A stretch of 64,000 bases of DNA from positions 62,001-126,000 of the forward strand of contig MPMM01000002.1 in NCBI GenBank assembly GCA_002238505.1, in the 5' to 3' direction. The notes beneath the pieces are model-generated. The model did not search any database. It worked only from the letters and a program-made list of their open reading frames with translations, and was not told the origin of the DNA. Position numbers and translations under genes: made by a program. The stretch is from SAR202 cluster bacterium bin22. Lineage in GTDB: Bacteria > Chloroflexota > Dehalococcoidia > Lucifugimonadales > UBA3495. Below, one piece after another: positions 1 through 64,000 of this stretch; position 1 is the first letter of the stretch, and every line of letters starts with the position of its first letter.

Positions 1-18
1 TGGCGTGGGAGTGACCGG

Positions 19-92
19 GCGATGGCACCTGGAGAATTCAGGTCAACCGAGGTTCCGTACTGGTTCGAGGTTCCCGCTGTTGCGGGAACGAC
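19..92 (+). repeat. dispersed 75-bp repeat, copy 1
   Basis: This copy shares the core GGAGAATT...GTCAACCG...TTCGAGGTT with copies at 6347-6421, 6584-6658 and 27498-27572. It ends in a perfect hairpin at 70-89 (GTTCCCGC, loop TGTT, GCGGGAAC). Other copies have a different stem sequence but stay paired. It lies in the leader upstream of the SMP-30 gene. The function is unknown; a REP- or MITE-like element is likely. Confidence 0.7.
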
Positions 93-199
93 GGGGTTGT
101 CGCAAAGGCGGCAATGCGTTTGGCCTGACTGGAGTGGGTAGGACTGCAGGTGGTTCCTGGCAACTTTCGGGCAAGGGCTTTTGAAGACAGGAGATATCG

Positions 200-1096
200 A
201 TGGTAACCGAGGCGTACAGTTCCGAGTTTCGCAGGCTGGTGCCGGAGGATGCAGCCTTTTCCAAGGTGGCTACGGGCCTGACATTTACCGAGGGACCGGT
301 GTGGAACTACCGGGAAGGATACCTGGCCTGGGTGGACATAATCGGAGATACCATCTGGAAGTGGATCCCCGGAGAGGGTAAGAGCATTGTCATGCGGCCC
401 TCGGCCCACGCCAACGGGATGACCTTTGACGACGAGGGCAGGCTGGTCATCGCCGGGTGGAGCGGGCGAACCGTCTGGCGGATTGAACGGGACGGGACGC
501 CTACCACGCTGGCCTCTCATTACAACGGGGTCAAGCTGAACACACCCAATGACATTGTGATTAAGTCGGATGGGCAGGTCTATTTTACCGATCCCTCCAA
601 TGGCTGCCACCTGGTGGGACACCAGGGAGAGGACTTGCAGAAGTACCTGGACTACGAGGGGGTTTACCGGTTGAACCCCGAGTCGAGGGAATTGACGCTG
701 CTGAATGACGATATGGTGTTTCCCAACGGGTTATGCTTCTCGCCGGATGAGTCGCGGCTGTACGTGAACGACACGACGCAGCATTACATCCGGGTATTTG
801 ACGTGCTGGAAGACGGGACCGTGGGGAATCCCCGGCACTTTGCGGACTTGCATGGGGCGGACGTGGGGCACCCGGATGGTATCAAGGTCGATACTGAGGG
901 GAATGTGTACTGCACCGGCCCCGGCGGGGTTTGGGTGATGGACCCGGAGGGGAACCACCTGGGGCTGATCCGGACGCCTGAGCCGTGCCATAACTTCACC
1001 ATTGGCGGGGGGGACCTGAGCACGATTTTCTTCGCGTGCCGCACCACCATTTACCGGATGGGGATAAAGGCGCAGGGGATTGCGGTTTGCGGGTAG
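200..1096 (+). CDS. SMP-30/gluconolactonase/LRE family protein
   Basis: This is a 298-residue six-bladed beta-propeller of the SMP-30/gluconolactonase family, which hydrolyses sugar lactones or related esters using one divalent metal. Family signatures are FTEGPVW (about residues 29-35, with the metal-binding Glu at 31), NTPNDIV near 115, YFTDPSNG, PNGLCFSPDESRLYVND and HPDGIKVD. No signal peptide is seen, so it is probably cytoplasmic. An AGGAG ribosome site lies 8-12 bases before the ATG. Substrate cannot be told from sequence. The next gene is convergent, so this is a single-gene unit. Confidence 0.88.
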   Translation: MVTEAYSSEFRRLVPEDAAFSKVATGLTFTEGPVWNYREGYLAWVDIIGDTIWKWIPGEGKSIVMRPSAHANGMTFDDEGRLVIAGWSGRTVWRIERDGTPTTLASHYNGVKLNTPNDIVIKSDGQVYFTDPSNGCHLVGHQGEDLQKYLDYEGVYRLNPESRELTLLNDDMVFPNGLCFSPDESRLYVNDTTQHYIRVFDVLEDGTVGNPRHFADLHGADVGHPDGIKVDTEGNVYCTGPGGVWVMDPEGNHLGLIRTPEPCHNFTIGGGDLSTIFFACRTTIYRMGIKAQGIAVCG

Positions 1097-1120
1097 GGGG
1101 CGGGGGTCTTGAACCGTCCT

Positions 1121-1465
1121 CTAGAGGCGGACACGACCCCGGCCTGGTTCAAGAGTTACCAGAGCCCCATTAAGTAGTTCCTGCTGGTATCTTTCCAACG
1201 CGGTTACACAGGCTTGAGCCTGCATCCTGGCGGACCAGTTCACCAGGCGCACTATGCCTGAGTGAGGCCGTCCACGAGATACGGCCAGTTCGCCAAAGTC
1301 CTTATCAAGGGTTACCAGAATCTGGCCATGCGCAAGGGCGTGAGCAAGAATATTGTCGTCGCCAGGGTCTTCAACCCAATTCCCGACCCAGTCCACATCG
1401 TGCCCCGCAGCTTCCAGATCGGAAATAACACCGCCCCAGACGCAGGTGTCGAGCAGGAGCCTCAA
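1121..1465 (-). CDS. DUF5615 PIN-like toxin
   Basis: This 114-residue protein of the DUF5615/Mut7-C-like PIN family begins MRLLLDTCV and carries LVTLDKDFGEL, the two acidic clusters expected of a PIN-type ribonuclease site. It overlaps the upstream DUF433 gene by 4 bases, the usual antitoxin-toxin order. A diverged homologue of the same pair is at 43888-44492. RNase toxin activity is inferred from the family; no target can be named. Confidence 0.82.
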   Translation of the reverse strand: MRLLLDTCVWGGVISDLEAAGHDVDWVGNWVEDPGDDNILAHALAHGQILVTLDKDFGELAVSRGRPHSGIVRLVNWSARMQAQACVTALERYQQELLNGALVTLEPGRGRVRL

Positions 1466-1722
1466 CTGGCTGAACCCAGGTTCAGGGCTTCAATCCGTTC
1501 GCTGCCAATCACTTTTCGGGCGTAGAGCAGGCAGGCCTGGACATCTTCCACTTCCAGCCAGGGATAGCCGCTGACAATCGTTTCCGGCGAGTCTCCCGCT
1601 GCCAACATGCTCAGGACGTGCTCTACAGCCAGCCGGCGGCCCCGGACAATTGGTTTTCCGCCGAATATTTCTGAGTTAAAGGTGATTCTTTCCAGCAATT
1701 GCTTCTCGTCCATGAAGACCAT
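1462..1722 (-). CDS. DUF433 antitoxin
   Basis: This is a DUF433 protein of about 86 residues. The segment ERITFNSEIFGGKPIVRGRRLAVEHVLSML is the family's HTH-like core, followed by ETIVSGYPWLEVEDVQACLLYA. The start at 1722 (MVFMDEK) or 1713 (MDEK) is preferred over the upstream Met at 1764 because the extra residues fall outside the domain. Its stop overlaps the DUF5615 start by 4 bases. It is probably the antitoxin and autoregulator of that toxin. Confidence 0.82.
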   Translation of the reverse strand: MVFMDEKQLLERITFNSEIFGGKPIVRGRRLAVEHVLSMLAAGDSPETIVSGYPWLEVEDVQACLLYARKVIGSERIEALNLGSAS

Positions 1723-1768
1723 TATACGCCGGCTAAAGCCAGGCTGACATTTGAGGCACTGCACACTC

Positions 1769-1922
1769 CAGGGTCTTTCGATTTTCCCTCTCCCCTGGCG
1801 GGAGAGGGTTAGGGTGAGGGGGCGTTCTTCGGCCAGATGACTCGTTGCCTCGCACTTTCACCCCCATCCTAACCTTCCCCCATCAAGGGGGAAGGGACAT
1901 CTTGGAAAATCGAAAGACCCTG
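1769..1922. mobile_element. 154-bp MITE-like element with 19-bp perfect terminal inverted repeats
   Basis: The ends 1769-1787 and 1904-1922 are perfect 19-bp inverted repeats (CAGGGTCTTTCGATTTTCC). The heptamer TGCACAC lies just outside both ends (1760-1766 and 1924-1930), a possible target duplication offset by 1-2 bases. Inside are nested inverted segments: CCCTCTCCC/GGGAGAGGG at the left, GTTAGGGTGAGGG against CACCCCCATCCTAAC, and CCTTCCCCCATCAAGGGGGAAGG at the right. No ORF is present. It is non-autonomous, and the transposase family is not identifiable here. Confidence 0.7.
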
Positions 1923-2036
1923 CTGCACACCCTGGGACTTCCAGGGTTGACCGGTTCTAAAGGTGTATGCATACTTGGGCCAAATTGAGGTACAACTTTC
2001 AGTGGTACTTCGAAAGGCCTGTAAAGGAGGGGGACC

Positions 2037-3248
2037 ATGGTTAAAGAGGTCTATTTCTTCACCGAAATGGGTTACACCGCCTACTCCCAGGAAACGGCCG
2101 CCAGCTACGGGTACACCAACCTGATGTTTCCCAACGAGAACTTTGTACCGGAAAAGGCGTCGGAACTGTACAGCATGTACTTTGAGGAACTGCAGTACTG
2201 CACCGAGAACGGCTTTGACGGGGTGATGATCAACGAGCACCACAATAATCCGTTATGCATGATGCCGTCGGTAAATGTGATCGGAGCAGTGCTGTCGAAG
2301 CTTACCAAGAAGGGAAAGATAGTCTTTCTGGGCAACGTACTGCCCATCCACGAGAATCCCCTGAGGGTGGCCGAAGAGATAGCGATGATTGACTGCATCT
2401 CCGGAGGGCGCGTGGTGTGCGGGTTTGTGCGGGGACTGGGGCAGGAAAGCTGGGCTACGAATACCAATCCAATCTACAATCGGGAGCGGTTTGAAGAGGC
2501 CCACAACCTGATTGTGAAGACGTGGACCACGCCGGGGCCCTTCCGCTGGGAAGGGAAGCATTTCCACTTCAGGGCAGTAAATCCCTGGGCAATGCCGTTG
2601 CAGAAACCGCACCCGCCAATCTGGATACCAGGCGTGGCGAGCCCTGAGTCGGTGATATTCGCGGCGCGGCACAAGTATCCCTACATTGCGCTGGCGCCGC
2701 CCTTGGACCTGATGGAGGAGATTTACGACCTGTACGACCGGACGGCGGCAGAGGAGGGATATACCACCACTTCGGACAACCGGGGTTATGCCATCCGGGT
2801 GAACGTGGCGGACAGCGACGAACGGGCCTACGAAGAGGGGAAGAAGTTCTTCTGGCAGCTGGGGACGTCGTTTGGCGTGGCGCCCCGGGAATGGCAGGCG
2901 CCGCCGGGGTCCCTGAGCCGGGCGGCGAACCAGGGGCAGCGGCAGCAGCGGCGGGCAACTACGCGGTACGTGAATGCCGAGAGCAATGAAGACAAGCGGC
3001 CGGTGGCGCCGGGCGGGCCGCCCCTGAGCTACGAGGAGGCCCACGCCACCTACCAGATAGTGACGGGCAATCCGGATACGGTGCTGAAGAAGCTGAAGCA
3101 CGTTGTTGACATTGTGGACCCCAGCTACCTGGTGCTGTGGGGGAGGGAGGGTCCGATGTCGCACGAGACGGCGACGCGGTGCATTGATTTGCTGGGGCAG
3201 GAAGTGATTCCGGCGATTAAGGAGTACCAGTCGAAGAGGGGGAAGTAG
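2037..3248 (+). CDS. LLM class flavin-dependent oxidoreductase
   Basis: This 403-residue protein belongs to the bacterial-luciferase-like TIM-barrel family, which uses reduced FMN or F420. Family features are GFDGVMINEHHNNP near residues 60-75, LGNVLPIHENPLRVAEEIAMIDCISGGRVVCGFVRG, and the PLQKPHPPIWIPG stretch. A polar, low-complexity insert (about 283-330, rich in Q, R, N, P) interrupts the C-terminal half. AAAGGAGGGGG just before the ATG is a strong ribosome site. It is one of four family members in the window. Substrate and cofactor choice are unknown. Confidence 0.88.
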   Translation: MVKEVYFFTEMGYTAYSQETAASYGYTNLMFPNENFVPEKASELYSMYFEELQYCTENGFDGVMINEHHNNPLCMMPSVNVIGAVLSKLTKKGKIVFLGNVLPIHENPLRVAEEIAMIDCISGGRVVCGFVRGLGQESWATNTNPIYNRERFEEAHNLIVKTWTTPGPFRWEGKHFHFRAVNPWAMPLQKPHPPIWIPGVASPESVIFAARHKYPYIALAPPLDLMEEIYDLYDRTAAEEGYTTTSDNRGYAIRVNVADSDERAYEEGKKFFWQLGTSFGVAPREWQAPPGSLSRAANQGQRQQRRATTRYVNAESNEDKRPVAPGGPPLSYEEAHATYQIVTGNPDTVLKKLKHVVDIVDPSYLVLWGREGPMSHETATRCIDLLGQEVIPAIKEYQSKRGK

Positions 3249-3303
3249 GGGGTGGCGGTCAATTTTATCAACCGTGGGTTTCTCTAACGGTTGCAGATTG
3301 TGG

Positions 3304-3699
3304 CTACGCTTCTGGCGATTTAATGAGTTGAAGATTCGGGATGCTATCGAAGTCTGAGTCGTGGGTTGCCAGGGGACAAGCCAAGAACAAAGCTGTAGCA
3401 GCGACCCATGCATCAGCAGTTCTTAACTGCTTGCCCGAAGACTGCCTTTCGGCCCTCAGGCGAGCGCATATGTCTGCCACTTGAGGGTTGGGGAAAGCGA
3501 CCTCGAATTGTTGAAGGTAGCCGGCAAGTTCCTGTCTCCGTCGCTCGCCCCACTGGTTCGAATAAGCTCCAAACCACACTTCTTCCAGGGTTTGAAAAGA
3601 GATTATTGGCCGTTCGCCGGAGATTCGCTGTTTACAAAATTCACCCCGGTGATCTCCTCTGAAAATGTAAGAAATTACGTTTGTATCCAAGACAATCAT
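3304..3699 (-). CDS. PIN-domain ribonuclease toxin (VapC-like)
   Basis: This 131-residue type II toxin of the VapC/PIN family has the full acidic set: Asp5 in MIVLDTN, Glu40 in LEEVWFGA, Asp96 in RTADAWVAATAL, and Asp114/116 near the end. These would bind Mg for RNA cleavage. Its start overlaps the stop of the upstream 291-codon gene by 4 bases, so the two are translationally coupled. No small VapB-like antitoxin is present, so the large neighbour probably fills that place. Confidence 0.87.
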   Translation of the reverse strand: MIVLDTNVISYIFRGDHRGEFCKQRISGERPIISFQTLEEVWFGAYSNQWGERRRQELAGYLQQFEVAFPNPQVADICARLRAERQSSGKQLRTADAWVAATALFLACPLATHDSDFDSIPNLQLIKSPEA

Positions 3700-4571
3700 T
3701 CTGGGGCGTACCCGGTTTCCGCTTCTCGGGCTTCCTTAATGAGTTGGTAGTATTCGTCAACATCAAAGGGTTCGCTGGCAGTGATTACACGGTCAGGGTC
3801 AAAAGTCTTGTGGCTGGAGTTCTCCACAAGTGATTGCAGGTCCATTGATTCGTTCCAAGGATGGGGCCCCCTAATTTCCTCGACGTTGACACTAGTCCAC
3901 TGATCGCTCTTATTGAGACGCCCTGCACCTATAATTTCCACGAATTGAGTAGCATATCGGAGCATATCTCCGTGTAGATCGGGACCGAATCGAAGGGGCA
4001 CATGCTTTTCTCCAAACCTGTGTAGTTGCGCAGTGCCCCTGTCCCAATTTACTTCTTTGAGCCATCCAAACAAGGGTCCAGCCGAAAGTTGATCATTCGA
4101 CCGGCCAGGCTGTTTTTCTCCATCCGATCTTGGCATCAATACGGACCGGCCAGTCCCGGGCTCTATTACCCTTATGGCCGTAATTTCATCTGAAACGTCG
4201 TCATGTATTTTTCTAAGGGCTCTTGTCACTGACGGAGGCAAATGATCTGTTTCACCGAGGTTGGCAGGTTGCCAATCGACTATTCGGTCAATCGCCATCT
4301 GACCGTAATCTTCCAAAGGTGTCTGGGTATTGCCCGGTGGGGACAGACACAGTTCAGCGCCTAAAGAACCAGGAAACGTTCTCCTTAGCCGGAGAATGCT
4401 CCCGTTGCGCACCCACTCCGGGGTTCGTCCCTGGACGCCAGCGAGGTGAATGACCATATGCCGTAGAGCGGTTTGGAGGTGTTGTACGGTCTTTTGAAAG
4501 TCGTCCAGGGAAACTCCGTCATCCGCAATTCGTGAGCCATCAAAGGTAATATGCAGCAAATTGTCCACCAT
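3696..4571 (-). CDS. uncharacterised protein coupled to PIN toxin
   Basis: This 291-residue soluble protein has no domain I can name with certainty. The N terminus (ITFDGSRIADDGVSLDDFQKTVQHLQTALRHMV) looks like a recurring N-terminal module of large proteins found beside toxin genes. The last 25 residues (FDVDEYYQLIKEAREAE) have the charged helical look of an antitoxin tail. A GAGG site precedes the ATG, and the 3' end overlaps the PIN gene by 4 bases. The antitoxin role is inferred from position. The gene is visibly more AT-rich than nearby metabolic genes. Confidence 0.7.
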   Translation of the reverse strand: MVDNLLHITFDGSRIADDGVSLDDFQKTVQHLQTALRHMVIHLAGVQGRTPEWVRNGSILRLRRTFPGSLGAELCLSPPGNTQTPLEDYGQMAIDRIVDWQPANLGETDHLPPSVTRALRKIHDDVSDEITAIRVIEPGTGRSVLMPRSDGEKQPGRSNDQLSAGPLFGWLKEVNWDRGTAQLHRFGEKHVPLRFGPDLHGDMLRYATQFVEIIGAGRLNKSDQWTSVNVEEIRGPHPWNESMDLQSLVENSSHKTFDPDRVITASEPFDVDEYYQLIKEAREAETGYAPE

Positions 4572-4940
4572 GAACCTCTCATTGGCACCCTATCGCCAGC
4601 ATGGTGCATCAATTTATGTCGAATAGAGGTTGGTCTCCGTGTTGTGCCTATCCGAATTGTTATGAGGGACAAGCACCCAGGCGTTTTGGAAATTTTAGCA
4701 CAGCAGATCTGCAATCGCTTTGGTCAACTGCCGCACTTTAGCTTGTCAACCAAACTGCCAAGTTGACAGCTCGCCCCATTACGACCACAGCTGTCCAGAA
4801 TACCAGCTACAAATCAGGGTCATTCCTAATTCAAAATACATTGCATGTGCCCTCACTAAGCCAAGGCCCTATTGACGCACTTCCCCGGGATATTCATACT
4901 TGGCGCATCGTGACAATTCTTATCTGGAGGTTGACGTCCT
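4572..4940. other. intergenic region without recognised gene
   Basis: This 369-base spacer separates the divergent PIN-module and NHL-propeller genes. It should hold both promoters, but I see no convincing -35/-10 pair. Short open frames here lack ribosome sites and protein-like composition. Confidence 0.5.
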
Positions 4941-5837
4941 ATGACTACCGTAGGAAGCGGAGAATATACTTACGAGCTTATTGAGAGCTGGGCCAAGCTG
5001 CCTGAGGGCGAAGAGTTCGGTATGGTCAGCGCCTGCGCGACTGACTCAGCAGGGAATCTGTACGCTTTTCAGAGGAAGGAGCCGCCCATCGTCATCTTCA
5101 ATCCCGATGGTGAATACATTGGCTCGTGGGGACTGAACGCCATCAGCAACCCCCATGGCATATTCATCAAGGACGACATTGTTTACATCACCGACCGCGA
5201 GGACTCGGTGTGCCTGCGGTACACCCTGGACGGCAAGCCCCTGCAGGTTATTGGAGACCGGGGTGTCCATTCGGACACGGGCTGCGAAGTTCCCGGTACT
5301 CTGTGCCCCCGCTCGGCCGGTCCCTTCAACTATCCGGCGGAACTGGTTCCCGGCGCTGGTGGAGACATGTACGTGGCGGACGGGTACCGCAACGCTCGGG
5401 TGCACCGGTTTGACGCCGACGGTCAGTTGAAGTCTTCCTGGGGCGAGCCGGGGAAGGACGCCCCCAACGAGTTCCACCTGGTCCACAGCATGATGGTAGG
5501 CGCCGACGGGCTGCTGTATGTCTGCGACCGGGAGAATAACCGCATCCAGATTTTCAATGCCGACGGCGAGTACCAGGGGATGTGGACGGACGTGCTGCGG
5601 CCGATGGACATTTCCCAGGACGACAACGGCGTCTTCTGCATCAGCGAGGGCGGCCGGGACGCGCGGCAGGGCTGGACTGAGGAGACCGACTCCCGCATCA
5701 GCCTGATGAACAACAACGGCGACTTGCTGGCCCGCTGGATTATCCGGGGTGGTCATGGGTCGTGGATTGCGCCCAACGGCGACATTTACGTGGGCGTGCC
5801 CGACGGCGTGGGCGTGGACAAGTACGCGAAGCAGTAG
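4941..5837 (+). CDS. NHL-repeat six-bladed beta-propeller protein
   Basis: This 298-residue protein is made of NHL-type propeller blades. Repeated units include GNLYAFQRKEPPIVIFNPDGEYIGSWG, DDIVYITDREDSVCLRYTLDGKP, GDMYVADGYRNARVHRFDADGQLKSSWG and LLYVCDRENNRIQIFNADGEYQGMW. The ring resembles the lyase half of peptidyl-alpha-hydroxyglycine enzymes, but no catalytic assignment is possible. No signal peptide is visible. A GGAGG site lies 11 bases before the ATG, and a strong terminator follows at 5862. It appears to be transcribed alone. Confidence 0.82.
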   Translation: MTTVGSGEYTYELIESWAKLPEGEEFGMVSACATDSAGNLYAFQRKEPPIVIFNPDGEYIGSWGLNAISNPHGIFIKDDIVYITDREDSVCLRYTLDGKPLQVIGDRGVHSDTGCEVPGTLCPRSAGPFNYPAELVPGAGGDMYVADGYRNARVHRFDADGQLKSSWGEPGKDAPNEFHLVHSMMVGADGLLYVCDRENNRIQIFNADGEYQGMWTDVLRPMDISQDDNGVFCISEGGRDARQGWTEETDSRISLMNNNGDLLARWIIRGGHGSWIAPNGDIYVGVPDGVGVDKYAKQ

Positions 5838-5861
5838 GGTTAATCGAAGGCCAGAGTTTTG

Positions 5862-5892
5862 GGGAGCGGACATCACGTCCGCTCCCTTTTTG
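5862..5892 (+). terminator. rho-independent terminator of NHL gene
   Basis: A perfect 10-bp stem GGGAGCGGAC / GTCCGCTCCC with loop ATCAC is followed directly by TTTTTG. It begins 25 bases after the NHL gene's stop. Confidence 0.9.
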
Positions 5893-5955
5893 TTTTGTGG
5901 GGCTGGAATGACTGGAACAGGTTGGGTCCAATTTTGGTGGTGGTGGCATCAGAAA

Positions 5956-5977
5956 GGGCAGACACAAAGGTCTGCCC
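5956..5977. repeat. REP-like hairpin (GGGCAGAC family)
   Basis: GGGCAGAC, loop ACAAAG, GTCTGCCC forms a perfect 8-bp stem. A related hairpin is at 40272-40303 and a decayed one near 6730-6752. There is no U-tract, so it is a dispersed palindromic repeat rather than a terminator. Confidence 0.6.
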
Positions 5978-6124
5978 CTATCACGTCTCTTGCCAAATAC
6001 CCAGTGGGATTATGCGCTCCTGGTATGGGTTTGATTGAACGGGGGGATGGTTTCTGGATTCCGACTTTCGCCAAGAAGGCTGGTTGCCTGATATGGCGAA
6101 CGGCCAATCCATTGGGTTAGGGGA

Positions 6125-6156
6125 AACGAAAAGGCCCGTGAAATTGTTTCACGGGC
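6125..6156 (-). terminator. terminator downstream of tRNA-Asp
   Basis: A perfect 10-bp stem (6134-6143 with 6147-6156, GCCCGTGAAA/TTTCACGGGC) has a 3-base loop. On the minus strand it is followed by CTTTTCG and starts 27 bases after the tRNA 3' end. A T-run on the other side (6161-6168) means it could also act on the plus strand. Confidence 0.8.
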
Positions 6157-6182
6157 TGTGTCTTTTTTGGAACAGGACTTGG

Positions 6183-6259
6183 TGGCGACCCGGAGCGGAC
6201 TCGAACCGCCGATCTCCGCCTTGACAGGGCGGTATGTTAACCAACTACACCACCGGGCC
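6183..6259 (-). tRNA. tRNA-Asp (GTC)
   Basis: A full cloverleaf is readable on the minus strand. The 7-bp acceptor stem (6253-6259 with 6187-6193) has one G-U pair. The anticodon arm is CCGCC-CTGTCAA-GGCGG with anticodon GTC at 6223-6225, and the T-arm contains TTCGAGT. The discriminator G and an encoded CCA are at 6183-6186. tRNA-Lys at 11353 lacks an encoded CCA. The gene is a single transcription unit with its own terminator. Confidence 0.96.
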
Positions 6260-6346
6260 ACTTACAACGTGGGCCGCCATTCAGCGGCGTATCTAAAGTT
6301 TATGGCCGGCAAGGTGTTAGTGTCAAGGTGTGGAGGCGGGGGCAGG

Positions 6347-6421
6347 GCAATCGCATTTGGAGAATTGCACGTCAACCGTGAATTCCCTCAGGGTCGAGGT
6401 TTCCGCCTGCGCAGAAAGGAC
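6347..6421 (+). repeat. dispersed 75-bp repeat, copy 2
   Basis: The copy reads GCAATCGCATTTGGAGAATTGC onward and ends in a decayed hairpin at 6399-6418 (GTTTCCGC, CTGC, GCAGAAAG; two pairs lost). It lies between tRNA-Asp and radA. Copy 3 follows about 165 bases later in the same direction. Confidence 0.72.
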
Positions 6422-6522
6422 GGGAGAAAGATGACCGAGTCAGAACTCGTGCGATTGCTCTGTATCTTGGGGATGGCTGCCGCATCCCAAACTTCTTTGC
6501 GATCCCACAGGATATTCAAAGG

Positions 6523-6562
6523 GAAGGATTCAGGCCCTTCGGCTGCGCTCAGGGCGACATAA
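6523..6562 (+). repeat. half element similar to 26156-26197
   Basis: GGAAGGATT-CAG-CCCTT-GGCTGCGCTCAGGG-GACAT matches 26156-26197 closely. At the other site this is the right arm of an inverted-repeat element; here no left arm is found, so this copy looks truncated. Confidence 0.55.
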
Positions 6563-6583
6563 CTTTTGGCTTGGGGCAGGGAG

Positions 6584-6658
6584 GCTCTTGCATTCGGAGA
6601 ATTTAACGGCAACCGTGATTTCCTTCAGGGTTGAGGTTTCCGCCTGCGCGGAAACGAC
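6584..6658 (+). repeat. dispersed 75-bp repeat, copy 3
   Basis: The core GGAGAATTTAACGGCAACCGTG...GAGGTTTCCGCC ends in a perfect hairpin at 6636-6655 (GTTTCCGC, CTGC, GCGGAAAC). Compared with copy 1 (GTTCCCGC/GCGGGAAC), the third stem position changed T-A to C-G on both sides, a compensatory pair. Confidence 0.72.
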
Positions 6659-6767
6659 GTGCTTGCCCCAATATAGAAATTCGATTGCCATGGAAAGGGC
6701 GGGGCTCCCGTTCGGGCGGTATCGCCACCGGACGACGGCAGAAACAGAGGTCGGCCGCTACGAGCTT

Positions 6768-8216
6768 TCAGGGCAAGTCTTCCCAGTCGGGATCCGGTTC
6801 CAGGTTGTCGTATTCGGGGTCGGGTTTTTTCTGGCTGCCAAGGGCGGCGCGGACTGCCTGGCGGACGGTGCGGGCGAAGACGGGTTCGATGTGGGACAGG
6901 TCGCCCAGCCGTTCCCTGGCGGTTTCGGGGAGGATGCAGCGGTGCAAGCCCAGCCGGGATGCCTCGGTGACCCGCCTTTCCACCTGGGGGACCGTGCGCA
7001 GTTCGCCGCTGAGGCCCACTTCCCCGATGGCGACCAGATGCGGGTCCAGGGGGCGGTTGTAGAGGCTGGAGGCTAGGGCCAGGATGATGGCCAGGTCGGC
7101 GGCGGGTTCGGTAACGCGAAAGCCGCCAGCCACGTTGACAATGATGTCCTGGCCGGCCAGTTCCAGGCCGGAACGGCGGGAAGCCACCGCGGCCAGCATG
7201 AGGAGGCGGTTGTAGTCAACGCCGTTGGCCACGCGGCGGGGCACGGGGGCGAAGGCGGGCGAGGTGAGGGCCTGGATTTCGAGGATCAAGGGGCGACTGC
7301 CTTCCAGGGTGGGAGCGAGGGCCGCGCCCACGCCGCGCTCGTACCGCTGGGCCAGCAGGGCTCGGGACGGGTCGGGCACCTCTACGAGGCCCTGGCTGGT
7401 CATCTCAAATACGCCGATTTCGGTGGTGGAGCCGAAGCGGTTCTTGCCAGAGCGCAAGACCCGGTAGGAACTGACCTCCTGGCCTTCCAGGTACATGACC
7501 AGGTCCACCATGTGTTCCAGCACCCGGGGGCCGGCCAGAGAGCCGTCCTTGGTCATGTGGCCGGCGAGGAAGACGGGAACGTTGCGATGCTTGGCCCAGC
7601 GCATCAGCTTGAGGCCGCATTCCCGCACCTGGGCCACGCTGCCTGGGCCGGAGGGGGCGTCCTGGGTGTAGAGGGTCTGGATGGAGTCAACGATGGCGAA
7701 GGCGGGTGTGCTTTCTTCCAACCGGGTCAGCGCCTGGTCCACATCGGTTTCTGTTTCCAGGAATACACGGTCGCCGGTAAAGCCAAGCCGCTCAGAGCGG
7801 AGCTTAATCTGGTGGGGCGATTCCTCGCCGCTGAGGTAGGTTACCTGGCGACCGCCCTCGGAAAGGTACCTGGCAAGCTGGAGCAGGAGGGTTGACTTGC
7901 CGACGCCGGGTTCGCCGGCCAGCAGGGCTACGGACCCGGCAACAATGCCTCCGCCAAGGACCCGGTTCAGTTCCTCAGAGGGGAGTTGGATGCGCTGGTG
8001 GTCTTCGGGTTCCAGGGTGGACAGTTCCTGGGGTGGCTGGGAGGCGGAGGGGAGCCAGGTCTGGTTGCCGGGGGTTGCCGGCCTGACATCCAACTCCTGG
8101 AGAGGCAGAGGGGATCCGCAAGCGGGAGAAGGGCAGAAGCCCATCCAGCGGGAACTTTCGTGGCCGCACTCCTGGCAAACAAACTGGGTTCGCTGCTGAC
8201 CCCTGGACCGGTTCAT
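6768..8216 (-). CDS. radA: DNA repair protein RadA
   Basis: This 482-residue RadA is a RecA-fold ATPase that promotes branch migration in recombinational repair. It has a C4 zinc finger (Cys14, 17, 28, 33), Walker A GEPGVGKST at 101-109, the RadA-specific KNRFG motif at 258-262, and a Lon-protease-like C-terminal domain (about 290-460). The start at 8216 is chosen because MNRSRG directly precedes the zinc finger and has a GGGAGG site; the open frame runs 100 codons further with non-protein-like composition. It follows clpC by about 100 bases, a common Gram-positive/Chloroflexota arrangement. Confidence 0.95.
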   Translation of the reverse strand: MNRSRGQQRTQFVCQECGHESSRWMGFCPSPACGSPLPLQELDVRPATPGNQTWLPSASQPPQELSTLEPEDHQRIQLPSEELNRVLGGGIVAGSVALLAGEPGVGKSTLLLQLARYLSEGGRQVTYLSGEESPHQIKLRSERLGFTGDRVFLETETDVDQALTRLEESTPAFAIVDSIQTLYTQDAPSGPGSVAQVRECGLKLMRWAKHRNVPVFLAGHMTKDGSLAGPRVLEHMVDLVMYLEGQEVSSYRVLRSGKNRFGSTTEIGVFEMTSQGLVEVPDPSRALLAQRYERGVGAALAPTLEGSRPLILEIQALTSPAFAPVPRRVANGVDYNRLLMLAAVASRRSGLELAGQDIIVNVAGGFRVTEPAADLAIILALASSLYNRPLDPHLVAIGEVGLSGELRTVPQVERRVTEASRLGLHRCILPETARERLGDLSHIEPVFARTVRQAVRAALGSQKKPDPEYDNLEPDPDWEDLP

Positions 8217-8253
8217 AATTGTGCCTCCCTGCTCGCCGGCCCATGATATAACA

Positions 8254-8282
8254 ACAGCAGGCCCCTTTGAAGGGCCTGCTGT
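8254..8282 (-). terminator. hairpin between clpC and radA
   Basis: A perfect 11-bp stem (ACAGCAGGCCC with GGGCCTGCTGT) has a 7-base loop. On the minus strand it is followed by TGTTATAT, a weak U-tract. It lies 34 bases after clpC and 38 before radA, so it may terminate clpC partly and lower radA expression. Confidence 0.75.
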
Positions 8283-8316
8283 CATTGTGCTGCCAGATAG
8301 ACTGGGGCGCCAGAGG

Positions 8317-10785
8317 TTACGCTGAGGTTGCGGCGGGCACCTTGGGCCGGATGATGATCTTCTCGTCCTCCACGTCCACCACGGCGGTGTCGCCGTCGTT
8401 GAGGCGTCCGTTGAGCAACTCGTCGGACAGGGTGTCCTCCACCTCGTTCTGGATAACGCGGCGCAGAGGGCGGGCGCCCAGAACCGGGTCGAAGCCCTTC
8501 TCGCCCAGGTACTCACGGGCGGCGTCGGTAATCTCCAGGGTGATGTTGCGGTCGTTAAGTTCCGTCTGGACCATGTTGATCATCAGGTCAACGATGGCGT
8601 GGATCTGTTCCTGGTCCAACTGGTGGAAGACAACCGTAGCGTCGATACGGTTGAGGAACTCGGGGCGGAAGAAACGCTTGACTTCATCCATTACCTTGTC
8701 CTTCATGCGCTCGTAGGACTGCTGGGTGGTCTGGGCGCTGTCGGACTTGATGCCGAAGCCCAGGGTAGTGTCGCGCTTGATGAGGTCGGAACCCAGGTTG
8801 CTGGTCATAACGATGATGGAGTTCCGGAAGTCCACGCGGCGGCCACGGGCGTCGGTCAATTGACCGGCGTCGAAGATCTGCAACAGGATGTTAAAGACTT
8901 CGGGGTGGGCCTTTTCGATTTCGTCCAGCAGGATGGCGCAGTAGTTCTTGCGGCGGACGCCCTCGGTGAGCTGACCGCCCTCGTCGTATCCCACGTAACC
9001 CGGAGGGGCGCCGATGAGACGGGCGACGGTGTGCCGTTCCTGGAACTCGGACATATCCAGGCGGATCATGTTGTCCTCGTGGCCGAACATAACTTCGGCC
9101 ATGGCCCGGACCAACTCGGTCTTGCCCACGCCGGTGGGGCCAAGGAACATGAACACGCCGATGGGATGGCGGGGGTCCTTGAGGCCGGCGCGCGCGCGGC
9201 GGACGGCCTTGGAAATATTGACGATGGCCTCATCCTGCCCAATGATCCGCTTGTGCAGGTCGTCCTCCATGTGGATGAGACGCTCAGTTTCCTCGGCAGC
9301 CAGGCGGGTGACGGGAATGCCGGTCCACATGCTGACCACTTCGGCGATGTCTTCTTCGGTGACGGTGGAGCGGCCCCGGGACCGGTCCTCCTGCCATTCT
9401 TCCTTGAGGGTATCCAGGTCCTGGTTCAGGTTGAGTTCGCGGTCGCGCAACTCTGCGGCAACCTCGTACTGCTGGGACTGGATGGCTTCATCCTTCTCCT
9501 GGCGGACCTTGTCGAGGACTTCCATGGCGTCCTTGACCGAAGTCGGGGTAACGCTGCCACGGAGGCGGACGCGGGACCCGGCCTCGTCCAGCAGGTCGAT
9601 GGCCTTGTCGGGGAGGAAGCGGTCGGGGATAAAGCGGGTAGCCAGGGCAGCGGCGGCCCGAATGGCGGCCTCGGTGAACTCCACGTTGTGGTGTTCTTCG
9701 TAGTTGCCCTTGACACCCATAAGGATCTGGACAGTCTCGTCGCCGTTGGGCTCTTCCACGCGGACGGGCTGGAGGCGGCGTTCCAGGGCGGGGTCGCGTT
9801 CCACGTACTTGCGATAGTCGTCAAGGGTGGTGGCGCCGATGCACTGGATCTCACCGCGAGCCAGGGAGGGTTTCAAAATATTGGAGGCGTCAACCGCGCC
9901 TTCGGCGGCGCCGGCGCCCACGAGGGTATGGACCTCGTCAATGAAGAGGACGCAGTTGCCGGCAGTCTTGATTTCTTCGATAACCTTCTTGAGGCGTTCC
10001 TCGAACTCGCCGCGGTATTTCGTGCCGGCGACGAGGGCGCCCATGTCCAGGGTTACGAGGCGCTTGCCCTGAAGGGTTTCGGGGATTTCGCCACTGTAGA
10101 TCTGCTGGGCCAGGGCCTCGACGATGGCGGTTTTGCCGACACCGGGCTCGCCCACGAGGACGGGATTGTTCTTGGTACGGCGGCTGAGAATCTGGACCAC
10201 GCGCTGGATTTCCGAATCGCGGCCGACCACGGGGTCGAGCTTGTTGTCGCGGGCGGCGTTGGTCAGGTCGATGCCCAACTGGTCGAGGGTAGGAGTGCGG
10301 GTACCAGTGCGGGTGCTCTGGGAGCTGCCGCTGCCGGTAGAGCTATTGCTGAGGATGCGATGGGTTTCGGTGCGGACCTTCTCCAGGGTAACCCCGAGAC
10401 TTTCGAGGACGCCGGCAGCGACGCCTTCGCCTTCGCGGAGGAGGCCGATGAGGAGATGCTCGGTGCCGATGTAGGTGTGGTTCATGCGGCGGGCTTCATC
10501 GACCGCCAGTTCCACGACCTTTTTGGCACGGGGGGTTAGGCCGATTTCACCCTGGGCGGGCTTTTCGCCGCGTCCGATGATGAACTCTACGGCGGAGCGG
10601 ACCTTGCTGAGGTCGACCCCCAAGCCGGAAAGGACCCTTGCGGCGACACCCTCGGTTTCCCGGACGAGGCCGAGGAGGATGTGCTCGGTGCCAATGTAGT
10701 TGTGGTTAAAGCGCTGGGCCTCTTCCTGAGCCAGCGACAATACTCTCCGAGCCCGTTCCGAGAATTTTTCGAATCTGCTTCCCAT
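8317..10785 (-). CDS. clpC: ATP-dependent Clp protease ATP-binding subunit ClpC
   Basis: This 822-residue Hsp100 unfoldase feeds substrates to ClpP. Two Clp-N repeats occupy residues 1-145 ([14 protein letters not shown] and [14 protein letters not shown]). The first AAA+ domain has Walker A GEPGVGKT at 212-219, a UVR linker lies near 430 ([18 protein letters not shown]), and the second Walker [10 protein letters not shown] is near 550. The C-terminal D2 region follows. No CIRCE or CtsR-like operator is evident upstream, and no ctsR/mcsAB genes are linked. A consensus-like promoter lies at 10917-10946 and AGGAG precedes the ATG. Confidence 0.97.
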
Positions 10786-10916
10786 AATACCGCTCCTGTC
10801 GGGTAGTACGGGGCCGCTCAGGGGACTTCGCGAAAAGGGCGCCGCCTGTTGGTTAGCGAACGAAGCGGGGGTTCCCTTAACCGATTGTTAAATTACCCGA
10901 CATCAAACTGGACTGA

Positions 10917-10946
10917 ATTATATTGCACCTATTTGTTCCATGTAAA
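10917..10946 (-). promoter_or_regulatory. sigma-70-type promoter of clpC
   Basis: On the minus strand, TTTACA (10946-10941) and TATAAT (10922-10917) are separated by 18 bases. This predicts a start near 10910 and a 5' leader of about 125 bases before clpC. The rest of 10786-11099 holds no gene that I can support. Confidence 0.65.
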
Positions 10947-11099
10947 GCTGTTACCCTGCCCGGAGGTACGCGAGTTTAACCGCCATTTAAAATCCGGATG
11001 GGATAAGCAACCTGAAGGGGTGACGATGGCCGACCTGGAAGCAGCCCCCGTTGGACTTCAGGGAGACTGCGGCCGACGGCAGTGGCATTCAGAAATATA

Positions 11100-11221
11100 C
11101 TTCCCGGCAGTGACCTATTTTCCCACTCCGTTACCAAAGCAGTATCGTCGGCGCTGGGGCGTTTCACTTCCGTGTTCGGGATGGGAACGGGTGGGTCCAC
11201 CCCGCTAGAACCACCAGGAAG
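11100..11221 (-). rRNA. rrf: 5S ribosomal RNA
   Basis: The minus strand reads as a complete 5S rRNA. It has the conserved CCCATCCCGAACACGG and GAAGTGAAACGC segments, and an 8-bp terminal helix (CTTCCTGG with CCGGGAAG). Length is about 122 bases. No 23S or 16S sequence is adjacent: clpC is downstream and tRNA-Lys lies divergent upstream. The gene is therefore an orphan, apparently with its own promoter at 11239-11267. Confidence 0.95.
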
Positions 11222-11238
11222 TACATTTAACGTTGAAG

Positions 11239-11267
11239 AGTATGCACCATTTTTCACGATCTGGCAA
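11239..11267 (-). promoter_or_regulatory. putative promoter of orphan 5S rRNA
   Basis: TTGCCA (11267-11262) and CATACT (11244-11239) lie 17 bases apart on the minus strand, about 18 bases upstream of the 5S 5' end. The match is moderate, but the position supports independent transcription. Confidence 0.5.
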
Positions 11268-11352
11268 GGGGGTGGTTGCAGCAATCGGGGAAACTGCAGG
11301 TATATGTGGGGCCCTATGCTACAATATTTGTCTGCAGGAATCCTCTATTCAT

Positions 11353-11425
11353 GGGCCGTTAGCTCAGCTGGCAGAGCACCGGACTTTTAATCCGGGTGTC
11401 GTGGGTTCGATCCCCACACGGCCCA
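11353..11425 (+). tRNA. tRNA-Lys (TTT)
   Basis: This is a 73-base cloverleaf. The acceptor stem pairs GGGCCGT with ACGGCCC, the D-arm contains AGCTCAGCTGGCAGAGC, the anticodon arm is CCGGA-CTTTTAA-TCCGG (anticodon TTT), and the T-arm is GTGGG-TTCGATC-CCCAC. The discriminator is A, CCA is not encoded, and CTTTTCTT follows directly. A TACAAT box at 11320-11325 may be its -10 element. Confidence 0.97.
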
Positions 11426-11610
11426 CTTTTCTTGGCATGGAACGATTAACCTGGCATTTGCTGTCGAGTCAGAAGCATTGGGACGAAGGCTCGATGTGCC
11501 AGGACGGCGATGTTCCAGATAAACCGCATAATTGGGACTTGAACTGTTTTGACACGCCGTTCTGGATATCTGGGACGCAGGGGGCACAGAGCAGGCTAAA
11601 AGGGAAACGG

Positions 11611-12225
11611 TTAGAGGTCTCTGAGAAACTGAGTCAAATTGGCTAACGCGGGGTGGTCCCAGGGAATGTAGTCCCTCTGCGCGGCAATACCCAGACGTAC
11701 ATCGGGTTCATTTCTGGAAGCCAGAAAGGCATGAGCGTGGGCCTTACCCAGTCGGTTCTCGGGGGGAGAGGAGTTTACGTTTTTTAAGCATTCAATAAAT
11801 TGGTCCACACAATGCATAGCCGGGTCATCAGACCATGCGTCCGCACATAAATCTTCTAACGCCCCGCGGCTTGAATTGTTCGGCATTACGAATATGAAGG
11901 TAGCAGGGGAGCCTGAGGAAGGCACCAGGTATGTCTGTGGAACTGGCAGATTGGCGTTACGAAGGCTACCTCTTACACTTTCCAGAGCAGATTGGGCGCT
12001 TAGATCCGCATCCTGAACAACGCCGATAGATTCGACTCTATCAAACCCTACTACGTCCACCAAGTTCTTGAGGAAATTGCCCAGATTATGCCTTCCACCA
12101 TAGCCCTGCACTTGAATCAATTCTATATGCAGATACTTCAAAAACTCCTTGAAGAATTCCGCTTCATCTCTCCCCTCAACCAGCAACTGCTTGGGAAGGT
12201 CAACCGTGACGGTGCGTTGCTGCAC
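11611..12225 (-). CDS. DUF3226 TOPRIM-like protein
   Basis: This 204-residue protein of the DUF3226 family is predicted to have a TOPRIM-like fold. LLVEGRDEAEFF near residues 15-26 gives the acidic Glu motif and VESIGVVQDADLSAQ near 63-77 gives the D-x-D motif expected of metal-dependent OLD/TOPRIM nucleases. It starts with GTG at 12225, with GGAGGT inside the end of the ATPase gene, so the two are coupled. The C terminus (AHAFLASRNEP..GIAAQRDYIPWDHPAL) is typical of the family. Nuclease effector function is inferred. Confidence 0.8.
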   Translation of the reverse strand: MQQRTVTVDLPKQLLVEGRDEAEFFKEFLKYLHIELIQVQGYGGRHNLGNFLKNLVDVVGFDRVESIGVVQDADLSAQSALESVRGSLRNANLPVPQTYLVPSSGSPATFIFVMPNNSSRGALEDLCADAWSDDPAMHCVDQFIECLKNVNSSPPENRLGKAHAHAFLASRNEPDVRLGIAAQRDYIPWDHPALANLTQFLRDL

Positions 12226-12227
12226 GT

Positions 12228-13328
12228 CTAGATGACCTCCATATTGAATTGCAGGACGCTCCCCAGCCTTTCCCGGTCAAACTTCACCGCCCTAAACTTA
12301 CCTTCCTTGCTGCGCTCAATACGGAATAGCCGCAGTTCATCCTCCTCATCAGACTCAAAAGCCCGGTACGCCGCGCCGATGCACTCGTAGCTGTGGGTGG
12401 TAGCAAACAACTGCACGTCATAGCTGTGGGCAAAGGCGCCGATGGCCTTCCACACTTTCTCCATTACCGAGTGGTGAATGCCGTTTTCAATTTCGTCGAC
12501 AAGTACAATGCCGCCGGGGGCTGTGGCAATAGCCAAAGCAACCGAGAGCAACCTGGACATTCCGTCTCCCATAAGCTGAAAAGGAATGAGCCGGTCCAAC
12601 CCAATTTCGCCGTATATCCGAGTTTCCTGGCCTGTAGCAACAACGGCTAGTCGGCCTAAACTCGGTTCGATTTGCTCTAGTATGTCAAGAATTTTGCCCT
12701 CTTGGCCTGCAACTTCCAGTTGGCTATAGCGCTGCACATCTTCGTTGCTCACTCCCGTCCGCCTGGCTGCTAGGAAAATGCCATTTTCTTGATAGGGCCT
12801 AGGACGCTGAGTTTGCTCCATAGCTATCGTTGAAACTCCAGGTCCCACTATTTGCTCAACCAGTCGACCAGTCGCAGACAATTGAACGTCAGGTCCAAAA
12901 GTGTAATCGAAGACAACACGGCTACTGGAATTATTAAATGTGGAAGATGTTTGCCTTGTATCATGCTGCTCATCACGGGGCCTAGGCAGTGGCACTTCAA
13001 CTGTGGAGACTTCCTCGCAAGATATTCTTAGCTCCCGAGGACTTTCGCTCCAATCTCCTATAGCAAGAAGTTCTATTACTCCTCCCCGGTTAAACCTGTG
13101 AAACAAGTCAGCCAAGAAGTTGTCCAGGGAAGGGGCATCCAACCCCCTGAACGTGCCGATGCGAACTCCCACATCAGGGTTTACGGCACCGTGATGCACC
13201 CACAGCGCCTCCAGCAACGCCGTCTTGCCCACGTTGTTCTTGCCGGCAATCAGGTTAATCCGGCCCATGCCCTCCACGGTTAACTCGTCGAAGCACCGGA
13301 AATTCTTGATGGTGAAGCTGCGGTACAT
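12228..13328 (-). CDS. AAA15/OLD-type ABC ATPase
   Basis: This 366-residue SMC/ABC-like ATPase resembles RloA/AbiLi and the ATPase half of OLD proteins. Features are FTIKNFRCFDEL at the N terminus, Walker A AGKNNVGKTAL near 28-38, a signature-like LMGDGMSRLLSVALAIA, Walker B GGIVLVDEIENGIHH, and a switch His in FATTHSYE. The start at 13328 (MYRSFTIKNF, preceded by GGAG) fits the family better than the Met at 13355. It sits directly upstream of the DUF3226 gene; the pair resembles split OLD/AbiL-type phage-defence modules. Confidence 0.85.
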   Translation of the reverse strand: MYRSFTIKNFRCFDELTVEGMGRINLIAGKNNVGKTALLEALWVHHGAVNPDVGVRIGTFRGLDAPSLDNFLADLFHRFNRGGVIELLAIGDWSESPRELRISCEEVSTVEVPLPRPRDEQHDTRQTSSTFNNSSSRVVFDYTFGPDVQLSATGRLVEQIVGPGVSTIAMEQTQRPRPYQENGIFLAARRTGVSNEDVQRYSQLEVAGQEGKILDILEQIEPSLGRLAVVATGQETRIYGEIGLDRLIPFQLMGDGMSRLLSVALAIATAPGGIVLVDEIENGIHHSVMEKVWKAIGAFAHSYDVQLFATTHSYECIGAAYRAFESDEEDELRLFRIERSKEGKFRAVKFDRERLGSVLQFNMEVI

Positions 13329-13538
13329 AATCTCCGCTCCTGGCCTGTTGGCCAATAATTGTCGTGGTTCCCTGGAGCGCCTTAATCTCTGCCTTATTTT
13401 AACATTGTGCCACCTTGCCCCAATAGACGCCCCGGTTGCTGCGATGGTATATTTTCGTTGCCAGATTACGAAACAGGGTCAGCCGGTGGCGGATTCAATT
13501 TATGATTTCCGGGGCCGGCAGAATCCAGGAGAGTTGGT

Positions 13539-16232
13539 ATGACCTCCAGCGCCCCCGCCGAGATTCCCCGAGCCTATGACCCAGCGTCCGTGGAGCAGCG
13601 GACTTACCAAGAGTGGCAGGCCGCCGGTTACTTTACGCCGGAGATACGTCCGGGCCGCCAGCCCTTCGTTATTATCATGCCGCCGCCCAATGTTACGGGC
13701 GAACTGCACCTGGGGCATGCCCTGACCGCCACTATTGAAGATGCGCTGACGCGGTGGCGGCGGATGTGCGGCTACGACACCCTGTGGCTGCCAGGCAAGG
13801 ACCACGCGGGTATCGCCACCCAGTGGGTGGTGGAAAGGCTGCTGGCCGAAGAGGGCACCAACCGGCACGAACTGGGTCGGGAGAAGTTCCAGGAACGGGT
13901 ATGGGAGTGGGTGGCCCGCTATGGCAATACCATTGACGAGCAGCACAAGCGGCTGGGGACGTCATGCGACTGGAGTCGCCTGCGGTTCACGCTGGACCCG
14001 GGTCCGGCCAAGGCGGTGCGCAGCACCTTCGTCAACCTGTACCGGAAGGGGCTGATTTACCGCCACGAGCGGATTATCAACTGGTGCCCGCGCTGCGCCA
14101 CGGCCCTGTCGGACCTGGAGGTTGAGTACCAGGAACAGGACGGCAAGCTGTATTACATTCGATATCCCCTGGCCGACGGTAATGGCCACATTACCGTGGC
14201 TACAACGCGGCCCGAGTCGATGCTGGGCGACACGGGCGTGGCGGTGCATCCGGAAGACCCTCGTTACGCGGCATTAGTTGGAATGCAGGCCATGCTGCCC
14301 ATAATGGACCGACCCATTCCCATCGTTGGGGACGAGGCCATCGAGCAGGAATTCGGGACGGGCGCACTGAAGGTGACTCCCGGGCACGACGTTACCGACT
14401 TTGAGATTGGCGAGCGGCACGGGCTGGAAATTATCAACGTTATTGGCTTTGACGGGAATATGACCCCTGTGGCAGGCAAGTACGAGGGGCGGGAGCGGTT
14501 CGACACCAGGCGCGCCGTGGCCGAGGAACTGGACGGGCTGGGGCTGCTGGAGAAGGTTGAAGACTACCAGCACTCGGTGGGCCACTGCCAGCGCTGCGAC
14601 TCGGTGGTGGAACCCCTGATCAGCCTGCAGTGGTTCCTGAAGGTGGGCAGTCACCAGGAACCGGACAGCATCGCGGGGCGGGCGCACGCCGCCGTGGCCA
14701 AGGGCGACATTACCATAGTTCCCGACCGGTTCTCGCGGGTGTATCTGAACTGGCTGGAGAACATCAGGGACTGGTGTATCAGCCGGCAGCTATGGTGGGG
14801 GCACCGGATTCCGGTGTGGTACTGCCAGGACTGCGGGGAACTGATGGTGGATACGGAAGATCCTATGGCATGTACCGCCTGCGGGTCTGACCGGTTGCAG
14901 CAGGACGAGGACGTGCTGGACACCTGGTTCAGTTCGGGTCTGTGGCCCCATTCCACCCTGGGCTGGCCAGACGATACGGAGGACTTGAGCTACTTCTATC
15001 CCACCGCCGTCATGGAAACGGGCTACGACATCCTCTTCTTCTGGGTGGCCCGCATGATAATGATGGGCATTGAGAACACGGGGGAGATTCCCTTCCGAAC
15101 CGTGTATCTCCACGGTCTCATAAGGGACGCCAACGGCGACAAGATGAGCAAGACCCGGGGCAATACCATGGACCCCCTGGAACTGATCGACCGGTACGGT
15201 ACCGATGCGCTGCGGTTTGCCCTGTCCACCGGCACGGCCCCAGGCAACGACCTGCGCATAACCGAGGGCAAGCTGGAGGCGGCCCGCAACTTTGCCAACA
15301 AGGTCTGGAACGCCGCCCGCTTTGTCATCACCTCCCTGGAGGGACAGGACGACCTGGCCGGCTGGCGGGAACTGTCCACGCTGGAGCACCGGGAAGACCG
15401 GTGGATTGTCAGCCTGCTGGACCGGGTTACCACCGACGTGAACAACTCGCTGGCCACCTTTGAACTGGGGGAGGCGCAGCAGACGCTGTACGACTTCATC
15501 TGGAACGAGTTCTGCGACTGGTACATCGAGATGGCGAAGGTGCGGATGCGTTCGGGCGAGGGCCCATCGCCACGACCGGTGCTGGCCCACGTGCTGGAGC
15601 GAACCCTGCGCCTGCTGCACCCCTTTATGCCATTCATTACCGAGGAAATCTGGCTGAACCTGACCTCCCGCCTGCCCGATGAGGGTGAACTGTCCCCATC
15701 CATTATGGTTGCCGACTACCCGCAGGTGGATGCGCCGCGTCACGACCGGCAGGCCGAGGAGGAGATTTCCCTGGTGATGCAGACAATCCGGGCTGTGCGG
15801 AACACCAGGGCCCAGTTGCGCATCCCCGCTAACCAACGGCTGGAGGCGCAGGTTGAGGCCAACGGGCTACGGGGGGCGATGGAAGAGGAGGCGGAGGTTA
15901 TCCGCACCCTGTCCCGGGTGGAACCCCTGAGCATCACCTCCGGCGCCCCCGAGGGTTCCGAGCAGACCCGGGGCGTTACCCTGGTGGTGAATCCCCTGGT
16001 GGTGCGCCTGCCCCTGGAGGGCGTGGTGGACCTGGTCGCCGAGCAGGACAGGCTGCGGGAGGAACTGGACAACTGCCAGCGGGAGCTGGAGCGCAAGGAA
16101 AAGCTGGTAAACAACCCCAACTTCCGCGCCAAGGCCCGCCCCGATGTGGTTGAAACGGAGGAGGACCGGCTGCGGAACTTGCAGGAACAGAAGCAGAGGC
16201 TGGGGGAGATTCTGGCGCAGCTTGGGGGGTAG
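13539..16232 (+). CDS. valS: valyl-tRNA synthetase
   Basis: This complete 897-residue class I synthetase attaches Val to tRNA-Val. The HIGH motif is HLGH at 57-60 in PPPNVTGELHLGHAL, and the second signature is KMSKT at 535-539 instead of the usual KMSKS. A CP1 editing domain lies at about 190-330. The C-terminal arm is a coiled coil (EQDRLREELDNCQRELERKEKL) with NNPNFRAKARPDVV. No T-box leader was recognised upstream. GGAGAG lies before the ATG. Confidence 0.97.
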   Translation: MTSSAPAEIPRAYDPASVEQRTYQEWQAAGYFTPEIRPGRQPFVIIMPPPNVTGELHLGHALTATIEDALTRWRRMCGYDTLWLPGKDHAGIATQWVVERLLAEEGTNRHELGREKFQERVWEWVARYGNTIDEQHKRLGTSCDWSRLRFTLDPGPAKAVRSTFVNLYRKGLIYRHERIINWCPRCATALSDLEVEYQEQDGKLYYIRYPLADGNGHITVATTRPESMLGDTGVAVHPEDPRYAALVGMQAMLPIMDRPIPIVGDEAIEQEFGTGALKVTPGHDVTDFEIGERHGLEIINVIGFDGNMTPVAGKYEGRERFDTRRAVAEELDGLGLLEKVEDYQHSVGHCQRCDSVVEPLISLQWFLKVGSHQEPDSIAGRAHAAVAKGDITIVPDRFSRVYLNWLENIRDWCISRQLWWGHRIPVWYCQDCGELMVDTEDPMACTACGSDRLQQDEDVLDTWFSSGLWPHSTLGWPDDTEDLSYFYPTAVMETGYDILFFWVARMIMMGIENTGEIPFRTVYLHGLIRDANGDKMSKTRGNTMDPLELIDRYGTDALRFALSTGTAPGNDLRITEGKLEAARNFANKVWNAARFVITSLEGQDDLAGWRELSTLEHREDRWIVSLLDRVTTDVNNSLATFELGEAQQTLYDFIWNEFCDWYIEMAKVRMRSGEGPSPRPVLAHVLERTLRLLHPFMPFITEEIWLNLTSRLPDEGELSPSIMVADYPQVDAPRHDRQAEEEISLVMQTIRAVRNTRAQLRIPANQRLEAQVEANGLRGAMEEEAEVIRTLSRVEPLSITSGAPEGSEQTRGVTLVVNPLVVRLPLEGVVDLVAEQDRLREELDNCQRELERKEKLVNNPNFRAKARPDVVETEEDRLRNLQEQKQRLGEILAQLGG

Positions 16233-16249
16233 TTAATCCACTGAAAAGT

Positions 16250-16274
16250 ACCTTCCCTATTGATGGGGGAAGGT
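16250..16274 (+). terminator. hairpin downstream of valS
   Basis: ACCTTCCC (16250-16257) pairs with GGGAAGGT (16267-16274). It belongs to the CCTTCCCCnATnnnGGGGAAGG repeat seen at 1863-1895, 22140-22172, 27790-27812 and 40342-40362. There is no strong U-tract, so it may be only a REP-like element used as a weak terminator. Confidence 0.45.
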
Positions 16275-16436
16275 TGTGATGGGGGTCAAAATCCCTTCAA
16301 GAACCCCAATTGTGCGACAAATTAGGGAATTGTGAAACAGGCAATGTGGGATGGGTATTGACCTCTGTCCTTAACGTATTAAAGCTTGGTTGCAAGAAAT
16401 GCCAGGTCGATTACTACCCGTTCACACTCAAGGAAA

Positions 16437-16970
16437 ATGAACATCCTTTCACATTACTCCAAGAGTTCCGTAAATTGTTTCACCAACTCACTGCACCGAG
16501 GCGACAACCAACACAAGCCCGGAGGGCTCTGGCTAAGCGATGAATCAGGTTATGGGTGGTCTGTCTTCGTGTTGGAGCAAATGCGCAAGGGCAATAGCGA
16601 ATGGGCAGACGGTAGCGAAATTCTGCGATACAGGTATGATTTTGTCTTAAGACCAGACCAACTAGACAGCGTTCTGGTTCTCCAGACTGAGTGTGACCTG
16701 CAACTATTCACTTCCGCTTATCGAGAGGAATCCTACAGGCAATGCGTTGGAGACAACAATGAGCTTGGATACGGTTTGCATATTGAATGGAATCGACTCA
16801 AAGCGGACTACAAAGGCATCTTGATTTCTCCGTATCAAAGTAAGTTGTCACACAGAAACGGAGTCCTCGAATTTCATTGGTACAGATTCGATTGTGCCAG
16901 TGGATGCATTTGGGACATAAGTTGCTTGAAGTTACTGAGACGTCACGTGCAAGAGGAACCGACACTTTGA
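16437..16970 (+). CDS. conserved hypothetical protein
   Basis: This 177-residue protein has no catalytic assignment. It starts MNILSHYSKSS and ends in the striking motif FHWYRFDCASGCIWD. The overall pattern (LSHYSKS...KPGGLWLSDE..GW...YGLHIEWNRLKADYKGILISPY...DCASGCIWD) resembles a family I know from bacteria, phages and some eukaryotes without known function. The start at 16437 follows AAGGAAA and begins the recognisable domain. The gene is AT-richer than valS and aroE around it, suggesting horizontal origin. Confidence 0.72.
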   Translation: MNILSHYSKSSVNCFTNSLHRGDNQHKPGGLWLSDESGYGWSVFVLEQMRKGNSEWADGSEILRYRYDFVLRPDQLDSVLVLQTECDLQLFTSAYREESYRQCVGDNNELGYGLHIEWNRLKADYKGILISPYQSKLSHRNGVLEFHWYRFDCASGCIWDISCLKLLRRHVQEEPTL

Positions 16971-17078
16971 AAATTGCACTCGTATGTTCTGTCACTTTTC
17001 CATCTGCCTCCCTCTGTTGGCAGTGGACACGGAGTTGTCATGACAACTCATTTTTATTGGTGGATGAATAGGAAAACC

Positions 17079-17933
17079 ATGAACACCGCGCTGGGCATTA
17101 TTGGCTACCCTATTGGGCACTCTATGTCACCTGTGTTTCAGCAGGCGGCGCTGGATGACTGCGGGGTGGATGCCAGGTATGTGGCCTACCAGGTGCCGCC
17201 GGACGAGGTGGGTGAGTTTGTCAACGGACTGCGCCAGCCGGGAATAATGGGCATTAACGTAACTGTCCCCCACAAAGAGGCGGTTGTGCCTTTCCTGGAT
17301 GAGATTGATGACTGGGCCACCGAGGCGGGGGCGGTCAACACCATTGTCAATCGTGAAGGGCGGCTTACCGGGCACAATACGGACGGCTACGGGTTCCTGC
17401 GGGCGCTGCGGGAAGGGGCAGGGTTTGAGCCCCGAGGCCGCCGCACCCTGATTTTGGGGGCGGGAGGCGCGGCAAGGGGCGTGGTGCTGGCCCTGGCACG
17501 AGACGGGGTGGGTGAGCTTACCATCGCCAATCGGACGGTGGAGCGGGCGGAAAGTCTGGCAAGCCTGGCCCGGGGCCGGAACATAACCGCCGGGGCAGTC
17601 CCTCTTTCGGGAGGGATGCTGAAAGAGGCGGCGTCAACCGCAGAACTGATTGTCAACTGCACATCCATAGGCATGACCCACGGGCCCGGGGAGAATGAAA
17701 CCCCCCTGGCCGGACAGGACATTCCACCTACGGCCCTGGTCTATGACCTGGTGTATAATCCGCTGGAGACCAGGCTGCTGCTTGAGGCGGCCGAGGCAGG
17801 CGCAAAAACCCTGGGCGGCATCGAGATGCTGGTGTACCAGGGAGCGGCGTCCTTCGAAATGTGGCTCTCGCGACCGGCGCCGGTGCCGGTGATGCTGGAG
17901 GCGGCCACCAGGGCTATGCAATCCAGGCAGTAA
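17079..17933 (+). CDS. aroE: shikimate dehydrogenase (NADP+)
   Basis: This 284-residue enzyme reduces 3-dehydroshikimate in the chorismate pathway. Motifs are GYPIGHSMSP at 9-18 (substrate site), NVTVPHKE with catalytic Lys66, GAVNTIV near 84-90, NTDGYGF with catalytic Asp102, and the NADP loop GAGGAARGV near 130. The start at 17079 is chosen because MNTALGIIGYP is the canonical N terminus; an in-frame ATG at 17064 is an alternative. aroC follows 293 bases later in the same direction. Confidence 0.95.
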   Translation: MNTALGIIGYPIGHSMSPVFQQAALDDCGVDARYVAYQVPPDEVGEFVNGLRQPGIMGINVTVPHKEAVVPFLDEIDDWATEAGAVNTIVNREGRLTGHNTDGYGFLRALREGAGFEPRGRRTLILGAGGAARGVVLALARDGVGELTIANRTVERAESLASLARGRNITAGAVPLSGGMLKEAASTAELIVNCTSIGMTHGPGENETPLAGQDIPPTALVYDLVYNPLETRLLLEAAEAGAKTLGGIEMLVYQGAASFEMWLSRPAPVPVMLEAATRAMQSRQ

Positions 17934-18226
17934 CAGGCACCAGGGTCTGGCGATGCTTGACCACCTGGTTTCGACATTCAGGACTTGACCCGGATTCCAG
18001 GGTGTCGGCCTGCTAGGGACTTCGAGTGAACAGGCTCTGGATTCCGGCGAAATCCGGAGTGGCGGGTTTGGCCGGTCAGTCATCAAAATGGCCTTAGAGT
18101 CCCCCAAAAGACGAACCAATAATTCCAGCGAAACCCTGCGCCTCTGTGGTGAATGCTTGCCCCAGAGGCGTAACTTTCGCGGACGGCAAAGGCAATATGC
18201 ACCATAAACTTGCGAGGTAGTTGACT

Positions 18227-19417
18227 ATGATCCGGTGGTTTACGGCGGGAGAGTCGCACGGCCAGGGCCTGGTGATAATTATGGAGGGCGTGCCGGCGGC
18301 CCTGCCCATCAACGAGGAGTACATCGGAACGCAACTGGGCCGGCGCCAGCGGGGTTACGGGCGTGGGGGGCGACAGTTAATTGAGCAGGACTGGGCCCAC
18401 ATAATGACGGGTGTCCGCCACGGCCTGACCCTGGGAAGTCCCATTGGCATGACCATCGAGAACAAGGACTGGGCCAACTGGACGGAAGCAATGGCCGTGG
18501 AGTACGTCGAGAATCCCTCGCAGGAAGGGAGAAACCGCCGGGTTACGCGCATCCGCCCGGGCCACGCGGACCTGCCCGGGACTATGAAGTATGGTTTCTC
18601 CGACGTGCGAAACGTTTTGGAACGAGCCAGCGCCCGGGAGACGGCGGCGCGGGTGGCCGCCGGGGCTATTGCCATGCGGCTGCTGGAGGAATTCGGGATC
18701 AGGCTTCACAGCCACGTTATCTCCATTGGCGGGGTGTGGGCCGACACGCCCGACACCCACGATGCCATTGACTGGGAAGCGGTTGAAGAGTCGCCGGTGC
18801 GGTGCGCCGACGCCGACGCCACTCAGAAAATGATTGCCGAGGTTGACGCGGCGCGGGACGCGGGGGATACGGTGGGCGGTACGGTGGAGGTCATCGCTGA
18901 AAAGGTGCCCATCGGCCTGGGGTCGCACATCCAGTGGGACAAGAAGATAGATGGCCGCATCGCCCAGGCCCTGATGTCGATAAACGCTGTCAAGGATGTT
19001 TCCATCGGCCCGGGTTGGGAAGTGGTCAACCGGCGGGGGTCGGAAGTGCATGACGTAATTGAGCCGGTAACCGACCCGGACAATCCGTGGCAGCGGAAGA
19101 CCAACCGGGCCGGTGGCACCGAAGGCGGAATGACCGACGGCATGCCCCTGGTGGCGCGCTTTGGCATCAAGCCCATAGCCACACTGCACCAGCCCCTGCC
19201 CTCGGTGGACCTGGACACGGGGGAACCGGTGCAGGCCCACTTTGAACGCTCCGACGTTTGCCAGGCGCCTCCTGCCGGTGTAATCGGCGAGGCCATGGTG
19301 GCCCTGGTGCTGGCCGACGCCTTCATGGAGAAGTTTGGGGGCGACTCCATCCCGGAAACCCGCCGCAACTACGAGGGGTACATGAAGACGGTGGGGCCGA
19401 GGAAGGTTTACAGGTAG
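18227..19417 (+). CDS. aroC: chorismate synthase
   Basis: This 396-residue FMN-dependent enzyme converts EPSP to chorismate. Signatures are TAGESHGQGL at 6-15, RIRPGHADLPGTMKYGFSDVRNVLERASARETAARV (FMN and substrate site), and RAGGTEGGMTDG near 285. The ATG at 18227 has GAGGT at ideal spacing, so it is preferred over the TTG at 18221. The 293-base gap after aroE contains only scattered GGATTCCGG repeat fragments. Confidence 0.96.
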   Translation: MIRWFTAGESHGQGLVIIMEGVPAALPINEEYIGTQLGRRQRGYGRGGRQLIEQDWAHIMTGVRHGLTLGSPIGMTIENKDWANWTEAMAVEYVENPSQEGRNRRVTRIRPGHADLPGTMKYGFSDVRNVLERASARETAARVAAGAIAMRLLEEFGIRLHSHVISIGGVWADTPDTHDAIDWEAVEESPVRCADADATQKMIAEVDAARDAGDTVGGTVEVIAEKVPIGLGSHIQWDKKIDGRIAQALMSINAVKDVSIGPGWEVVNRRGSEVHDVIEPVTDPDNPWQRKTNRAGGTEGGMTDGMPLVARFGIKPIATLHQPLPSVDLDTGEPVQAHFERSDVCQAPPAGVIGEAMVALVLADAFMEKFGGDSIPETRRNYEGYMKTVGPRKVYR

Positions 19418-19453
19418 GGGGGAGTTAAAAGAGAGAAGTTCGGAGATATTGGC

Positions 19454-20554
19454 ATGGCGATATACAAGATGGTGGGGGATAAGGAGAGGCTGGATCCAAT
19501 ACATGAAACATCATTTGTTCAAGAAAGAATAATGGAGGATCCAGATTTACGGTATATCCTCAGGTCACAACCTGAAGTGATTGAAGAAGGACTGTTTGTT
19601 CTTTCAGAGGAGTTCTCCGGTCATTGGAGAGGCTCCGGCAGAAGTATTGATTTACTAGGCTTGGACTCGAATGGGCGTCTCGTAGTCATTGAGCTCAAGC
19701 GAACTTCGACGGCTGATCATGCTGAGCTGCAGGCTATACGGTACGCCGCCATGGTGTCTGTACTTACTTCTGAGGATATTGTCGAAGCTCACCGAGCGTA
19801 TATAAACAAGTGGAGAATTGAAGGGGATGCGGAGGAACGTATCCAGGCCCACTTGTTCGGGACAAGCTTTGACGACATATACACCGAGTCGCCACGAATT
19901 GTACTGGTGTCGGAAGGATTTTCCAAAGAGTTGACCACTTCAGTCTTATGGCTGAACGAAAATGGGCTGGATATTTCTTGTATTCAGTTGCAGCCTTACC
20001 GCAATGAGCGGGAACTTCTAATCGAATCGAGCCAGATAGTTCCCGTTCCGGGCACAGAGGATCTCCTGGTGCAGGCGCAGGAAAAAAGGACCGAAACCAG
20101 AGAGCATCGTTCTGCTCCCAGCAAACCAGTTTCAGGTGGTGAAGTTTTCGAGGAGCATATTCAAGACGCCCGGCAAGAGTTTCAGCAGGAATTGAAAACT
20201 CTCTACAATTGGGCAGTCGGCCTCGAGTATAGCGAGTTGGCTACGCTTGTTTCCAATGCTGGCAAGTCCTGTACTACCCTAGGTGTCATTGTATCGGGCA
20301 AGGCCAGCCGATTAACAATATGGAATGTCAGGAGCAGTCCCTATATTACTCTGGACAGGAATGTATTTGGGGAACTTGCACCTAACGCATTTTATTCTTT
20401 CGACCGACTGCTGAATCCTGAGAACTCGAGCCAGACTGAAAGGGGTAACGTTACTCTACGAAGTCCCATATCCGAGGAGGCTCTGGCTGTCCTCACCCAA
20501 GTTTACCTTGAAGCCAACGGCCGACTGGGTGACGACTATCAGGCCGAGTCCTAG
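19454..20554 (+). CDS. NucS/DUF91-like endonuclease
   Basis: This 366-residue protein has an N-terminal PD-(D/E)XK nuclease core of the NucS/DUF91 type. SIDLLGLDSNGRLVVIELKRT (about 69-89) supplies the Asp and the E-x-K, followed by QAIRYAAMVS. NucS nucleases cut at mismatches or branched DNA ends. Residues 200-366 show no known domain; a long helical stretch (EEHIQDARQEFQQELKTLYNW) is present. GGAGAT precedes the ATG. The gene is AT-richer than aroC and may be accessory. Specific substrate is not inferable. Confidence 0.78.
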   Translation: MAIYKMVGDKERLDPIHETSFVQERIMEDPDLRYILRSQPEVIEEGLFVLSEEFSGHWRGSGRSIDLLGLDSNGRLVVIELKRTSTADHAELQAIRYAAMVSVLTSEDIVEAHRAYINKWRIEGDAEERIQAHLFGTSFDDIYTESPRIVLVSEGFSKELTTSVLWLNENGLDISCIQLQPYRNERELLIESSQIVPVPGTEDLLVQAQEKRTETREHRSAPSKPVSGGEVFEEHIQDARQEFQQELKTLYNWAVGLEYSELATLVSNAGKSCTTLGVIVSGKASRLTIWNVRSSPYITLDRNVFGELAPNAFYSFDRLLNPENSSQTERGNVTLRSPISEEALAVLTQVYLEANGRLGDDYQAES

Positions 20555-20601
20555 CAGTTCCATGTGGTAAAATACCCCCAAATCATAGCTGGGAAGCGCC
20601 A

Positions 20602-21144
20602 ATGACCCTGCCCTTGAACACTGCCCCCGGCCCAACGCCTGATGAAGAGGCGGGACGCCACGCCTTGATAAGCCAGGACTTCCTGGTGAAGGCACGCCAG
20701 GAACTGGAGAATGGCGACCTGTTGCAGGCCTCTGAAAAGGCTTGGGGCGCTACAGCCCACGCCATCAAGGCCGTCGCTGAAAAGCGTCGCTGGTTCAGTG
20801 AGGCCGACTGGAAGCTGCGCAGGGCGGCTCTTATACTAGAGGACGAGCTAGGTGATCGTTCCATAATGGGCTCGTACTCGGTAGCTCGGGAGGCCCATTA
20901 CAACTTCTACCTCCACCAGCACACCGTTCGAGAAGTTGAACGGGCTATAGAAGCTGCAGAGGACCTGATTGCCCGATTGGCTCCGACTCTGGCTTCTGAG
21001 TACCTTCCTCCGTATATCAGCGAGTCAGTTGAATCAAGAATCCGCTCCCTGGAACAGCCCACCAGCGACCCCGACCGGGACAGGCTTACCAATGGTCGCC
21101 CGCCCATGGAGCACCGTCCTCCGGCGGTGCCGTCCCAGGAATAA
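20602..21144 (+). CDS. PaREP1/HEPN-like protein
   Basis: This 180-residue helical protein resembles the PaREP1/PaREP8 family, which is related to HEPN. The core KARQELENGDLLQASEKAWGATAHAIKAVAEKRRWF (about 31-66) is characteristic. HEPN relatives often act in nucleotide transfer or RNA cleavage, but the R-x4-6-H motif is not obvious here, so no activity is claimed. The C terminus is proline- and arginine-rich. It sits 47 bases after the NucS-like gene and 13 before metF, probably in one transcript. Confidence 0.7.
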   Translation: MTLPLNTAPGPTPDEEAGRHALISQDFLVKARQELENGDLLQASEKAWGATAHAIKAVAEKRRWFSEADWKLRRAALILEDELGDRSIMGSYSVAREAHYNFYLHQHTVREVERAIEAAEDLIARLAPTLASEYLPPYISESVESRIRSLEQPTSDPDRDRLTNGRPPMEHRPPAVPSQE

Positions 21145-21157
21145 AAGGACCACCACC

Positions 21158-22039
21158 GTGAAAATACGCGAAATACTCCAGCAAAAGCGCACTGTATCAT
21201 GCGAGTTCTTCCCGCCACGGGAGGAGGACGGGATACCTGCCGTTTTTCGCGCCATTGACCGCGTTGGCGCATTCAACCCAGACTTTATTTCCGTTACCTA
21301 TGGGGCTGGTGGTTCCACCCGCTCCTTTACCGAGCGCATTACCATGCAGGTGAAGCAGGAGACGGACCTGGAAGTGATGGCCCATTTGACCTGCGTGGCC
21401 CAGACCCGCAAGGAAGTAAACGGCGTTCTGGAGAGGCTGGACGAGGCCGGGGTGGAGAATGTTATTGCCCTGCGCGGCGACCCGCCCCAGGGCCAGGAAA
21501 ACTTTGTGCCGGTGGACGGCGGCTTCGGGCACGCTACCGAGCTTATTGACCACATTCGGGCCAACTTTGACTTCGGACTGGCCGCCGCCTGCTATCCTGA
21601 GGGCCATACCGAATCTCCGGATCTGGACTCGGATATCCGTTTTGCCAAGGAGAAGGTGGACCGGGGGGCCGACTTCCTGATTACCCAGCTTTTCTACGAC
21701 AACAGCTACTTCTTTGACTTTATGGACCGGGCGTACCAGGCCGGGATTGACGTACCCATTATCCCCGGGGTGCTGCCAATCCTGAACACGGCCCAGATAC
21801 GGCGGTTCACGTCACTGTGCGGCGCGACCATCCCGTCGGACCTGGACAAACAGCTGGAAGATTACTCGGAAGATGAAAATGCGGTGCGGGAACTGGGCGT
21901 GGAGTATGCCTCGAGGCAGGTGGAAGAGCTTTGGGAGAACGGGGTCCCGGGCGTCCATTTCTACGTTCTGAACCGCAGCTACTCGGTGTCGCGAATCCTG
22001 TCCAACCTGAATTTGCCTGGTCACGTCGCGGCGGACTAG
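21158..22039 (+). CDS. metF: methylenetetrahydrofolate reductase
   Basis: This 293-residue FAD-dependent TIM barrel reduces 5,10-methylene-THF to 5-methyl-THF. Motifs are VSCEFFPPREEDG at 12-24 (active-site Glu), SVTYGAGGSTR, HLTCVAQTRKEV, ALRGDPPQGQ and QLFYDNSYFFDFMDRA. A GTG start at 21158 with AGGAC upstream gives the standard N terminus; the longer open frame into the preceding gene is spurious. A MetE-C-like gene at 28220 may be a functional partner, though not an operon mate. Confidence 0.94.
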   Translation: MKIREILQQKRTVSCEFFPPREEDGIPAVFRAIDRVGAFNPDFISVTYGAGGSTRSFTERITMQVKQETDLEVMAHLTCVAQTRKEVNGVLERLDEAGVENVIALRGDPPQGQENFVPVDGGFGHATELIDHIRANFDFGLAAACYPEGHTESPDLDSDIRFAKEKVDRGADFLITQLFYDNSYFFDFMDRAYQAGIDVPIIPGVLPILNTAQIRRFTSLCGATIPSDLDKQLEDYSEDENAVRELGVEYASRQVEELWENGVPGVHFYVLNRSYSVSRILSNLNLPGHVAAD

Positions 22040-22235
22040 CGAGTCGTCAGCAGCGAAAAAATGGGTTGCTCCAGGAAGGGATTCAGACCCAGCACCTTCA
22101 TGGATTCCGGCCTTCACCAGAATGACGGTTAGACCCCTCCGCAGCCTTCCCCATTGCGGGGGAAAGAGATTTTGAGGCAGCCTCCAGGGAAAAGTTCCCT
22201 ACCATTGTTCTACCCCTAAAGTCAGGGGCAAGCGC

Positions 22236-22688
22236 ATGACGAGCAACCTGACCACCGGCGTCGATATTATCGAGATCCCCCGGATTGCCCGAGTGCTGGA
22301 GCGGTACGGGCAGCGCTTCCTTCGCCGCATCTTTACGCCGGGGGAGATTGAGTACTGCCGGGAGCGGCCGCCCAACCTGGCCGGACGCTTCGCTGCCAAG
22401 GAAGCCACGATGAAGGCCCTGGGCACCGGCGTGCGTGGCGTGGCCTGGAAGGACATAGAAGTTGTCAGGGCCCCCAGCGGGGCGCCCTCCATCCGGCTGT
22501 ACGGCCGGGCCAAGGCCAGGGCGGAAAGGCTGGGTGTGCTGGAAATCTCCCTCAGCATGTCCCACTCCAGAGAGTATGCCGTGGCCTTTGTGGTCACCCA
22601 ATGCGCTCCCTCCCCGGCCCCGGAATCCAGTTCTTCCAGCAACGAAGATTCTTCTCCTCTCCCCGGCGGGGAAAACGTCCAGCGGTGA
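22236..22688 (+). CDS. acpS: holo-[acyl-carrier-protein] synthase
   Basis: This 150-residue phosphopantetheinyl transferase activates ACP. GVDIIEIPRI at 8-17 carries the Mg-binding Asp, and RRIFTPGEIEYC and AGRFAAKEATMKALG hold the catalytic Glu/Lys. SLSMSHSREYAVAFVV closes the domain at about residue 122. A Ser/Pro-rich tail of about 28 residues exceeds the usual length. The stop codon TGA overlaps the GTG start of the next gene (GTGA), so translation is coupled. Confidence 0.93.
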   Translation: MTSNLTTGVDIIEIPRIARVLERYGQRFLRRIFTPGEIEYCRERPPNLAGRFAAKEATMKALGTGVRGVAWKDIEVVRAPSGAPSIRLYGRAKARAERLGVLEISLSMSHSREYAVAFVVTQCAPSPAPESSSSSNEDSSPLPGGENVQR

Positions 22689-24310
22689 CGGCTTTGCCTG
22701 CCAACTTCAATCCTGCCAACCTCAAGGTGGTAACTGCCGCCCAGATGACGGCCTTGGAACAGGAGTCGGAGCGGCAGGGTACCAGCACCGACACACTGAT
22801 GGAAAAAGCCGGCCTTGCGGTGGCGGAATACGCCCGACAGCGCTTGGGCAGCGTTGCCGGATTGCGGGCGGTTATCCTGGTGGGGCCCGGCAACAATGGG
22901 GCCGACGGGCTGGTGGTTGCCCGTCACCTGCAGCGGTGGGGCGCGGAAGTAACCGCCTGCCTGCTGACATCCCGTCCCGATGTTGATGCCAAGCTGGAGA
23001 TGGCCAGGGAATACGGGGTGTCCATTCTGAAGTTGAGTGAATCTCCGGATCTCGACTCTCTCAACCAATTGCTTGGCCGCAGCCAACTGGTAATAGACGC
23101 GATTCTGGGTACCGGTCGGTCCCGGCCCCTGCAGGGAGTGGTCAGGGAAGCGCTGCTCCGGACTGCCGCGGTGCGAGTCCAGGGCCAGGCCCCCTTGTTG
23201 CTGGCATTGGACTTGCCGACGGGACTGGACGCCGACAAAGGGTCGGTGGATGACGCTACCCCCATTATGGATGCCACCCTGGCCCTGGGTTTCCCCAAGG
23301 CGGGGTTGCTGGCGTTTCCCGGAGCCGAGCGGGTGGGGGAGTTGGTGACGCTAGACATCGGGATGCCCGACGGAATGGGTCAGGATGGTGTGTCCCTGGA
23401 ATTGCTGACGCCGGACTGGGTGGGAAGCAAGTTGCCGCCAAGGTCGCTGGACTCGCATAAGGGCACATATGGGCACCTGCTGGTAGTGGCGGGTTCACGA
23501 AACTACGTGGGAGCGGCCTGCCTGGTGGCGAGGGCGGCGCACCGGTCGGGAGTCGGGCTGGTAACCCTGGCTACACCCGAGAGTGTTTACCCAATAGTTG
23601 CCTCACAGCTGACGGAAACGGTCCACCTGCCGCTGCCCGAAGACGGGGAAGGGAGAGTACACCCTGACGCCGCCCAGGTTATAGGGGAGGTATTGACCCG
23701 TTACGATGCCGTGGCCGTGGGCAGCGGGCTTGGTCAGTCGGAGAACGTTTCAAACTTCGTGGAGAGCCTGCTGCTCGCCGGACACTCACCCGGCTTGCCC
23801 GTTCTGGTGGACGCCGACGGGTTGAACAGCCTGTCTCAACTTCGCGAGTGGTGGAGGAGACAGTCAGGTCCGATGGTACTGACCCCCCACCCTGGCGAGA
23901 TGGCCACCCTGACGGGCCTTTCCACGGCGGAGGTGCAGCGGGACCGGGTGGCAGTGGCGCGGGAATGGGCAGCCCGCTGGCAAACGGTAACCGTCCTGAA
24001 GGGTGCATTTACGGCGGTGGCTGAGCCAGTATCGGCACCAGCGGATGGCGATGAGAGGGACGGAATGGTGCGCCTCTCGCCCTTTGCCAACCCCGGACTG
24101 GCCTCGGGTGGCACGGGCGACGTACTTACCGGTGTTATCGGGAGCCTGATGGCCCAGGGAATGGACCCCTTCGACGCGGCCAGTTGCGGCGTATATCTGC
24201 ACGGACGGGCGGCGGAGATGATAACGAAGAGGCAGGGCCCCACCGGCCTGCTGGCCTCGGAGGTGGCGGAAGCCCTGCCCCTGGCTTTCAAGGAGTTAAG
24301 GGCCGCTTAA
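22685..24310 (+). CDS. nnrDE: bifunctional NAD(P)HX epimerase/dehydratase
   Basis: This 541-residue metabolite-repair enzyme fuses an N-terminal epimerase (about 15-235, with GPGNNGADGLVVARHL and DLPTGLDAD) to a C-terminal ADP-dependent dehydratase (about 255-535, with HKGTYGHLLVVAGS, VLTPHPGEMATLTG and NPGLASGGTGDVLTG). It repairs hydrated NAD(P)H. The GTG start overlaps the acpS stop; acpS-nnr adjacency is common in bacteria. A hairpin at 24380-24409 may end the transcript. Confidence 0.95.
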   Translation: MTALPANFNPANLKVVTAAQMTALEQESERQGTSTDTLMEKAGLAVAEYARQRLGSVAGLRAVILVGPGNNGADGLVVARHLQRWGAEVTACLLTSRPDVDAKLEMAREYGVSILKLSESPDLDSLNQLLGRSQLVIDAILGTGRSRPLQGVVREALLRTAAVRVQGQAPLLLALDLPTGLDADKGSVDDATPIMDATLALGFPKAGLLAFPGAERVGELVTLDIGMPDGMGQDGVSLELLTPDWVGSKLPPRSLDSHKGTYGHLLVVAGSRNYVGAACLVARAAHRSGVGLVTLATPESVYPIVASQLTETVHLPLPEDGEGRVHPDAAQVIGEVLTRYDAVAVGSGLGQSENVSNFVESLLLAGHSPGLPVLVDADGLNSLSQLREWWRRQSGPMVLTPHPGEMATLTGLSTAEVQRDRVAVAREWAARWQTVTVLKGAFTAVAEPVSAPADGDERDGMVRLSPFANPGLASGGTGDVLTGVIGSLMAQGMDPFDAASCGVYLHGRAAEMITKRQGPTGLLASEVAEALPLAFKELRAA

Positions 24311-24379
24311 GGGGTTGGGCGGCGTTCACTTGCTGTGGAAGCCGTTTCAAGCATTGTCAAAGGAATGACCTTTGGGTTT

Positions 24380-24409
24380 GGGGGTGACGTCTGGAAGGGC
24401 GTCACCCCC
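24380..24409 (+). terminator. possible terminator after nnrDE
   Basis: GGGGGTGACG pairs with CGTCACCCCC around a 10-base loop, 70 bases after the stop. Only a short T-run (ACTTTTC) follows 7 bases later, so termination is uncertain. Confidence 0.5.
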
Positions 24410-24462
24410 ATGCCGACTTTTCGCCGTCGGTGAGGAAGGTATCTTGAAAAGGCTTCTAAACC

Positions 24463-24586
24463 GAGGCCAGGGCGGGATGTGCATTGCCTTTCCAGCGACT
24501 ATGGCATGCTCTCATAGAAGGCTTGACGCCTGAGCCGACTTTGATACCGCGCCCGGGGTTGGGGCCCACGGCCGTGGGCCCCTAGA
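24463..24586 (+). repeat. 125-bp repeat, left copy of an inverted pair
   Basis: This stretch matches the reverse complement of 27906-28031 along its length: GGATGTGCATTGCCTTT, GGCATG-TCTCATAGAAGGC and GCCGA-TTTGATA. It ends in the palindrome GGGCCCACGGCCGTGGGCCC at 24562-24581. The partner has GGGCGCACGGCCGTGCGCCC, so both arms changed together. It occupies most of the 410-base gap after nnrDE, where no gene is seen. Confidence 0.75.
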
Positions 24587-24719
24587 ATTACAACGACGGG
24601 TTAGGGTGGAACGCCGGAGGCGACGCGACCGAGGACGGCGTGGGAGCGCCTGCTTACGATGGTACGGTGCGTGCGTCACCGGGGGCCGGGGTATGTTCAA
24701 CATGGAGGGCGCGGAGTAA

Positions 24720-25889
24720 TCAAGGGCTGGGAGCCGTGGCGCCCGCGTCAGTCACGGTGGCGAGGGAGAGGATGTAAGGGCCGGTGTTATCCTCGCTCTC
24801 GAAGGTCGTTCCGACTCCGACGTGGTACGCCCCGGGCTGGTAGTGGTCCTCGTGGGAATCCAGTGGGCCATTCCATGAGAAGTGCTTCCTGGACCCGTCT
24901 TCCGCCCATACGCTCCAAATGCCCAGCTGGTCCGGCCCGCCTGTCACCTCGAGGCGGTATGTGCCCTCGTGGTCGATCTCGAAACGGAACACGTCCCGGT
25001 CGTCCAGCGACTCAACGGCCCACAGCGGTTCCGATGTGCTGCCCCAATGAGCCCAGTCCCACGGGTGCAGGCCAGGATGGTCCGGCGAGACGTCGGAGTT
25101 TATCGTCGCCTCGATGGATTCGCCGGGGCGGATCACTATCTCGGGGTCGGGCTGCCGATCATCGGCGTGGTCGTCCTGCCGCACGGTAATGGTGTAGTGG
25201 CCGGTGCCGGACGGTTCCAGCTGTCCACTGCCCACCGCGACGAAGTAGGCGCCGCTGGCTTCGGGGACGAAGTATCCGCGGGCCCAGTTCGGGAGGAGAC
25301 CGCCTCCGTCCTGCGCGCCCATCAGTTGCACTCCCTGCTGGTTGACGATCTTGAGGATGCTGGGATCAACGAGGTGGTTGTCAACGTAGTGCACGTCGCC
25401 GTCGTCTTTAACGTCCAGCCTGCCTTCGACTTCCACGATGTAGTTCCTGCCACCGTGGGCAGTGAAGCTGAATGCATCCCGCCCGCCGTCCGCCGCGGTG
25501 AGCTCGCCGTGCGCCATCTTCAGGTAGCCATCGGTCAGCGGAGTGGCATTCTCCATCCACTGATGGGGCAAAGGACCGGCGGCGGTGGTGGGTTCGGTGT
25601 AGCAGAAAACGCGCATGGTGGGGCTGAAGATGTCGGTGTCGTACTTGGCCCGGACTTCCAGCCTGAAGTCGTCGCCCTCCTCAACCTGGGAATCGATACA
25701 CTTGAGATAAAGCCAGGGCTCGTTCCTGGCGCTGGCAGGGGCGGCAAGGGCCGTGGGGTTAGGAGCGGCAAACTGCTGTACCAGCAACAGCATGGCCAGG
25801 ACAGTTGCCAGGGATGCGAGAGCGAGAATTCTTGACCTGCCTGCTCGCGGAATACGAAACCGGTTGGTGCAGTTTTTGATACCGGCCAT
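24720..25889 (-). CDS. secreted protein with PPC-like beta-sandwich domains
   Basis: This 389-residue protein has an N-terminal signal sequence: a basic start (MAGIKNCTNRFRIPRAGRSR), then a hydrophobic helix (ILALASLATVLAMLLLVQQF) and a likely cut after TALAAPA. The mature part is all-beta with at least two pre-peptidase-C-like units (FSFTAHGGRNYIVEVEG; DVFRFEIDHEGTYRLEVTGG). No protease or other catalytic domain is attached. It is probably an exported or surface-bound binding protein. AGGAGG lies 11 bases before the ATG. The ligand is unknown. Confidence 0.82.
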   Translation of the reverse strand: MAGIKNCTNRFRIPRAGRSRILALASLATVLAMLLLVQQFAAPNPTALAAPASARNEPWLYLKCIDSQVEEGDDFRLEVRAKYDTDIFSPTMRVFCYTEPTTAAGPLPHQWMENATPLTDGYLKMAHGELTAADGGRDAFSFTAHGGRNYIVEVEGRLDVKDDGDVHYVDNHLVDPSILKIVNQQGVQLMGAQDGGGLLPNWARGYFVPEASGAYFVAVGSGQLEPSGTGHYTITVRQDDHADDRQPDPEIVIRPGESIEATINSDVSPDHPGLHPWDWAHWGSTSEPLWAVESLDDRDVFRFEIDHEGTYRLEVTGGPDQLGIWSVWAEDGSRKHFSWNGPLDSHEDHYQPGAYHVGVGTTFESEDNTGPYILSLATVTDAGATAPSP

Positions 25890-26469
25890 CTGAGAAATGA
25901 CCTCCTAAATGTAGAATGGGTTAGTCTAGCGTTCCAGGTGTTATGGGAGGGTTAGTGTAATAAAGGTATCTAAATGTATAGCAATCATTATATTATATAT
26001 AATAATTATAAAATGCTGGAAATAGATTTGTAAAATGGCTGGCTGCGGACCCCCTGGCCGGGGTAATCGCATCCTGGTTCGATGTCACTCTGAGCGGAGT
26101 TGAATAATCTGGACTCTGTCCGCAAACCAGCTTTCGAACCCGTAACCGAACGTCAGGAAGGATTTCAGACCCTTTGGCTGCGCTCAGGGTGACATACATT
26201 TCTTGCTGTAAGGGCTTGTGTCTTGCCATAGGGTCATGCGCAATTTATGAGCAAGTTATGGCGCGATTGACGTGGAGGATTCCTGCCCTCAGTTGACTGC
26301 CCGCCAATTGAACATAACTAAATTGATGAAAACTTGTACTGTGGGTGGGTGTTGGCAAAAGGCGTTATGTTATACTCTAAAATCATCTTCAGATACGAAA
26401 TCCTGTCTAATTTAAGGCGGCTGGCCAGCCGGCACAGCTGCGCAAGACCGCGTGGTGTGAGGGGGTGCC
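25890..26469. other. intergenic region with AT-rich patch
   Basis: This 580-base spacer lies between divergent genes. An unusually AT-rich tract at 25970-26022 (ATTATATTATATATAATAATTATAAAA) stands out from the GC-rich surroundings and may serve as a promoter or easily melted region. An inverted-repeat element lies at 26092-26195. I see no gene. Confidence 0.55.
26092..26195. repeat. 104-bp element with 18-bp imperfect inverted ends
   Basis: The ends ATGTCACTCTGAGCGGAG (26092-26109) and CTGCGCTCAGGGTGACAT (26178-26195) pair at 16 of 18 positions. The right arm, with its GGAAGGATT lead-in, recurs at 6523-6562. It is a MITE-like or REP-like non-coding element. Confidence 0.6.
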
Positions 26470-27393
26470 ATGTCTCTGGAACAATTCCTCGAAAACCTTT
26501 CTGATCCAGCCATCCCCCTGGGCAATTCCGACTTTATTGAGCTTTCCGACCTGTCGCCATCGGAGTTGGGCGTGTTTGCCCGCTCGTGGTACTCCCTGTC
26601 ACTGGAGCGCAAGAGGGAGATCCTCGTAACGCTGGTGGAACTGGCCGAGGATAGCCCGGAGCTTGATTTCTGCACCATTTACAAGATGTGCCTCAAGGAC
26701 GAGGACGAGTGGATGCAGGAGAAGGCCATTGATGGGCTCTGGGAGTATGAGGACCGCTCGGTACTGCCCAGCCTGATGCAGGTCCTGACGTCCCGCAGGG
26801 GTCCGGCGGTGAGGTCGGCCGCAGCTTCCGCATTGGGCAAGTTCTCCATCCTGGCCCAGGAGGGCCAACTGCTGTCACGGGATGCCAGCAGTATTCACAG
26901 CACTCTCATGGAGGTGCTGCAGGACCCGGACGAAAACCTGGATGTCCGCCGCCGCAGCCTGGAAGCGGTGGCCCCCTTTAACACGCCGGACATACGTGAT
27001 TACGTGTGCTGGGCCTACCAGAGCGATGACCTGGAACTGAAGGCGAGCGCCATCTTTGCCATGGGCCGCACCGGTGAAGTAAGCTGGCTGCCTACTCTCA
27101 TCCGGGAACTGGACAACAGGGAGCCGGCCCTTCGGTATGAGACCGCCAACGCCTGCGGCGACCTGGGCGAGGAAGATGTGGTCCCGTACCTGCTGGAATT
27201 GCTGGAGGACGAGGACTTCCAGGTGCAGATAGCCGCCCTGAACTCCCTGGGCAAGATTGGGGGATCGCTGGCCAAGCGGGCTTTGTTGCGCTGCATTGAG
27301 GAGGGTGACGCTTCCCTGGAAGAGGCGGCCCGTTCGGCCCTGGAAAACGTGGAATTTCTGGAAGATCCCATTGCTTTTTCGGCTGAGACCTAG
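26470..27393 (+). CDS. HEAT-repeat protein
   Basis: This 307-residue all-helical protein is built of HEAT/PBS-lyase-like repeats. Examples are EWMQEKAIDGLWEYEDRSVLPSLMQVL, PAVRSAAASALGKFS, LELKASAIFAMGRTGEVSWLPTLIREL, PALRYETANACGDLGEEDVVPYLLELL and FQVQIAALNSLGKIGGSLAKRALL. Such solenoids bind proteins; no enzyme motif is present. GAGGGGGTG precedes the ATG. It stands alone between repeat-rich intergenic regions. Confidence 0.85.
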   Translation: MSLEQFLENLSDPAIPLGNSDFIELSDLSPSELGVFARSWYSLSLERKREILVTLVELAEDSPELDFCTIYKMCLKDEDEWMQEKAIDGLWEYEDRSVLPSLMQVLTSRRGPAVRSAAASALGKFSILAQEGQLLSRDASSIHSTLMEVLQDPDENLDVRRRSLEAVAPFNTPDIRDYVCWAYQSDDLELKASAIFAMGRTGEVSWLPTLIRELDNREPALRYETANACGDLGEEDVVPYLLELLEDEDFQVQIAALNSLGKIGGSLAKRALLRCIEEGDASLEEAARSALENVEFLEDPIAFSAET

Positions 27394-27497
27394 CGGGCAA
27401 TCCGGCCCGCTGCCGGTACGCCACTGGCAAATGGACTCCACCCACTTCGCGCATCTGACCCCTCTTTCGGGCCTCGGAACACTGGCAGTTCCCCGGG

Positions 27498-27572
27498 GCT
27501 ATCGCATTTGGAGAATCCCACCTCAGGCGTAGTTTCCTCCAGGTGCGAGGTTCCCGCCTGTGTGGGGACTAG
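27498..27572 (+). repeat. dispersed 75-bp repeat, copy 4
   Basis: GCTATCGCATTTGGAGAATCCC...GCGAGGTTCCCGCC ends in a hairpin at 27550-27569 (GTTCCCGC, CTGT, GTGGGGAC) that stays fully paired through G-U wobbles. The copy lies about 105 bases after the HEAT gene. Confidence 0.7.
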
Positions 27573-27905
27573 CAGGCCAACGGGTTTGAAATGTTGGCTG
27601 CTGAATTTGTACCGTCATTACGGCTTTCGCCGGAAAGACGGTTAAACCCCAACCCATCAGTACAATGCTGTTGAACTGCTAAGAAACTATCTCAAGATTA
27701 TTCAAGGCAGAGCATTGGGCAAAATGCGACAGCAAAAGAGATTGCTTCTCACCCCCATTCCTTCGGCAGGCTCAGGACAGGCTCTAACCTTCCCCGTCAA
27801 GGGGGAAGGGATTGTGAGATAGTATCTAAACCAAAGCCACGGTGAAACCTACATCGAGGGTACCTGGCATCGGAGTGGCAGTAGTTCAGATTTTCCCTGA
27901 ACCGC

Positions 27906-28031
27906 AAGGGCGCACGGCCGTGCGCCCCTACCCTGGCGCCATATCAAATTCGGCTTAAACGTCACGCCTTCTATGAGAACATGCCAAAGTCTATAGAAAG
28001 GCAATGCACATCCAGCCCTGGCGTTAGTTCA
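27906..28031 (-). repeat. 125-bp repeat, right copy of an inverted pair
   Basis: This is the inverted partner of 24463-24586. It contains the palindrome GGGCGCACGGCCGTGCGCCC at 27908-27927. Together the pair flanks the secreted protein and HEAT genes, a 3.3-kb segment. Confidence 0.75.
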
Positions 28032-28219
28032 GGCGCATGCCCCAAAGCTGAAATGCGAATGCCCCGGAATCCCCGGGGCAATTACTTTCCTTCCCGTATG
28101 CCCATGCCGTATGATTGGTGCGCTTTCCCCGCTGGCGGGGAAGGCCACCTCTAATGCGGTCTTGAACTGCGATTCTGCCTTGACCATCTAACTCCCGCAG
28201 ACTAAAAGGGGGCACAACC

Positions 28220-29368
28220 ATGAAGCAAAGCACTGACCGGATTCTTACCACCCACACGGGCAGTCTGCCGCGTGCACCGGGGATGCTGGGTCTGCTTGTG
28301 GAGGAGCAGCAGGCGCGCCTGTCTGAGCGGTCGCAACTGGAAGACTCGGTCCGCGCCGCTGTCAGGGATGTGTATAACCAGCAGGTGGAGATGGGGCTGG
28401 ACGTGGTTAACGACGGGGAACAGGGTCGCGTGGACTACACCGTCTATGTGAAGGACAGGTTAACGGGATACGAGGGCGAGAACGTCCCCCTGGGCGGCAT
28501 GACCAGCGACGAGGAGTTTCCGGAGCTGGCGGAACTACTGAAGCCCTTTGCGTCTCCCTTCCAGGTGCGACCCATGTGCGTCGGGCCCATAGACTGGATG
28601 GACTGGCCGGCAGTGGAGGCGGATATCGAGAACCTGCGGGCGGCTTCTTCGGGAGCAGGGGCAGAGGAGGTCTTCATGACCTCACCGTCGCCGGGACAGA
28701 TTTCCCGCTTTCTGCATAACGATTATTACCCTTCGGATGAGGCTTACATCTACGCGCTGGCTGACGCGATGAAGCGGCAGTACAACGCCATCCACGAGGC
28801 TGGCTTCCTGCTGCAACTGGACTGTCCGGACCTGGCCCTGGGGCGCCACCAGCTTTTTTCGCACCTGACGCTGGAAGAGTTCCGGGCGGTGGCCGAGATG
28901 CACGTCGAGGCATTGAATTACTCGGTGGCGGATATCCCCGCCGACCGGATGCGTATGCATATCTGCTGGGGGAGCACCCTTGGGCCGCACCACACCGACG
29001 TGCCCATCATTGACGTTATTGACATTGTCCTGAAGGCCAAGCCCTGCGCGGTAGCCTTCCCCGGCGCCAATCCCCGCCACGAGCACGAATGGAAGGTGTG
29101 GAGGGACTCGATAAAACTGCCCGAGGGCAAGGTGATTATCCCGGGAGTCATCGATTCCACCTCCAACTTTGTGGAGCATCCGGAGGTGGTGTGCGACCGC
29201 ATTGTTCGGTACGCGGGAGTTGTGGGGCGGGAGAACCTGATCGCCGGGGCGGACTGCGGCTTTGGCACTTTTGCCGGCCGCCTGCAGGTGGACTCGAAGA
29301 TTGTATGGATGAAACTGGCCTCGCTGGTGGAAGGGGCGAGAATGGCCTCGGAGCAGCTTTGGGATTAA
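28220..29368 (+). CDS. MetE C-terminal-like methyltransferase (cobalamin-independent methionine synthase II family)
   Basis: This 382-residue UROD/MetE-like TIM barrel corresponds to the catalytic half of cobalamin-independent methionine synthase. LTTHTGSLPRAP at 9-20 is the family's opening motif, VNDGEQGRVDY follows near 60, and AGADCGFGTF near 350 carries the zinc-ligand Cys. Zn-dependent methyl transfer to a thiol is the family chemistry. Short relatives without the N-terminal half often act on other substrates, so methionine synthesis is not certain. AGGGGG precedes the ATG. Confidence 0.85.
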   Translation: MKQSTDRILTTHTGSLPRAPGMLGLLVEEQQARLSERSQLEDSVRAAVRDVYNQQVEMGLDVVNDGEQGRVDYTVYVKDRLTGYEGENVPLGGMTSDEEFPELAELLKPFASPFQVRPMCVGPIDWMDWPAVEADIENLRAASSGAGAEEVFMTSPSPGQISRFLHNDYYPSDEAYIYALADAMKRQYNAIHEAGFLLQLDCPDLALGRHQLFSHLTLEEFRAVAEMHVEALNYSVADIPADRMRMHICWGSTLGPHHTDVPIIDVIDIVLKAKPCAVAFPGANPRHEHEWKVWRDSIKLPEGKVIIPGVIDSTSNFVEHPEVVCDRIVRYAGVVGRENLIAGADCGFGTFAGRLQVDSKIVWMKLASLVEGARMASEQLWD

Positions 29369-29477
29369 TCTCGGTGGCATCGACCGGCCACCGGTAGTAT
29401 GATACGGCCAACTACCCCTTGGACACCGAAGGAAGGGGACCTTTCCGGACTCCAAAGTCAGACCAGGAGGCGAGGCA

Positions 29478-30464
29478 ATGGCAGAGAAAATGACAATGCT
29501 GGTGGGCACCGTGGGCCAGGGCATTATCCGCAGCGGCGACAGCGGCGAAAGCTGGCAGCGGGTGGGCATTAACCAGGGGCTGCATTCCGACGCGCTGGTG
29601 CGGTGTGTAGTAAACCATCCCGGGCAGCCAGAGGTTCTGTTCAGCGGTACCGACAAGGGGCTTTACCGCAGCGAGGACGCCGGAATGACCTGGAAAATGG
29701 TGGACTCACCCCTGAGCGAATACTGCGTCTGGGCCGTTGCCATTGATGAGTCGGACCCGCAGACCATGTATGCGGGCACGGGAACGCCCGACCCCGCTAC
29801 CATTTTCCGCTCCAGCGACGGCGGCAAGACGTGGGAGAAGCGGCCGGTAGAAGTGGCCGAGACCTGCCCTGCGGTGGGCATCCCCCGCGTCACAGGTATC
29901 GCCATCGACCCGGAGGACCGGCAGGATATCTGGGTGGGTTTCGAGGTGGACGGCGTGCGACGCAGCACCAACGGCGGCGACAGTTGGGATAAGGTCAACC
30001 ACGGCTCCATCCCCAACCTGGATATTCACAACGTGGCCGTGGCTGGCGGTCCGCCCAAGACGGTGGTAGTGCTGGTCAACGACGACGTCTATACCAGCCA
30101 GGACGGAGATAACTGGACTGCGCTGAACGTAAAGCAGAACTTCCCTTACGGCTACCCCAGGGGAGTCAAGGTGCAGCCAGACGACCCACAGACTGTGTTT
30201 GTAACTGTGGGCGATACGACGCCCGGACGGGTGGGAGCCATAATGCGGTCGAAGGATACGGGCAAGACCTGGGAACAGCTTTCGCTGCCGGTGGACCCCA
30301 ACACCGCCATGTGGGTGGTGAACATTCAGCCCTTCGACCCCAAGGTGGTACTGGCGGGCAGCCGTTACGGGTATATGTACCGCAGCGATGACGGCGGGGA
30401 CTCATGGGAAAAGCTGTGGCGCGAGTTCAGCGAGATTTCCTCGGTGACCTGGATACCCGCCTAA
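29478..30464 (+). CDS. Asp-box (BNR) beta-propeller, sialidase/VPS10-like
   Basis: This 328-residue propeller has repeated Asp-box motifs S-x-D-x-G-x-T/S-W: SGDSGESW, SEDAGMTW, SSDGGKTW, STNGGDSW, SQDGDNW, SKDTGKTW and SDDGGDSW. The fold matches the WD40/YVTN/BNR glycosidase-like and photosystem II stability factor-like proteins. Sialidase arginines are not evident, so hydrolase activity is doubtful. No signal peptide is seen. AGGAGG precedes the ATG. The gene ends just before the 130-bp tandem duplication. Confidence 0.83.
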   Translation: MAEKMTMLVGTVGQGIIRSGDSGESWQRVGINQGLHSDALVRCVVNHPGQPEVLFSGTDKGLYRSEDAGMTWKMVDSPLSEYCVWAVAIDESDPQTMYAGTGTPDPATIFRSSDGGKTWEKRPVEVAETCPAVGIPRVTGIAIDPEDRQDIWVGFEVDGVRRSTNGGDSWDKVNHGSIPNLDIHNVAVAGGPPKTVVVLVNDDVYTSQDGDNWTALNVKQNFPYGYPRGVKVQPDDPQTVFVTVGDTTPGRVGAIMRSKDTGKTWEQLSLPVDPNTAMWVVNIQPFDPKVVLAGSRYGYMYRSDDGGDSWEKLWREFSEISSVTWIPA

Positions 30465-30467
30465 CTT

Positions 30468-30727
30468 TGCCCCCAACCCGGTAAATCAGACATGGATGGA
30501 CAGGATATACAGGATGGGGTCAGGTAAATAGTCCTGCATATCTAGTTCATCCATAAATTTTGAGGCGTAGAGTCCATGAAATTCGCTTTCTTCACTTCGC
30601 CCCCAACCCGGTAATTCAGACATGGATGGACAGGATATACAGGATGGGGTCAGGTAAAATGTCCTGCATATCTGGTCCATCCATAAGTTTTGAGGCATTA
30701 GATCCATGAAATTCGCGTTCTTCAGCC
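30468..30727 (+). repeat. 130-bp tandem duplication spanning a gene start
   Basis: Units 30468-30597 and 30598-30727 are about 90 percent identical with an exact 130-base period. Each carries an imperfect hairpin (CATGGATGGACAGGATATAC with its near-complement about 40 bases on), then CCATGAAATTCGC. The second ATG (30706) starts the LLM gene. The first (30576) opens a 12-codon remnant ending at TAA 30614. The hairpin part is related to the element at 45405-45504. Confidence 0.85.
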
Positions 30728-31746
30728 ACGTTCCCTGGCCCGAGGGCACCGAGCCCCAGCAGTTGATCGAGGAAATCACCGAGCAGGTGCAGTACGCCGA
30801 GGAACTGGGGTTCGTCAGCGCCTGGCTGGCCGAACACCACTTTACTCGCTACAGCATGGTTCCATCTTCCCTCATTCTGGCAACCCATATTGCCGCCAGG
30901 ACCAGCAGGATCCGGGTGGGAACGGCGGTGCTGGTGTCGCCGCTGCATAATCCCATGCGGCTGGCCGAGGATGCGGCAATGCTGGACATTATCAGCAACG
31001 GCCGGCTGGACGTGGGCTTTGGGCGCGGTTCAGGGGGCTACGAATACACCGGATACGGGCTGGATCCGGCGGAAAGCTCGGGTCGATTTCAGGACTCGGT
31101 CAAGATAATCGAGGGCCTGTGGACTACGCCGGGATTCAGCTATGAAAGTCCCTACAACAAGCTGGAGGATATTAACCTGGTACCTCCTCCGCTGCAGAAG
31201 CCCCACCCGCCCATCTACATAGCTGCGACACGTACCCAGGCTACCCTGGATTTCCTGGTGGCCAGTGGGCATAACCTGTGCATTGCGGTGGTGCAGGATA
31301 CCAACCTGGCCCTGGACCTGTGCCACAGGTTTGTGGAGCAGTCGGCGGCAAGCGGAAATGCCCGTCCCATGTCTGAGATTCCCTTCTTCCGGTACTTCTA
31401 CGTGGCGGAGACTGAGGAAGAGGTGCAGCGGGACACGGAGGACCGGATTAACTGGGTGGCGGACATTATGCAATGGCGCCGGTTCATTCCCACCGGCAGC
31501 GAGGTGTACCGCCGGATGGATGACTGGCGGCGGGAGCGCACGGAATTGCCCGACAGCTACGAGTACCTGGCTGCCAACCGCGCCATTATCGGGACTCCCG
31601 ATCAGTGCGTGGCGCAGATCAAGGAGCTTCAGTCTCACGGCATAGACTACTTTGGGTGCAACTTTGACTTTGGAGGAATGGGCCGGGAGAAGGTGCTGCG
31701 GTCTATGAAGCTGTTCAGCGAGGAAGTGATGCCGAGGCTGGGGTAG
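30706..31746 (+). CDS. LLM class flavin-dependent oxidoreductase
   Basis: This 346-residue luciferase-like TIM barrel shows the family path: LGFVSAWLAEHHFTRYSM, RIRVGTAVLVSPLHNPMRLAEDAAMLDIISNGRLDVGFGRGSGGYEY, and PPPLQKPHPPIYIAATRTQATLDFLVASGH. The start is MKFAFFSHVPWPEG; the first seven codons are part of the tandem duplication. A HicB-like gene follows after 6 bases, so the two share a transcript. Substrate is unknown. Confidence 0.9.
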   Translation: MKFAFFSHVPWPEGTEPQQLIEEITEQVQYAEELGFVSAWLAEHHFTRYSMVPSSLILATHIAARTSRIRVGTAVLVSPLHNPMRLAEDAAMLDIISNGRLDVGFGRGSGGYEYTGYGLDPAESSGRFQDSVKIIEGLWTTPGFSYESPYNKLEDINLVPPPLQKPHPPIYIAATRTQATLDFLVASGHNLCIAVVQDTNLALDLCHRFVEQSAASGNARPMSEIPFFRYFYVAETEEEVQRDTEDRINWVADIMQWRRFIPTGSEVYRRMDDWRRERTELPDSYEYLAANRAIIGTPDQCVAQIKELQSHGIDYFGCNFDFGGMGREKVLRSMKLFSEEVMPRLG

Positions 31747-31752
31747 GGGAGA

Positions 31753-31962
31753 ATGGCGAAATACTGCTTCGTTATCGAAAAGAGCGAAAATGGTTACTCG
31801 GCCTATGTTCCTGACCTGCCTGGCTGCATTGCTGCTGGAGATACTCGAGAGGAAACAGAAGGGCTTATCCGACAGGGAATAGTATATTACTTGCAATCTC
31901 TTCAGGAACATGGGGAACCCCTTCCAGAATCTCAAGCCTCCACTGGTTTAGTGGAGGTGTAG
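31753..31962 (+). CDS. HicB-family antitoxin-like protein, solitary
   Basis: This 69-residue protein has the HicB N-terminal partial RNase-H fold: FVIEKSENGYSAYVPDLPGCIAAGDTREETEGLIRQGIVYYLQSLQEHGEPLPES. No HicA toxin (short dsRBD-like ORF) lies on either side. It lacks the C-terminal DNA-binding domain of long HicB proteins. GGGGAGA precedes the ATG, 6 bases after the LLM stop. Its role without HicA is unknown. Confidence 0.82.
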   Translation: MAKYCFVIEKSENGYSAYVPDLPGCIAAGDTREETEGLIRQGIVYYLQSLQEHGEPLPESQASTGLVEV

Positions 31963-32027
31963 TCCCCTTTATTCACTGACACCCCATCCTTGTCCGCAAT
32001 ATTTCCTTATGCTACGCTAACCCGACT

Positions 32028-33101
32028 ATGGCAAGTACAAAGGACAACCGGGTAGTCGTCGCCATGAGCGGCGGAGTAGATTCGTCGGTGGCTGCCTTGT
32101 TGCTGCAGCGACAGGGTTACGACGTGGTCGGCGTTACCATGAAGCTCTACAGCCTGGACCAGGCCGACCTGCCCGACTACTACCGGGGCTGCTGCACCGT
32201 GGACGACGTGGAAGACGCCCGCATCGTCTGCCACCGGCTGGGCGTACCGCACTACGTATTGAATGTGCAGCGGGAGTTCGAGGAGCACGTAATCGACTAC
32301 TTCTGCTCCGAGTACCAGCAGGGACGCACGCCTCACCCCTGCATAGCCTGCAACGACAAGATCAAGTTCAACTTCCTGTCCACCCGCGCTTCCATCCTGG
32401 ATGCAAAGTACGTTGCCACCGGCCACTACGCCCGCATTGAGGACGGAACTGAGGGATACTCCCTGAAGAAGGGACTGGATGCTGCCAAGGACCAGTCCTA
32501 TGTGCTCTTTGGCATGGGTCAGGAGGAACTGGGCCGTACTTTGATGCCCGTGGGCGGCTACTCCAAGGAAGACATCCGCCGGCTGGCCTTGGAGGCTGAC
32601 TTTCCAAACGCCGAAAAGCCGGACAGCCAGGACATTTGCTTTATTCCTTTTGGTGATTACAAGGCCTTCCTGGAGGAACGGATTACAACCACCGGCGGGG
32701 ATATGGTGGATCAGGAAGGCAATGTGGTAGGCCAGCACAAGGGCATTGAGTTTTTTACCGTGGGGCAGCGTCGCGGCCTGGGAATTGCTGGCGGCGAGGC
32801 GATGTACGTAACAAGGGTGGAGCCCGAGACCAACCGGGTCGTGGTGGGGCCGGAGTCGGCGCTGTACCGCGATTCGTTTTCCGTTTCTCGGGTGAATTAC
32901 GTTACGGGCCAGCCTCCCGCAGAGCCGACCCCAGTGAATGTCAAGATACGTTACAAGTTTGAAGAGGCGCCAGCGGTACTCCATCCGCAGCCCGAAGGGG
33001 CGATGGTTCGTTTTGAGAAGCCACAACGGGCTATTACTCCGGGTCAGGCGGCAGTCTTCTACCAGGATGATATGGTGTTGGGAGGCGGGTTTATTGTCTA
33101 G
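32028..33101 (+). CDS. mnmA: tRNA-specific 2-thiouridylase MnmA
   Basis: This 357-residue enzyme thiolates U34 of tRNAs for Lys, Glu and Gln. It has the PP-loop SGGVDSSV at 14-21, catalytic Cys105 in TPHPCIACN and Cys204 in DSQDICFIP, and the family strings TGHYARI and FTVGQRRGLGI. The start has no clear ribosome site (ACCCGACT before ATG), so translation may be weak or leaderless. rnhB and yraN follow closely. Confidence 0.95.
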   Translation: MASTKDNRVVVAMSGGVDSSVAALLLQRQGYDVVGVTMKLYSLDQADLPDYYRGCCTVDDVEDARIVCHRLGVPHYVLNVQREFEEHVIDYFCSEYQQGRTPHPCIACNDKIKFNFLSTRASILDAKYVATGHYARIEDGTEGYSLKKGLDAAKDQSYVLFGMGQEELGRTLMPVGGYSKEDIRRLALEADFPNAEKPDSQDICFIPFGDYKAFLEERITTTGGDMVDQEGNVVGQHKGIEFFTVGQRRGLGIAGGEAMYVTRVEPETNRVVVGPESALYRDSFSVSRVNYVTGQPPAEPTPVNVKIRYKFEEAPAVLHPQPEGAMVRFEKPQRAITPGQAAVFYQDDMVLGGGFIV

Positions 33102-33145
33102 TGGAGCAACCGGCCAAGGGCAAGAGCTAGTTCGGCGGGATTGCT

Positions 33146-33781
33146 GTGCCTGACTTTTCCCGCGAACTCCGACTGTTTGGCCAGGGGTTGAAGGTGGTTG
33201 CAGGGGTGGATGAGGCCGGACGGGGGCCGCTGGCCGGGCCGGTGGTGGCTGCGGCGGTGGCGCTGCCTGCGGAATTGTCGGGTGAGGAAGAGTGGCTGGG
33301 GGCGCTGGACGACAGCAAGCGGCTATCAGCGGCGCAGCGGGAAGCGGCCTTTAAGCTGATTCAGCAGCATGCCCTGGCGATTTCCGTGGTGGAAGAATCG
33401 CCGGCGGAGATTGATCGCATTGGAATTGGCAAGGCAGTGATCCGGGCCATGATGCGGGCGGTGGAAGGGCTGCAAGCCGTTCCAGAACATCTGCTGCTGG
33501 ACTACGTGCCCATTAAGGAATGTCCCTTCTCCTATGATGTTTTGGTGAAGGGGGACGCCAACTGTTACTCCATTGCGGCTGCATCGATAATAGCCAAAGT
33601 TACCAGGGACCGGACCATGGAACGGGCAGATTCTCTCTATCCCGGCTACGGCTTTGCCAGGCACAAGGGCTATGGCACTGCATTGCATCGCGAACAACTG
33701 GAAAAGCTGGGGCCCTGCCCGCTGCATCGCCGGTCCTTTTCCCCTCTGCGGCAGGGCGCTTTAATGCTGGGAGACGATTGA
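33146..33781 (+). CDS. rnhB: ribonuclease HII
   Basis: This 211-residue RNase HII removes ribonucleotides from DNA. GVDEAGRGPLAGPVV gives the first two acidic residues (Asp22, Glu23); LLDYVPIKECPF and KGDANCYSIAAASIIAKVTRDR hold the others. GHKGYGT-like RHKGYGTALH follows. A GTG start at 33146 is used. The stop is 1 base before the yraN ATG, so the two genes are coupled. Confidence 0.94.
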   Translation: MPDFSRELRLFGQGLKVVAGVDEAGRGPLAGPVVAAAVALPAELSGEEEWLGALDDSKRLSAAQREAAFKLIQQHALAISVVEESPAEIDRIGIGKAVIRAMMRAVEGLQAVPEHLLLDYVPIKECPFSYDVLVKGDANCYSIAAASIIAKVTRDRTMERADSLYPGYGFARHKGYGTALHREQLEKLGPCPLHRRSFSPLRQGALMLGDD

Positions 33782-33782
33782 A

Positions 33783-34163
33783 ATGACCACGACTCGAGTG
33801 CGACTGGGCAGGCGTGGAGAGGATCTGGCGGCCGGTTTTCTCAAGTCTGAAGGTTGCGGAATTGTTGCGTCTAATTATCGCAGCCCGTGGGGAGAGATAG
33901 ACCTGGTAGCCTGGGACGGCGAGGAGCTGGCATTCGTGGAAGTCCGGACTCGCAGTTCAGACAAGTATGGTACGCCAGAGGAATCCATAACCCGTCGCAA
34001 GGCTGACCACTTGACTGCGGCCGCCCAGCATTTCCTCCAGAACCACGCTCCGGAAAACGATGGGGAAGAACTGCCCTGGCGCATAGACCTGGTGAGCGTC
34101 CGCTTGACGGGCGGCATCGGCTCCCCACAAATTGACCACATCAAGTACGCCGTACAAGGTTGA
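33783..34163 (+). CDS. UPF0102/YraN family nuclease-like protein
   Basis: This 126-residue YraN-family protein has a predicted PD-(D/E)XK fold: GRRGEDLAAGFLKSEG, then SPWGEIDLVAWDGEELAFVEVRTR. The usual E-V-K is E-V-R here. rnhB-yraN adjacency is common across bacteria, suggesting a shared DNA-processing role, but no activity is established for the family. Confidence 0.9.
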   Translation: MTTTRVRLGRRGEDLAAGFLKSEGCGIVASNYRSPWGEIDLVAWDGEELAFVEVRTRSSDKYGTPEESITRRKADHLTAAAQHFLQNHAPENDGEELPWRIDLVSVRLTGGIGSPQIDHIKYAVQG

Positions 34164-34256
34164 CCGGCGGTGTAACCGGGTAGATGGCCTAGTTCCCCTG
34201 TCTTGACCCGACTCGGGTTTCCCTTTCCCGAAACCTGGAGCCACCAGCGTGATGAA

Positions 34257-35366
34257 ATGAAGGCTTCCTACTTTGGCTGTATGGGTTACCTGGAACGCGA
34301 GAAATTTCCCGCCGGATGGCCGGTGCCTCCCGCTTACTACGAACCGGACGTAGCCATGCGGTCTTACCGGGATGGAATGGCGGAATGCCGGCTGGCGGAA
34401 GAGGTGGGTTTCGACTGGGTGAGCCTTTCCGAGCACCACTACTCTGGCAACCGCACCACCCCGAACCCGGCAGTAATGGCTGCGGCAGTGGCCCAGCAGT
34501 GCCAGCGGGTCAAGATTGCGCTCCTGGGACAACTGTTGCCAATCCTTAACCCGGTAAGAGCGGCCGAGGAAATCGGCATGCTGGATAACCTTACCGAGGG
34601 AAGGCTGGTGGTGGCCTTCATGCGCGGCACTCTCAGCGAAGACCAGGTGTATGACCTGAATCCGGTTGAGGGAAGGGACAAACTGCTGGAGGGAATGGAT
34701 CTGGTGCTGCGGGCCCTGACCGAGACCCAGCCCTTTTCCTGGGAGGGCCGTTACTACAACTACCGGACTGTGTCCGTGTGGCCCAAGCCGGTGCAGCGGC
34801 CAATGCCTCCGGCCATAGTGGCCACCCGCAGCGAAGATACCATCAAGTATGCTGCCGAGAATGGCCTGGGCCTGGGCATCGCCTACGAGAGCGTTGAGGC
34901 GACCGCCGGCATCGTGGAGAAATACCGGACCTGGTGTCACGAAGCGGGCTGGGAGCCCGCACCGGACAATGTAGTTTATCGCGGCGGCATCTGCCTGGCG
35001 GAGAGCGACGGGCAAGCCAACGATTTTCTGAACGGTCTTCATGCCAGCGGAGTGGAGCGGGGTCTGTCTATCAGTTCATCACTGGCACGGGCGGTGGTGG
35101 CGGCCCGAAATGGTTCAATGTATGACTCCCGGGCCGACAGTGATCCACCTGCCTCGGCGGCACGACCTCCCCGAGCCCAGCTGAACTTCGTGGGGGGTCC
35201 GGATTCGGTGGCCGGTCAACTGGAGGAACTGCATCACCGGTGCGGAGTGGGCGTGGTGGACCTGGCATTCCAGCAGCCCGGGATGTCTCACGAGGGAGTC
35301 ATGGAACAGGTGGAACTCTTCGGGAACAGGGTATTGCCCCGTATGAAGGAACTGGTCCACGGATGA
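34257..35366 (+). CDS. LLM class flavin-dependent oxidoreductase
   Basis: This 369-residue luciferase-family enzyme shows EVGFDWVSLSEHHYSGNRTTPNP, KIALLGQLLPILNPVRAAEEIGMLDNLTEGRLVVAFMRG and RPMPPAIVATRSEDTIKYAAENG. The start at 34257 (MKASYFGCMGYLERE) matches the domain start; the open frame extends 18 codons upstream without a better ribosome site. It is closest in layout to the 2037 paralog. A Gfo/Idh/MocA gene follows after 116 bases. Confidence 0.87.
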   Translation: MKASYFGCMGYLEREKFPAGWPVPPAYYEPDVAMRSYRDGMAECRLAEEVGFDWVSLSEHHYSGNRTTPNPAVMAAAVAQQCQRVKIALLGQLLPILNPVRAAEEIGMLDNLTEGRLVVAFMRGTLSEDQVYDLNPVEGRDKLLEGMDLVLRALTETQPFSWEGRYYNYRTVSVWPKPVQRPMPPAIVATRSEDTIKYAAENGLGLGIAYESVEATAGIVEKYRTWCHEAGWEPAPDNVVYRGGICLAESDGQANDFLNGLHASGVERGLSISSSLARAVVAARNGSMYDSRADSDPPASAARPPRAQLNFVGGPDSVAGQLEELHHRCGVGVVDLAFQQPGMSHEGVMEQVELFGNRVLPRMKELVHG

Positions 35367-35482
35367 AGTTTTACGCCCGCCGGCCAGGCGCCGAACGGTG
35401 AGGGCGGCCAATCCGGGTAAATGCCCGCCGGGTGATTAAGCAGGTTTGTGCCCGAAGTGGATGAAGAGGTTTGGAGGTTGAC

Positions 35483-36574
35483 ATGGCTGACAGGATACGT
35501 CTGGGCATAATTGGGGCGAATATCCACCGGGGCTGGGCGCCTCGGGCTCACCTGCCGGCCGTGGTGGCAAGCCCGGAGTTTGAACTTACGGGCGTCTGCA
35601 CGACACGAATGGAGAGCGCCGAGGAGTCTAAAGAGGCCTTTGGCGCAAGATACGCCTTCGACGACTACCGCAAAATGCTGGAACACCCCGAGATAGATGC
35701 AGTGGCGGTGTGCCTTCGCGTGCCTAACCACTTCGAACCAACCATGGCGGCGCTGGAGGCTGGCAAGCATGTCTATACCGAGTGGCCCCTGGGGCGTACC
35801 ACCGTCGAAGCCGAGGAAATGGCCGCCTTTGCCCAGGCCCAGGGCGTGCGGAACATGGTGGGACTCCAGTCCAGGGGAAATCCGGCAATGCTTTACCTGA
35901 AAGACCTGGTGGCCGAGGGTTACGTGGGTAACGTCCTGTCCTGCCACGTCAGCCGCATATCCGATGGGGGGCTTCGGCGGACGTCGGACCGTACCTGGCA
36001 GCGAGAAAGGGAACTGGGAGCTAACACCCTGACTATCACCAACGGCCACACCATCGATGCCCTGCGATTCGTGGTGGGCGACTTCAGCCACGTTTCCGCG
36101 GTGGTAAGTACCCAGGTCAACCAGTGGTACGAGACCGATACCGAGCAGTACGTCGAGGTTACCGCGCCCGACAACATCCTGGTCAGCGGCAGGCTGATAA
36201 CCGGCGGAGTGGCGTCGTCCCACGTTGCCAGCAATCCCTGGGCGGGCAGCGGTTACCGGATGGAAATATACGGCAGCGAGGGCACGCTGGCGGCCTCCTC
36301 GGATGAGTCTCCCAACCACATTGGGGTGAAGGTTGAGGGCGCCAGGGGCAGCAACCAATTGGAAGAATTGCCTGTCCCGGACCGCTACACCTATGTGCTG
36401 GAAGGCATGCCCATGGGGGCGCCCTATAACGTGGGTCAGATGTACTACAAGCTAGGTGAGAGCATCCGCGAGGGCAGCGACTGCCAGCCCGACTTTGCCG
36501 AGGCCGTGCGGCTGCACCACTTCATCGACCGGATCCAGGAAGCGTCTGACGCAGGTCGGGAAGTGGCAGTTTAG
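35483..36574 (+). CDS. Gfo/Idh/MocA family oxidoreductase
   Basis: This 363-residue NAD(P)-dependent dehydrogenase has the Rossmann start RLGIIGANIHRGWAPRAHLPAV, then DDYRKMLEHPEIDAVAVCLRVPNHFEPTMAALEAGKHVYTEWPLG. The usual EKP motif is E-W-P. The C-terminal domain covers about 130-363. The ATG at 35483 has GGAGG 6 bases upstream. Substrates in this family are sugars, inositols or heme products; none can be chosen here. Confidence 0.87.
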   Translation: MADRIRLGIIGANIHRGWAPRAHLPAVVASPEFELTGVCTTRMESAEESKEAFGARYAFDDYRKMLEHPEIDAVAVCLRVPNHFEPTMAALEAGKHVYTEWPLGRTTVEAEEMAAFAQAQGVRNMVGLQSRGNPAMLYLKDLVAEGYVGNVLSCHVSRISDGGLRRTSDRTWQRERELGANTLTITNGHTIDALRFVVGDFSHVSAVVSTQVNQWYETDTEQYVEVTAPDNILVSGRLITGGVASSHVASNPWAGSGYRMEIYGSEGTLAASSDESPNHIGVKVEGARGSNQLEELPVPDRYTYVLEGMPMGAPYNVGQMYYKLGESIREGSDCQPDFAEAVRLHHFIDRIQEASDAGREVAV

Positions 36575-36787
36575 CCTACGGCCGGATTGTTTTGATGGAT
36601 AAAGCCGCAGGCCGCCTGCGGTGAGCCCGTCCCAGGGTGGGCGTGTCTTACAGGACCCATCAACAGAGGGTTCCTCGACAAGCCCAAGGCGAACGGGATT
36701 GTTTTTATGCAATTCTGTGCGTTTATACTGCCGGGGTAGTGCGAACCTGCAGCCTGACATGAGGGCGGTCAGGTTCAATTGCGGTCT

Positions 36788-37300
36788 CTACCACTCGAAG
36801 CCTAGGTTGGCATAGCGCACGAAGACAGTGCCGAAGGGCTCGGCCAGGGGGCCGTTAATTGCCAGAACGGCTATGATGTGCTCATCCCCGGGCTGTACGG
36901 ACTGGGAAACCAGTACCCGCTGGGGGGTGTTAAATCCCTGGACGGTACCCCGGTCCCGGTTGCACTGCCCGTCAATCCAGATCTCCCCATAATCATCCAC
37001 GCAGGTCTCGAACTGGACCCGCATTCCCGAGGTGGGGTTGCCGTCCACGGTTTCCGGTATGGTGATCTTCGTTCGATACCAGCAAAAGGTAAAACCGCTG
37101 GAATTGCGCTGGGGCAGATCGGTTATTTCCTCCCAACTGGAGTCGTCATAGTCCGCCAGCCTGGCGGGACTGGGATCACCGCGTTCGAATACCAGACCTC
37201 CGTTCTCCTCACCGGGTATGTACCCGACAGCATACCGCCAGGTCGCTCCAGTGGCGGTCCGCCCTGATTCTTCTCCAATGTTTACGGTGATTCGAGGCAT
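36788..37300 (-). CDS. stand-alone galactose-binding-like jelly-roll protein
   Basis: This 170-residue all-beta protein resembles the sugar-binding N-terminal domain of GH2-type glycosidases. Features are DDSSWEEITDLPQRN, FCWYRTKITIPE, FETCVDDYGEIWIDGQ and QRVLVSQSVQPGDEHIIAVLAINGPLAEPFG. No catalytic domain is attached and no signal peptide is seen. AGGAGG precedes the ATG. It starts a minus-strand group with carbohydrate-ester-like hydrolases, consistent with a binding role. Confidence 0.72.
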   Translation of the reverse strand: MPRITVNIGEESGRTATGATWRYAVGYIPGEENGGLVFERGDPSPARLADYDDSSWEEITDLPQRNSSGFTFCWYRTKITIPETVDGNPTSGMRVQFETCVDDYGEIWIDGQCNRDRGTVQGFNTPQRVLVSQSVQPGDEHIIAVLAINGPLAEPFGTVFVRYANLGFEW

Positions 37301-37430
37301 TTGAGTTCACCCTCCTGTTTTATCCACAAATATGCGCGAATGCATGCGTGTGGTCTTTACGGGCAGATTGATGGACGTCTGGCAAAGCGAGACATCGGTA
37401 ACAGGTCGCCTGAATTAGCGGGCCGCACAG

Positions 37431-38207
37431 TCACGAATGCTGGGCGAGGAATTCCAGCACCAAGCCGTTCCACACGTGGGGACGCTCCCAGAAACCCGCG
37501 TGCCCGGCATCGGGCAGGGAAACAAACCGGCTGGCCGGAATGTGGTCGGACAGAAGCCGCATCAGGGCAGGCGGCGAAAGCAAGTCCGCCTCGCCAGACA
37601 ATACCATCACCGGACACTGTATGCCAGCCAGCCTTTGGTAGGTGATGGGTTGCCTGAGGGGCTGGGTTGGGATGGGACCGAGGGGGCGGCTGGACCGGTC
37701 TATCTCCAGCCAGCGGGCCGCGCCCTCCGGGTCCCTGCCCCGGTACGAGGGGCCCAGTTCCCGAAGTTCTACCGGCAGTTCCTGAATCTGAGGTGGACGC
37801 AGACCGTGCTGCAGGGCCAGGTAATCGGCTTCCTGGACGCCACCGATGGTGTTGGCTGCCACTAGGCTGATAACCCGTTCCGGATGGCTCAGGGTGTAGT
37901 CCAGGGCAGGTATCGCCCCAGCGGCGGTCCCGACCAGGTTGACTCGTTCCAGTCCCAGGGCATCCAGGAGGGCGTGGAGGTCATCGCCGGCGAAACCGGG
38001 CTGGGGACCGGAATCGGTGGGTCGGGAGCGGCCCCAAGTCCTGCGGTCATAAGATATGCACCGGTATCCGACTGCCACAAATGTGGGCAACTGGTGAATC
38101 CAGCAGTCCGTAGTGCCGGAAGCAGCGTGGAGCAGGATGACAGGAGTTCCAGAGCCGCCCGTGTCTTCGTACCACAGGTCAACGCCGGGAAGGGAAAGAC
38201 GGGGCAT
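37431..38207 (-). CDS. alpha/beta-hydrolase fold protein lacking the nucleophile
   Basis: This 258-residue protein has a complete alpha/beta-hydrolase layout: VILLHAASGTTDCW (oxyanion region), CISYDRRTWGRS, a lid, VMVLSGEADLLSP (acid region) and PDAGHAGFWERP (His). The nucleophile elbow reads LVGTAAGAIPALDY, i.e. G-T-A-A-G instead of G-x-S-x-G, confirmed in the DNA as gga acc gcc gct ggg at about residues 91-95. It is therefore unlikely to be a classical hydrolase. AAGGAG precedes the ATG. Confidence 0.83.
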   Translation of the reverse strand: MPRLSLPGVDLWYEDTGGSGTPVILLHAASGTTDCWIHQLPTFVAVGYRCISYDRRTWGRSRPTDSGPQPGFAGDDLHALLDALGLERVNLVGTAAGAIPALDYTLSHPERVISLVAANTIGGVQEADYLALQHGLRPPQIQELPVELRELGPSYRGRDPEGAARWLEIDRSSRPLGPIPTQPLRQPITYQRLAGIQCPVMVLSGEADLLSPPALMRLLSDHIPASRFVSLPDAGHAGFWERPHVWNGLVLEFLAQHS

Positions 38208-38301
38208 GAAGCAACTCCTTCAAGTTGTGGGGGTGGCCGCCGCCCTCTAAACAGCTGACCAGCTTGGGTCGGCGGTCAGCCGGATTTCCTGGCCGACAAC
38301 G

Positions 38302-39216
38302 TTATCGCCAATGGGCCGGCAGGCTGGGTTCTGCGACTCCGAGTTCCCGAGACAGCCAGAGTTCGCTGTAAGCGCCATCCCGGTAGCCCGAATTCTCCGA
38401 CTCGTGGACATCGGTACTGCTTTTGATTGACTGGACGAGAGGTTCCAGGGCCGATGGTCCCAGCGGGCTGCTTCCGGCCTCGGCCATCAATAGGGTTCTG
38501 GCTCCCACCATGGGGGCGAAGTGGCTGGCATCATAGTAGGCCAGAGTTTCCAGCACTTGGTCACGCCGCTCGGGGCGCTGACGCAGGTAGTCGTTGAGTT
38601 CTTCCAACGGATAGGCCTGGGTTGCCGCGGCCCGCTCCAGAGCCCGGTGGAAAATCACCGGGGTGTAAACCAGGTGGGTGATTCGAGGGCACAGGGCAGC
38701 GGTGATGAGAGCCATGTCGGCCCCGATGGCAGCCACGCGCTGGGGGTCCACTTCGGGCCTCGTCAACAGGTATTCCAGCCCACGGCAGCAGTCGGCTACG
38801 ATGCCCCGGTAGATGTAGCTGGAGGGGTCGTCAATGCAGTCGGTCAGCTGGCCTGGGAAACTGGCAGCGTAAGGTTGATCGGACCGGCGCTGGCCCCGGG
38901 CGCAAAGGGCGAAGGTGACGTAGCGCTGCCGCTGGCCGTTGGAAGTGCCCTGGGGAACCAGGTCGGCGACGCTGCCATAGCGGGGCAGGAAGTAGCGTAC
39001 GGGAAAAGGTCCCTGGCCGCGAGGGATGCTCAGGTAACCGAAAATGCGGTACGGGCCGATGGAGGTCAGCCGGACGCCGTAGGCGGTGGCAAATTCGGTA
39101 GACCGAAAGGGAATCTCCTCGACCTCAGGAGCGGCAGGCAGTCGGCCCAATTCGGCGAGGGTATCCTGCCAGTAGGCGTCGAAGTTTTGGGGTCTTGCGT
39201 CGGCTGAAGTGCTCAT
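38302..39216 (-). CDS. acetylxylan-esterase-like protein, catalytic triad lost
   Basis: This 304-residue paralog of its upstream neighbour aligns through SSYIYRGIVADCCRGLEYLLTRPEVDPQRVAAIGADMAL. The nucleophile position is Asp167 (GADMA) rather than Ser; the acid region reads MAEAGSSPLGP and the His region NSGYRDGAYSE, so all three triad residues appear replaced. The ATG at 39216 has GAGGGA and lies 13 bases after the neighbour's stop. Non-catalytic, binding or regulatory functions are possible. Confidence 0.75.
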   Translation of the reverse strand: MSTSADARPQNFDAYWQDTLAELGRLPAAPEVEEIPFRSTEFATAYGVRLTSIGPYRIFGYLSIPRGQGPFPVRYFLPRYGSVADLVPQGTSNGQRQRYVTFALCARGQRRSDQPYAASFPGQLTDCIDDPSSYIYRGIVADCCRGLEYLLTRPEVDPQRVAAIGADMALITAALCPRITHLVYTPVIFHRALERAAATQAYPLEELNDYLRQRPERRDQVLETLAYYDASHFAPMVGARTLLMAEAGSSPLGPSALEPLVQSIKSSTDVHESENSGYRDGAYSELWLSRELGVAEPSLPAHWR

Positions 39217-39229
39217 GGTTGCCGGTCCC

Positions 39230-40159
39230 TCAGGGTTCCAGATGCTGGGCCAGGAAGGATTCGATGATTCCAGTGTGGACGGCGTTGTTGGCATCGTGGC
39301 CGAAGCCGTCGTAGTCGTAAAGCTGCTTGTCTTCGCTGCCCATGGCGCGGAAGAGGGCATAGCCGGTCTCGGGCGGGCAGGTGCTGTCCTGTAGCCCGAT
39401 GTTGACGATTATGGGGCAGGTGACCTTTGGCGCCAGGCTGATGCCGTCGAAGTAGGCCACGGTGTCGGTAACCTGCTGAAGACTTTCTGGGTGCAGGCGC
39501 AGGTAGTCGGCAATTTCCTGGTAGGGATAGCCGTCGGTAAGCTCAATGGCGTCCATGAACCCGCAGAGGAAGGGGGCTCCGGATGTGGCCACCTTGATTT
39601 CGGGTCGCAGGGCCGCAACTACCACGGAAAGGCCGCCGCCCTGGCTGTGGCCGGTAACACCCAATCGGTCCGCATCCACCTCGTCCCGGGAGACCAGAAA
39701 ATCCACGCCCCGGCAGGAGTCCATGTAGAAGCCACGATAGATGTAGGTGTTGCGGTCCACGATGCCGTGGGTGAGAAGGCCCGGATAGCCGGGGTTGAAC
39801 TGACCGTTGCTGCGGAGTTTGCCCCGGGGAGCCACGCTGAAGGCGGCGTAGCCCCGGGCAGCCCAGTTCTTGGGTATGAGCGGCTCCATGGAGTAGCCGG
39901 GGACGACCAGCAGTCCCGGAAGCTGCCCCGCATGGTTGGCGGGGCGGGCATACCAGCCGGCGATACCCACGTGGTCCAAGCTGGTGTAGTGGACCTGGTA
40001 AACGTCCACCTGGGGCGAGGAACGGAGCGGGTCGTAGGACACATCTGCCTGCAGGGGTATTTGTGCGGTCTGGGCAAGCACGTCTGCCCAGAAGGCGTCA
40101 ATGTCGGCGGGGCGTTTGACTGAGGAGACAAATTCGGCGGGGTTGGCTTGGATGGTCAT
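39230..40159 (-). CDS. acetylxylan esterase / cephalosporin-C deacetylase family hydrolase
   Basis: This 309-residue AXE1-family hydrolase cleaves acetyl esters of sugars or related compounds. The triad is intact: Ser172 in GVTGHSQGGG, Asp258 in IGLQDSTCPP and His288 in DGFGHDA. RGFYMDSCRGVDFLVSRDEVDADR is typical. No signal peptide is seen. It is followed in the same transcript by the dead paralog. Confidence 0.87.
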   Translation of the reverse strand: MTIQANPAEFVSSVKRPADIDAFWADVLAQTAQIPLQADVSYDPLRSSPQVDVYQVHYTSLDHVGIAGWYARPANHAGQLPGLLVVPGYSMEPLIPKNWAARGYAAFSVAPRGKLRSNGQFNPGYPGLLTHGIVDRNTYIYRGFYMDSCRGVDFLVSRDEVDADRLGVTGHSQGGGLSVVVAALRPEIKVATSGAPFLCGFMDAIELTDGYPYQEIADYLRLHPESLQQVTDTVAYFDGISLAPKVTCPIIVNIGLQDSTCPPETGYALFRAMGSEDKQLYDYDGFGHDANNAVHTGIIESFLAQHLEP

Positions 40160-40540
40160 GGCACCCCCGGAGAGGCCGTTTTCGTGGGGCCAAGTCTATG
40201 GCAGATATGGGGGGAACGTCAACAGGGGGTATCCGGTCGGCTTGAGCAGTTGAACCTTGGATACGAAACACGAGATGAGCAGACACTTTGGTCTGCCCAT
40301 CTCCCCATTCGCGAAACCTTCCAAGAGACCTCTTAACAAGTCCCTTCCCCATCAAAATGGGGCCTAAAAATAGTCTTCGAAATATCGTTCTTGCTTTGAA
40401 TTCAAGGAGTTTATATCTGCGTTAAGGAGGGCGCCATTGGACTGATGCCGTATTCATTGATGCGTCGACTATGTGCCATGCTATCTTCACATAGATGTTG
40501 ACAGACCCGCAATTTGGTGTCGACCCTTCAGAAAGGAGGA
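40160..40540. other. intergenic region with small repeats
   Basis: This 381-base stretch contains no gene I can support. It holds a REP-like hairpin at 40272-40303 (GAGATG-A-GCAGAC, loop ACTTTG, GTCTGC-C-CATCTC) and a fragment of the CCTTCCCCATnnnATGGGG repeat at 40342-40362. Confidence 0.55.
40272..40303. repeat. REP-like hairpin (GCAGAC family)
   Basis: There are two stacked 6-bp stems separated by one mismatch, with loop ACTTTG. It is related to 5956-5977, where the same GCAGAC/GTCTGC stem has loop ACAAAG. Confidence 0.6.
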
Positions 40541-41314
40541 TTAATTTATTTCCTCTTCCTCGTCTTCGTAATTTTCATCTGATCCGTCCAATTCGAGATC
40601 TAATTGTGTGGGATGGAGAGTTACCGCAGGTTGAGGCGATTCGACCAACATTGGTTTCAAGGCTTTAACCATCGCTATCAGGCTGTTCCAAGTGTCATCA
40701 GTCAGTGGTAAAGGAAGTTCCATTCGCATTGAGGCTGATCCCCCAGTGACAGAGAATAGTACTTTGTCACTGTTTGCCACAGGCATGTTGGTTATATCGT
40801 CGCGAACGGACTCATTTACGCCTTCGTTGTAGACGTGCAAGGATTCGCTATCATCTAAATCTACAAAGTCGAAAGACGCCCTCATAACTTCTATGAACCT
40901 AGTGGCTCCCTCATCGGAAAACCTCTTTTCCATCACCAGCAGTTGCTTGAGAGCATCGTCAGCTGATTGGTATTTCCCTGACTCATACAAGTCCCTAAAA
41001 AGATCTGGCGAGAGAATTGCTTCTTTGACTGCGTTCTTGAACTCGTTAGATTCCGGATTCCTGAGTACGACAGTCAGGGACCTTGGGGTCAACTTTGCCG
41101 TATCACCTTTTCTCTGTTCAATTAGGCCATACTGCCTCAAAGCCCCCATCCTACGTCTAACGCCGCCGCTTGCTGCACTGAGATTCCAGCTCTGGGCAGC
41201 ATCGGAAGCAGTAAAATCCCCTCCCTTGACCTTAGAATAAAGGCCTCGAACATGTTCAATCGCATTAGGTAGGTCAATGCCAGGATAGTTAGGGCTGCGC
41301 TGTTTTATAACCAA
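40541..41314 (-). CDS. winged-helix-like hypothetical protein with acidic tail
   Basis: This 257-residue protein appears to have an N-terminal helix-turn-helix: RSPNYPGIDLPNAIEHVRGLYSK, then SDAAQSWNLSAASGGVRRRMGALRQYGLIEQRKGDTAKLTPRS. The family is widespread but without known function, to my knowledge. The C terminus is strongly acidic (DLELDGSDENYEDEEEEIN). A TTG start at 41314 is supported by GGAGG 6 bases upstream. The gene is AT-rich. DNA binding is inferred from the fold only. Confidence 0.72.
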   Translation of the reverse strand: MVIKQRSPNYPGIDLPNAIEHVRGLYSKVKGGDFTASDAAQSWNLSAASGGVRRRMGALRQYGLIEQRKGDTAKLTPRSLTVVLRNPESNEFKNAVKEAILSPDLFRDLYESGKYQSADDALKQLLVMEKRFSDEGATRFIEVMRASFDFVDLDDSESLHVYNEGVNESVRDDITNMPVANSDKVLFSVTGGSASMRMELPLPLTDDTWNSLIAMVKALKPMLVESPQPAVTLHPTQLDLELDGSDENYEDEEEEIN

Positions 41315-41450
41315 TATCAGCCTCCAAGTATTAGATAATTAAGCCTAACATTGAGTAGGCGTAATGTCAAGTGTATTGATGGCTGTAACGGCTAATTGGG
41401 AGCTTTAAGTGTAGGCGTAAATGAAGCTTAAATAGTCTATGATTGTAGGC

Positions 41451-42482
41451 TTAACCGCGGGCGCCGAGAATGGCTACCTGCGCCGCTCCCAGGAGGTACA
41501 CCACCGCTATCAATGCCAGCCCCGTCACGAGTACGGGCTGGGAGAGACGGTTGCGTCCCCAGATGAGCAAGCCGCCCAACAGTATCAATCCCACCGCAAT
41601 GCTACCGGCCACGAAGTGTTCCGGCGACGCAAAATTCAGGATGACGCCGTTGCGAAAGAAAACGTCGGCATAAGACAGGATGGTTACGTTGAATACGCAA
41701 CTGCCGTAAACACCGGCTACGGCCAGGTCTGCGGCTCCCAGCCGGGCCGCCCCGATGGTTGCGGAGACCTCCGGCATACTGGTTACTATCGACACCGCCA
41801 GGATGCCCACGATTCCCGAAGAAATGCCGGTCGCCTGAGCGATCCAGGCCGAGCTTTGGGCGAGGAAGATTCCTGAAACGATTACTCCCAGGGAAACTGC
41901 ACCGAACAGGACCCATGCGTGTCGCAGGGTCATACCGACATCGTCTTCATCGCCTTCCTGGGTTGCCGGGGGGTGTTGGTAAACGATGCGCATGCCGATT
42001 ACATAGACGACAATCAGGAAAATGGAGGAGAACCCGATCTGCCACAAATTGCCCTCGGTCAGGAACCCGGGCGCCAGGGCGTGCCAAGCGGCCAGAATCA
42101 CTGCCAGGCCGGTCATAATGCCGGCCAGCACTATGAGGTAACCCTGCTCGGGCGCTATCTGCCGCAGAAAACGCTTCCCGCCAAAGAGCAGAGCAACTAC
42201 AGCCAGCGTAAGGATGTTCACCATGTTTGACCCGAGGGCGTCTCCCAACGCCAACTCGGGCTCGTCAATTCGGACTGCGGTGATGTTGTTGGAAAGCTCG
42301 GGCAGCGAAGTGGCGAGGGCCACGAGGATACTGCCCACGAAAAGCCGTCCCCAGCCGGTAAGGGTAGCCAGGGCGTCGCCGTACTTGGCCAGCTGCACTC
42401 CCAGAAGGACTACGGCCACTGCGCTGGCCAGGAAGATGGGGACTGACGCCAGCAAGCTGACCTGGTCCGGTACGAAAGGCAT
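41451..42482 (-). CDS. sodium/calcium exchanger-type membrane antiporter
   Basis: This 343-residue CaCA-superfamily inner-membrane antiporter has about ten membrane segments. Two alpha-repeats are clear: VGSILVALATSLPELSNNI..GDALGSNMVNI (about 49-90) and GILAVSIVTSMPEVSATIGA..GVYGSCVFNV (about 225-265). The central loop (HPPATQEGDEDDVG) is acidic and short. Ion specificity (Ca or other) cannot be settled. AGGAG precedes the ATG; leuB is upstream on the same strand. Confidence 0.88.
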   Translation of the reverse strand: MPFVPDQVSLLASVPIFLASAVAVVLLGVQLAKYGDALATLTGWGRLFVGSILVALATSLPELSNNITAVRIDEPELALGDALGSNMVNILTLAVVALLFGGKRFLRQIAPEQGYLIVLAGIMTGLAVILAAWHALAPGFLTEGNLWQIGFSSIFLIVVYVIGMRIVYQHPPATQEGDEDDVGMTLRHAWVLFGAVSLGVIVSGIFLAQSSAWIAQATGISSGIVGILAVSIVTSMPEVSATIGAARLGAADLAVAGVYGSCVFNVTILSYADVFFRNGVILNFASPEHFVAGSIAVGLILLGGLLIWGRNRLSQPVLVTGLALIAVVYLLGAAQVAILGARG

Positions 42483-42562
42483 GGTTCTCCTAGGTTGGTA
42501 AGTTAAGAGTCAGAAATTGAGAATTGGAGGATATGAGAGCCTGTGGTCTTGATGCTCAATTT

Positions 42563-43657
42563 CTAGCTCGCGATGGCGGCCACTATCAGGTCGCCCATTT
42601 CGGTGGTACTGACCCGGTGAGTGCCTTCCACGGCGATATCCGGAGTGCGGTGGCCGGCTTCCAGTGCCTGTTCCACCGCCCGTTCCACGCTGGCGGCCTC
42701 TTCGGTGAGGCCAAGGGAAAAGCGGAGCATCATGGCCACGCTGAGGGTGGAGGCGACGGGGTTGGCGATTCCCTGGCCGGCGATGTCCGGAGCCGTGCCG
42801 TGGATGGGTTCGTAGAAACCGGGAGTCTTCCGTCCCTCTACGGGAACGTCGGCCAGGCTGGCCGAGGGCAGAAGACCCATGGAGGCGGACAATACAGCCG
42901 CCTCGTCGGTGAGGATGTCGCCAAAGGTGTTCTCGGCCACAATTACGTCGAAGCGGGCGGGACGCTGGACCAACTGCATGGCGCAGGCGTCCACCAGCAC
43001 GTGTTCCAGTTCCACGTCGGGGTATTCGTCGCCCAGGCGGGTGGCAATCTGGCGCCACAGGCGGGAACATTCCAGGACGTTGGCCTTGTCGATGGAGGCC
43101 AGCTTCTTGCGGCGGCCGCGGGCCAGTTCAAACCCGACGCGCAGTACCCGCTCGATTTCACCTTCGCTGTAGCGCATGGTGTCAACGCCGGTCCAGCCCT
43201 GGGGAGTTTGGTGTCGGCCCTTGGGTTCGGCATAGTAGAGGCCGCCGGTCAGTTCCCGAACGACGACCATGTCCACACCTTCCAGGACCTCGGGCTTGAG
43301 GACGCTGGACTCGACCAGGTTGGGGTAAACCTTGACGGGGCGGATGTTGGCGAAGACGCCCAGATGGGCGCGAAGCTGGAGCAGGCCATCCTCGGGACGA
43401 ACCGAGGCTGAGGGGTCGTCCCACTTGGGGCCGCCCACGGCGCCGAAGAGAACGGCATCGGCGGAACCAGCCAGTTCCCGGACTTCCTGAGTTAAAGGCG
43501 TGCCGTGCTTGTCAATGGAAATGCCGCCCACGTCGCCGTATTCGAGGTTGAAGGTGTGGCCAAAGGCGCGCCCCACGGCTTCCAGGGACTTTACGCCTTC
43601 GGCGGTAACTTCGGGGCCGATGCCGTCGCCGCTGAGCACTGCAATGTTGAATTCCAA
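42563..43657 (-). CDS. leuB: 3-isopropylmalate dehydrogenase
   Basis: This 364-residue enzyme of leucine synthesis oxidises 3-isopropylmalate to the 2-oxo acid. Motifs are [28 protein letters not shown]-like [56 protein letters not shown] and [20 protein letters not shown]. The start is a TTG at 43657, with AGGAGG exactly 6 bases upstream; the open frame runs 48 codons further without domain match. No other leu genes are in the window. Confidence 0.95.
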
Positions 43658-43887
43658 CGGAGTCCTCCTGCGCATTAAAGAAGTTTGCTGGCAAAAAATT
43701 TGGCCTGGCGCTTGCACCTGTAGCGCCAGGCCCGGGAAACAGTATAGCGTGAAAGGGGCCGGGGTATCAAAGGGGGAGGGAAGCGGGAGAGCCAGCCACA
43801 ATGTTGCGGGGCGGTCGCCGGTTACTGGACAACTTCCCGCTGGCAGTGCAAAGACAAACCATCAGGACAAGTTTGAGGAACGACGTT

Positions 43888-44139
43888 ATGGTCGATAATC
43901 AGGAGCTCTTGAGACGAATAACTGCCCGCTCCGACGTTTTGGGTGGAAAGCCCATCATTCGTGACATGAGAATTTCGGTAGAGCTGGTATTGAGCCTGAT
44001 GAGTCAAGGCGCCAGCCAGGAAGAGCTGCTGCAGGATTATCCGGCGTTGGAGCCGGAAGATATTCGGGCCTGCATTGCATATGCCCACACAGTCATTGCC
44101 GGTGATACCCTGGCATCAATTTCTGTAACGGGTTCATGA
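43888..44139 (+). CDS. DUF433 antitoxin (second pair)
   Basis: This 83-residue DUF433 protein reads LLRRITARSDVLGGKPIIRDMRISVELVLSLMSQGASQEELLQDYPALEPEDIRACIAYA. The ATG at 43888 with GAGGAA upstream fits the domain; the open frame reaches further back to 43801 without support. Its stop overlaps the toxin start by 4 bases. It is homologous to 1462-1722 but clearly diverged. Confidence 0.83.
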   Translation: MVDNQELLRRITARSDVLGGKPIIRDMRISVELVLSLMSQGASQEELLQDYPALEPEDIRACIAYAHTVIAGDTLASISVTGS

Positions 44140-44492
44140 AGTTTGTTGTGGATCGTTGCGCTGGTCGCCAATTGGCCGAATGGTTGAACGATAACGGACA
44201 TGACGTAATAGATACGAGAAATATTGATCCGGATCCGGGAGACAGGGTCCTCCTGGAGATGGCGGCTTCGGTTGGAAGGGTGCTGAATACGCTGGATAAG
44301 GATTTCGGAGAATTGATTCACAGGGGAGAGCTCGCTCACGCTGGCCTGATGCGGTTGCCCGATGTAAGGGTGTCCCAACGAATAGCAATAGTTGAGGATA
44401 TTATCTTCCGGCATGGGCAGGCGCTGGAAGAGGGGTGGATAATTACGGTCCGTGGTGGTCGAACCCGCATTTCCAGTCCCCAAAGGGGATGA
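44136..44492 (+). CDS. DUF5615 PIN-like toxin (second pair)
   Basis: This 118-residue DUF5615 protein reads MKFVVDRCAGRQLAEWLNDNGHDV, then RVLNTLDKDFGELIHRG. It keeps the TLDKDFGEL motif of the paralog at 1121-1465. It is the second gene of a two-gene operon closed by a near-perfect terminator at 44520. Probable RNase toxin by family. Confidence 0.83.
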   Translation: MKFVVDRCAGRQLAEWLNDNGHDVIDTRNIDPDPGDRVLLEMAASVGRVLNTLDKDFGELIHRGELAHAGLMRLPDVRVSQRIAIVEDIIFRHGQALEEGWIITVRGGRTRISSPQRG

Positions 44493-44519
44493 ACCGAGAT
44501 TTAACAGAATGTCTTCCAT

Positions 44520-44563
44520 AATCTTCGCCCCTGTCCCAATGAGACAGGGGCGAAGATTCTTTT
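44520..44563 (+). terminator. rho-independent terminator of second TA operon
   Basis: A perfect 16-bp stem (44520-44535 with 44543-44558, AATCTTCGCCCCTGTC) and a 7-base loop are followed by CTTTTG. It sits between convergent genes. Confidence 0.93.
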
Positions 44564-44591
44564 GATGCAGGGATTGGCCTGGTATCTGGAG

Positions 44592-45380
44592 CTAGACCGC
44601 TTCCGCCACCACAGGGTTGCTCAGTGTCCCGATGCCGGGAATTTCTATCTCCACCACGTCGCCGGGGTGCAGTTGTTCCACGGAGCCGGGGGCGCCGGTG
44701 AGGATGATGTCGCCGGGGCGCAGGGTTACGAACTGGCTGATGCCGCTGACGGTGTAGTAACAGTCGTAAATCATGCCCGACGTGCTGCCGCGGTCGTGCT
44801 CCTGGCCGTTGAGGCGGGTGATGATCTCCAGGTTGTGGGGGTCCACGTCAGTCTCAATCCAGGGCCCGACGGGGCCGAAGGTGTCGCACATCTTGCGCCG
44901 CCAGTTGGACAGGTCGGCGGCCCAGGAGCCCTCGCCGCTGACGTCGTTGGCGATGGAATAGCCGAGGATGAAGTTGGGAGCATCCTCCACGGACACGCGG
45001 CGGCAGGGCTTGCCAATAACTATGAGCAGCTCACCCTCATAGTGGACATAATCGGATTCGGCGGGCAGGATGATGTTCTCTCCTGTGCCGATGATGCAGT
45101 TGGCCCCCTTCTGCCAGGGTCGGAAGGCGGAGGAGTCCCGCTGGATGCGCTCGGTGTCCAGGGCCTCTTCCTGGTGGGCGATGTGGGCGGCGTAGTTGAG
45201 GCCCACGGCCCAATAGGAGGTGGGTACGGTGGGAGGCAGCAGCTTCACCTGGCTGAGGGGATAGGAGGCGTCGGTAACGGTGTGCTCGCCGAAAATGCTG
45301 CCCTGGATTACTCGAACCTGGTCTCCCTCAACGAGACCGTAGCTCTCCCAGGGGCCAACGCTGAATCTGGCCAGTTTCAT
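44592..45380 (-). CDS. fumarylacetoacetate hydrolase family protein
   Basis: This 262-residue FAH-fold enzyme belongs to a family of metal-dependent hydrolases, decarboxylases and isomerases acting on acylpyruvate-type compounds. Motifs are YWAVGLNYAAHIAH, then YVHYEGELLIVIGK (two Glu ligands), ILGYSIANDVS (Asp ligand) and GDIILTGAPGSVEQLHPGD. Length matches the single-domain type. GAGAGG precedes the ATG. The RidA gene lies upstream on the same strand across a 100-bp inverted-repeat element. Confidence 0.9.
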   Translation of the reverse strand: MKLARFSVGPWESYGLVEGDQVRVIQGSIFGEHTVTDASYPLSQVKLLPPTVPTSYWAVGLNYAAHIAHQEEALDTERIQRDSSAFRPWQKGANCIIGTGENIILPAESDYVHYEGELLIVIGKPCRRVSVEDAPNFILGYSIANDVSGEGSWAADLSNWRRKMCDTFGPVGPWIETDVDPHNLEIITRLNGQEHDRGSTSGMIYDCYYTVSGISQFVTLRPGDIILTGAPGSVEQLHPGDVVEIEIPGIGTLSNPVVAEAV

Positions 45381-45404
45381 TTCTTACCTCTCAAAGTGAA
45401 TTCA

Positions 45405-45504
45405 AACATGGATGGACAGGATGAACAGGATTGGGTTGGCTTGCCCAATCGAAATCTTCCTTACGGGTAAGCAAAGAATCCTGTACATCCTGTGTATCCA
45501 TGTT
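45405..45504. repeat. 100-bp element with 27-bp imperfect inverted ends
   Basis: Arms 45405-45431 and 45478-45504 (AACATGGATGGACAGGATGAACAGGAT type) pair at 24 of 27 positions and enclose a 46-base middle. The left arm resembles CATGGATGGACAGGATATACAGGAT in the tandem units at 30468-30727. It separates RidA from the FAA hydrolase gene. Confidence 0.7.
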
Positions 45505-45511
45505 AGTTGCG

Positions 45512-45901
45512 CTAGCTGGGAATGTGGACTATTGCTTCCACTTCAACCAGGAATTCGGGACGGACCAGGGCGGCTACCACCACGGTGGAACTGGCTGGCG
45601 GGCTTTCGGGGAAGGTCTCGGAGCGGACGGCGCTGAAGGCCGGGTAATCGTCCAGGTTGACCAGGAAGGTGGTTATCTTGACCACGTCCTGCATGGTGGC
45701 CCCGGCAGCTTCGACGATGGTTCGGATGCGGGCCATAACCTGGCGGGTCTGAGCGCCACAGTCGTCTCCACCTACCAACTCGCCGTCAGCCCCCTGGGCT
45801 ATCTGCCCGGAAACGAAGAGGAACTCGCCCACCCGCACGCCGGGAGAGAAGGCCGGGCTGGCGGCCAGTCCGTCGGGAACTATAGGTACTCGATCTGCCA
45901 T
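45512..45901 (-). CDS. RidA family enamine/imine deaminase
   Basis: This 129-residue YjgF/YER057c/UK114 protein clears reactive enamines. Features are VGEFLFVSGQIAQGADGELVGGD, QTRQVMARIRTIVEAAGATMQDVVKITTFLVNL and AALVRPEFLVEVEAI. The conserved Arg is present, as needed for RidA-type activity. GGAGGTG precedes the ATG. Confidence 0.9.
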   Translation of the reverse strand: MADRVPIVPDGLAASPAFSPGVRVGEFLFVSGQIAQGADGELVGGDDCGAQTRQVMARIRTIVEAAGATMQDVVKITTFLVNLDDYPAFSAVRSETFPESPPASSTVVVAALVRPEFLVEVEAIVHIPS

Positions 45902-46045
45902 GGGGACACCTCCGGAAAAGTTGCGTTCAGAGTTGCTAGCCGGTCGGGTTCGATGCGGGGTTATGATACCATTCAGATACGTCTCTTCAACTACTTCTCA
46001 CTATAATTCCGCGAGACAGTCAGAAATAACACGGGGGAAGCAAGC

Positions 46046-47248
46046 GTGACCACCAACAACATGGGGACGCCAGGTCATCCAGAAAGTGTTTCCCACTGGG
46101 TAAACAAGGCGATGTACTGGCAGAAGTTGGAGCAGTTCCGCAAGTTACAAAAGGGATACTGGCTGGTTTTTGATAAGTGCTGCGGACGATGTGAAGGGGG
46201 TTGGTTTGTCGATAACATTCTCAAAGACGTCACAGCTGTCGAGCAAGAGTGCGACTTCGGCCCTTACCGGCCAGATATTGTCCTGAGGCGTGGAGATCAG
46301 CCTGCGAGAATCATTGAGATTGTAAATACATCCAAGCCGTCTCGAAAAAAGATTGATTATTTCAAGTCCCGTGGAGTCGATATTTATGAGATTTCCGGAG
46401 ATGTTCACCCCATAGATGGTTCGTTTACCAACGTGCATATTGCTCCCCTAAACTGCCGCAAGCCCCAGAGAGACCGAATTAACTCTCTCCTAGATCACAT
46501 TATGCAGTTAGATGATTCGAGAATTGGTATTAGGGAAGACTTTCGCAGCGAGGAAAGGAAAAACAGGGAATGGAGAGAGAAGGAAGAGGAATGGGAACGC
46601 ATTCGGCAAGGGGTAGTTAATGAGAACTTAAGGTGCTCCCGATGTGGTGATGGATTCGAGCATGGAGAAGACCATTTCTCATTTGGCCAGACTTGGAAAC
46701 ATAAGAGTGCAGATGGAAATTGCGGACTTGTTCCCTTTTGTGAAAAATGCGGTTTCGAAGTAAGAGGTGGACCGAAAAGAGAGTTTCCTGATGATGCCGA
46801 AGAGTGGGGAGTGAACGGAGAATGTAGCAGCTGCACATCATATCTGTCCCGCGAGTTCCCAGCCCTTAATGGACCACCTGCGCCCTCACTACAAATGAAT
46901 GACGAGCGATTTTCGCGAATAGTAAGGCCGCCTAAGGAAAGAACCCAGCAGTATATTGTTGGGGAGCGAACCGTCACTAAGGCAGAACTACAAGCGGTAT
47001 TAATGCGGTTCAGAGAGGGGTTGGAGAGAGCTGCAAAAGAAATTAACGTTGAGAATCACCGCAAGGTTAACAGTATGAGTGAGCAAATAGGAGACATACT
47101 GAGGGCGGTGTTATTTCCCAACGAAATACAAGATTGGGATTGGCTTAAAGGTGTAGGTGAGAGTTACTTGCCAGAATTCATGGATACTGGCAGCCTTCAA
47201 GGTGACAAGTTCATCTATCCGAAGCGTTGGGGTGGGAGCCTCAAATAA
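46046..47248 (+). CDS. CoiA-like nuclease-fold protein with zinc-binding cysteines
   Basis: This 400-residue protein resembles CoiA-like predicted nucleases. ECDFGPYRPDIVLRRGDQPARIIEIVNTSKPSRKKIDYFKSRGVDIYEI (about 70-118) gives the Asp and E-x-V core of a PD-(D/E)XK site, with the Lys possibly displaced. A charged helix follows, then paired cysteines (CSRCGDGFEHGEDHFSFG, CEKCGFEV, CSSC) suggest zinc binding. A GTG start has GGGGGAAG upstream. The gene is clearly AT-rich among GC-rich neighbours. DNA or RNA processing or defence are possible roles; neither is proven. Confidence 0.68.
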   Translation: MTTNNMGTPGHPESVSHWVNKAMYWQKLEQFRKLQKGYWLVFDKCCGRCEGGWFVDNILKDVTAVEQECDFGPYRPDIVLRRGDQPARIIEIVNTSKPSRKKIDYFKSRGVDIYEISGDVHPIDGSFTNVHIAPLNCRKPQRDRINSLLDHIMQLDDSRIGIREDFRSEERKNREWREKEEEWERIRQGVVNENLRCSRCGDGFEHGEDHFSFGQTWKHKSADGNCGLVPFCEKCGFEVRGGPKREFPDDAEEWGVNGECSSCTSYLSREFPALNGPPAPSLQMNDERFSRIVRPPKERTQQYIVGERTVTKAELQAVLMRFREGLERAAKEINVENHRKVNSMSEQIGDILRAVLFPNEIQDWDWLKGVGESYLPEFMDTGSLQGDKFIYPKRWGGSLK

Positions 47249-47338
47249 ACGGAAGCCATTGAAAGTGCAGTCGAAAATATCCGGCAACCAATACCTGAAA
47301 CCGCTAATGGACCCGGAGAGTGAGGAGATACCTGCGTA

Positions 47339-48322
47339 ATGAAATTCGGCATTAACCTGGGGGGCGGCAACCTGCCCCACGAATCGCGGGCCGAGGCCCT
47401 GGAGGGTCGGCTGGAGAAGTCGAGGCTGGCTGCAAAGTACGGTTACCACTCCCTGTGGACCGGGGCGGCCTATCTTAACAACGATTTCCACGCGACCCTG
47501 CTGCTGGCCCGGGTGGCGGCCGAGGCGCCGGACCTGGAACTGGGGTTTGTGGGCCTTCTGCCCCTGTACCATCCGGTGGAGGCGGCGGAGCAGCTTTCCA
47601 CCCTGGATGTCATTTGCGGGGGGAAGCTTGTGCTTGCCCCAGCGTTGGGATGGAGGGACTTCCAGTTCGAGGGATTCGGCATCCCCAAGTCGGAACGCCT
47701 TTCCCGATTCCGGGAAGTCCTGGAAACGATGAAGGAACTGTGGGGCGACGGGCGGGTTACGCACCAGGGTCAGCACTTCCAGATGACCGACGTGCCCCCG
47801 GTGGGAGCGCCCCTGCAGCGGCCGTATCCACGCATTTACATCGCCGCCAACCAGGACCGCGGTGTCCGGCGAGCGGCCAGGTTGTCCGACGGGTGGCTGG
47901 TCAGTTCCCGGTCAACGTTGCCCACCATAGCGAGACAGGTAGAGATTTACCGGGAGGCAGCCGAAGTGGCGGGCAAGAAGCCCTACATTTCGGCCTGGCG
48001 GGAGATGTTTATTGCAGAAACCCGGGAGGAAGCTGTTCGCATTGCCCGTCCTCACGTGGAGTGGCTGTACCAGGACCGGGCCGCGTCGGGACACAGCCAG
48101 GAACTTCCCGAGGCCGACCGAATAGATGTGGGTTTCGAGAAGGTGCTGGAGGGCAGGTTCATAATCGGCAGTCCGGACGAATGCGCGGCGGAGATAGAAA
48201 AATACCAGGCACTGGGCATTGAGGAACTGGTCCTGAGGTGCCAGTGGCCCGGGATGCCCAACGAGGACTCGCTAAAGGCGGTGGAACTGTTCGGGAAAGA
48301 GGTGTTGCCCCGGTTCGCCTGA
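47339..48322 (+). CDS. LLM class flavin-dependent oxidoreductase
   Basis: This 327-residue luciferase-like protein of the F420/FMN type reads MKFGINLGGGNLPHESR, then LAAKYGYHSLWTG, LGFVGLLPLYHPVEAAEQLSTLDVICGGKLVLAPALGWRDFQFEGFG and RPYPRIYIAANQDRGVRRAARLSDGWLVS. It is the shortest of the four paralogs and lacks the EHH motif of the others (TGAAYLNN instead). GAGGAGAT precedes the ATG. Confidence 0.88.
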   Translation: MKFGINLGGGNLPHESRAEALEGRLEKSRLAAKYGYHSLWTGAAYLNNDFHATLLLARVAAEAPDLELGFVGLLPLYHPVEAAEQLSTLDVICGGKLVLAPALGWRDFQFEGFGIPKSERLSRFREVLETMKELWGDGRVTHQGQHFQMTDVPPVGAPLQRPYPRIYIAANQDRGVRRAARLSDGWLVSSRSTLPTIARQVEIYREAAEVAGKKPYISAWREMFIAETREEAVRIARPHVEWLYQDRAASGHSQELPEADRIDVGFEKVLEGRFIIGSPDECAAEIEKYQALGIEELVLRCQWPGMPNEDSLKAVELFGKEVLPRFA

Positions 48323-48361
48323 CTGGCACCACAAGCAGGTTCCCGTTGGCGGGTGGTCAGG

Positions 48362-48952
48362 CTATCCGGCGGCCAGTGCCGCTACCACTTCGGCCGCGCT
48401 GGCGATGGTTGCCTGCCTGGGAAAGACCCTTTGCATAAGGAAGTCGTGGACTTCCGGATCGGGGTCAGCGCAACCGTCTTCAACTACGACAAGCCGGTAG
48501 TCGGCGTCGGCACCGTAGCGAACGGTGGAGAGGATGACCCCGCTGGTGGCGTGGCCCATCAGCACCAGGGTGTCGATGTTGTGGGCGCCCAGGATCATGG
48601 CCAGATCGGTGCCATAGAAGGCGTTAACCCGGTGCTTGACGATGACCGGTTCACCTTCCCGGGGCAGGACAGAGGGGTGGATCAGCGAGACGGGGTTGGC
48701 CGGTGGCACCTGTCCGGAGGACTTGCGCTGGCTGAAAGTCTGGTTTCGGTCGGAAATTTCGGGATAGCCGGGCCGAAAATGCACGACGATATAAGCCACC
48801 AGCGCCCCGGCGTTGCGAGCCGCCGCCAGGACTTCCTGAGCGCGGTCGAAAGTCTGCCTTTCCTGCACCATGGGGTTTGATCCCATGCCCTCGTTGTGAA
48901 AGTCGGCGGCCAGCACCACGGTCCTGTTTTTGTCCAAGGTCAGTTCTGCCAT
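48362..48952 (-). CDS. isochorismatase-like protein without catalytic Cys
   Basis: This 196-residue protein has the isochorismatase/cysteine hydrolase fold. Asp17 (AADFHNE) and Lys106 (VKHRVNAFYGTDL) of the usual triad are present. At the Cys position the motif reads LMGHATSGVILSTVRYGADADY, with Gly138 instead of Cys. The protein may bind a ligand without hydrolysing it, or use other chemistry. GGGAGG precedes the ATG. Confidence 0.83.
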   Translation of the reverse strand: MAELTLDKNRTVVLAADFHNEGMGSNPMVQERQTFDRAQEVLAAARNAGALVAYIVVHFRPGYPEISDRNQTFSQRKSSGQVPPANPVSLIHPSVLPREGEPVIVKHRVNAFYGTDLAMILGAHNIDTLVLMGHATSGVILSTVRYGADADYRLVVVEDGCADPDPEVHDFLMQRVFPRQATIASAAEVVAALAAG

Positions 48953-49211
48953 GGCTTGCCTCCCTGACAGCGAATTCGCTCACTCCGGTTTTTGAAAATT
49001 CATGGGGGAAGTTTAGAAACGGCGTGCTATGGTGTCAATCGTAGAAATAGCAGCGTCCCCCTGGCATCGGCAGAATCGGGTTAACAAGAGGCTGACAGAA
49101 GCTTGCCCGGTAAGAGAAACGAGCAACGGGCGAGTCGTTCTCTGTTTCCTGTTGCCCTCTCCAGAGGCCCGGTGTACGCTCTTCGTGCACTCCAGAACTG
49201 AAGGCGATTTG

Positions 49212-50219
49212 ATGCGCCAAACTGCGCTAATGAAAAAAGTCTCCGCTCTGATGGGGTCCAGGCCCTTGCCTACGGCTGCCCAGAGTCCCGGCGAGTGGAA
49301 CCATATCGAGGGCTGGCGGAGATGGCTTCTTCCTTCTGACTTCCGGTCACAGGTTGAGTCTTTGCACGGGGAAAGCCTGGAATGCAGGAAATACCTTACC
49401 GAGTCCCTTACGGTAAGTGAGAAACGCAGGGTTGCGACGGTGAAAGTTGCCGACAGTCAGAAATACCGTAGAGACCTGGACTATTGTCCTGAAGATTTCA
49501 GGAGCCAGCGCATAACCTTCGTCAAGGCTGAAGCAAAGGAAAGGTGCGACCGCTGCAGGGGGCAGGGGAGAATAGATTGCAGCCCGGAAATGCCCTGCCC
49601 CAATTGTAAAGGGAGGCGGACCCGCAAGGACTACTGTTTTTCCTGCGGAGGGAGCGGACGCTCGGGCATGGATGGTAAAGAGGAATGCTTGACGTGCGGA
49701 GGCAGGGGCATCCGGTCGGAAGGGTGCGCTGCCTGTGCTGATGTCTATTCCGGCAGCACTGGCAGGGTGCGGTGCAGCAGGTGTGGTGGCATGGGCTGGG
49801 TGGTATGTCGCGGGTGCGACGGCGCCGGAGTCAAGCTGCGGGCCGACCTGGTCATCAGAAGATATAGAGCCTACGCAGAGGTCCACTATAGATTGGGCGG
49901 GCTGGAAGTGGATAGATCAAGGTTCGGCCTGGACCCAAAGCACTTCAATTCCCTGCCCGGAAAGCTGGTGCGCCAAGAGATGCTGACACCTTCGGCGGCG
50001 AGGGTTGCCCTTCAGCGGACCAGCGAGTTCAGCTATGGTGTTGAAGTGAGGACATTTCGGTACAAGGGCGCCGAATTTCATGTGAACCGAATTGAGTCCG
50101 GCGGAGAGGCTAGGCTGGTAACCAGAAATTTGCCGTGGTCGAAATCCAAGCTGGTTCTTGCCGGATTCCTGGGTGCAGCCGCGGTATGTGCGCCTGCCGC
50201 GTTTCTGTTGGCTATTTGA
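49212..50219 (+). CDS. CxxCxGxG zinc-finger protein with C-terminal membrane anchor
   Basis: This protein of about 335 residues has a DnaJ-type cysteine-rich centre: CDRCRGQGRIDC, CPNCKGRRTRKDYCFSCGGSG, CLTCGGRGIRSEGCAAC, CSRCGGMGWVVCRGCDGAG. No J-domain is present. The last 23 residues (KLVLAGFLGAAAVCAPAAFLLAI) form one membrane helix, suggesting tail anchoring. The start at 49212 is preferred; an ATG at 49029 would add 61 residues without domain character. Chaperone-like or redox roles are possible; function is unknown. Confidence 0.72.
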   Translation: MRQTALMKKVSALMGSRPLPTAAQSPGEWNHIEGWRRWLLPSDFRSQVESLHGESLECRKYLTESLTVSEKRRVATVKVADSQKYRRDLDYCPEDFRSQRITFVKAEAKERCDRCRGQGRIDCSPEMPCPNCKGRRTRKDYCFSCGGSGRSGMDGKEECLTCGGRGIRSEGCAACADVYSGSTGRVRCSRCGGMGWVVCRGCDGAGVKLRADLVIRRYRAYAEVHYRLGGLEVDRSRFGLDPKHFNSLPGKLVRQEMLTPSAARVALQRTSEFSYGVEVRTFRYKGAEFHVNRIESGGEARLVTRNLPWSKSKLVLAGFLGAAAVCAPAAFLLAI

Positions 50220-50370
50220 CACGACAGGCGACATTCCCCAGTCGATGTGCTGTCCCGCTTTCCAGGTTGTCTTTCCCGCCCTTCGCTCAGACTGTTGAAT
50301 TGCCATAACGACGCAGCACTGTTGCTTTCGACTGCTTCGGTACGGCCATCCCCAGCGCAAATGTGGCAGG

Positions 50371-51426
50371 TCACGCTCGGAGCGGGGCGCTGACGTGGTG
50401 CAGGTGTTGCAGTATTTCCCGGTGGGAGCGAACTATGCCCGTCTCGTAGTAGGAGATGGAACGGCCCCTGCAGAAGGGCATAACGATTTTTTGCGCCTCT
50501 TTCAACCGGTTTCTGGGCATGTTGGGGAACAAGTGGTGCTCGATCTGGTAATTGAGGCCGCCGTAGAGGTAGTCATTCAGCCGGCTCGATTTTATATTCC
50601 TGGAAGTCAGTACCTGTTTCCTCAAATAGTCCAGTGGAGATGTTCCGTCCAGCAACAGCATGCCCTTGTGGTTGGGGGCAAATGTTGAACCGATGTACAG
50701 TCCCAACAGCAACTGATTCACTGCTAAGAAGAGGAACCCCTGCCATACGGGCAAAAACATGAAAACCAGCCCAATATAGAGGCCCACGTGAGCGGCCATC
50801 AGCAGGGGTTCTGCTACCGGGAACCTCAGCTTGTTTCCGAAAAGATACTGAATGCCGGACACTTTGAGCACAAAGCCCTCGAAACAAACTAGGGGGTAAA
50901 AGAGAATAGCCTGGTGGCTGGCAATCAGCCGGAATATCCCTTTCATTCTTTGGGCCTGCTCTTCAGAGAAGGCGACGAAGGGCAGGTTTATGTCGGGGTC
51001 CAGGTCCAGATCGTTGGGATTGCTGTGGTGCTCGTTGTGCTTTTCGACCCACCAGGTGCGGTTGATGCCGACGAGGAAGCTGACGAACAAGCCGAGGAGG
51101 TCATTGTTGCGGCTCGAGCGAAAGACTTGCTTGTGGCCCAGATCGTGGCCGAGGAAACAAAGCTGAACCATGATGAACGCAAGGAATGCCGCGTTCAGCA
51201 TTTGTATCCAGAGGCTGTCCACGAGGGTCAGGATTCCGATGCTCAATGCCAGCAGGCCCAGGTTAACGGCCAGCTTTATGGCATAGTGCCCTGGATCTTT
51301 TTCCAGGAGCCCGGCATTTTTTACAAGGTCACGCAATTGGGCGTACTCGTTGGGTTCAAACTCTGGCGCTTTGGCAACACCTGCAGGACCTGAAGGTCTG
51401 GCTGCCATATTGTCAGTTATGGTCAT
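50371..51426 (-). CDS. membrane fatty acid desaturase, front-end type
   Basis: This 351-residue di-iron desaturase has three histidine boxes: HDLGH at 94-98, HNEHH at 130-134 and QIEHH at 294-298. Gln in place of the first His of box three is typical of front-end and related linoleoyl/delta-6-like desaturases. Hydrophobic helices lie near 48-90, 110-122 and 205-248. No cytochrome b5 domain is fused. It would insert a double bond into membrane acyl chains using an external electron donor, which is not in the window. Confidence 0.92.
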   Translation of the reverse strand: MTITDNMAARPSGPAGVAKAPEFEPNEYAQLRDLVKNAGLLEKDPGHYAIKLAVNLGLLALSIGILTLVDSLWIQMLNAAFLAFIMVQLCFLGHDLGHKQVFRSSRNNDLLGLFVSFLVGINRTWWVEKHNEHHSNPNDLDLDPDINLPFVAFSEEQAQRMKGIFRLIASHQAILFYPLVCFEGFVLKVSGIQYLFGNKLRFPVAEPLLMAAHVGLYIGLVFMFLPVWQGFLFLAVNQLLLGLYIGSTFAPNHKGMLLLDGTSPLDYLRKQVLTSRNIKSSRLNDYLYGGLNYQIEHHLFPNMPRNRLKEAQKIVMPFCRGRSISYYETGIVRSHREILQHLHHVSAPLRA

Positions 51427-51866
51427 TCGTGGGTACCTTTCACCTTACTTTCCAATGCAAAGTTAATGGCCGTCTGTCTTGACGGCCACCTCATGGGCGC
51501 TATTCCGGAACTGGGACGCAAGCTTATCGAGGCGCACGCTGGCTAATGCGCGCGGTCGAACAACGACAAGGTGCGGTGCGGTAATACCTGCGGACCAACA
51601 AGAGTGGGAGCAACCCGTGGGAGAAATTCATGGAAGTGGATTCTATCACGAATCGGGCCGGAAGTGTTGGATAGAAGTTTTGCGCTAATGAAATGGCCTG
51701 TCGCAAGCCGGTCCGGAAGTGTTCCAGGATACCCCCGGGCCGGAGCCAGAAGCAGTCGGCGGCCCGGTCACCGGATGAAGCCATAATTTCGGTTGCCTGC
51801 TTTCCAACCCCGGTGTAATCTCTCCCCACTTAGCAGATCATTAAATGCTCAGGGAGGTACTTTGCC
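51427..51866. other. intergenic region without recognised gene
   Basis: This 440-base spacer lies between divergent desaturase and amidohydrolase genes. Short open frames lack ribosome sites and known motifs. It presumably contains both promoters, but none was clear enough to list. Confidence 0.45.
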
Positions 51867-53462
51867 ATGCCCTCCATCTATGCAGATACCGTTATTCGCA
51901 ACGCCAACATCATCACCATTGACTCCAGCCGACCCCGAGCCGAAGCCCTGGCCATGCTGCACGGGAGGTTCGCGGCAGTGGGGACCGCCGACGATGTTTC
52001 GGACTGGGTGGGACCTGATACCAGGGTGCTGGATATGGACGGCAAGACGGTCCTGCCCGGGTTTATTGATGCTCACATCCACGTACTGAACAGCGGCATC
52101 CGCCACGTCATGGCCGCCGATTGCGCCCAGCCCACAATTGCGGCCATCCAGGAGGAATTGCGGAAACGGGTGGCCGTTACCCCGGCTGGCCAGTGGGTGC
52201 AGGGGTTCAAGTTCGACGATACCAAGACGGCCGAGAACCGCTTTCTTTACCGCGCTGACCTGGACGCCGTGAGTACCGAGCATCCCATCCTGGTGGCACA
52301 TAGGGCCGGTCACGTCTATTACATGAACAGCCTGGGCATGGAGCTGGCCGGGTTCAACAGCGAGACCCCGGACCCGTCGGGCGGCCGTCTGGGACGGGAC
52401 CCGGACACCGGAGAACTGGATGGGGTGGTTTACGAGCGGGCGATTGAGCCGGTGCGGTTTGGCCTCATTCCGGTGGAGACTCCGGAAATACGAAGGGAGG
52501 GCCTGCGGACAATCTGCGGGATGCTGAACGAAGCGGGGCTGACCAGCGTCCACGATGCGCGGGTTACTGCAGAGGAGTTCACCACATACCAGGAGGGCTA
52601 CAAGGAAGGCGACCTGTCCCTGCGAGTTTACTGCCTTCTGTACTATCCGCACTTTCCGGCTTTACGGGATGCCGGGGTAGTGGCCGGGCTGGGCGATGAC
52701 CGCCTGCGCATTGGAGGCATCAAGATGGTGGCGGACGGTGCAATTGCCACCCGTACTGCCTACCTGTCGGCCCCCTACGAGGGAAGCTGCTGCGACTATG
52801 GCATCCTGGCCATGGAGGCGGACGAGATAAACGAGCGGGTAATGGAGATGCACAAGGCCGGATTCCAGGTGTGCATCCACGCCAACGGGGACAGTACCAT
52901 CGACATGGTGGTGTCGGCTTACGAGCGGGCCCAGAAAGCATATCCCCGTCCCGACCCCCGCCACCGCATCGAGCACTGCACCCTGGTGAACCCGGACCTG
53001 CTTTCGCGGATGAAGGCCCTGGGTGCGGTGGCGACACCATTCTGTACCTACGTGTATTACCACGGTGAAAAGATGCCTTTCTACGGCGAGGAGCGACTGC
53101 GCTGGATGTTCGCCCAGCGTTCATTCCTTGATTATGGGGTTATATCCACCGGGGCTACCGACTACCCGCCCGGGCCCTTTGAGCCCCTGATGGGCATCCA
53201 GAGCTGTGTTACCCGTACCGACAGCGAGGGACGGCTTTGGGGGGAGAACCAGAAGGTGACTGTGGAAGAGGCCCTGCGCATTTACACGCTGCACGGGGCA
53301 TACGCGGGCTTCGAAGAGAACATTAAGGGTTCCATTGAAACGGGCAAGCTGGCGGACCTGGTGGTGCTGGGTGAGGACCCCACGGCGGTTGACCCATTGA
53401 CGATAAAGGACATTCCAGTAATGCAGACAATTGTGGGCGGGGAGACGGTTTACGGGGGCTAG
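51867..53462 (+). CDS. amidohydrolase family protein (YtcJ-like)
   Basis: This 531-residue metal-dependent amidohydrolase of the NfdA/YtcJ type reads ADTVIRNANIITIDSSRPRAEALAMLHGRFAAVG at the N terminus (beta-sandwich part), then VLPGFIDAHIHVL (metal-binding HxH). VCIHANGDSTIDMVVSAYE, RHRIEHCTLV and STGATDYPPGPFEP supply later ligands. KGSIETGKLADLVVLGEDP closes the domain. GGGAGGT precedes the ATG. Likely cleaves an amide or related bond; substrate is unknown. Confidence 0.9.
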   Translation: MPSIYADTVIRNANIITIDSSRPRAEALAMLHGRFAAVGTADDVSDWVGPDTRVLDMDGKTVLPGFIDAHIHVLNSGIRHVMAADCAQPTIAAIQEELRKRVAVTPAGQWVQGFKFDDTKTAENRFLYRADLDAVSTEHPILVAHRAGHVYYMNSLGMELAGFNSETPDPSGGRLGRDPDTGELDGVVYERAIEPVRFGLIPVETPEIRREGLRTICGMLNEAGLTSVHDARVTAEEFTTYQEGYKEGDLSLRVYCLLYYPHFPALRDAGVVAGLGDDRLRIGGIKMVADGAIATRTAYLSAPYEGSCCDYGILAMEADEINERVMEMHKAGFQVCIHANGDSTIDMVVSAYERAQKAYPRPDPRHRIEHCTLVNPDLLSRMKALGAVATPFCTYVYYHGEKMPFYGEERLRWMFAQRSFLDYGVISTGATDYPPGPFEPLMGIQSCVTRTDSEGRLWGENQKVTVEEALRIYTLHGAYAGFEENIKGSIETGKLADLVVLGEDPTAVDPLTIKDIPVMQTIVGGETVYGG

Positions 53463-53511
53463 TTTGCAGAAAGTGGACTTAGGGGAGAGGGAAGCGGCGA
53501 GGAACCGGCAG

Positions 53512-53997
53512 CTAGAGCAGTTTGCTCAGGGTTACGGACAAGCTGATGATTATGGCGCTTTGAGCGACCATCGCGCCGATCATCCACTTTACCGTATCGT
53601 ATTTGGCCCTCTCGATCCTTGCCTCGGTGGACAGCCGTAGGGCTTCGATATCAGACTGGATCGACAGACGGACGGTTTCAAGGTCAGACTGGGTGGAGAC
53701 GCGAAGGGTTTCGATATCAGAGTGGGTGGAAACGCGAAGGGCTTCGGTATCAGACTGAGTGGACAGCCGAAGGGCATTGATATCAGACTGGGTAGAAAGC
53801 CGCAAAATCTCTACATCGGACTTAACAGATTTAACTTCGGCCAAGACTGCTGCAATGTCAGACTTGGTGGCCAGATTGCTGTTCAGCAAGTTTATCTGCT
53901 CACTGGCCAGAGCTTCGGCCTGCCTTTCAGTAAAGCCGCTGGCTATGAGATTCTGGACGAAACGGTGGGTGTCGAAAGGGATTGCTTCCTGTGCCAT
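53512..53997 (-). CDS. DUF1640-like coiled-coil protein with hendecad repeats
   Basis: This 161-residue protein reads FDTHRFVQNLIASGFTERQAEALASEQINLLNSNLATKSDIAAV, as in DUF1640/CCDC90-type proteins. Then come six 11-residue repeats of the form LRLSTQSDIEA (about 65-130), a right-handed coiled-coil pattern, and a C-terminal membrane helix (WMIGAMVAQSAIIISLSVTL). The repeat is visible as a 33-base periodicity in the DNA. It is likely a membrane-anchored oligomer. Function is unknown. Confidence 0.8.
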   Translation of the reverse strand: MAQEAIPFDTHRFVQNLIASGFTERQAEALASEQINLLNSNLATKSDIAAVLAEVKSVKSDVEILRLSTQSDINALRLSTQSDTEALRVSTHSDIETLRVSTQSDLETVRLSIQSDIEALRLSTEARIERAKYDTVKWMIGAMVAQSAIIISLSVTLSKLL

Positions 53998-54236
53998 GGG
54001 CTAATTGTATTCGGCCAAAAAGCGGAGTTCAATTCCCTAGTTTCTCGATGTAGGTCGTCCGGCAGGGATGGAGCATGATTACAGCCGCTGCTGGAAGCCC
54101 GGGTTTCACTCGGGCTGGCACGTTCCTACCCTAATACCGAGAAGAATGTACTGCCTGGCGGGGCTCAGTCGTGGCCACGACTAGTTCTGATGGTAATATA
54201 GACCACAATTAGGTATGGCCAGCGCGGGAGGTTGCT

Positions 54237-55025
54237 ATGGCGCTAATAAAGGTTGCGATTCATGGAGCAACGGGCAGGATGGGAACGGAAACCGTCAATG
54301 CAGTGTGCCGCGAGGATGATCTGACCCTGGTGGGGGCCACCTGCAGCAGGGAACGGGGCAGCGCCCTGGCCGTGCCGACCGGAGGCGAAGTTCCACTGTC
54401 CACCAGCCTGGAAGAAATCCTGGCGCAAACCGGTCCCGACGTGGTGGTGGACTTTACCAACGCCGCCGTGTGCCGCGAGTCGGTGGCCGTTGCCGCCGCC
54501 CACTCCTGCAACATAGTGGTTGGCGTCAGCGGACTGGTGGACGAGGACCTGCAGCGGCTGGATGCCCTGGCCAGTGATAGCAGCATCGGCATCATCGTGG
54601 CCCCCAATTTCGCCCTGGGCGCGGTGGTACTGAAGAAACTGGTGGAGCAGGCAGCGCCCTACTTCGACTACGTGGATATCGTCGAGGCCCACCACGAGGC
54701 CAAGATAGACGCGCCTTCTGGCTTTGCCTACGCCCTGGCCCAGGCCATCGGCAACGAGAAAGAATTCACCCGCCACTATCCTGAAAAGGAGACCCTGGAA
54801 GGCACCCGGGGCGGTGAGTACAACGGCGTGTCCATCCACAGCATCCGGATGCCTGGCCGCAGCGCCCACCACGAGGTGATTTTCGGGGCCGCCGGTCAGA
54901 CCGTCTCCATCCGCCACGACACGCTGACCCGCGACTGCTACATGCCCGGGGTAATCCGGTGCATCCGTGAAGTTGTGAATAAACCGGGCCTTGTGGTAGG
55001 CTTGGAAAACGTACTGGGATTGTAG
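54237..55025 (+). CDS. dapB: 4-hydroxy-tetrahydrodipicolinate reductase
   Basis: This 262-residue enzyme catalyses the second step of the lysine/diaminopimelate branch. Motifs are IKVAIHGATGRMG (nucleotide loop), VVVDFTNAAVCRES, GVSGLVDEDLQRL, APNFALGAVVL and EAHHEAKIDAPSGFA (catalytic His/Lys). GGGAGGT precedes the ATG. asd follows in the same direction, giving a local lysine-pathway pair. Confidence 0.95.
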   Translation: MALIKVAIHGATGRMGTETVNAVCREDDLTLVGATCSRERGSALAVPTGGEVPLSTSLEEILAQTGPDVVVDFTNAAVCRESVAVAAAHSCNIVVGVSGLVDEDLQRLDALASDSSIGIIVAPNFALGAVVLKKLVEQAAPYFDYVDIVEAHHEAKIDAPSGFAYALAQAIGNEKEFTRHYPEKETLEGTRGGEYNGVSIHSIRMPGRSAHHEVIFGAAGQTVSIRHDTLTRDCYMPGVIRCIREVVNKPGLVVGLENVLGL

Positions 55026-55120
55026 CTGGCTGAGAGCATTCCAGCGTCGAGAAAACAGGGCTGCCGGCGGTAATTATGCTGGTGGCTCTAAACTTTATCT
55101 GCCGAACGAGAGCAAGGACT

Positions 55121-56176
55121 ATGTTGCCTGACCTGAGTCATCTAACCATCGCCGTTGTGGGCGCAACCGGAGCGGTGGGCGCCGAATTCCTCAAGATTGT
55201 TGAGCAGCGTCATCCCCAACTGCATGGGCTGAAGTTGCTGGCTTCCAGCCGCTCGGCGGGGACAAAGCTTACGGTCAACGGCAAGGAGTTTACGGTGGAG
55301 GAGACCACTGAGGACTCCTTCCAGGACGTTGATATTGCCTTTGTATCGGCCAGCACCGAGGCCAGCCGCCACTGGGCGCCAATTGCCGTGGCCGCCGGAG
55401 CGGTGGTGATAGACGACAGTTCGGCTTTCCGGATGCAGGAGGACGTGCCGCTGGTGGTGCCGGAGGTCAACGGCGCCGATGTAATGTGGCACCAGGGTAT
55501 TATTGCGATTCCCAACTGTTCCACCACACCCCTGGTAATGGTGGCTCACCCAATCCACAAGGTGAATCCTGTCAAGCGGATCGTCGCAGACACTTACCAG
55601 TCGGTGTCGGGCGCCGGGGGAGCGGCAGTACGGGAGTTGCGGGAGCAGTCCCAGGCGTTGCTGGAGGGTAAGACAGTAACACCGCAGCAGCAACCCAAGC
55701 AGATTGGCTTTAACGTTATTCCCCAGATAGACAGCTTCCTGGACAATGGGTACACCCGGGAAGAGCAGAAAATGATCGACGAGAGCCGGAAGATTATGCA
55801 TGCTCCGGACATCAGGGTTTCTGCCACCTGCGTTCGAGTGCCCGTGATGGTTTCCCACAGCGCCGGGGTGCACCTGGAACTGGAGCGGGCGATGGAGGCG
55901 AGCGAAATTCGCGCACTGTTGGCTGATATGCCCGGCCTGACGGTCCTGGACAATCCCGGGCAGGGGGACTACCCCTTGCCCTGGGACGTGGCAGGGGAGG
56001 ACGATGTGTTCGTGGGACGCATCCGACGCGACGCATCCGATTTGAACGGCATCGCACTGTGGATTGTGTCCGATAACCTCCGCAAAGGGGCGGCCCTGAA
56101 TTCCATCCAGATCGCCGAGGAGCTGGTGGCGCGGGAGTGTTTGAAGCCAGCCGGTTCCCAGCTTCCCGTCGCATAG
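55121..56176 (+). CDS. asd: aspartate-semialdehyde dehydrogenase
   Basis: This 351-residue enzyme forms aspartate semialdehyde for lysine, threonine and methionine. It has the Rossmann start IAVVGATGAVG, SSRSAGTKL, and catalytic Cys133 in AIPNCSTTPLV. PVMVSHSAGVHLE and QGDYPLPWDVAGEDDVFVGRIRRD are also typical. The ATG at 55121 is used since the domain begins there; the frame upstream (from 55076) is not domain-like. It lies 95 bases after dapB. Confidence 0.95.
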   Translation: MLPDLSHLTIAVVGATGAVGAEFLKIVEQRHPQLHGLKLLASSRSAGTKLTVNGKEFTVEETTEDSFQDVDIAFVSASTEASRHWAPIAVAAGAVVIDDSSAFRMQEDVPLVVPEVNGADVMWHQGIIAIPNCSTTPLVMVAHPIHKVNPVKRIVADTYQSVSGAGGAAVRELREQSQALLEGKTVTPQQQPKQIGFNVIPQIDSFLDNGYTREEQKMIDESRKIMHAPDIRVSATCVRVPVMVSHSAGVHLELERAMEASEIRALLADMPGLTVLDNPGQGDYPLPWDVAGEDDVFVGRIRRDASDLNGIALWIVSDNLRKGAALNSIQIAEELVARECLKPAGSQLPVA

Positions 56177-56335
56177 CCAACCGGCATTTCCGTTTTTGGT
56201 CGGAAAGGGTTAAGTGTCGCTCGGTCGGTTTCTTGCTCTTCCGGAAAGGCCGGTAGTCCAAGGCTTAAGTCAGCCAAAGCCAGGCAGGTACTACTTCAAG
56301 CACCAGCATACATACCGCCGGATTCGAGGTTGCCG

Positions 56336-57871
56336 ATGACTTCTGCACGCGCCGATGGCCAGTACTCCATTGAGTTGCCCCTGTCCTGTCCACTGCTGAT
56401 CAATGGTGAGGAGGGAGCGGCCACCGGCGGCGGTGAATTTCAGAGAGAGAATCCGGCCAACACTCGTCAGGTAGCCACTGTCGCCGCCCAGGGCACGCTG
56501 GAAGACGCCCGGGCCGGCATAGAGGCTGCCCGACGGGCCTTCGATAGCAACACCGGCAACTGGCTGAATAACTACAAGCTTCGGGAGCAGGTCCTGTACC
56601 GAACGGCCCAGTTGATGCGGGAGAACTCCGACCGACTGGCCCAGGTAGTCAGCCTGGAGGTGGGCATGCCCATGCGCCAGGCTGTCCCCCACATTGCCGC
56701 CGCCGCAGACATCTTCGAGTTTTATGCCGGCCTGGCTGGCAAGATTTACGGCGAGTCATTTACCCTGCCCAACGGCTCTCTCATTAACCTGGTCAAGGAA
56801 CCGGTGGGCGTGGTGGGGCTGATTACCCCCTGGAATTTCCCCCTGACCCAGACGGCCCGCAAGGTAGCCCCAGCCCTGGCCGCCGGCTGCACCATTGTCC
56901 TGAAGCCGGCCAGCTACACTCCTGCCGCAGGATACGAACTGGTCAGGCTGATGCACCAGACCGACATACCGGCAGGTGTCCTGAACCTGGTGCCTGGTCC
57001 TGGTACCGTAGTGGGGGCTGAACTGGTGACCAGCAGGGAAATTGACAAGCTGTCTTTCACCGGAGAAACGGGTACCGGCAAGATGATTGCTGCCCAGGCT
57101 GCTACTGAGGTCAAGCGGATCAGCCTGGAACTTGGTGGCAAGGCGCCTTACCTGATATTTGACGATGCCGACGTTGAGGCGGCGTCCCAGGCCGCGGTAT
57201 TTGGAATGTTCCGCAACGCGGGTCAGGCCTGCGGCGCCACTACCCGCGTGCTGTTGCAGGAGGGCATCCACGACGAGGTGCTGGAGAGGATTACCCAGTT
57301 AACCCGGAGCATTGAGGTGGGCAATCCTGCCGCAAGTTCCACCGACATGGGGCCGGTGATTTCAGCCAGCCAGGAGCGAGTGGTACAGGAATACATAAAA
57401 TTCGGGATGGACGCAGGCTTCGAACTGGTGACCGGAGGCAACAAACTTCAGGGCGAAGGCTTCAACGACGGCTACTATGTGGAGCCCACCATATTCGACG
57501 GGGTGGATAACTCATCCCGCCTGGGCCAGGAGGAGATTTTTGGTCCGGTGGTGGCCGTCACCACGTTCAGCGATGAAGCGGAAGCGGTGGAACTGGCCAA
57601 CGCCGTGGACTTTGGCCTGGTAGCCGGGGTGTGGAGCGCCGACTATCCCCGTGCCATGCGGGTGGCGCGGGGGATACGGGCCGGCACTGTATGGATCTGG
57701 GACAACTACGCGCAGCCGGTGGAAGGCATCTGGGGCGGCTACAAGCAGAGCGGTATGGGTAGGGAATTGGGCTACCACGGGCTGGAGGACTTCCTGGAGG
57801 TGAAGCAGATTTTCACCGACGGCACCGGACTCACCAGCAAGCCCCCCTATGGGCAGGTGATTAAGGGATAA
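56336..57871 (+). CDS. NAD(P)-dependent aldehyde dehydrogenase
   Basis: This 511-residue aldehyde dehydrogenase carries Glu265 in SLELGGKAPY and catalytic Cys299 in NAGQACGATTR. VVGLITPWNFPLTQTARKVAPALAAG is the cofactor-site stretch, and FTGETGTGKMI is typical. PYGQVIKG ends it. Similar to broad-range ALDHs; substrate is unassigned. GAGG and the ATG at 56336 are favoured over TTG at 56330. It follows asd on the same strand after 159 bases. Confidence 0.92.
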   Translation: MTSARADGQYSIELPLSCPLLINGEEGAATGGGEFQRENPANTRQVATVAAQGTLEDARAGIEAARRAFDSNTGNWLNNYKLREQVLYRTAQLMRENSDRLAQVVSLEVGMPMRQAVPHIAAAADIFEFYAGLAGKIYGESFTLPNGSLINLVKEPVGVVGLITPWNFPLTQTARKVAPALAAGCTIVLKPASYTPAAGYELVRLMHQTDIPAGVLNLVPGPGTVVGAELVTSREIDKLSFTGETGTGKMIAAQAATEVKRISLELGGKAPYLIFDDADVEAASQAAVFGMFRNAGQACGATTRVLLQEGIHDEVLERITQLTRSIEVGNPAASSTDMGPVISASQERVVQEYIKFGMDAGFELVTGGNKLQGEGFNDGYYVEPTIFDGVDNSSRLGQEEIFGPVVAVTTFSDEAEAVELANAVDFGLVAGVWSADYPRAMRVARGIRAGTVWIWDNYAQPVEGIWGGYKQSGMGRELGYHGLEDFLEVKQIFTDGTGLTSKPPYGQVIKG

Positions 57872-57964
57872 GTCGGTAGCAGGCAACATCGCATAACGAG
57901 GAATTGAGACTACCAGGGCGCGAACCTATAATTTTGCATATCCGGCCCAGGGCAGGATGTAACC

Positions 57965-58726
57965 ATGACCAGCAAGCTGAATTACGAGGCTGCAAACCGG
58001 AGAGGCAAGGGACAGTTTCCGGCCTTTCCACCCAGGGACGATATGCAAAACCCCCTGCACATTTACGTGCCAGGTTATTTGACGACCCTTAGCCGCCACT
58101 TCGGTTCTCCCGGCACCACGCTGGTTCTAAGCGAAGTTCCAGTGGGTCACCGTACCAGCCAGCGACGGGGCATTCTGATACCTGACCTGATTGTCGCCTT
58201 TGACGTCGATGTTGAGCAGGTGATAGACCAGTGGGGCTTTGCCATTGAAGACCAGGGCAGACCGCCCGACTTCGTAATGGAAGTGGCCTCTCCCCATACC
58301 TACCGCAACGACATTGGCCCAAAAAGAGACGGCTACCAGGCACACGGAGTCCCTGAGTACTGGCGGTACGATGGCTCCGGTGGCCGGTTCTACCCACAGG
58401 CGCTGGCGGGGGACAGGCTTGTGGACGGCGCTTTTCAGCCCATTGCGATAGAGTCGGACGGGTCTTCCCACTGGGGTTACAGTGAGGTGCTGGGCCTTAC
58501 TATTTGCTGGGAAGACGGCAAGCTGCGCTTTTGGGACCCGGTGATGGAGCGATTCCTGGCAACTCACGCCGAGGAAGCCGATGCCCGGCAGTTTGAATCA
58601 GAAGCGCGCCGGCTGGACCAGGAGGAATTGTCAGTCGAGCGTCAGGCGCGCCTCGCGGCTGAGGAAAGGGTCCGGCAGTTGGAGGAACAGGTCGATCGAT
58701 TGAGGCAGACGGACAGTACCCCCTGA
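57965..58726 (+). CDS. Uma2/DUF820 family PD-(D/E)XK nuclease-like protein
   Basis: This 253-residue Uma2-family protein reads RRGILIPDLIVAFDVD, then GRPPDFVMEVASPHTYRNDIGPKRDGYQAHGVPEYWRYD, which gives Asp and E-x-A of the nuclease fold. A C-terminal coiled coil (about 205-250: RRLDQEELSVERQARLAAEERVRQLEEQVDRL) is common in the family. Uma2 genes are expanded in Chloroflexota and cyanobacteria; their biological role is unclear. Confidence 0.87.
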   Translation: MTSKLNYEAANRRGKGQFPAFPPRDDMQNPLHIYVPGYLTTLSRHFGSPGTTLVLSEVPVGHRTSQRRGILIPDLIVAFDVDVEQVIDQWGFAIEDQGRPPDFVMEVASPHTYRNDIGPKRDGYQAHGVPEYWRYDGSGGRFYPQALAGDRLVDGAFQPIAIESDGSSHWGYSEVLGLTICWEDGKLRFWDPVMERFLATHAEEADARQFESEARRLDQEELSVERQARLAAEERVRQLEEQVDRLRQTDSTP

Positions 58727-58743
58727 TCCAACGGACTTCTCCC

Positions 58744-59640
58744 CTAGTCGCCAATTCTCCGGTACCACTCCGCAATTGCTGTCCCTACCTCATCCGGAGA
58801 GTCTTCCTGGATGAAGTGAACGCCGGGGACGGTTACTTCCTGCTGGTTGGGCCAGGCGCGGCAAAACTCCCGCTGGGCGCCAGTCAGTATTGCTCCCGGT
58901 TCAGCGTTAATGAACAACTTGGGGATGTCTGACCTGGAGAGCCAGGTGGCGTACTCATCGACAATGGCGACCACTTCCGGTGGTTCTCCCTCAATGGGAA
59001 TGTCTCGTGGCCAGGAAAGGGTGGGGCGGCGAGATTCGCCAGGCTCCTGGTAGGGGCGACGATAGACATCCATGGCTTCCTCGCTGACGCCATTCAATGT
59101 GCTGCCCGGCAACACTCGCTCCACGAAGACGTTGCTGGTCAAGACCATTTCCTCTCCTGCCGAAGAGCGAAAACCCTGGAATACCCGCCGGGCTGCCTCG
59201 GGCCATTCCTCCCAGGTAAGGGGACGTACCAGGGCCTCCATATAGGCCAGGCCCTTGATTCGTTCCTGGTTACGAAAGGCCCAATGGAATCCAAGGGCTG
59301 ATCCCCAGTCGTGGACTACCAGCGTGACCGGACCCTCGGGTATTACGGCGTCAAACCAGGCATCCAGGTGGCGGCGGTGGTCAACAAAGCGGTATGAACC
59401 GTCGGGAGTCTTTCCCGAATCTCCCATGCCGACCAGGTCTGGGGCCAGGCAGCGGGCCAGTGGCTCCACGTGGGGAATGACGTTCCGCCACAGGTAAGCG
59501 CACGTCGGGTTGCCGTGGAGGAATACGACGGGCGCCGCTCCCGAATTTGCCCCAGTGTCCACGTATGAGAGTTCGACGCCGGCACATTGTATACGGTGAC
59601 GGGTGTAGGGGTCGTGGGCGGGAATGTCATGGTCAGGCAT
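58744..59640 (-). CDS. dhaA: haloalkane dehalogenase
   Basis: This 298-residue alpha/beta-hydrolase matches the HLD-II type. Nucleophile Asp111 and halide-binding Trp112 lie in VVHDWGSALG, halide-binding Asn44 in LHGNPTCAYLWRN, Glu135 in YMEALVRPLTWEEWP and His275 in GVHFIQEDSP. The positions are close to those of DhaA. It would hydrolyse carbon-halogen bonds to alcohols. GAGGAGAT precedes the ATG. Substrate range is unknown. Convergent with the Uma2 gene. Confidence 0.93.
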   Translation of the reverse strand: MPDHDIPAHDPYTRHRIQCAGVELSYVDTGANSGAAPVVFLHGNPTCAYLWRNVIPHVEPLARCLAPDLVGMGDSGKTPDGSYRFVDHRRHLDAWFDAVIPEGPVTLVVHDWGSALGFHWAFRNQERIKGLAYMEALVRPLTWEEWPEAARRVFQGFRSSAGEEMVLTSNVFVERVLPGSTLNGVSEEAMDVYRRPYQEPGESRRPTLSWPRDIPIEGEPPEVVAIVDEYATWLSRSDIPKLFINAEPGAILTGAQREFCRAWPNQQEVTVPGVHFIQEDSPDEVGTAIAEWYRRIGD

Positions 59641-59859
59641 GGCAATATCTCCTCGAATCTGCGTGCGGCGCCCGGTATCGACAGGCTTCCTCTGTCAGAA
59701 ATGTACCGGGCGGACTTCATGGGACGTCAGTCGGCGCGGGCTGGAGTATCGAGTATACTGGAAGCTGACGAAGGAAGCTCGCCTGCACCAGCCCTGGCAG
59801 CCATGAGTTCGAGTTCTTCGACAGGCCCGGGCCGAGTGGTGAGCCACAAGGCCGTCATT

Positions 59860-59884
59860 CAATCACTTTTATTAATGGTGATTG
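59860..59884. promoter_or_regulatory. possible operator upstream of UGSC gene
   Basis: CAATCAC (59860-59866) and GTGATTG (59878-59884) form a 7-bp inverted repeat around an AT-rich 11-base spacer, about 75 bases before the UGSC start. It could be a regulator site. No promoter boxes are convincing. Confidence 0.3.
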
Positions 59885-59959
59885 GGCTAAGAGAGACCAA
59901 CCAGCCATCCGGTATTGTCGCTGAAACCGGAACCTCAACTGTCTCCAGGAGGTTTGCCT

Positions 59960-60505
59960 ATGTCCCCAGTCACTAACGGCCAGATTACAGTGTTGAATCC
60001 CACCGCGCCGCCGCGAGAGTTGCGGACGGACATGGCATTGCGCCCGGAGGATTTGCGGGGGAAGAGCGTCGGATTTCTCTGGAACAGCAAGCCAAATGGA
60101 GATGTGCTGTTCGGGCGGGTGGAACAACTGCTGCGAGAGAAGTACGAGATTCCGGAGGCGCTGTACCGGCGCAAGCCCACGGCTTCCATTCCGGCGGAAT
60201 CGCAGGTTATCGAGGAACTGGCCGCCCGGGTGCAGGTGGCCGTGGTGGGACTGGGCGATTGAGGGTCCTGCACTTCGTGGAGTATCCACGACGCAGTGGA
60301 ACTGGAGCGGCGGGGCGTTGCCACGGTTACTGTCTGCAGCCACCTGTTCCAGCGACTGGGCGAGGTGGAACGGCGGTCGCTGGGAATGCCGGACCTGCCC
60401 ATGGCCATAGCTCCCCACCCCATAGGTGGTATGCCGGCCGAGACTGCTTCCGCCAAGGCTGATTCCCTTTTTGAAACCATAGTTGCGGCGCTGACCAGGC
60501 AATAG
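59960..60505 (+). CDS. UGSC-family selenoprotein (in-frame TGA = selenocysteine)
   Basis: This 181-residue protein reads through TGA at 60260-60262. Residues 91-105 are VQVAVVGLGD-U-GSCT, the UGSC motif; the same frame continues with SWSIHDAVELERRGVATVTVCSHLF to TAA-type stop at 60503. A stem-loop starting 5 bases after the TGA fits a bacterial SECIS. The ATG at 59960 has AGGAGG 7 bases upstream. The U-G-S-C pair would form a redox-active selenenylsulfide; the substrate is unknown. Short ORF calls split it into two pieces. A homologous family with U or C here is known, so a pseudogene is unlikely. Confidence 0.9.
60267..60297 (+). promoter_or_regulatory. bacterial SECIS-like stem-loop
   Basis: CTGC (60268-60271) pairs with GCAG (60293-60296), then TCGTGGA (60275-60281) pairs perfectly with TCCACGA (60285-60291) around loop GTA. 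The apical G-U lies 20-21 bases after the TGA, inside the 16-37 base window expected for SelB-bound bacterial SECIS elements. It also encodes SCTSWSIHDA. Confidence 0.75.
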
Positions 60506-60561
60506 GCTGCCCGCGTCGCCACCCACTTCTTGATACTCTTCCTTCCAATGGAGGCAATCCC

Positions 60562-61587
60562 TTGGCGTCACTGGAAGCCCAGCGCATTGACCTGCCCGAT
60601 GACTACGATGCTGTCCAGAACCTTTACCTGGAGCGGGGGTGGAGTGATGGCCTGCCGATAACGCCGCCCACGCCCGAGCGAGTGGAGGCGATGCTGGCCA
60701 CTGTCTCCCTGGAGCCTGGGCACGTGGTCGCACAGCTACCTCCCAACTGGGGCGACGCCACTGTGGAGCGACTGGCCATCAACGCAGTAATGGCTGGCTG
60801 CCTGCCCGACTACCTTCCCGTCATAGTTGCCGGTGTCTCTGCCATGAGCGATCCGGCCTTCAATCTGTATGCCATCCAGGCGACCACCCATTCCTGCGCG
60901 CCCCTGTTCATCGTAAACGGCCCGATCCGGCAGAAGCTGGGCATGAACAGTTCATCGGGAGCATACGGCCCGGGCTGGCGGGCCAACGCCACCATTGGGC
61001 GGGCGGTGAGGCTGGCCCTGCTGAATATTGGCGGGGGACACCCGGGCGTGGGAGATATGTCCACCCAGGGCGCGCCATCCAAGTACACCTACTGCGTAGC
61101 CGAGAACGAGGAGGCGAACCCGTGGGGGCCCCTGCACGTGGAACGGGGGTTTGAGCCGGACCAGAGCACGTTAACCGTGGTGGGTGGAGAGCCGCCGCAC
61201 AACATCAACGACCACACGGGCAGCACCGCCGAGGAAATTCTGACCATTATTGCCGGGGCGATGGCCGTCACAGGCGCCAACAACGCCTACACCGGCGGCG
61301 AAACCCTGCTGGCCCTGGGCCCCGAGCACGCGGCGACAATGCACATCGACGGCTTCACTAAGGATGACATTCGGGACTGGCTGAACCGCCACGCCCGCGT
61401 CCCACTGGAACGGTACACCGAGGCCACCATGCTGGAGCGTTTCGGACAGATTCCCGACGGCCCCGTTCCCATGGTGGGCAACCGCGAAGACCTGGCGATT
61501 ATCGTGCTGGGCGGGCCGGGGAAGCACTCCTCATGGGTGCCAACTTTTGGCGGTGCGACGAGGTCGGTGACGAGGGTGGTTGGGTAG
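60562..61587 (+). CDS. conserved UGSC-partner protein of unknown function
   Basis: This 341-residue protein lies 56 bases after the UGSC gene. It starts at TTG 60562 with GGAGG 7 bases upstream. Conserved-looking blocks are GWSDGLPITPPTPERV, AINAVMAGCLPDYLPVIVAGV, THSCAPLFIVNGPIRQKLGMNSSSGAYGPGWRANATIGRAVRLALLNIGG and PSKYTYCVAENEEANPWGPLHVERGF. The last block and the T-x-x-C-x-P segment look like a family I have seen only as uncharacterised. A cysteine in HSCAP may be functional. The terminator at 61638 ends the two-gene unit. Confidence 0.78.
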   Translation: MASLEAQRIDLPDDYDAVQNLYLERGWSDGLPITPPTPERVEAMLATVSLEPGHVVAQLPPNWGDATVERLAINAVMAGCLPDYLPVIVAGVSAMSDPAFNLYAIQATTHSCAPLFIVNGPIRQKLGMNSSSGAYGPGWRANATIGRAVRLALLNIGGGHPGVGDMSTQGAPSKYTYCVAENEEANPWGPLHVERGFEPDQSTLTVVGGEPPHNINDHTGSTAEEILTIIAGAMAVTGANNAYTGGETLLALGPEHAATMHIDGFTKDDIRDWLNRHARVPLERYTEATMLERFGQIPDGPVPMVGNREDLAIIVLGGPGKHSSWVPTFGGATRSVTRVVG

Positions 61588-62124
61588 GGGGCCTGGCTGG
61601 CTGCCGCAATAGAAGCCGTACTCATGGTGTTTATTTGGGAGAAGCGAAGGGGCTTCTCCCTTTTTTGTTGGGCTGGATGAAATGGTGAGGGGAAGCTGCC
61701 TCGTTGAGGACCTGGGAAAAACCAGTTTAACCTGTCATTTCCGCTCAATTGTCGCCATTTTGTATTTGGAGGTCTGCACCTTCCACCCGATGATGAGCGG
61801 GTGATTGAGCGCGTTCCCGCTACTGATTCTTTAAGAGTTATGCAATTCAGGGTGGTGGACGGCAATTTCTTGACGGACCTTCCAAGGCTTAATTGTTTTG
61901 TATTCATGATGAACATGGGTAAAGCGATTTGGGAAGGGGGGATGGTCAGTTCAAATGAGTGTAAAGATGTTGGAGGGCGGCGGGGTTGATGACAGTTGCT
62001 GGTTGGTTTCGTGGGGATCCTTGGATAACGTGGTCTAAGTGTTCCATTGTTTGAGGCAATTTCAACGTTTTGTCTCTCTAGGGAATGCATAAATTTGATG
62101 CGTAAAAGAGGTAGAGATTAAGGA
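61588..62124. other. intergenic region after UGSC operon
   Basis: Apart from the terminator at 61638 this 537-base region holds no gene I can support. An open frame on the plus strand (61801-61989) lacks a ribosome site and known motifs. Confidence 0.5.
61638..61667 (+). terminator. rho-independent terminator of UGSC operon
   Basis: GGGAGAAGC (61638-61646) pairs with GCTTCTCCC (61653-61661), loop GAAGGG, followed by TTTTTT. It lies 50 bases after the partner gene's stop. Confidence 0.93.
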
Positions 62125-63645
62125 ATGGGCATACGCATTCAGCCTCGGTCAGTACAAATACCGAAAGACGATCCCTTCAAGAACGATTTACTCGAAAGAA
62201 GGGAATCGGCTGAGGTTCTCACGAACTTAGTAGGAAATATGGAGGGCCCATGTGTTTTGGCAGTTGACGCGGGGTGGGGCACTGGAAAGACAACCTTCCT
62301 GAAAATGTGGAGTCAACAGCTTCAAAATGAAGGCTTCACAGTTGTACAGCTAAACGCTTGGGAAACCGACTTTACCGGAGACCCGTTCCTGTCCATTTCA
62401 GCTGAGGTTACGAGACAGTTGGAATGCACAGAAAATTCGGCCCTCAGAAATAAAGTGGAACAGGCGAAAAAGACAGCCGGCGAAGTGGCTATAAGGGCCA
62501 TTCCTGCTCTTGTTCGAATCGGGACAGCTGGGATACTTGATCTTTCACCTGCAATGGAAGGAGAGATAGGACGTGGCCTTGCCTCCGTCGCTGAAGACCG
62601 GTTAGCAAGATACAGTGAAGCACAGGGTTCATTATCAAAGTTCAAGAAATCCTTGCAGGAATTGGCCGAGAATATTGCGTCTTCTAGTGAAGGACTTCCG
62701 CTGATAATTGTGGTTGATGAATTGGACAGATGTCGGCCCACCTATGCTGTTGAAATGCTTGAGGTCGCAAAGCATCTCTTTTCAGCAGATCACGTGATCT
62801 TTGTTCTGGCCATCAACAGGGAGCAGATCATTCACTCGGTCGGGGCCGTATATGGCTCAGGTTTTGATTCAGACATTTACTTGCAGAGATTCATTGACGT
62901 TGACTTTCGATTGAGAGCCCCTGATAGAAATCGGTTCATATGGTCTACGATAGATAGCCTGAAAATCGAGGAATACTTCGTAAAGACCACCGATAAAGCG
63001 GCAAGGCACGAATTTGAACACGCAAAAAGGCTGCTATCGTCATTCTTAAGCAATTCTGGAGTTAGCCTTAGGGAAATTGAGCAGGCTCTGAATCGGCTTG
63101 CATTAGTCTTCGCATCCTTGAGAAGTGACACTCGCGTGTTGGGAATCGCCGTTGCCGTGGCTTTAATCCTCAGGACAATTGACAAGGGCCTATATCGTCA
63201 ATTCATTCGAGGAGAAATTGAAGACCTGGAACTAGCAGACGCTATTTTCTGTAGAGGTGGATTGGCCTCTGTGCGCAGCGATCCAGCGGCGTGGCTCTTC
63301 GAATCAGTTCTTATTGTGGGTGAGCTGGAAGTTAAGGGGATCGAAGCTACCCAACAGGGAAATCGGGTCTCGCCTTTGTGGAACCACTACAAGAGAATTA
63401 TGGAAAGGGAAGAATCTGAGAATATGCCAGTTTCACGCCGACAAACATCTGCAGGTCAGATCATACACACAGTAAGTGAACTAATGGCAAATGGGTCCAC
63501 TTACAACAACAATACGCCTCTATTCTTTCAATCAGCCACTTCTATCGGATTTGGTCGTGCAGTTGAGAGGTTGGAATTGTTTGCGAATGACCTAATCGAT
63601 ATCGACTCGGCAAAAGAAGAACCAGCAGCGACTGACGAAGACTAA
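62125..63645 (+). CDS. KAP family P-loop NTPase
   Basis: This 506-residue KAP NTPase has Walker A DAGWGTGKTTF at about 48-58, Walker B LIIVVDELDRCRPTYAVEMLEVAKHLF near 190, and FVLAINREQIIHSVGAVYG (sensor). A moderately hydrophobic insert (VAIRAIPALVRIGTAGILDL) sits between the Walker motifs, where many KAP proteins carry membrane helices; here it is short. KAP NTPases recur in phage defence islands, but no defence partner is seen here. The gene is clearly AT-rich. hemQ is convergent, its end 3 bases away. Confidence 0.87.
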   Translation: MGIRIQPRSVQIPKDDPFKNDLLERRESAEVLTNLVGNMEGPCVLAVDAGWGTGKTTFLKMWSQQLQNEGFTVVQLNAWETDFTGDPFLSISAEVTRQLECTENSALRNKVEQAKKTAGEVAIRAIPALVRIGTAGILDLSPAMEGEIGRGLASVAEDRLARYSEAQGSLSKFKKSLQELAENIASSSEGLPLIIVVDELDRCRPTYAVEMLEVAKHLFSADHVIFVLAINREQIIHSVGAVYGSGFDSDIYLQRFIDVDFRLRAPDRNRFIWSTIDSLKIEEYFVKTTDKAARHEFEHAKRLLSSFLSNSGVSLREIEQALNRLALVFASLRSDTRVLGIAVAVALILRTIDKGLYRQFIRGEIEDLELADAIFCRGGLASVRSDPAAWLFESVLIVGELEVKGIEATQQGNRVSPLWNHYKRIMEREESENMPVSRRQTSAGQIIHTVSELMANGSTYNNNTPLFFQSATSIGFGRAVERLELFANDLIDIDSAKEEPAATDED

Positions 63646-63648
63646 CAC

Positions 63649-64000
63649 TTACCCTAAGTCATCCAGGCACTCCCGCACCGGTTTGGCGAGGCAGGTGAAG
63701 ATGGGGGTGTCGCGCTCGGTGTAGGGGCGGGCTTCGGAGTTGCGGAGATCCATTACCAAGTCCAGGAAGGTGCCGGGGTGGTCGGTTTCGAAGCCTAGGA
63801 CGAATTCCTGGTCGTCGAGGCCGAAGGAGTAGGACGTGCTGATTTTGACGTCGGGGTACTTGTGGCCAATGACGAAGTGTTCGCTCATCATCCGCTGCCG
63901 CTCTTCCTGGGGCTGCTGGTACCAGTCGTGGGTCTTGACGAAGGGATAGACGAAGAGATACTTGCGGCCCACGATGCGCATGGTGGCTGACGTCCCCTCC
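63649..64000 (-). CDS. hemQ: HemQ/chlorite dismutase family protein, 3' part only
   Basis: The readable C-terminal part (at least 110 residues) has KYLFVYPFVKTHDWYQQPQEERQRMMSEHFVIGHKYPDVKISTSYSFGLDDQEFVLGFETDHPGTFLDLVMDLRNSEARPY. This matches the second half of coproheme decarboxylase HemQ, with the likely heme-ligand His in MMSEH. The frame stays open to the window edge, so the N terminus lies outside. Family members act in heme synthesis of monoderms. Confidence 0.85.
   Translation of the reverse strand, partial: EGTSATMRIVGRKYLFVYPFVKTHDWYQQPQEERQRMMSEHFVIGHKYPDVKISTSYSFGLDDQEFVLGFETDHPGTFLDLVMDLRNSEARPYTERDTPIFTCLAKPVRECLDDLG

Follow-up and report, generated by a model that had tools for sequence, protein, structure and literature searches.

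The window analysed here (the whole stretch of 64,000 nucleotides, positions 62001-126000 of contig C53) belongs to a genome of 4.39 Mb that is 97% complete. Towards the end of the window lies a gene of the UGSC family, which forms a single open frame when TGA is read as selenocysteine (Sec, U), followed on the same strand by a second conserved gene. The features of this pair are as follows.

59947-59952, forward strand: Shine-Dalgarno sequence AGGAGG, 7 nt 5' of the UGSC start codon ATG at 59960 (from the sequence)
59960-60505, forward strand: UGSC selenoprotein gene, 181 aa with Sec101, a single open frame with TGA read as U (PF24696, NF041046)
60260-60262, forward strand: TGA, predicted Sec codon (Sec101); aligned relatives have TGA, a few Cys, and TAG in Blastococcus
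60268-60296, forward strand: bacterial SECIS hairpin (comparison over 128 genes)
60269-60271, forward strand: codon of Cys104, the C of UxxC and likely the resolving Cys; Ser in three UGSS relatives
60550-60554, forward strand: Shine-Dalgarno sequence GGAGG of the partner gene, 7 nt 5' of its TTG start (from the sequence)
60562-61587, forward strand: conserved partner protein, 341 aa, TTG start, motifs DGLP...PPT and AVMAGC

The initial annotation had reported the ATG with its AGGAGG, the in-frame TGA at 60260, the motif D-U-G-S-C and one reading frame shared by both flanks, and all of these coordinates proved correct on the sequence, the motif lying at Sec101. Beyond the TGA the frame reads GSCTSWSIHDAVELERR and runs on to a TAG at 60503-60505.

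The protein scored above the cut-offs of both available models, with a whole-length match to Pfam UGSC (PF24696; 4.9e-51, 173.7 bits, cut-off 25) and a match to NCBIfam UGSC_fam (NF041046; 139.7 bits, cut-off 125), and is therefore a UGSC family member, as had been proposed. It is an authentic and ordinary member of this already named family: it shares the DUGSC motif, the SECIS element and the many copies in environmental genomes, and no feature places it outside. The Global Ocean Sampling study of 2008 described the family under the name UGSC-containing selenoprotein, recorded 255 Sec and 21 Cys sequences and counted it among the top five selenoprotein families by abundance (PMC2398784). A 2026 review still assigns it no function (PMC13188914), in agreement with the earlier description of a marine metagenome family of unexplained role, and no biochemistry on any UGSC protein was found in the literature searched. 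One initial expectation failed, namely that standard annotation would miss the gene: since the current models PF24696 and NF041046 cover the family, UGSC genes are not bound to be missed by standard pipelines. An Rfam scan of the gene gave a chance match only. Divergent from it, at 58744-59640 on the reverse strand, lies an alpha/beta hydrolase gene that was judged haloalkane dehalogenase-like from its sequence.

Selenocysteine decoding and the SECIS hairpin

A family-by-family search of the genome recovered a tRNA-Sec with anticodon UCA (67.5 bits, cut-off 47), selB (348 bits), selA (542 bits) and selD (386 bits), all outside the window, where the initial annotation had supposed the decoding genes to be. 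The selD gene (C57:40142-41065) contains one in-frame TGA, for which reason SelD of this genome is probably itself a selenoprotein. Two PrdB-like genes on the reverse strand (L093, 781-1980, and L094, 1000-2184) carry an in-frame TGA within the motifs UPLC and UPRC (U161 and U229) and are probably further selenoproteins. The presence of selA, selB, tRNA-Sec and selD, together with in-frame TGA codons in selD and the PrdB-like genes, indicates that Sec decoding is used in several genes of the organism.

UGSC genes occurred in 94 of 294 genomes of the class, with one TGA each in all of the more than 100 listed matches. Four copies were found in this genome and eleven or more in some others. A cross-phylum set of 80 loci from many phyla, retrieved via the partner gene described below, likewise displayed TGA at the Sec site in nearly all UGSC genes, and homologues had open frames on both sides of the TGA. 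Culturable species with a UGSC-partner pair include Vineibacter terrae and Bacillus dakarensis. SelB was above its cut-off in 56 of 61 UGSC genomes versus 75 of 136 others. The Cys-for-U homologues suggested for comparison proved to be few; they were found in Natrialba, Sphingomonas, Mycobacterium gordonae, a Binatia bin and a Methanobacteriaceae bin. SelB scored above the cut-off in M. gordonae and below it in Natrialba, in Sphingomonas and in the Methanobacteriaceae bin, so that Cys forms are not strictly tied to the loss of Sec decoding.

Blastococcus displayed a third state, in which TAG occupies the Sec site and the same hairpin comes after it (L137, 4402-4899). A tRNA-Sec with anticodon CUA, UAG-decoded Sec and proteins with the UGSC motif have been reported from Geodermatophilaceae (PMC5330540). 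The Blastococcus gene fits this known UAG-reading tRNA-Sec as a further case of UAG-decoded Sec.

Cys104 was invariant in the A1 set. Three UGSS relatives, with Ser for Cys three residues past Sec, were recorded (L139, 4360-4857; L151, 725-1231; L152, 4245-4733). Another relative, adjoining two partner genes, had neither Sec nor Cys at the site (L124, 3059-3499; GEGGNPTA) and is possibly a non-catalytic paralogue.

The hairpin described in the initial annotation was found as given, at 60268-60296. Its upper stem comprises 7 bp (TCGTGGA/TCCACGA, 60275-60281 with 60285-60291) closed by the loop GTA (60282-60284) 20 nt after the TGA, and its lower stem 4 bp (CTGC/GCAG, 60268-60271 with 60293-60296). 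It occurs once only in the window. The hairpin of this one gene, folded alone, was no better than shuffles (z -1.08); its significance rests on the comparison of 128 Sec-UGSC genes. There, the Ser codon of the loop was AGT in 104 of 104 cases, whereas in the partner genes AGT accounts for 100 of 1314 Ser codons. Genes with Cys or Gly at this position had TGT (14/14) or GGT (2/2). The Val codon on the opposite arm was GTC in 38 of 39 genes with a facing G and GTG in all 34 with a facing C (38:1 vs 0:34, p=5e-20, a value not to be taken literally as the genes are related). Both states of this codon were found in several lineages, and all five core pairs were kept in 115 of the 128 genes. The invariant AGT and the synonymous Val change show that selection on RNA, not merely on protein, shapes the hairpin. 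The alignment of relatives thus places the hairpin under RNA-level selection and bears out the SECIS-like role first assigned to it; the case is an unusually clean example of synonymous covariation in a bacterial SECIS.

These data leave little room for other readings of the TGA. A plain stop or a sequencing error, with the 3' half as a pseudogene remnant or a separate gene, draws on the stop itself and on nothing further, and is extremely improbable given that the identical TGA recurs in hundreds of genes across several phyla, that Cys or TAG occupies the same column in other homologues, that the full selABCD set is present and that the hairpin covaries synonymously. Decoding as a different amino acid, such as Trp or Gly, is just as improbable: the genome holds SelA, SelB and a tRNA-Sec with a UCA anticodon, and homologues have Cys at the site. 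On comparative grounds, the UGA is almost certainly read as Sec by SelB and tRNA-Sec, aided by the hairpin just 3' of it. Membership of the UGSC family, decoding of Sec and the SECIS hairpin each have independent support, and neither finding that the initial annotation had named as a refutation was obtained.

Relationship and fold of the Sec domain

Profile search with 39 UGSC proteins yielded matches, albeit weak, to the GrdB model in 29 of them, and 10-19 matches for GrdF, PrdB, GrdH and TIGR01918, a pattern seen in no other family group. A UGSC profile (n=53 proteins) was then aligned by hhalign with a GrdB profile derived from the grd operons of this class. The match reached a probability of 96.6% across UGSC residues 80-180, Sec aligning with Sec and HPxG with YPxG, and a PrdB-like profile gave 96.4%; controls remained at or below 1.8% (reversed profiles) and 1.9% (40 column-shuffled profiles). 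Profile comparison thus shows, with high confidence, that the Sec-bearing half of UGSC and the Sec domain at the C-terminus of GrdB/PrdB are homologous.

The likeness to GrdB/PrdB (PF07355 group) concerns a domain of about 100 residues, in which the position of Sec, the UxxC, an E-x-x-G-[IV]-P-[TV] motif and HPxG/YPxG are shared. It does not extend to the full length: the TIGR01917 model, with a cut-off of 602.2, gave UGSC 15.6 bits, over residues 85-166 only. With 181 aa, UGSC is without the N-terminal part of GrdB, and its partner does not match, at the profile level, GrdE, the subunit that forms the pyruvoyl group. The PrdB-like proteins of the same genome share Sec-domain ancestry, UxxC and Sec encoded by TGA with UGSC but differ in their UPLC/UPRC motif, and no 341-aa partner was present among the genes listed around L093. 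Duplicated grd sets of the glycine/betaine reductase type were also recorded in genomes of the class (L204, L205), with GrdB motifs UGTGTRC, UGTCNRC and UGTSTRS; at L204, solute-binding protein genes adjoin them.

The AlphaFold2 model of UGSC (mean pLDDT 94.0) displayed five alternating strand-helix units between residues 36 and 178, with Sec101 located between the end of strand 93-99 and the start of helix 102-117. The thioredoxin topology (beta-alpha-beta-alpha-beta-beta-alpha) was not recovered, as the final beta-beta-alpha is lacking in the secondary structure of the model, to which this comparison is confined. The predicted fold is thus alternating beta/alpha, at odds with the literature, in which a thioredoxin-like fold had been assumed for UGSC (PMC2398784). 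The matches from Foldseek and VIA-align were generic alpha/beta proteins, at best with E 9e-5 and with Z 11.3 for a designed protein; thioredoxins were absent from these lists, which is not proof by itself. PDB sequences, searched with single sequences and with profiles, yielded no match to UGSC, its partner or the PrdB-like protein.

These results bear on the view that UGSC is a thioredoxin-like thiol/selenol oxidoreductase in which UxxC acts like CxxC, serving in the peroxide detoxification or disulfide repair suggested in metagenome papers. The UxxC motif itself speaks for it, as does the placement of UGSC among Trx-fold families in the 2026 review (PMC13188914). Against it stand the confident model without the thioredoxin end, the profile match pointing to GrdB/PrdB, and the combination of a near-constant large partner with many paralogues per genome, unusual for a general oxidoreductase. 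We consider this view unlikely.

The partner gene and a proposed two-component enzyme

The partner gene begins 56 bases after the UGSC gene. No Pfam or NCBIfam family matched it or its relatives, the closest named ones being in SAR202/Dehalococcoidia genomes, to which group the window therefore probably belongs, and no homologues were found in viral contigs. Both in the class and in other phyla the partner adjoins UGSC at most loci, upstream or downstream, usually within 50-250 bases. Among 197 genomes, 58 had both genes, three UGSC only, one the partner only (a weak match) and 135 neither (p=5e-45). Pairwise identities of the two proteins were correlated (r=0.81 over 47 pairs, reached in 0 of 2000 permutations), which in part reflects shared species ancestry. 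From this co-occurrence, UGSC very likely works together with the gene directly downstream.

Partner copies without UGSC in the fetched flanks were recorded in Poribacteria and at two Chloroflexi loci (L149, L160, L166 from Poribacteria; L153, L170), and the Poribacteria copies have a shorter C-terminal part. The UGSC/Unknown_1 fusion of the 2008 study similarly joins a UGSC domain to a second conserved domain, here present as a gene pair, and Unknown_1 may be this partner.

The neighbourhood was diverse; by raw counts among 118 neighbours, the most frequent were TctC receptors (9), family 5 solute-binding proteins (SBP_bac_5, 6) and CoA-transferase III (4), an assortment that would suit the catabolism of small acids or amides. 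The copy numbers of eleven or more, together with neighbouring carboxylate and peptide receptors, suggest that paralogues may act on different small molecules.

Conserved residues of the partner include D29, N74, C80, R147 and E181. Its structure model was confident (pLDDT 93.6) and had no Foldseek match below 1e-3. VIA gave Z values up to 6.7 over ~85 residues, within the chance range, and a new fold is not claimed. Alignment by hhalign with a GrdE profile from the same operons gave a probability of 0.1%, and no relation to GrdB appeared either.

In glycine and D-proline reductase, the Sec selenolate is proposed to attack a carbon of the bound substrate, giving a selenoether that is then resolved to a selenenylsulfide (PMC10298544). 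Since Sec, the Cys at the third position after it and the sequence around them are retained in UGSC, we propose the same chemistry on a substrate held by the partner. In such an enzyme of two components, a small organic substrate would be bound and oriented by the partner. The selenolate of Sec101 would attack this substrate and split a carbon-heteroatom bond as in those reductases, Cys104 would resolve the adduct as a Se-S bond, and a cellular dithiol would re-reduce that bond. The partner would thereby take the place of the pyruvoyl subunit (GrdE/PrdA), with no detectable relation to GrdE, while UGSS relatives would need an external thiol.

Reductase chemistry is not assured, because UGSC is without the GrdB N-terminal part and the partner without a profile relation to GrdE or GrdB. 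Further points against the mechanism are the three UGSS relatives, which have no resolving Cys, and the L124 relative, with neither Sec nor Cys; the two-component arrangement is weakened by four UGSC loci (L071, L072, L077, L079) with no partner within about 6 kb. UGSC and partner could instead be a Sec-dependent isomerase, hydrolase or lyase, the GrdB relation being domain ancestry only. In its favour are the partner, with no GrdE relation, no convincing structural match and, at low scores, hydratases and cyclic amide hydrolases as weak structural neighbours, and the dispensability of Cys104 in UGSS relatives. Nearly all members keep Cys104, however, and have Sec rather than Cys; the latter favours redox or strong-nucleophile chemistry. 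Such a non-reductive enzyme appears fairly improbable. The selenolate reductase as a whole, from authentic Sec decoding through the GrdB/PrdB-type domain and the partner to the chemistry proposed by analogy, has in our estimation an even chance of being correct.

Three aspects are new here and were not stated in the literature searched: the placement of the Sec domain with GrdB/PrdB, a predicted fold other than the assumed one, and the partner that occurs with UGSC almost one to one, the last with the reservation that it may be the Unknown_1 domain of 2008. Tentatively, and with slightly less confidence than in the mechanism itself, the pair may represent an uncharacterised class of two-component selenoenzymes, in which a Sec domain of the GrdB/PrdB type, no longer tied to a pyruvoyl system, acts with an unrelated substrate-binding protein. 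Such enzymes, occurring mostly in uncultured bacteria, some of them aerobic, would carry out the reductive cleavage of varied small organic compounds. Kinship of the Sec domain with glycine and proline reductases, together with a named partner, makes the function of UGSC testable on a purified two-protein complex.

Follow-up and report, generated by a model that had tools for sequence, protein, structure and literature searches.

Organization of the locus and selenocysteine in its first gene

The window is a 64,000-nucleotide stretch of contig MPMM01000002.1 of SAR202 cluster bacterium bin22. According to the open reading frames and the sequence, two genes lie in tandem in it: the gene of a UGSC family selenoprotein is followed after a gap of 56 bases by the gene of a partner protein of 341 amino acids, and this in turn by a terminator-like hairpin (Table 1). 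This layout, proposed in the initial annotation, was borne out, although the terminator scan found 2 terminator-like sites in the real sequence and 1.4 ± 1.2 in shuffled sequence, which is about equal. The three partner blocks quoted in that annotation, THSCAPLFIVNGP, GRAVRLALLNIGG and YTYCVAENEEANPWGP, were all found in the partner protein. The divergent neighbour at 58744-59640 of the window, on the minus strand, encodes a haloalkane dehalogenase (NF002938, 416.7 bits, cut-off 241).

Table 1. Features of the UGSC-partner locus (positions refer to the window)
Feature	Position	Strand	Basis and remarks
RBS-like AGGAGG of the UGSC gene	59947..59952	+	sequence
Gene of the UGSC family selenoprotein (181 aa, Sec included)	59960..60505	+	ATG 59960, stop TAG 60503-60505; PF24696 and NF041046 above cut-off
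In-frame TGA, Sec of the U-G-S-C motif (context GLGDUGSCTSW)	60260..60262	+	sequence; TGA in 184/184 relatives
SECIS-like stem-loop TCGTGGAGTATCCACGA (TCGTGG-AGTAT-CCACGA), 15 nt downstream of the TGA	60275..60291	+	fold, covariation
RBS-like GGAGG of the partner gene	60550..60554	+	sequence
Partner gene, 341 aa	60562..61587	+	TTG start 60562 common to close relatives, stop 61585-61587; no Pfam/NCBIfam family
Partner Cys80 codon (MAGC)	60799..60801	+	kept in 77/78 partners
Partner Cys178 codon (YTYC)	61093..61095	+	kept in 68/78 partners
Intrinsic-terminator-like hairpin GGGAGAAGC..GCTTCTCCC with T run (TTTTTT)	61637..61670	+	terminator scan

The product of the first gene scores well above the cut-off of the Pfam family PF24696 (E 4.9e-51, 173.7 bits, cut-off 25) and also above that of NF041046 (139.7 bits, cut-off 125). 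At the genome loci of relatives, TGA occupies the U position in 184 of 184 distinct UGSC domains. The stem downstream of it comprises six pairs, which show standard pairing in 84% of cases, compared with 70% when the 3′ partners are shuffled (maximum 73%). Changes on both sides of the stem, for example from GC to CG at two of the pairs, are seen among the 176 distinct sequences; since the stem overlaps conserved codons, part of its conservation is driven by the protein. The constancy of the TGA together with the SECIS-like stem indicates that this codon is read as selenocysteine and is not a random stop. The host genome contains SelB and a tRNA-Sec with the anticodon UCA. By curated cut-off, motif and SECIS, the gene in the window is a member of the UGSC family.

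Association with the partner family and expansion in one genome

The initial annotation had made its reading of the pair as a redox system depend on a pairing conserved across genomes. Such a pairing was found. Among 294 genomes of the host's class, UGSC genes were detected in 94 and partner genes in 89; the overlap of the two genome lists amounts to 88 genomes, while 28 would be expected by chance. When the partner was used as the query, UGSC was adjacent or fused to it at 58 of the 64 loci fetched, and two of the six remaining loci are cut by a contig end. The host genome itself carries four genes of each family; all of them are paired, and in one of the four pairs the two are fused. More than 40 pairs are encoded as single-chain fusions, and these come from Chloroflexota, betaproteobacteria, Rokubacteria, Zixibacteria and Neobacillus. 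The pairing is thus real, near-obligate and strongly conserved across phyla, in bacteria as well as in archaea. The order and the spacing of the genes vary and yet the association is kept, which argues for a physical complex. The annotation had further described the system as uncharacterised. This holds for the function, but the association itself is partly known already: a 2008 survey of Global Ocean Sampling data describes a fusion of UGSC to a conserved domain named Unknown_1 (PMC2398784), and Unknown_1 is very probably the partner family of the window.

Several plasmids carry variants of the pair. In the haloarchaeal plasmids L246, L252, L256 and L259, one Cys-type UGSC gene is flanked by two different partner genes in the order partner-UGSC-partner. 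On a plasmid of Paracoccus ferrooxidans (L257:7001-13748), a Sec-type pair is annotated as three hypothetical proteins; selB lies a few genes downstream, and the neighbouring DsrE, TusA and cysteine desulfurase genes may have a role in selenium or sulfur handling. The IncP conjugative plasmid of Acidovorax sp. T1 (L244) has a Sec-type fusion, whose annotation stops at the UGA, between IS elements and TctC-type genes. On plasmid pNgVX of Neorhizobium galegae (L258:6707-8375), a fusion of the CSTC type is apparently split by a frameshift. It is followed by a TrxB-like gene that is absent from the gene table, and genes for malonyl-CoA synthase and decarboxylase adjoin it.

The family is strongly expanded in a groundwater Chloroflexota genome (JACPQD01, hereafter G271). 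When the best 150 of 208 candidates from this genome were taken, at least 150 UGSC genes above the cut-off were obtained, and all but four of them, that is at least 146, have the in-frame TGA. A stretch of 400 kb contains 38 UGSC genes, all with TGA and 37 with a partner. Because only 30 of these 38 are among the 150, the total for G271 is estimated at about 190. Inflation of the count by near-identical duplicates was rejected for the 400 kb, in which the pairwise identity has a median of 28% and a maximum of 78%. Reassignment of TGA was likewise rejected, as TGA ends 23 of 88 genes for partners and solute-binding proteins. SelB is present; a tRNA-Sec was not found among the 150 of 734 candidates scored. 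The estimated contamination of the assembly is 7%. A 2026 review names selenoproteomes of 57 and 63 selenoproteins as the largest (PMC13188914), so that at least 146 UGSC genes with in-frame UGA in G271 stand against 63 in the largest published selenoproteome that was found. The UGSC genes of G271 (contigs C99, C97 and others; loci L147-L175 and L212-L231) are interleaved with genes for oligopeptide-type solute-binding proteins, and genes for a glycyl radical enzyme and an aldehyde ferredoxin oxidoreductase also occur among them.

Relationships of the two proteins and their gene neighbourhood

Profile comparison aligned UGSC with GrdB through the U-x-x-C region at an HHalign probability of 95-96%. 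Among ten neighbour families used as controls, nine unrelated ones gave 0-3% and a Rossmann dehydrogenase gave 21%; five column-scrambled GrdB alignments gave 0.1-0.2%. The Pfam GRDB model (PF07355) does not reach its cut-off with UGSC, and at E <= 0.001 the Pfam search reports the UGSC family alone. The homology to GrdB is therefore remote. A structural model of a natural UGSC-partner fusion gave one confident fold (pLDDT 91, pTM 0.91). In its UGSC part (residues 25-177) the matches are of the Rossmann/flavodoxin type with Z of 9-11, and the selenocysteine is placed right before the helix that comes after a strand. No thioredoxin fold is among the matches listed for this part, but UGSC may still have one. 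On the profile and modelling evidence, UGSC appears to be a Rossmann-like domain related to GrdB and PrdB, the selenocysteine subunits of glycine and D-proline reductase; this relation is new here, and its extension to PrdB would follow from the kinship of PrdB with GrdB. Two single-domain GRDB (PF07355) proteins are encoded elsewhere in the host genome (G000:C39:37378-37788 and G000:C53:155111-155596). Another Chloroflexota genome (G169) has 18 GrdE-like and 7 GrdB-like matches, an apparent radiation of glycine-reductase-type enzymes.

Genes of the thioredoxin system adjoin the pair in some relatives. The order is trxB-trxA-partner-UGSC on an Arthrobacter plasmid and partner-UGSC-trxB on a Roseovarius plasmid, and on a Variovorax plasmid trxB lies three genes upstream of the pair. 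The three TrxB proteins are all above the cut-off of TIGR01292, and the Arthrobacter TrxA is above its NCBIfam cut-off. In Haloterrigena and in Neorhizobium, the gene immediately after the pair is TrxB-like; the Haloterrigena protein scores 231 bits, which is below the cut-off, and has the motif CAKC. In sum, trxB or a trxB-like gene stands beside the pair in five relatives, all of the Cys type, and trxA in one. In the window, the pair has no thioredoxin gene next to it, and around the Sec-type genome loci that were retrieved one TrxB-like gene at most was detected. Glycine reductase uses the thioredoxin dithiol; D-proline reductase is NADH-dependent and is not fed by thioredoxin (PMC10298544), so kinship with GrdB does not by itself imply thioredoxin. 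Three kinds of extracytoplasmic solute-binding protein (TctC, SBP_bac_5 and TRAP) recur near the pairs, as do CaiB CoA-transferases, MmgE/PrpD, 2-hydroxyacid dehydrogenases, an amidase and a TPP enzyme. In the 400 kb of G271, 24 of 38 pairs have a gene for a solute-binding protein on their own strand and no more than 500 bp away, compared with 4% under random placement.

These data bear on the possibility that the pair serves general thiol redox homeostasis: UGSC would be an oxidoreductase of the thioredoxin-like kind or a peroxidase, and the partner would be the specific substrate, protein or peroxide, on which it acts. The U-x-x-C motif and the thioredoxin-like fold assigned to UGSC in the literature (PMC13188914 and PMC2398784) speak for it, and the linkage to trxAB would suit a client of thioredoxin equally well. 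We consider it improbable, since the UGSC model is Rossmann-like and the profile leads to GrdB; the genes around the pairs serve uptake and catabolism rather than stress responses, and some 150 divergent paralogues in one genome suit a diversification of substrates better than homeostasis.

The partner gave nothing convincing in searches of Pfam, NCBIfam and PDB sequences, although the threshold for Pfam and the PDB was relaxed to E 10. Homology to GrdE/PrdA was ruled out at the profile level for GrdE (HHalign 0.4%), as was the assumption that the partner corresponds to a part of GrdB (0.2-0.3%). As a relation to either is undetectable, any role assigned to the partner is a guess. Its own model is confident (pTM 0.91) and has no significant match among PDB folds. 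The C-terminal part resembles chorismate mutase and YjgF-like folds with Z under 7, which is read as a common arrangement, and the best Foldseek match, to class I fumarases, is non-significant (E 8.5e-3, prob 0.38, TM 0.27, rmsd 15.7).

The conserved residues of the partner, D29, C80, N119, R147, E181-N186 and W188, form a pocket. The initial annotation had singled out cysteines in its three blocks as possible participants in redox chemistry with the U-x-x-C centre. One of these, C178 in YTYC, is mostly conserved, but C112 in THSC (within THSCAPLF) is kept in just 17 of 78 partners, and the best conserved cysteine, C80, lies outside all three blocks. The proposed co-variation of partner cysteines with the U/C state of the neighbour was not seen for C80. 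The UGSC motif is DCGSC in haloarchaea, Arthrobacter, Roseovarius and Embleya and MCGSC in Variovorax, and C80 is retained in the Cys-type haloarchaea, actinobacteria and proteobacteria checked, except Neorhizobium (motif CSTC), in which position 80 is Ala. Alanine also replaces C80 in the Zixibacteria locus L067, and C178 is absent from several haloarchaeal partners. The argument from cysteines is therefore only partly right, while a redox role is backed independently by the trxB and trxA genes that accompany the pair in distant relatives.

Plasmid-borne fusions of Sporomusa (L247:6311-8035) and Vibrio (L248:6368-8053) have the motif DMGTS, with U changed to Met and C to Ser, and keep C80; both lie near genes for aconitase X and DUF126. 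The partner may accordingly have a second, non-redox reaction of its own, or these may be altered enzymes; this is the chief reservation about the enzyme model proposed below. Such fusions would fit a partner that is a metal or Fe-S hydro-lyase or isomerase, in which C80 and C178 would be the ligands, and a UGSC domain that serves as an accessory for activation or repair. The conservation of the two cysteines and the weak resemblance to fumarases point the same way. This explanation is nevertheless unlikely, given the non-significance of the fumarase match, the broad conservation of just two cysteines, each lost in some lineages, and the near-universal selenocysteine, which makes a mere accessory role costly. 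Less probable still is a pyruvoyl enzyme with C80 cleaved to the pyruvoyl group, as would be suggested by the relation of UGSC to GrdB, by the near-invariant C80 in a loop between two helices of the partner model and by the formation of pyruvoyl from cysteine in GrdE and PrdA (work cited in PMC10298544), because the partner is unrelated to GrdE by profile, tolerates Ala in place of C80 in Zixibacteria and Neorhizobium and is confidently modelled as an unbroken chain.

Proposed enzyme and comparison with known systems

We propose that the products of the two genes together make up one enzyme, a reductase coupled to thioredoxin, which most likely carries out a reductive cleavage of its substrate; the chances of this full model, with its individual steps, are judged to be about even. 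Reduction as the reaction, and cleavage in particular, are suggested by analogy with GrdB and PrdB. The two proteins would form one active site. The substrate is probably a small organic acid or amine, which would be imported by a dedicated transporter and would differ between paralogues. The partner would bind and activate it, taking the role of the pyruvoyl subunits GrdE and PrdA despite belonging to an unrelated family. The selenolate of Sec101 of UGSC would then attack the substrate covalently, and Cys104 of the U-x-x-C motif would resolve the selenenyl intermediate as a selenenylsulfide. Electrons from NADPH would pass through thioredoxin reductase and thioredoxin to re-reduce the U-x-x-C centre.

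More tentatively, and with somewhat less confidence than in the model itself, the pairs may represent a new class of thioredoxin-coupled selenoenzymes for the reductive cleavage of organic molecules taken up from outside. This class would parallel glycine and D-proline reductase, though the subunit that binds the substrate would be unrelated to theirs, and its 150-190 or so paralogues in one Chloroflexota genome would make the largest known selenoproteome by more than twofold. If the radiation is true, selenium-dependent reductive catabolism of small organic compounds would be far commoner among bacteria of groundwater and the ocean than has been supposed, and would extend outside fermenting clostridia. 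Now that UGSC is connected with the GrdB/PrdB superfamily and with thioredoxin reductase and has a near-obligate partner, ordinary enzymology can test its function directly. Cultured carriers are Neobacillus bataviensis, Paracoccus and Acidovorax, and Cys forms are available in Arthrobacter, Roseovarius and haloarchaea.

Class I fumarases, the best but non-significant structural match of the partner, have no sequence similarity to it that was found. For the families PF24696 and NF041046, the partner pairing, the relation to GrdB and the thioredoxin linkage are absent from the descriptions in the literature searched. In the UGSC/Unknown_1 protein of PMC2398784, too, a UGSC domain shares one chain with a second, conserved domain that has conserved cysteine; it is reported there as a fusion only, in a supplementary figure, whereas here a near-obligate gene pair is found across phyla and in archaea. 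With GrdB (PF07355) and PrdB, the pair has in common a remotely homologous selenocysteine domain with UxxC, a second subunit and, in Cys-type relatives, linkage to a thioredoxin reductase gene. It differs from them in that UGSC consists of one domain and scores below the PF07355 cut-off, in that the partner is not GrdE or PrdA, and in that the pair also occurs in haloarchaea, proteobacteria and actinobacteria.
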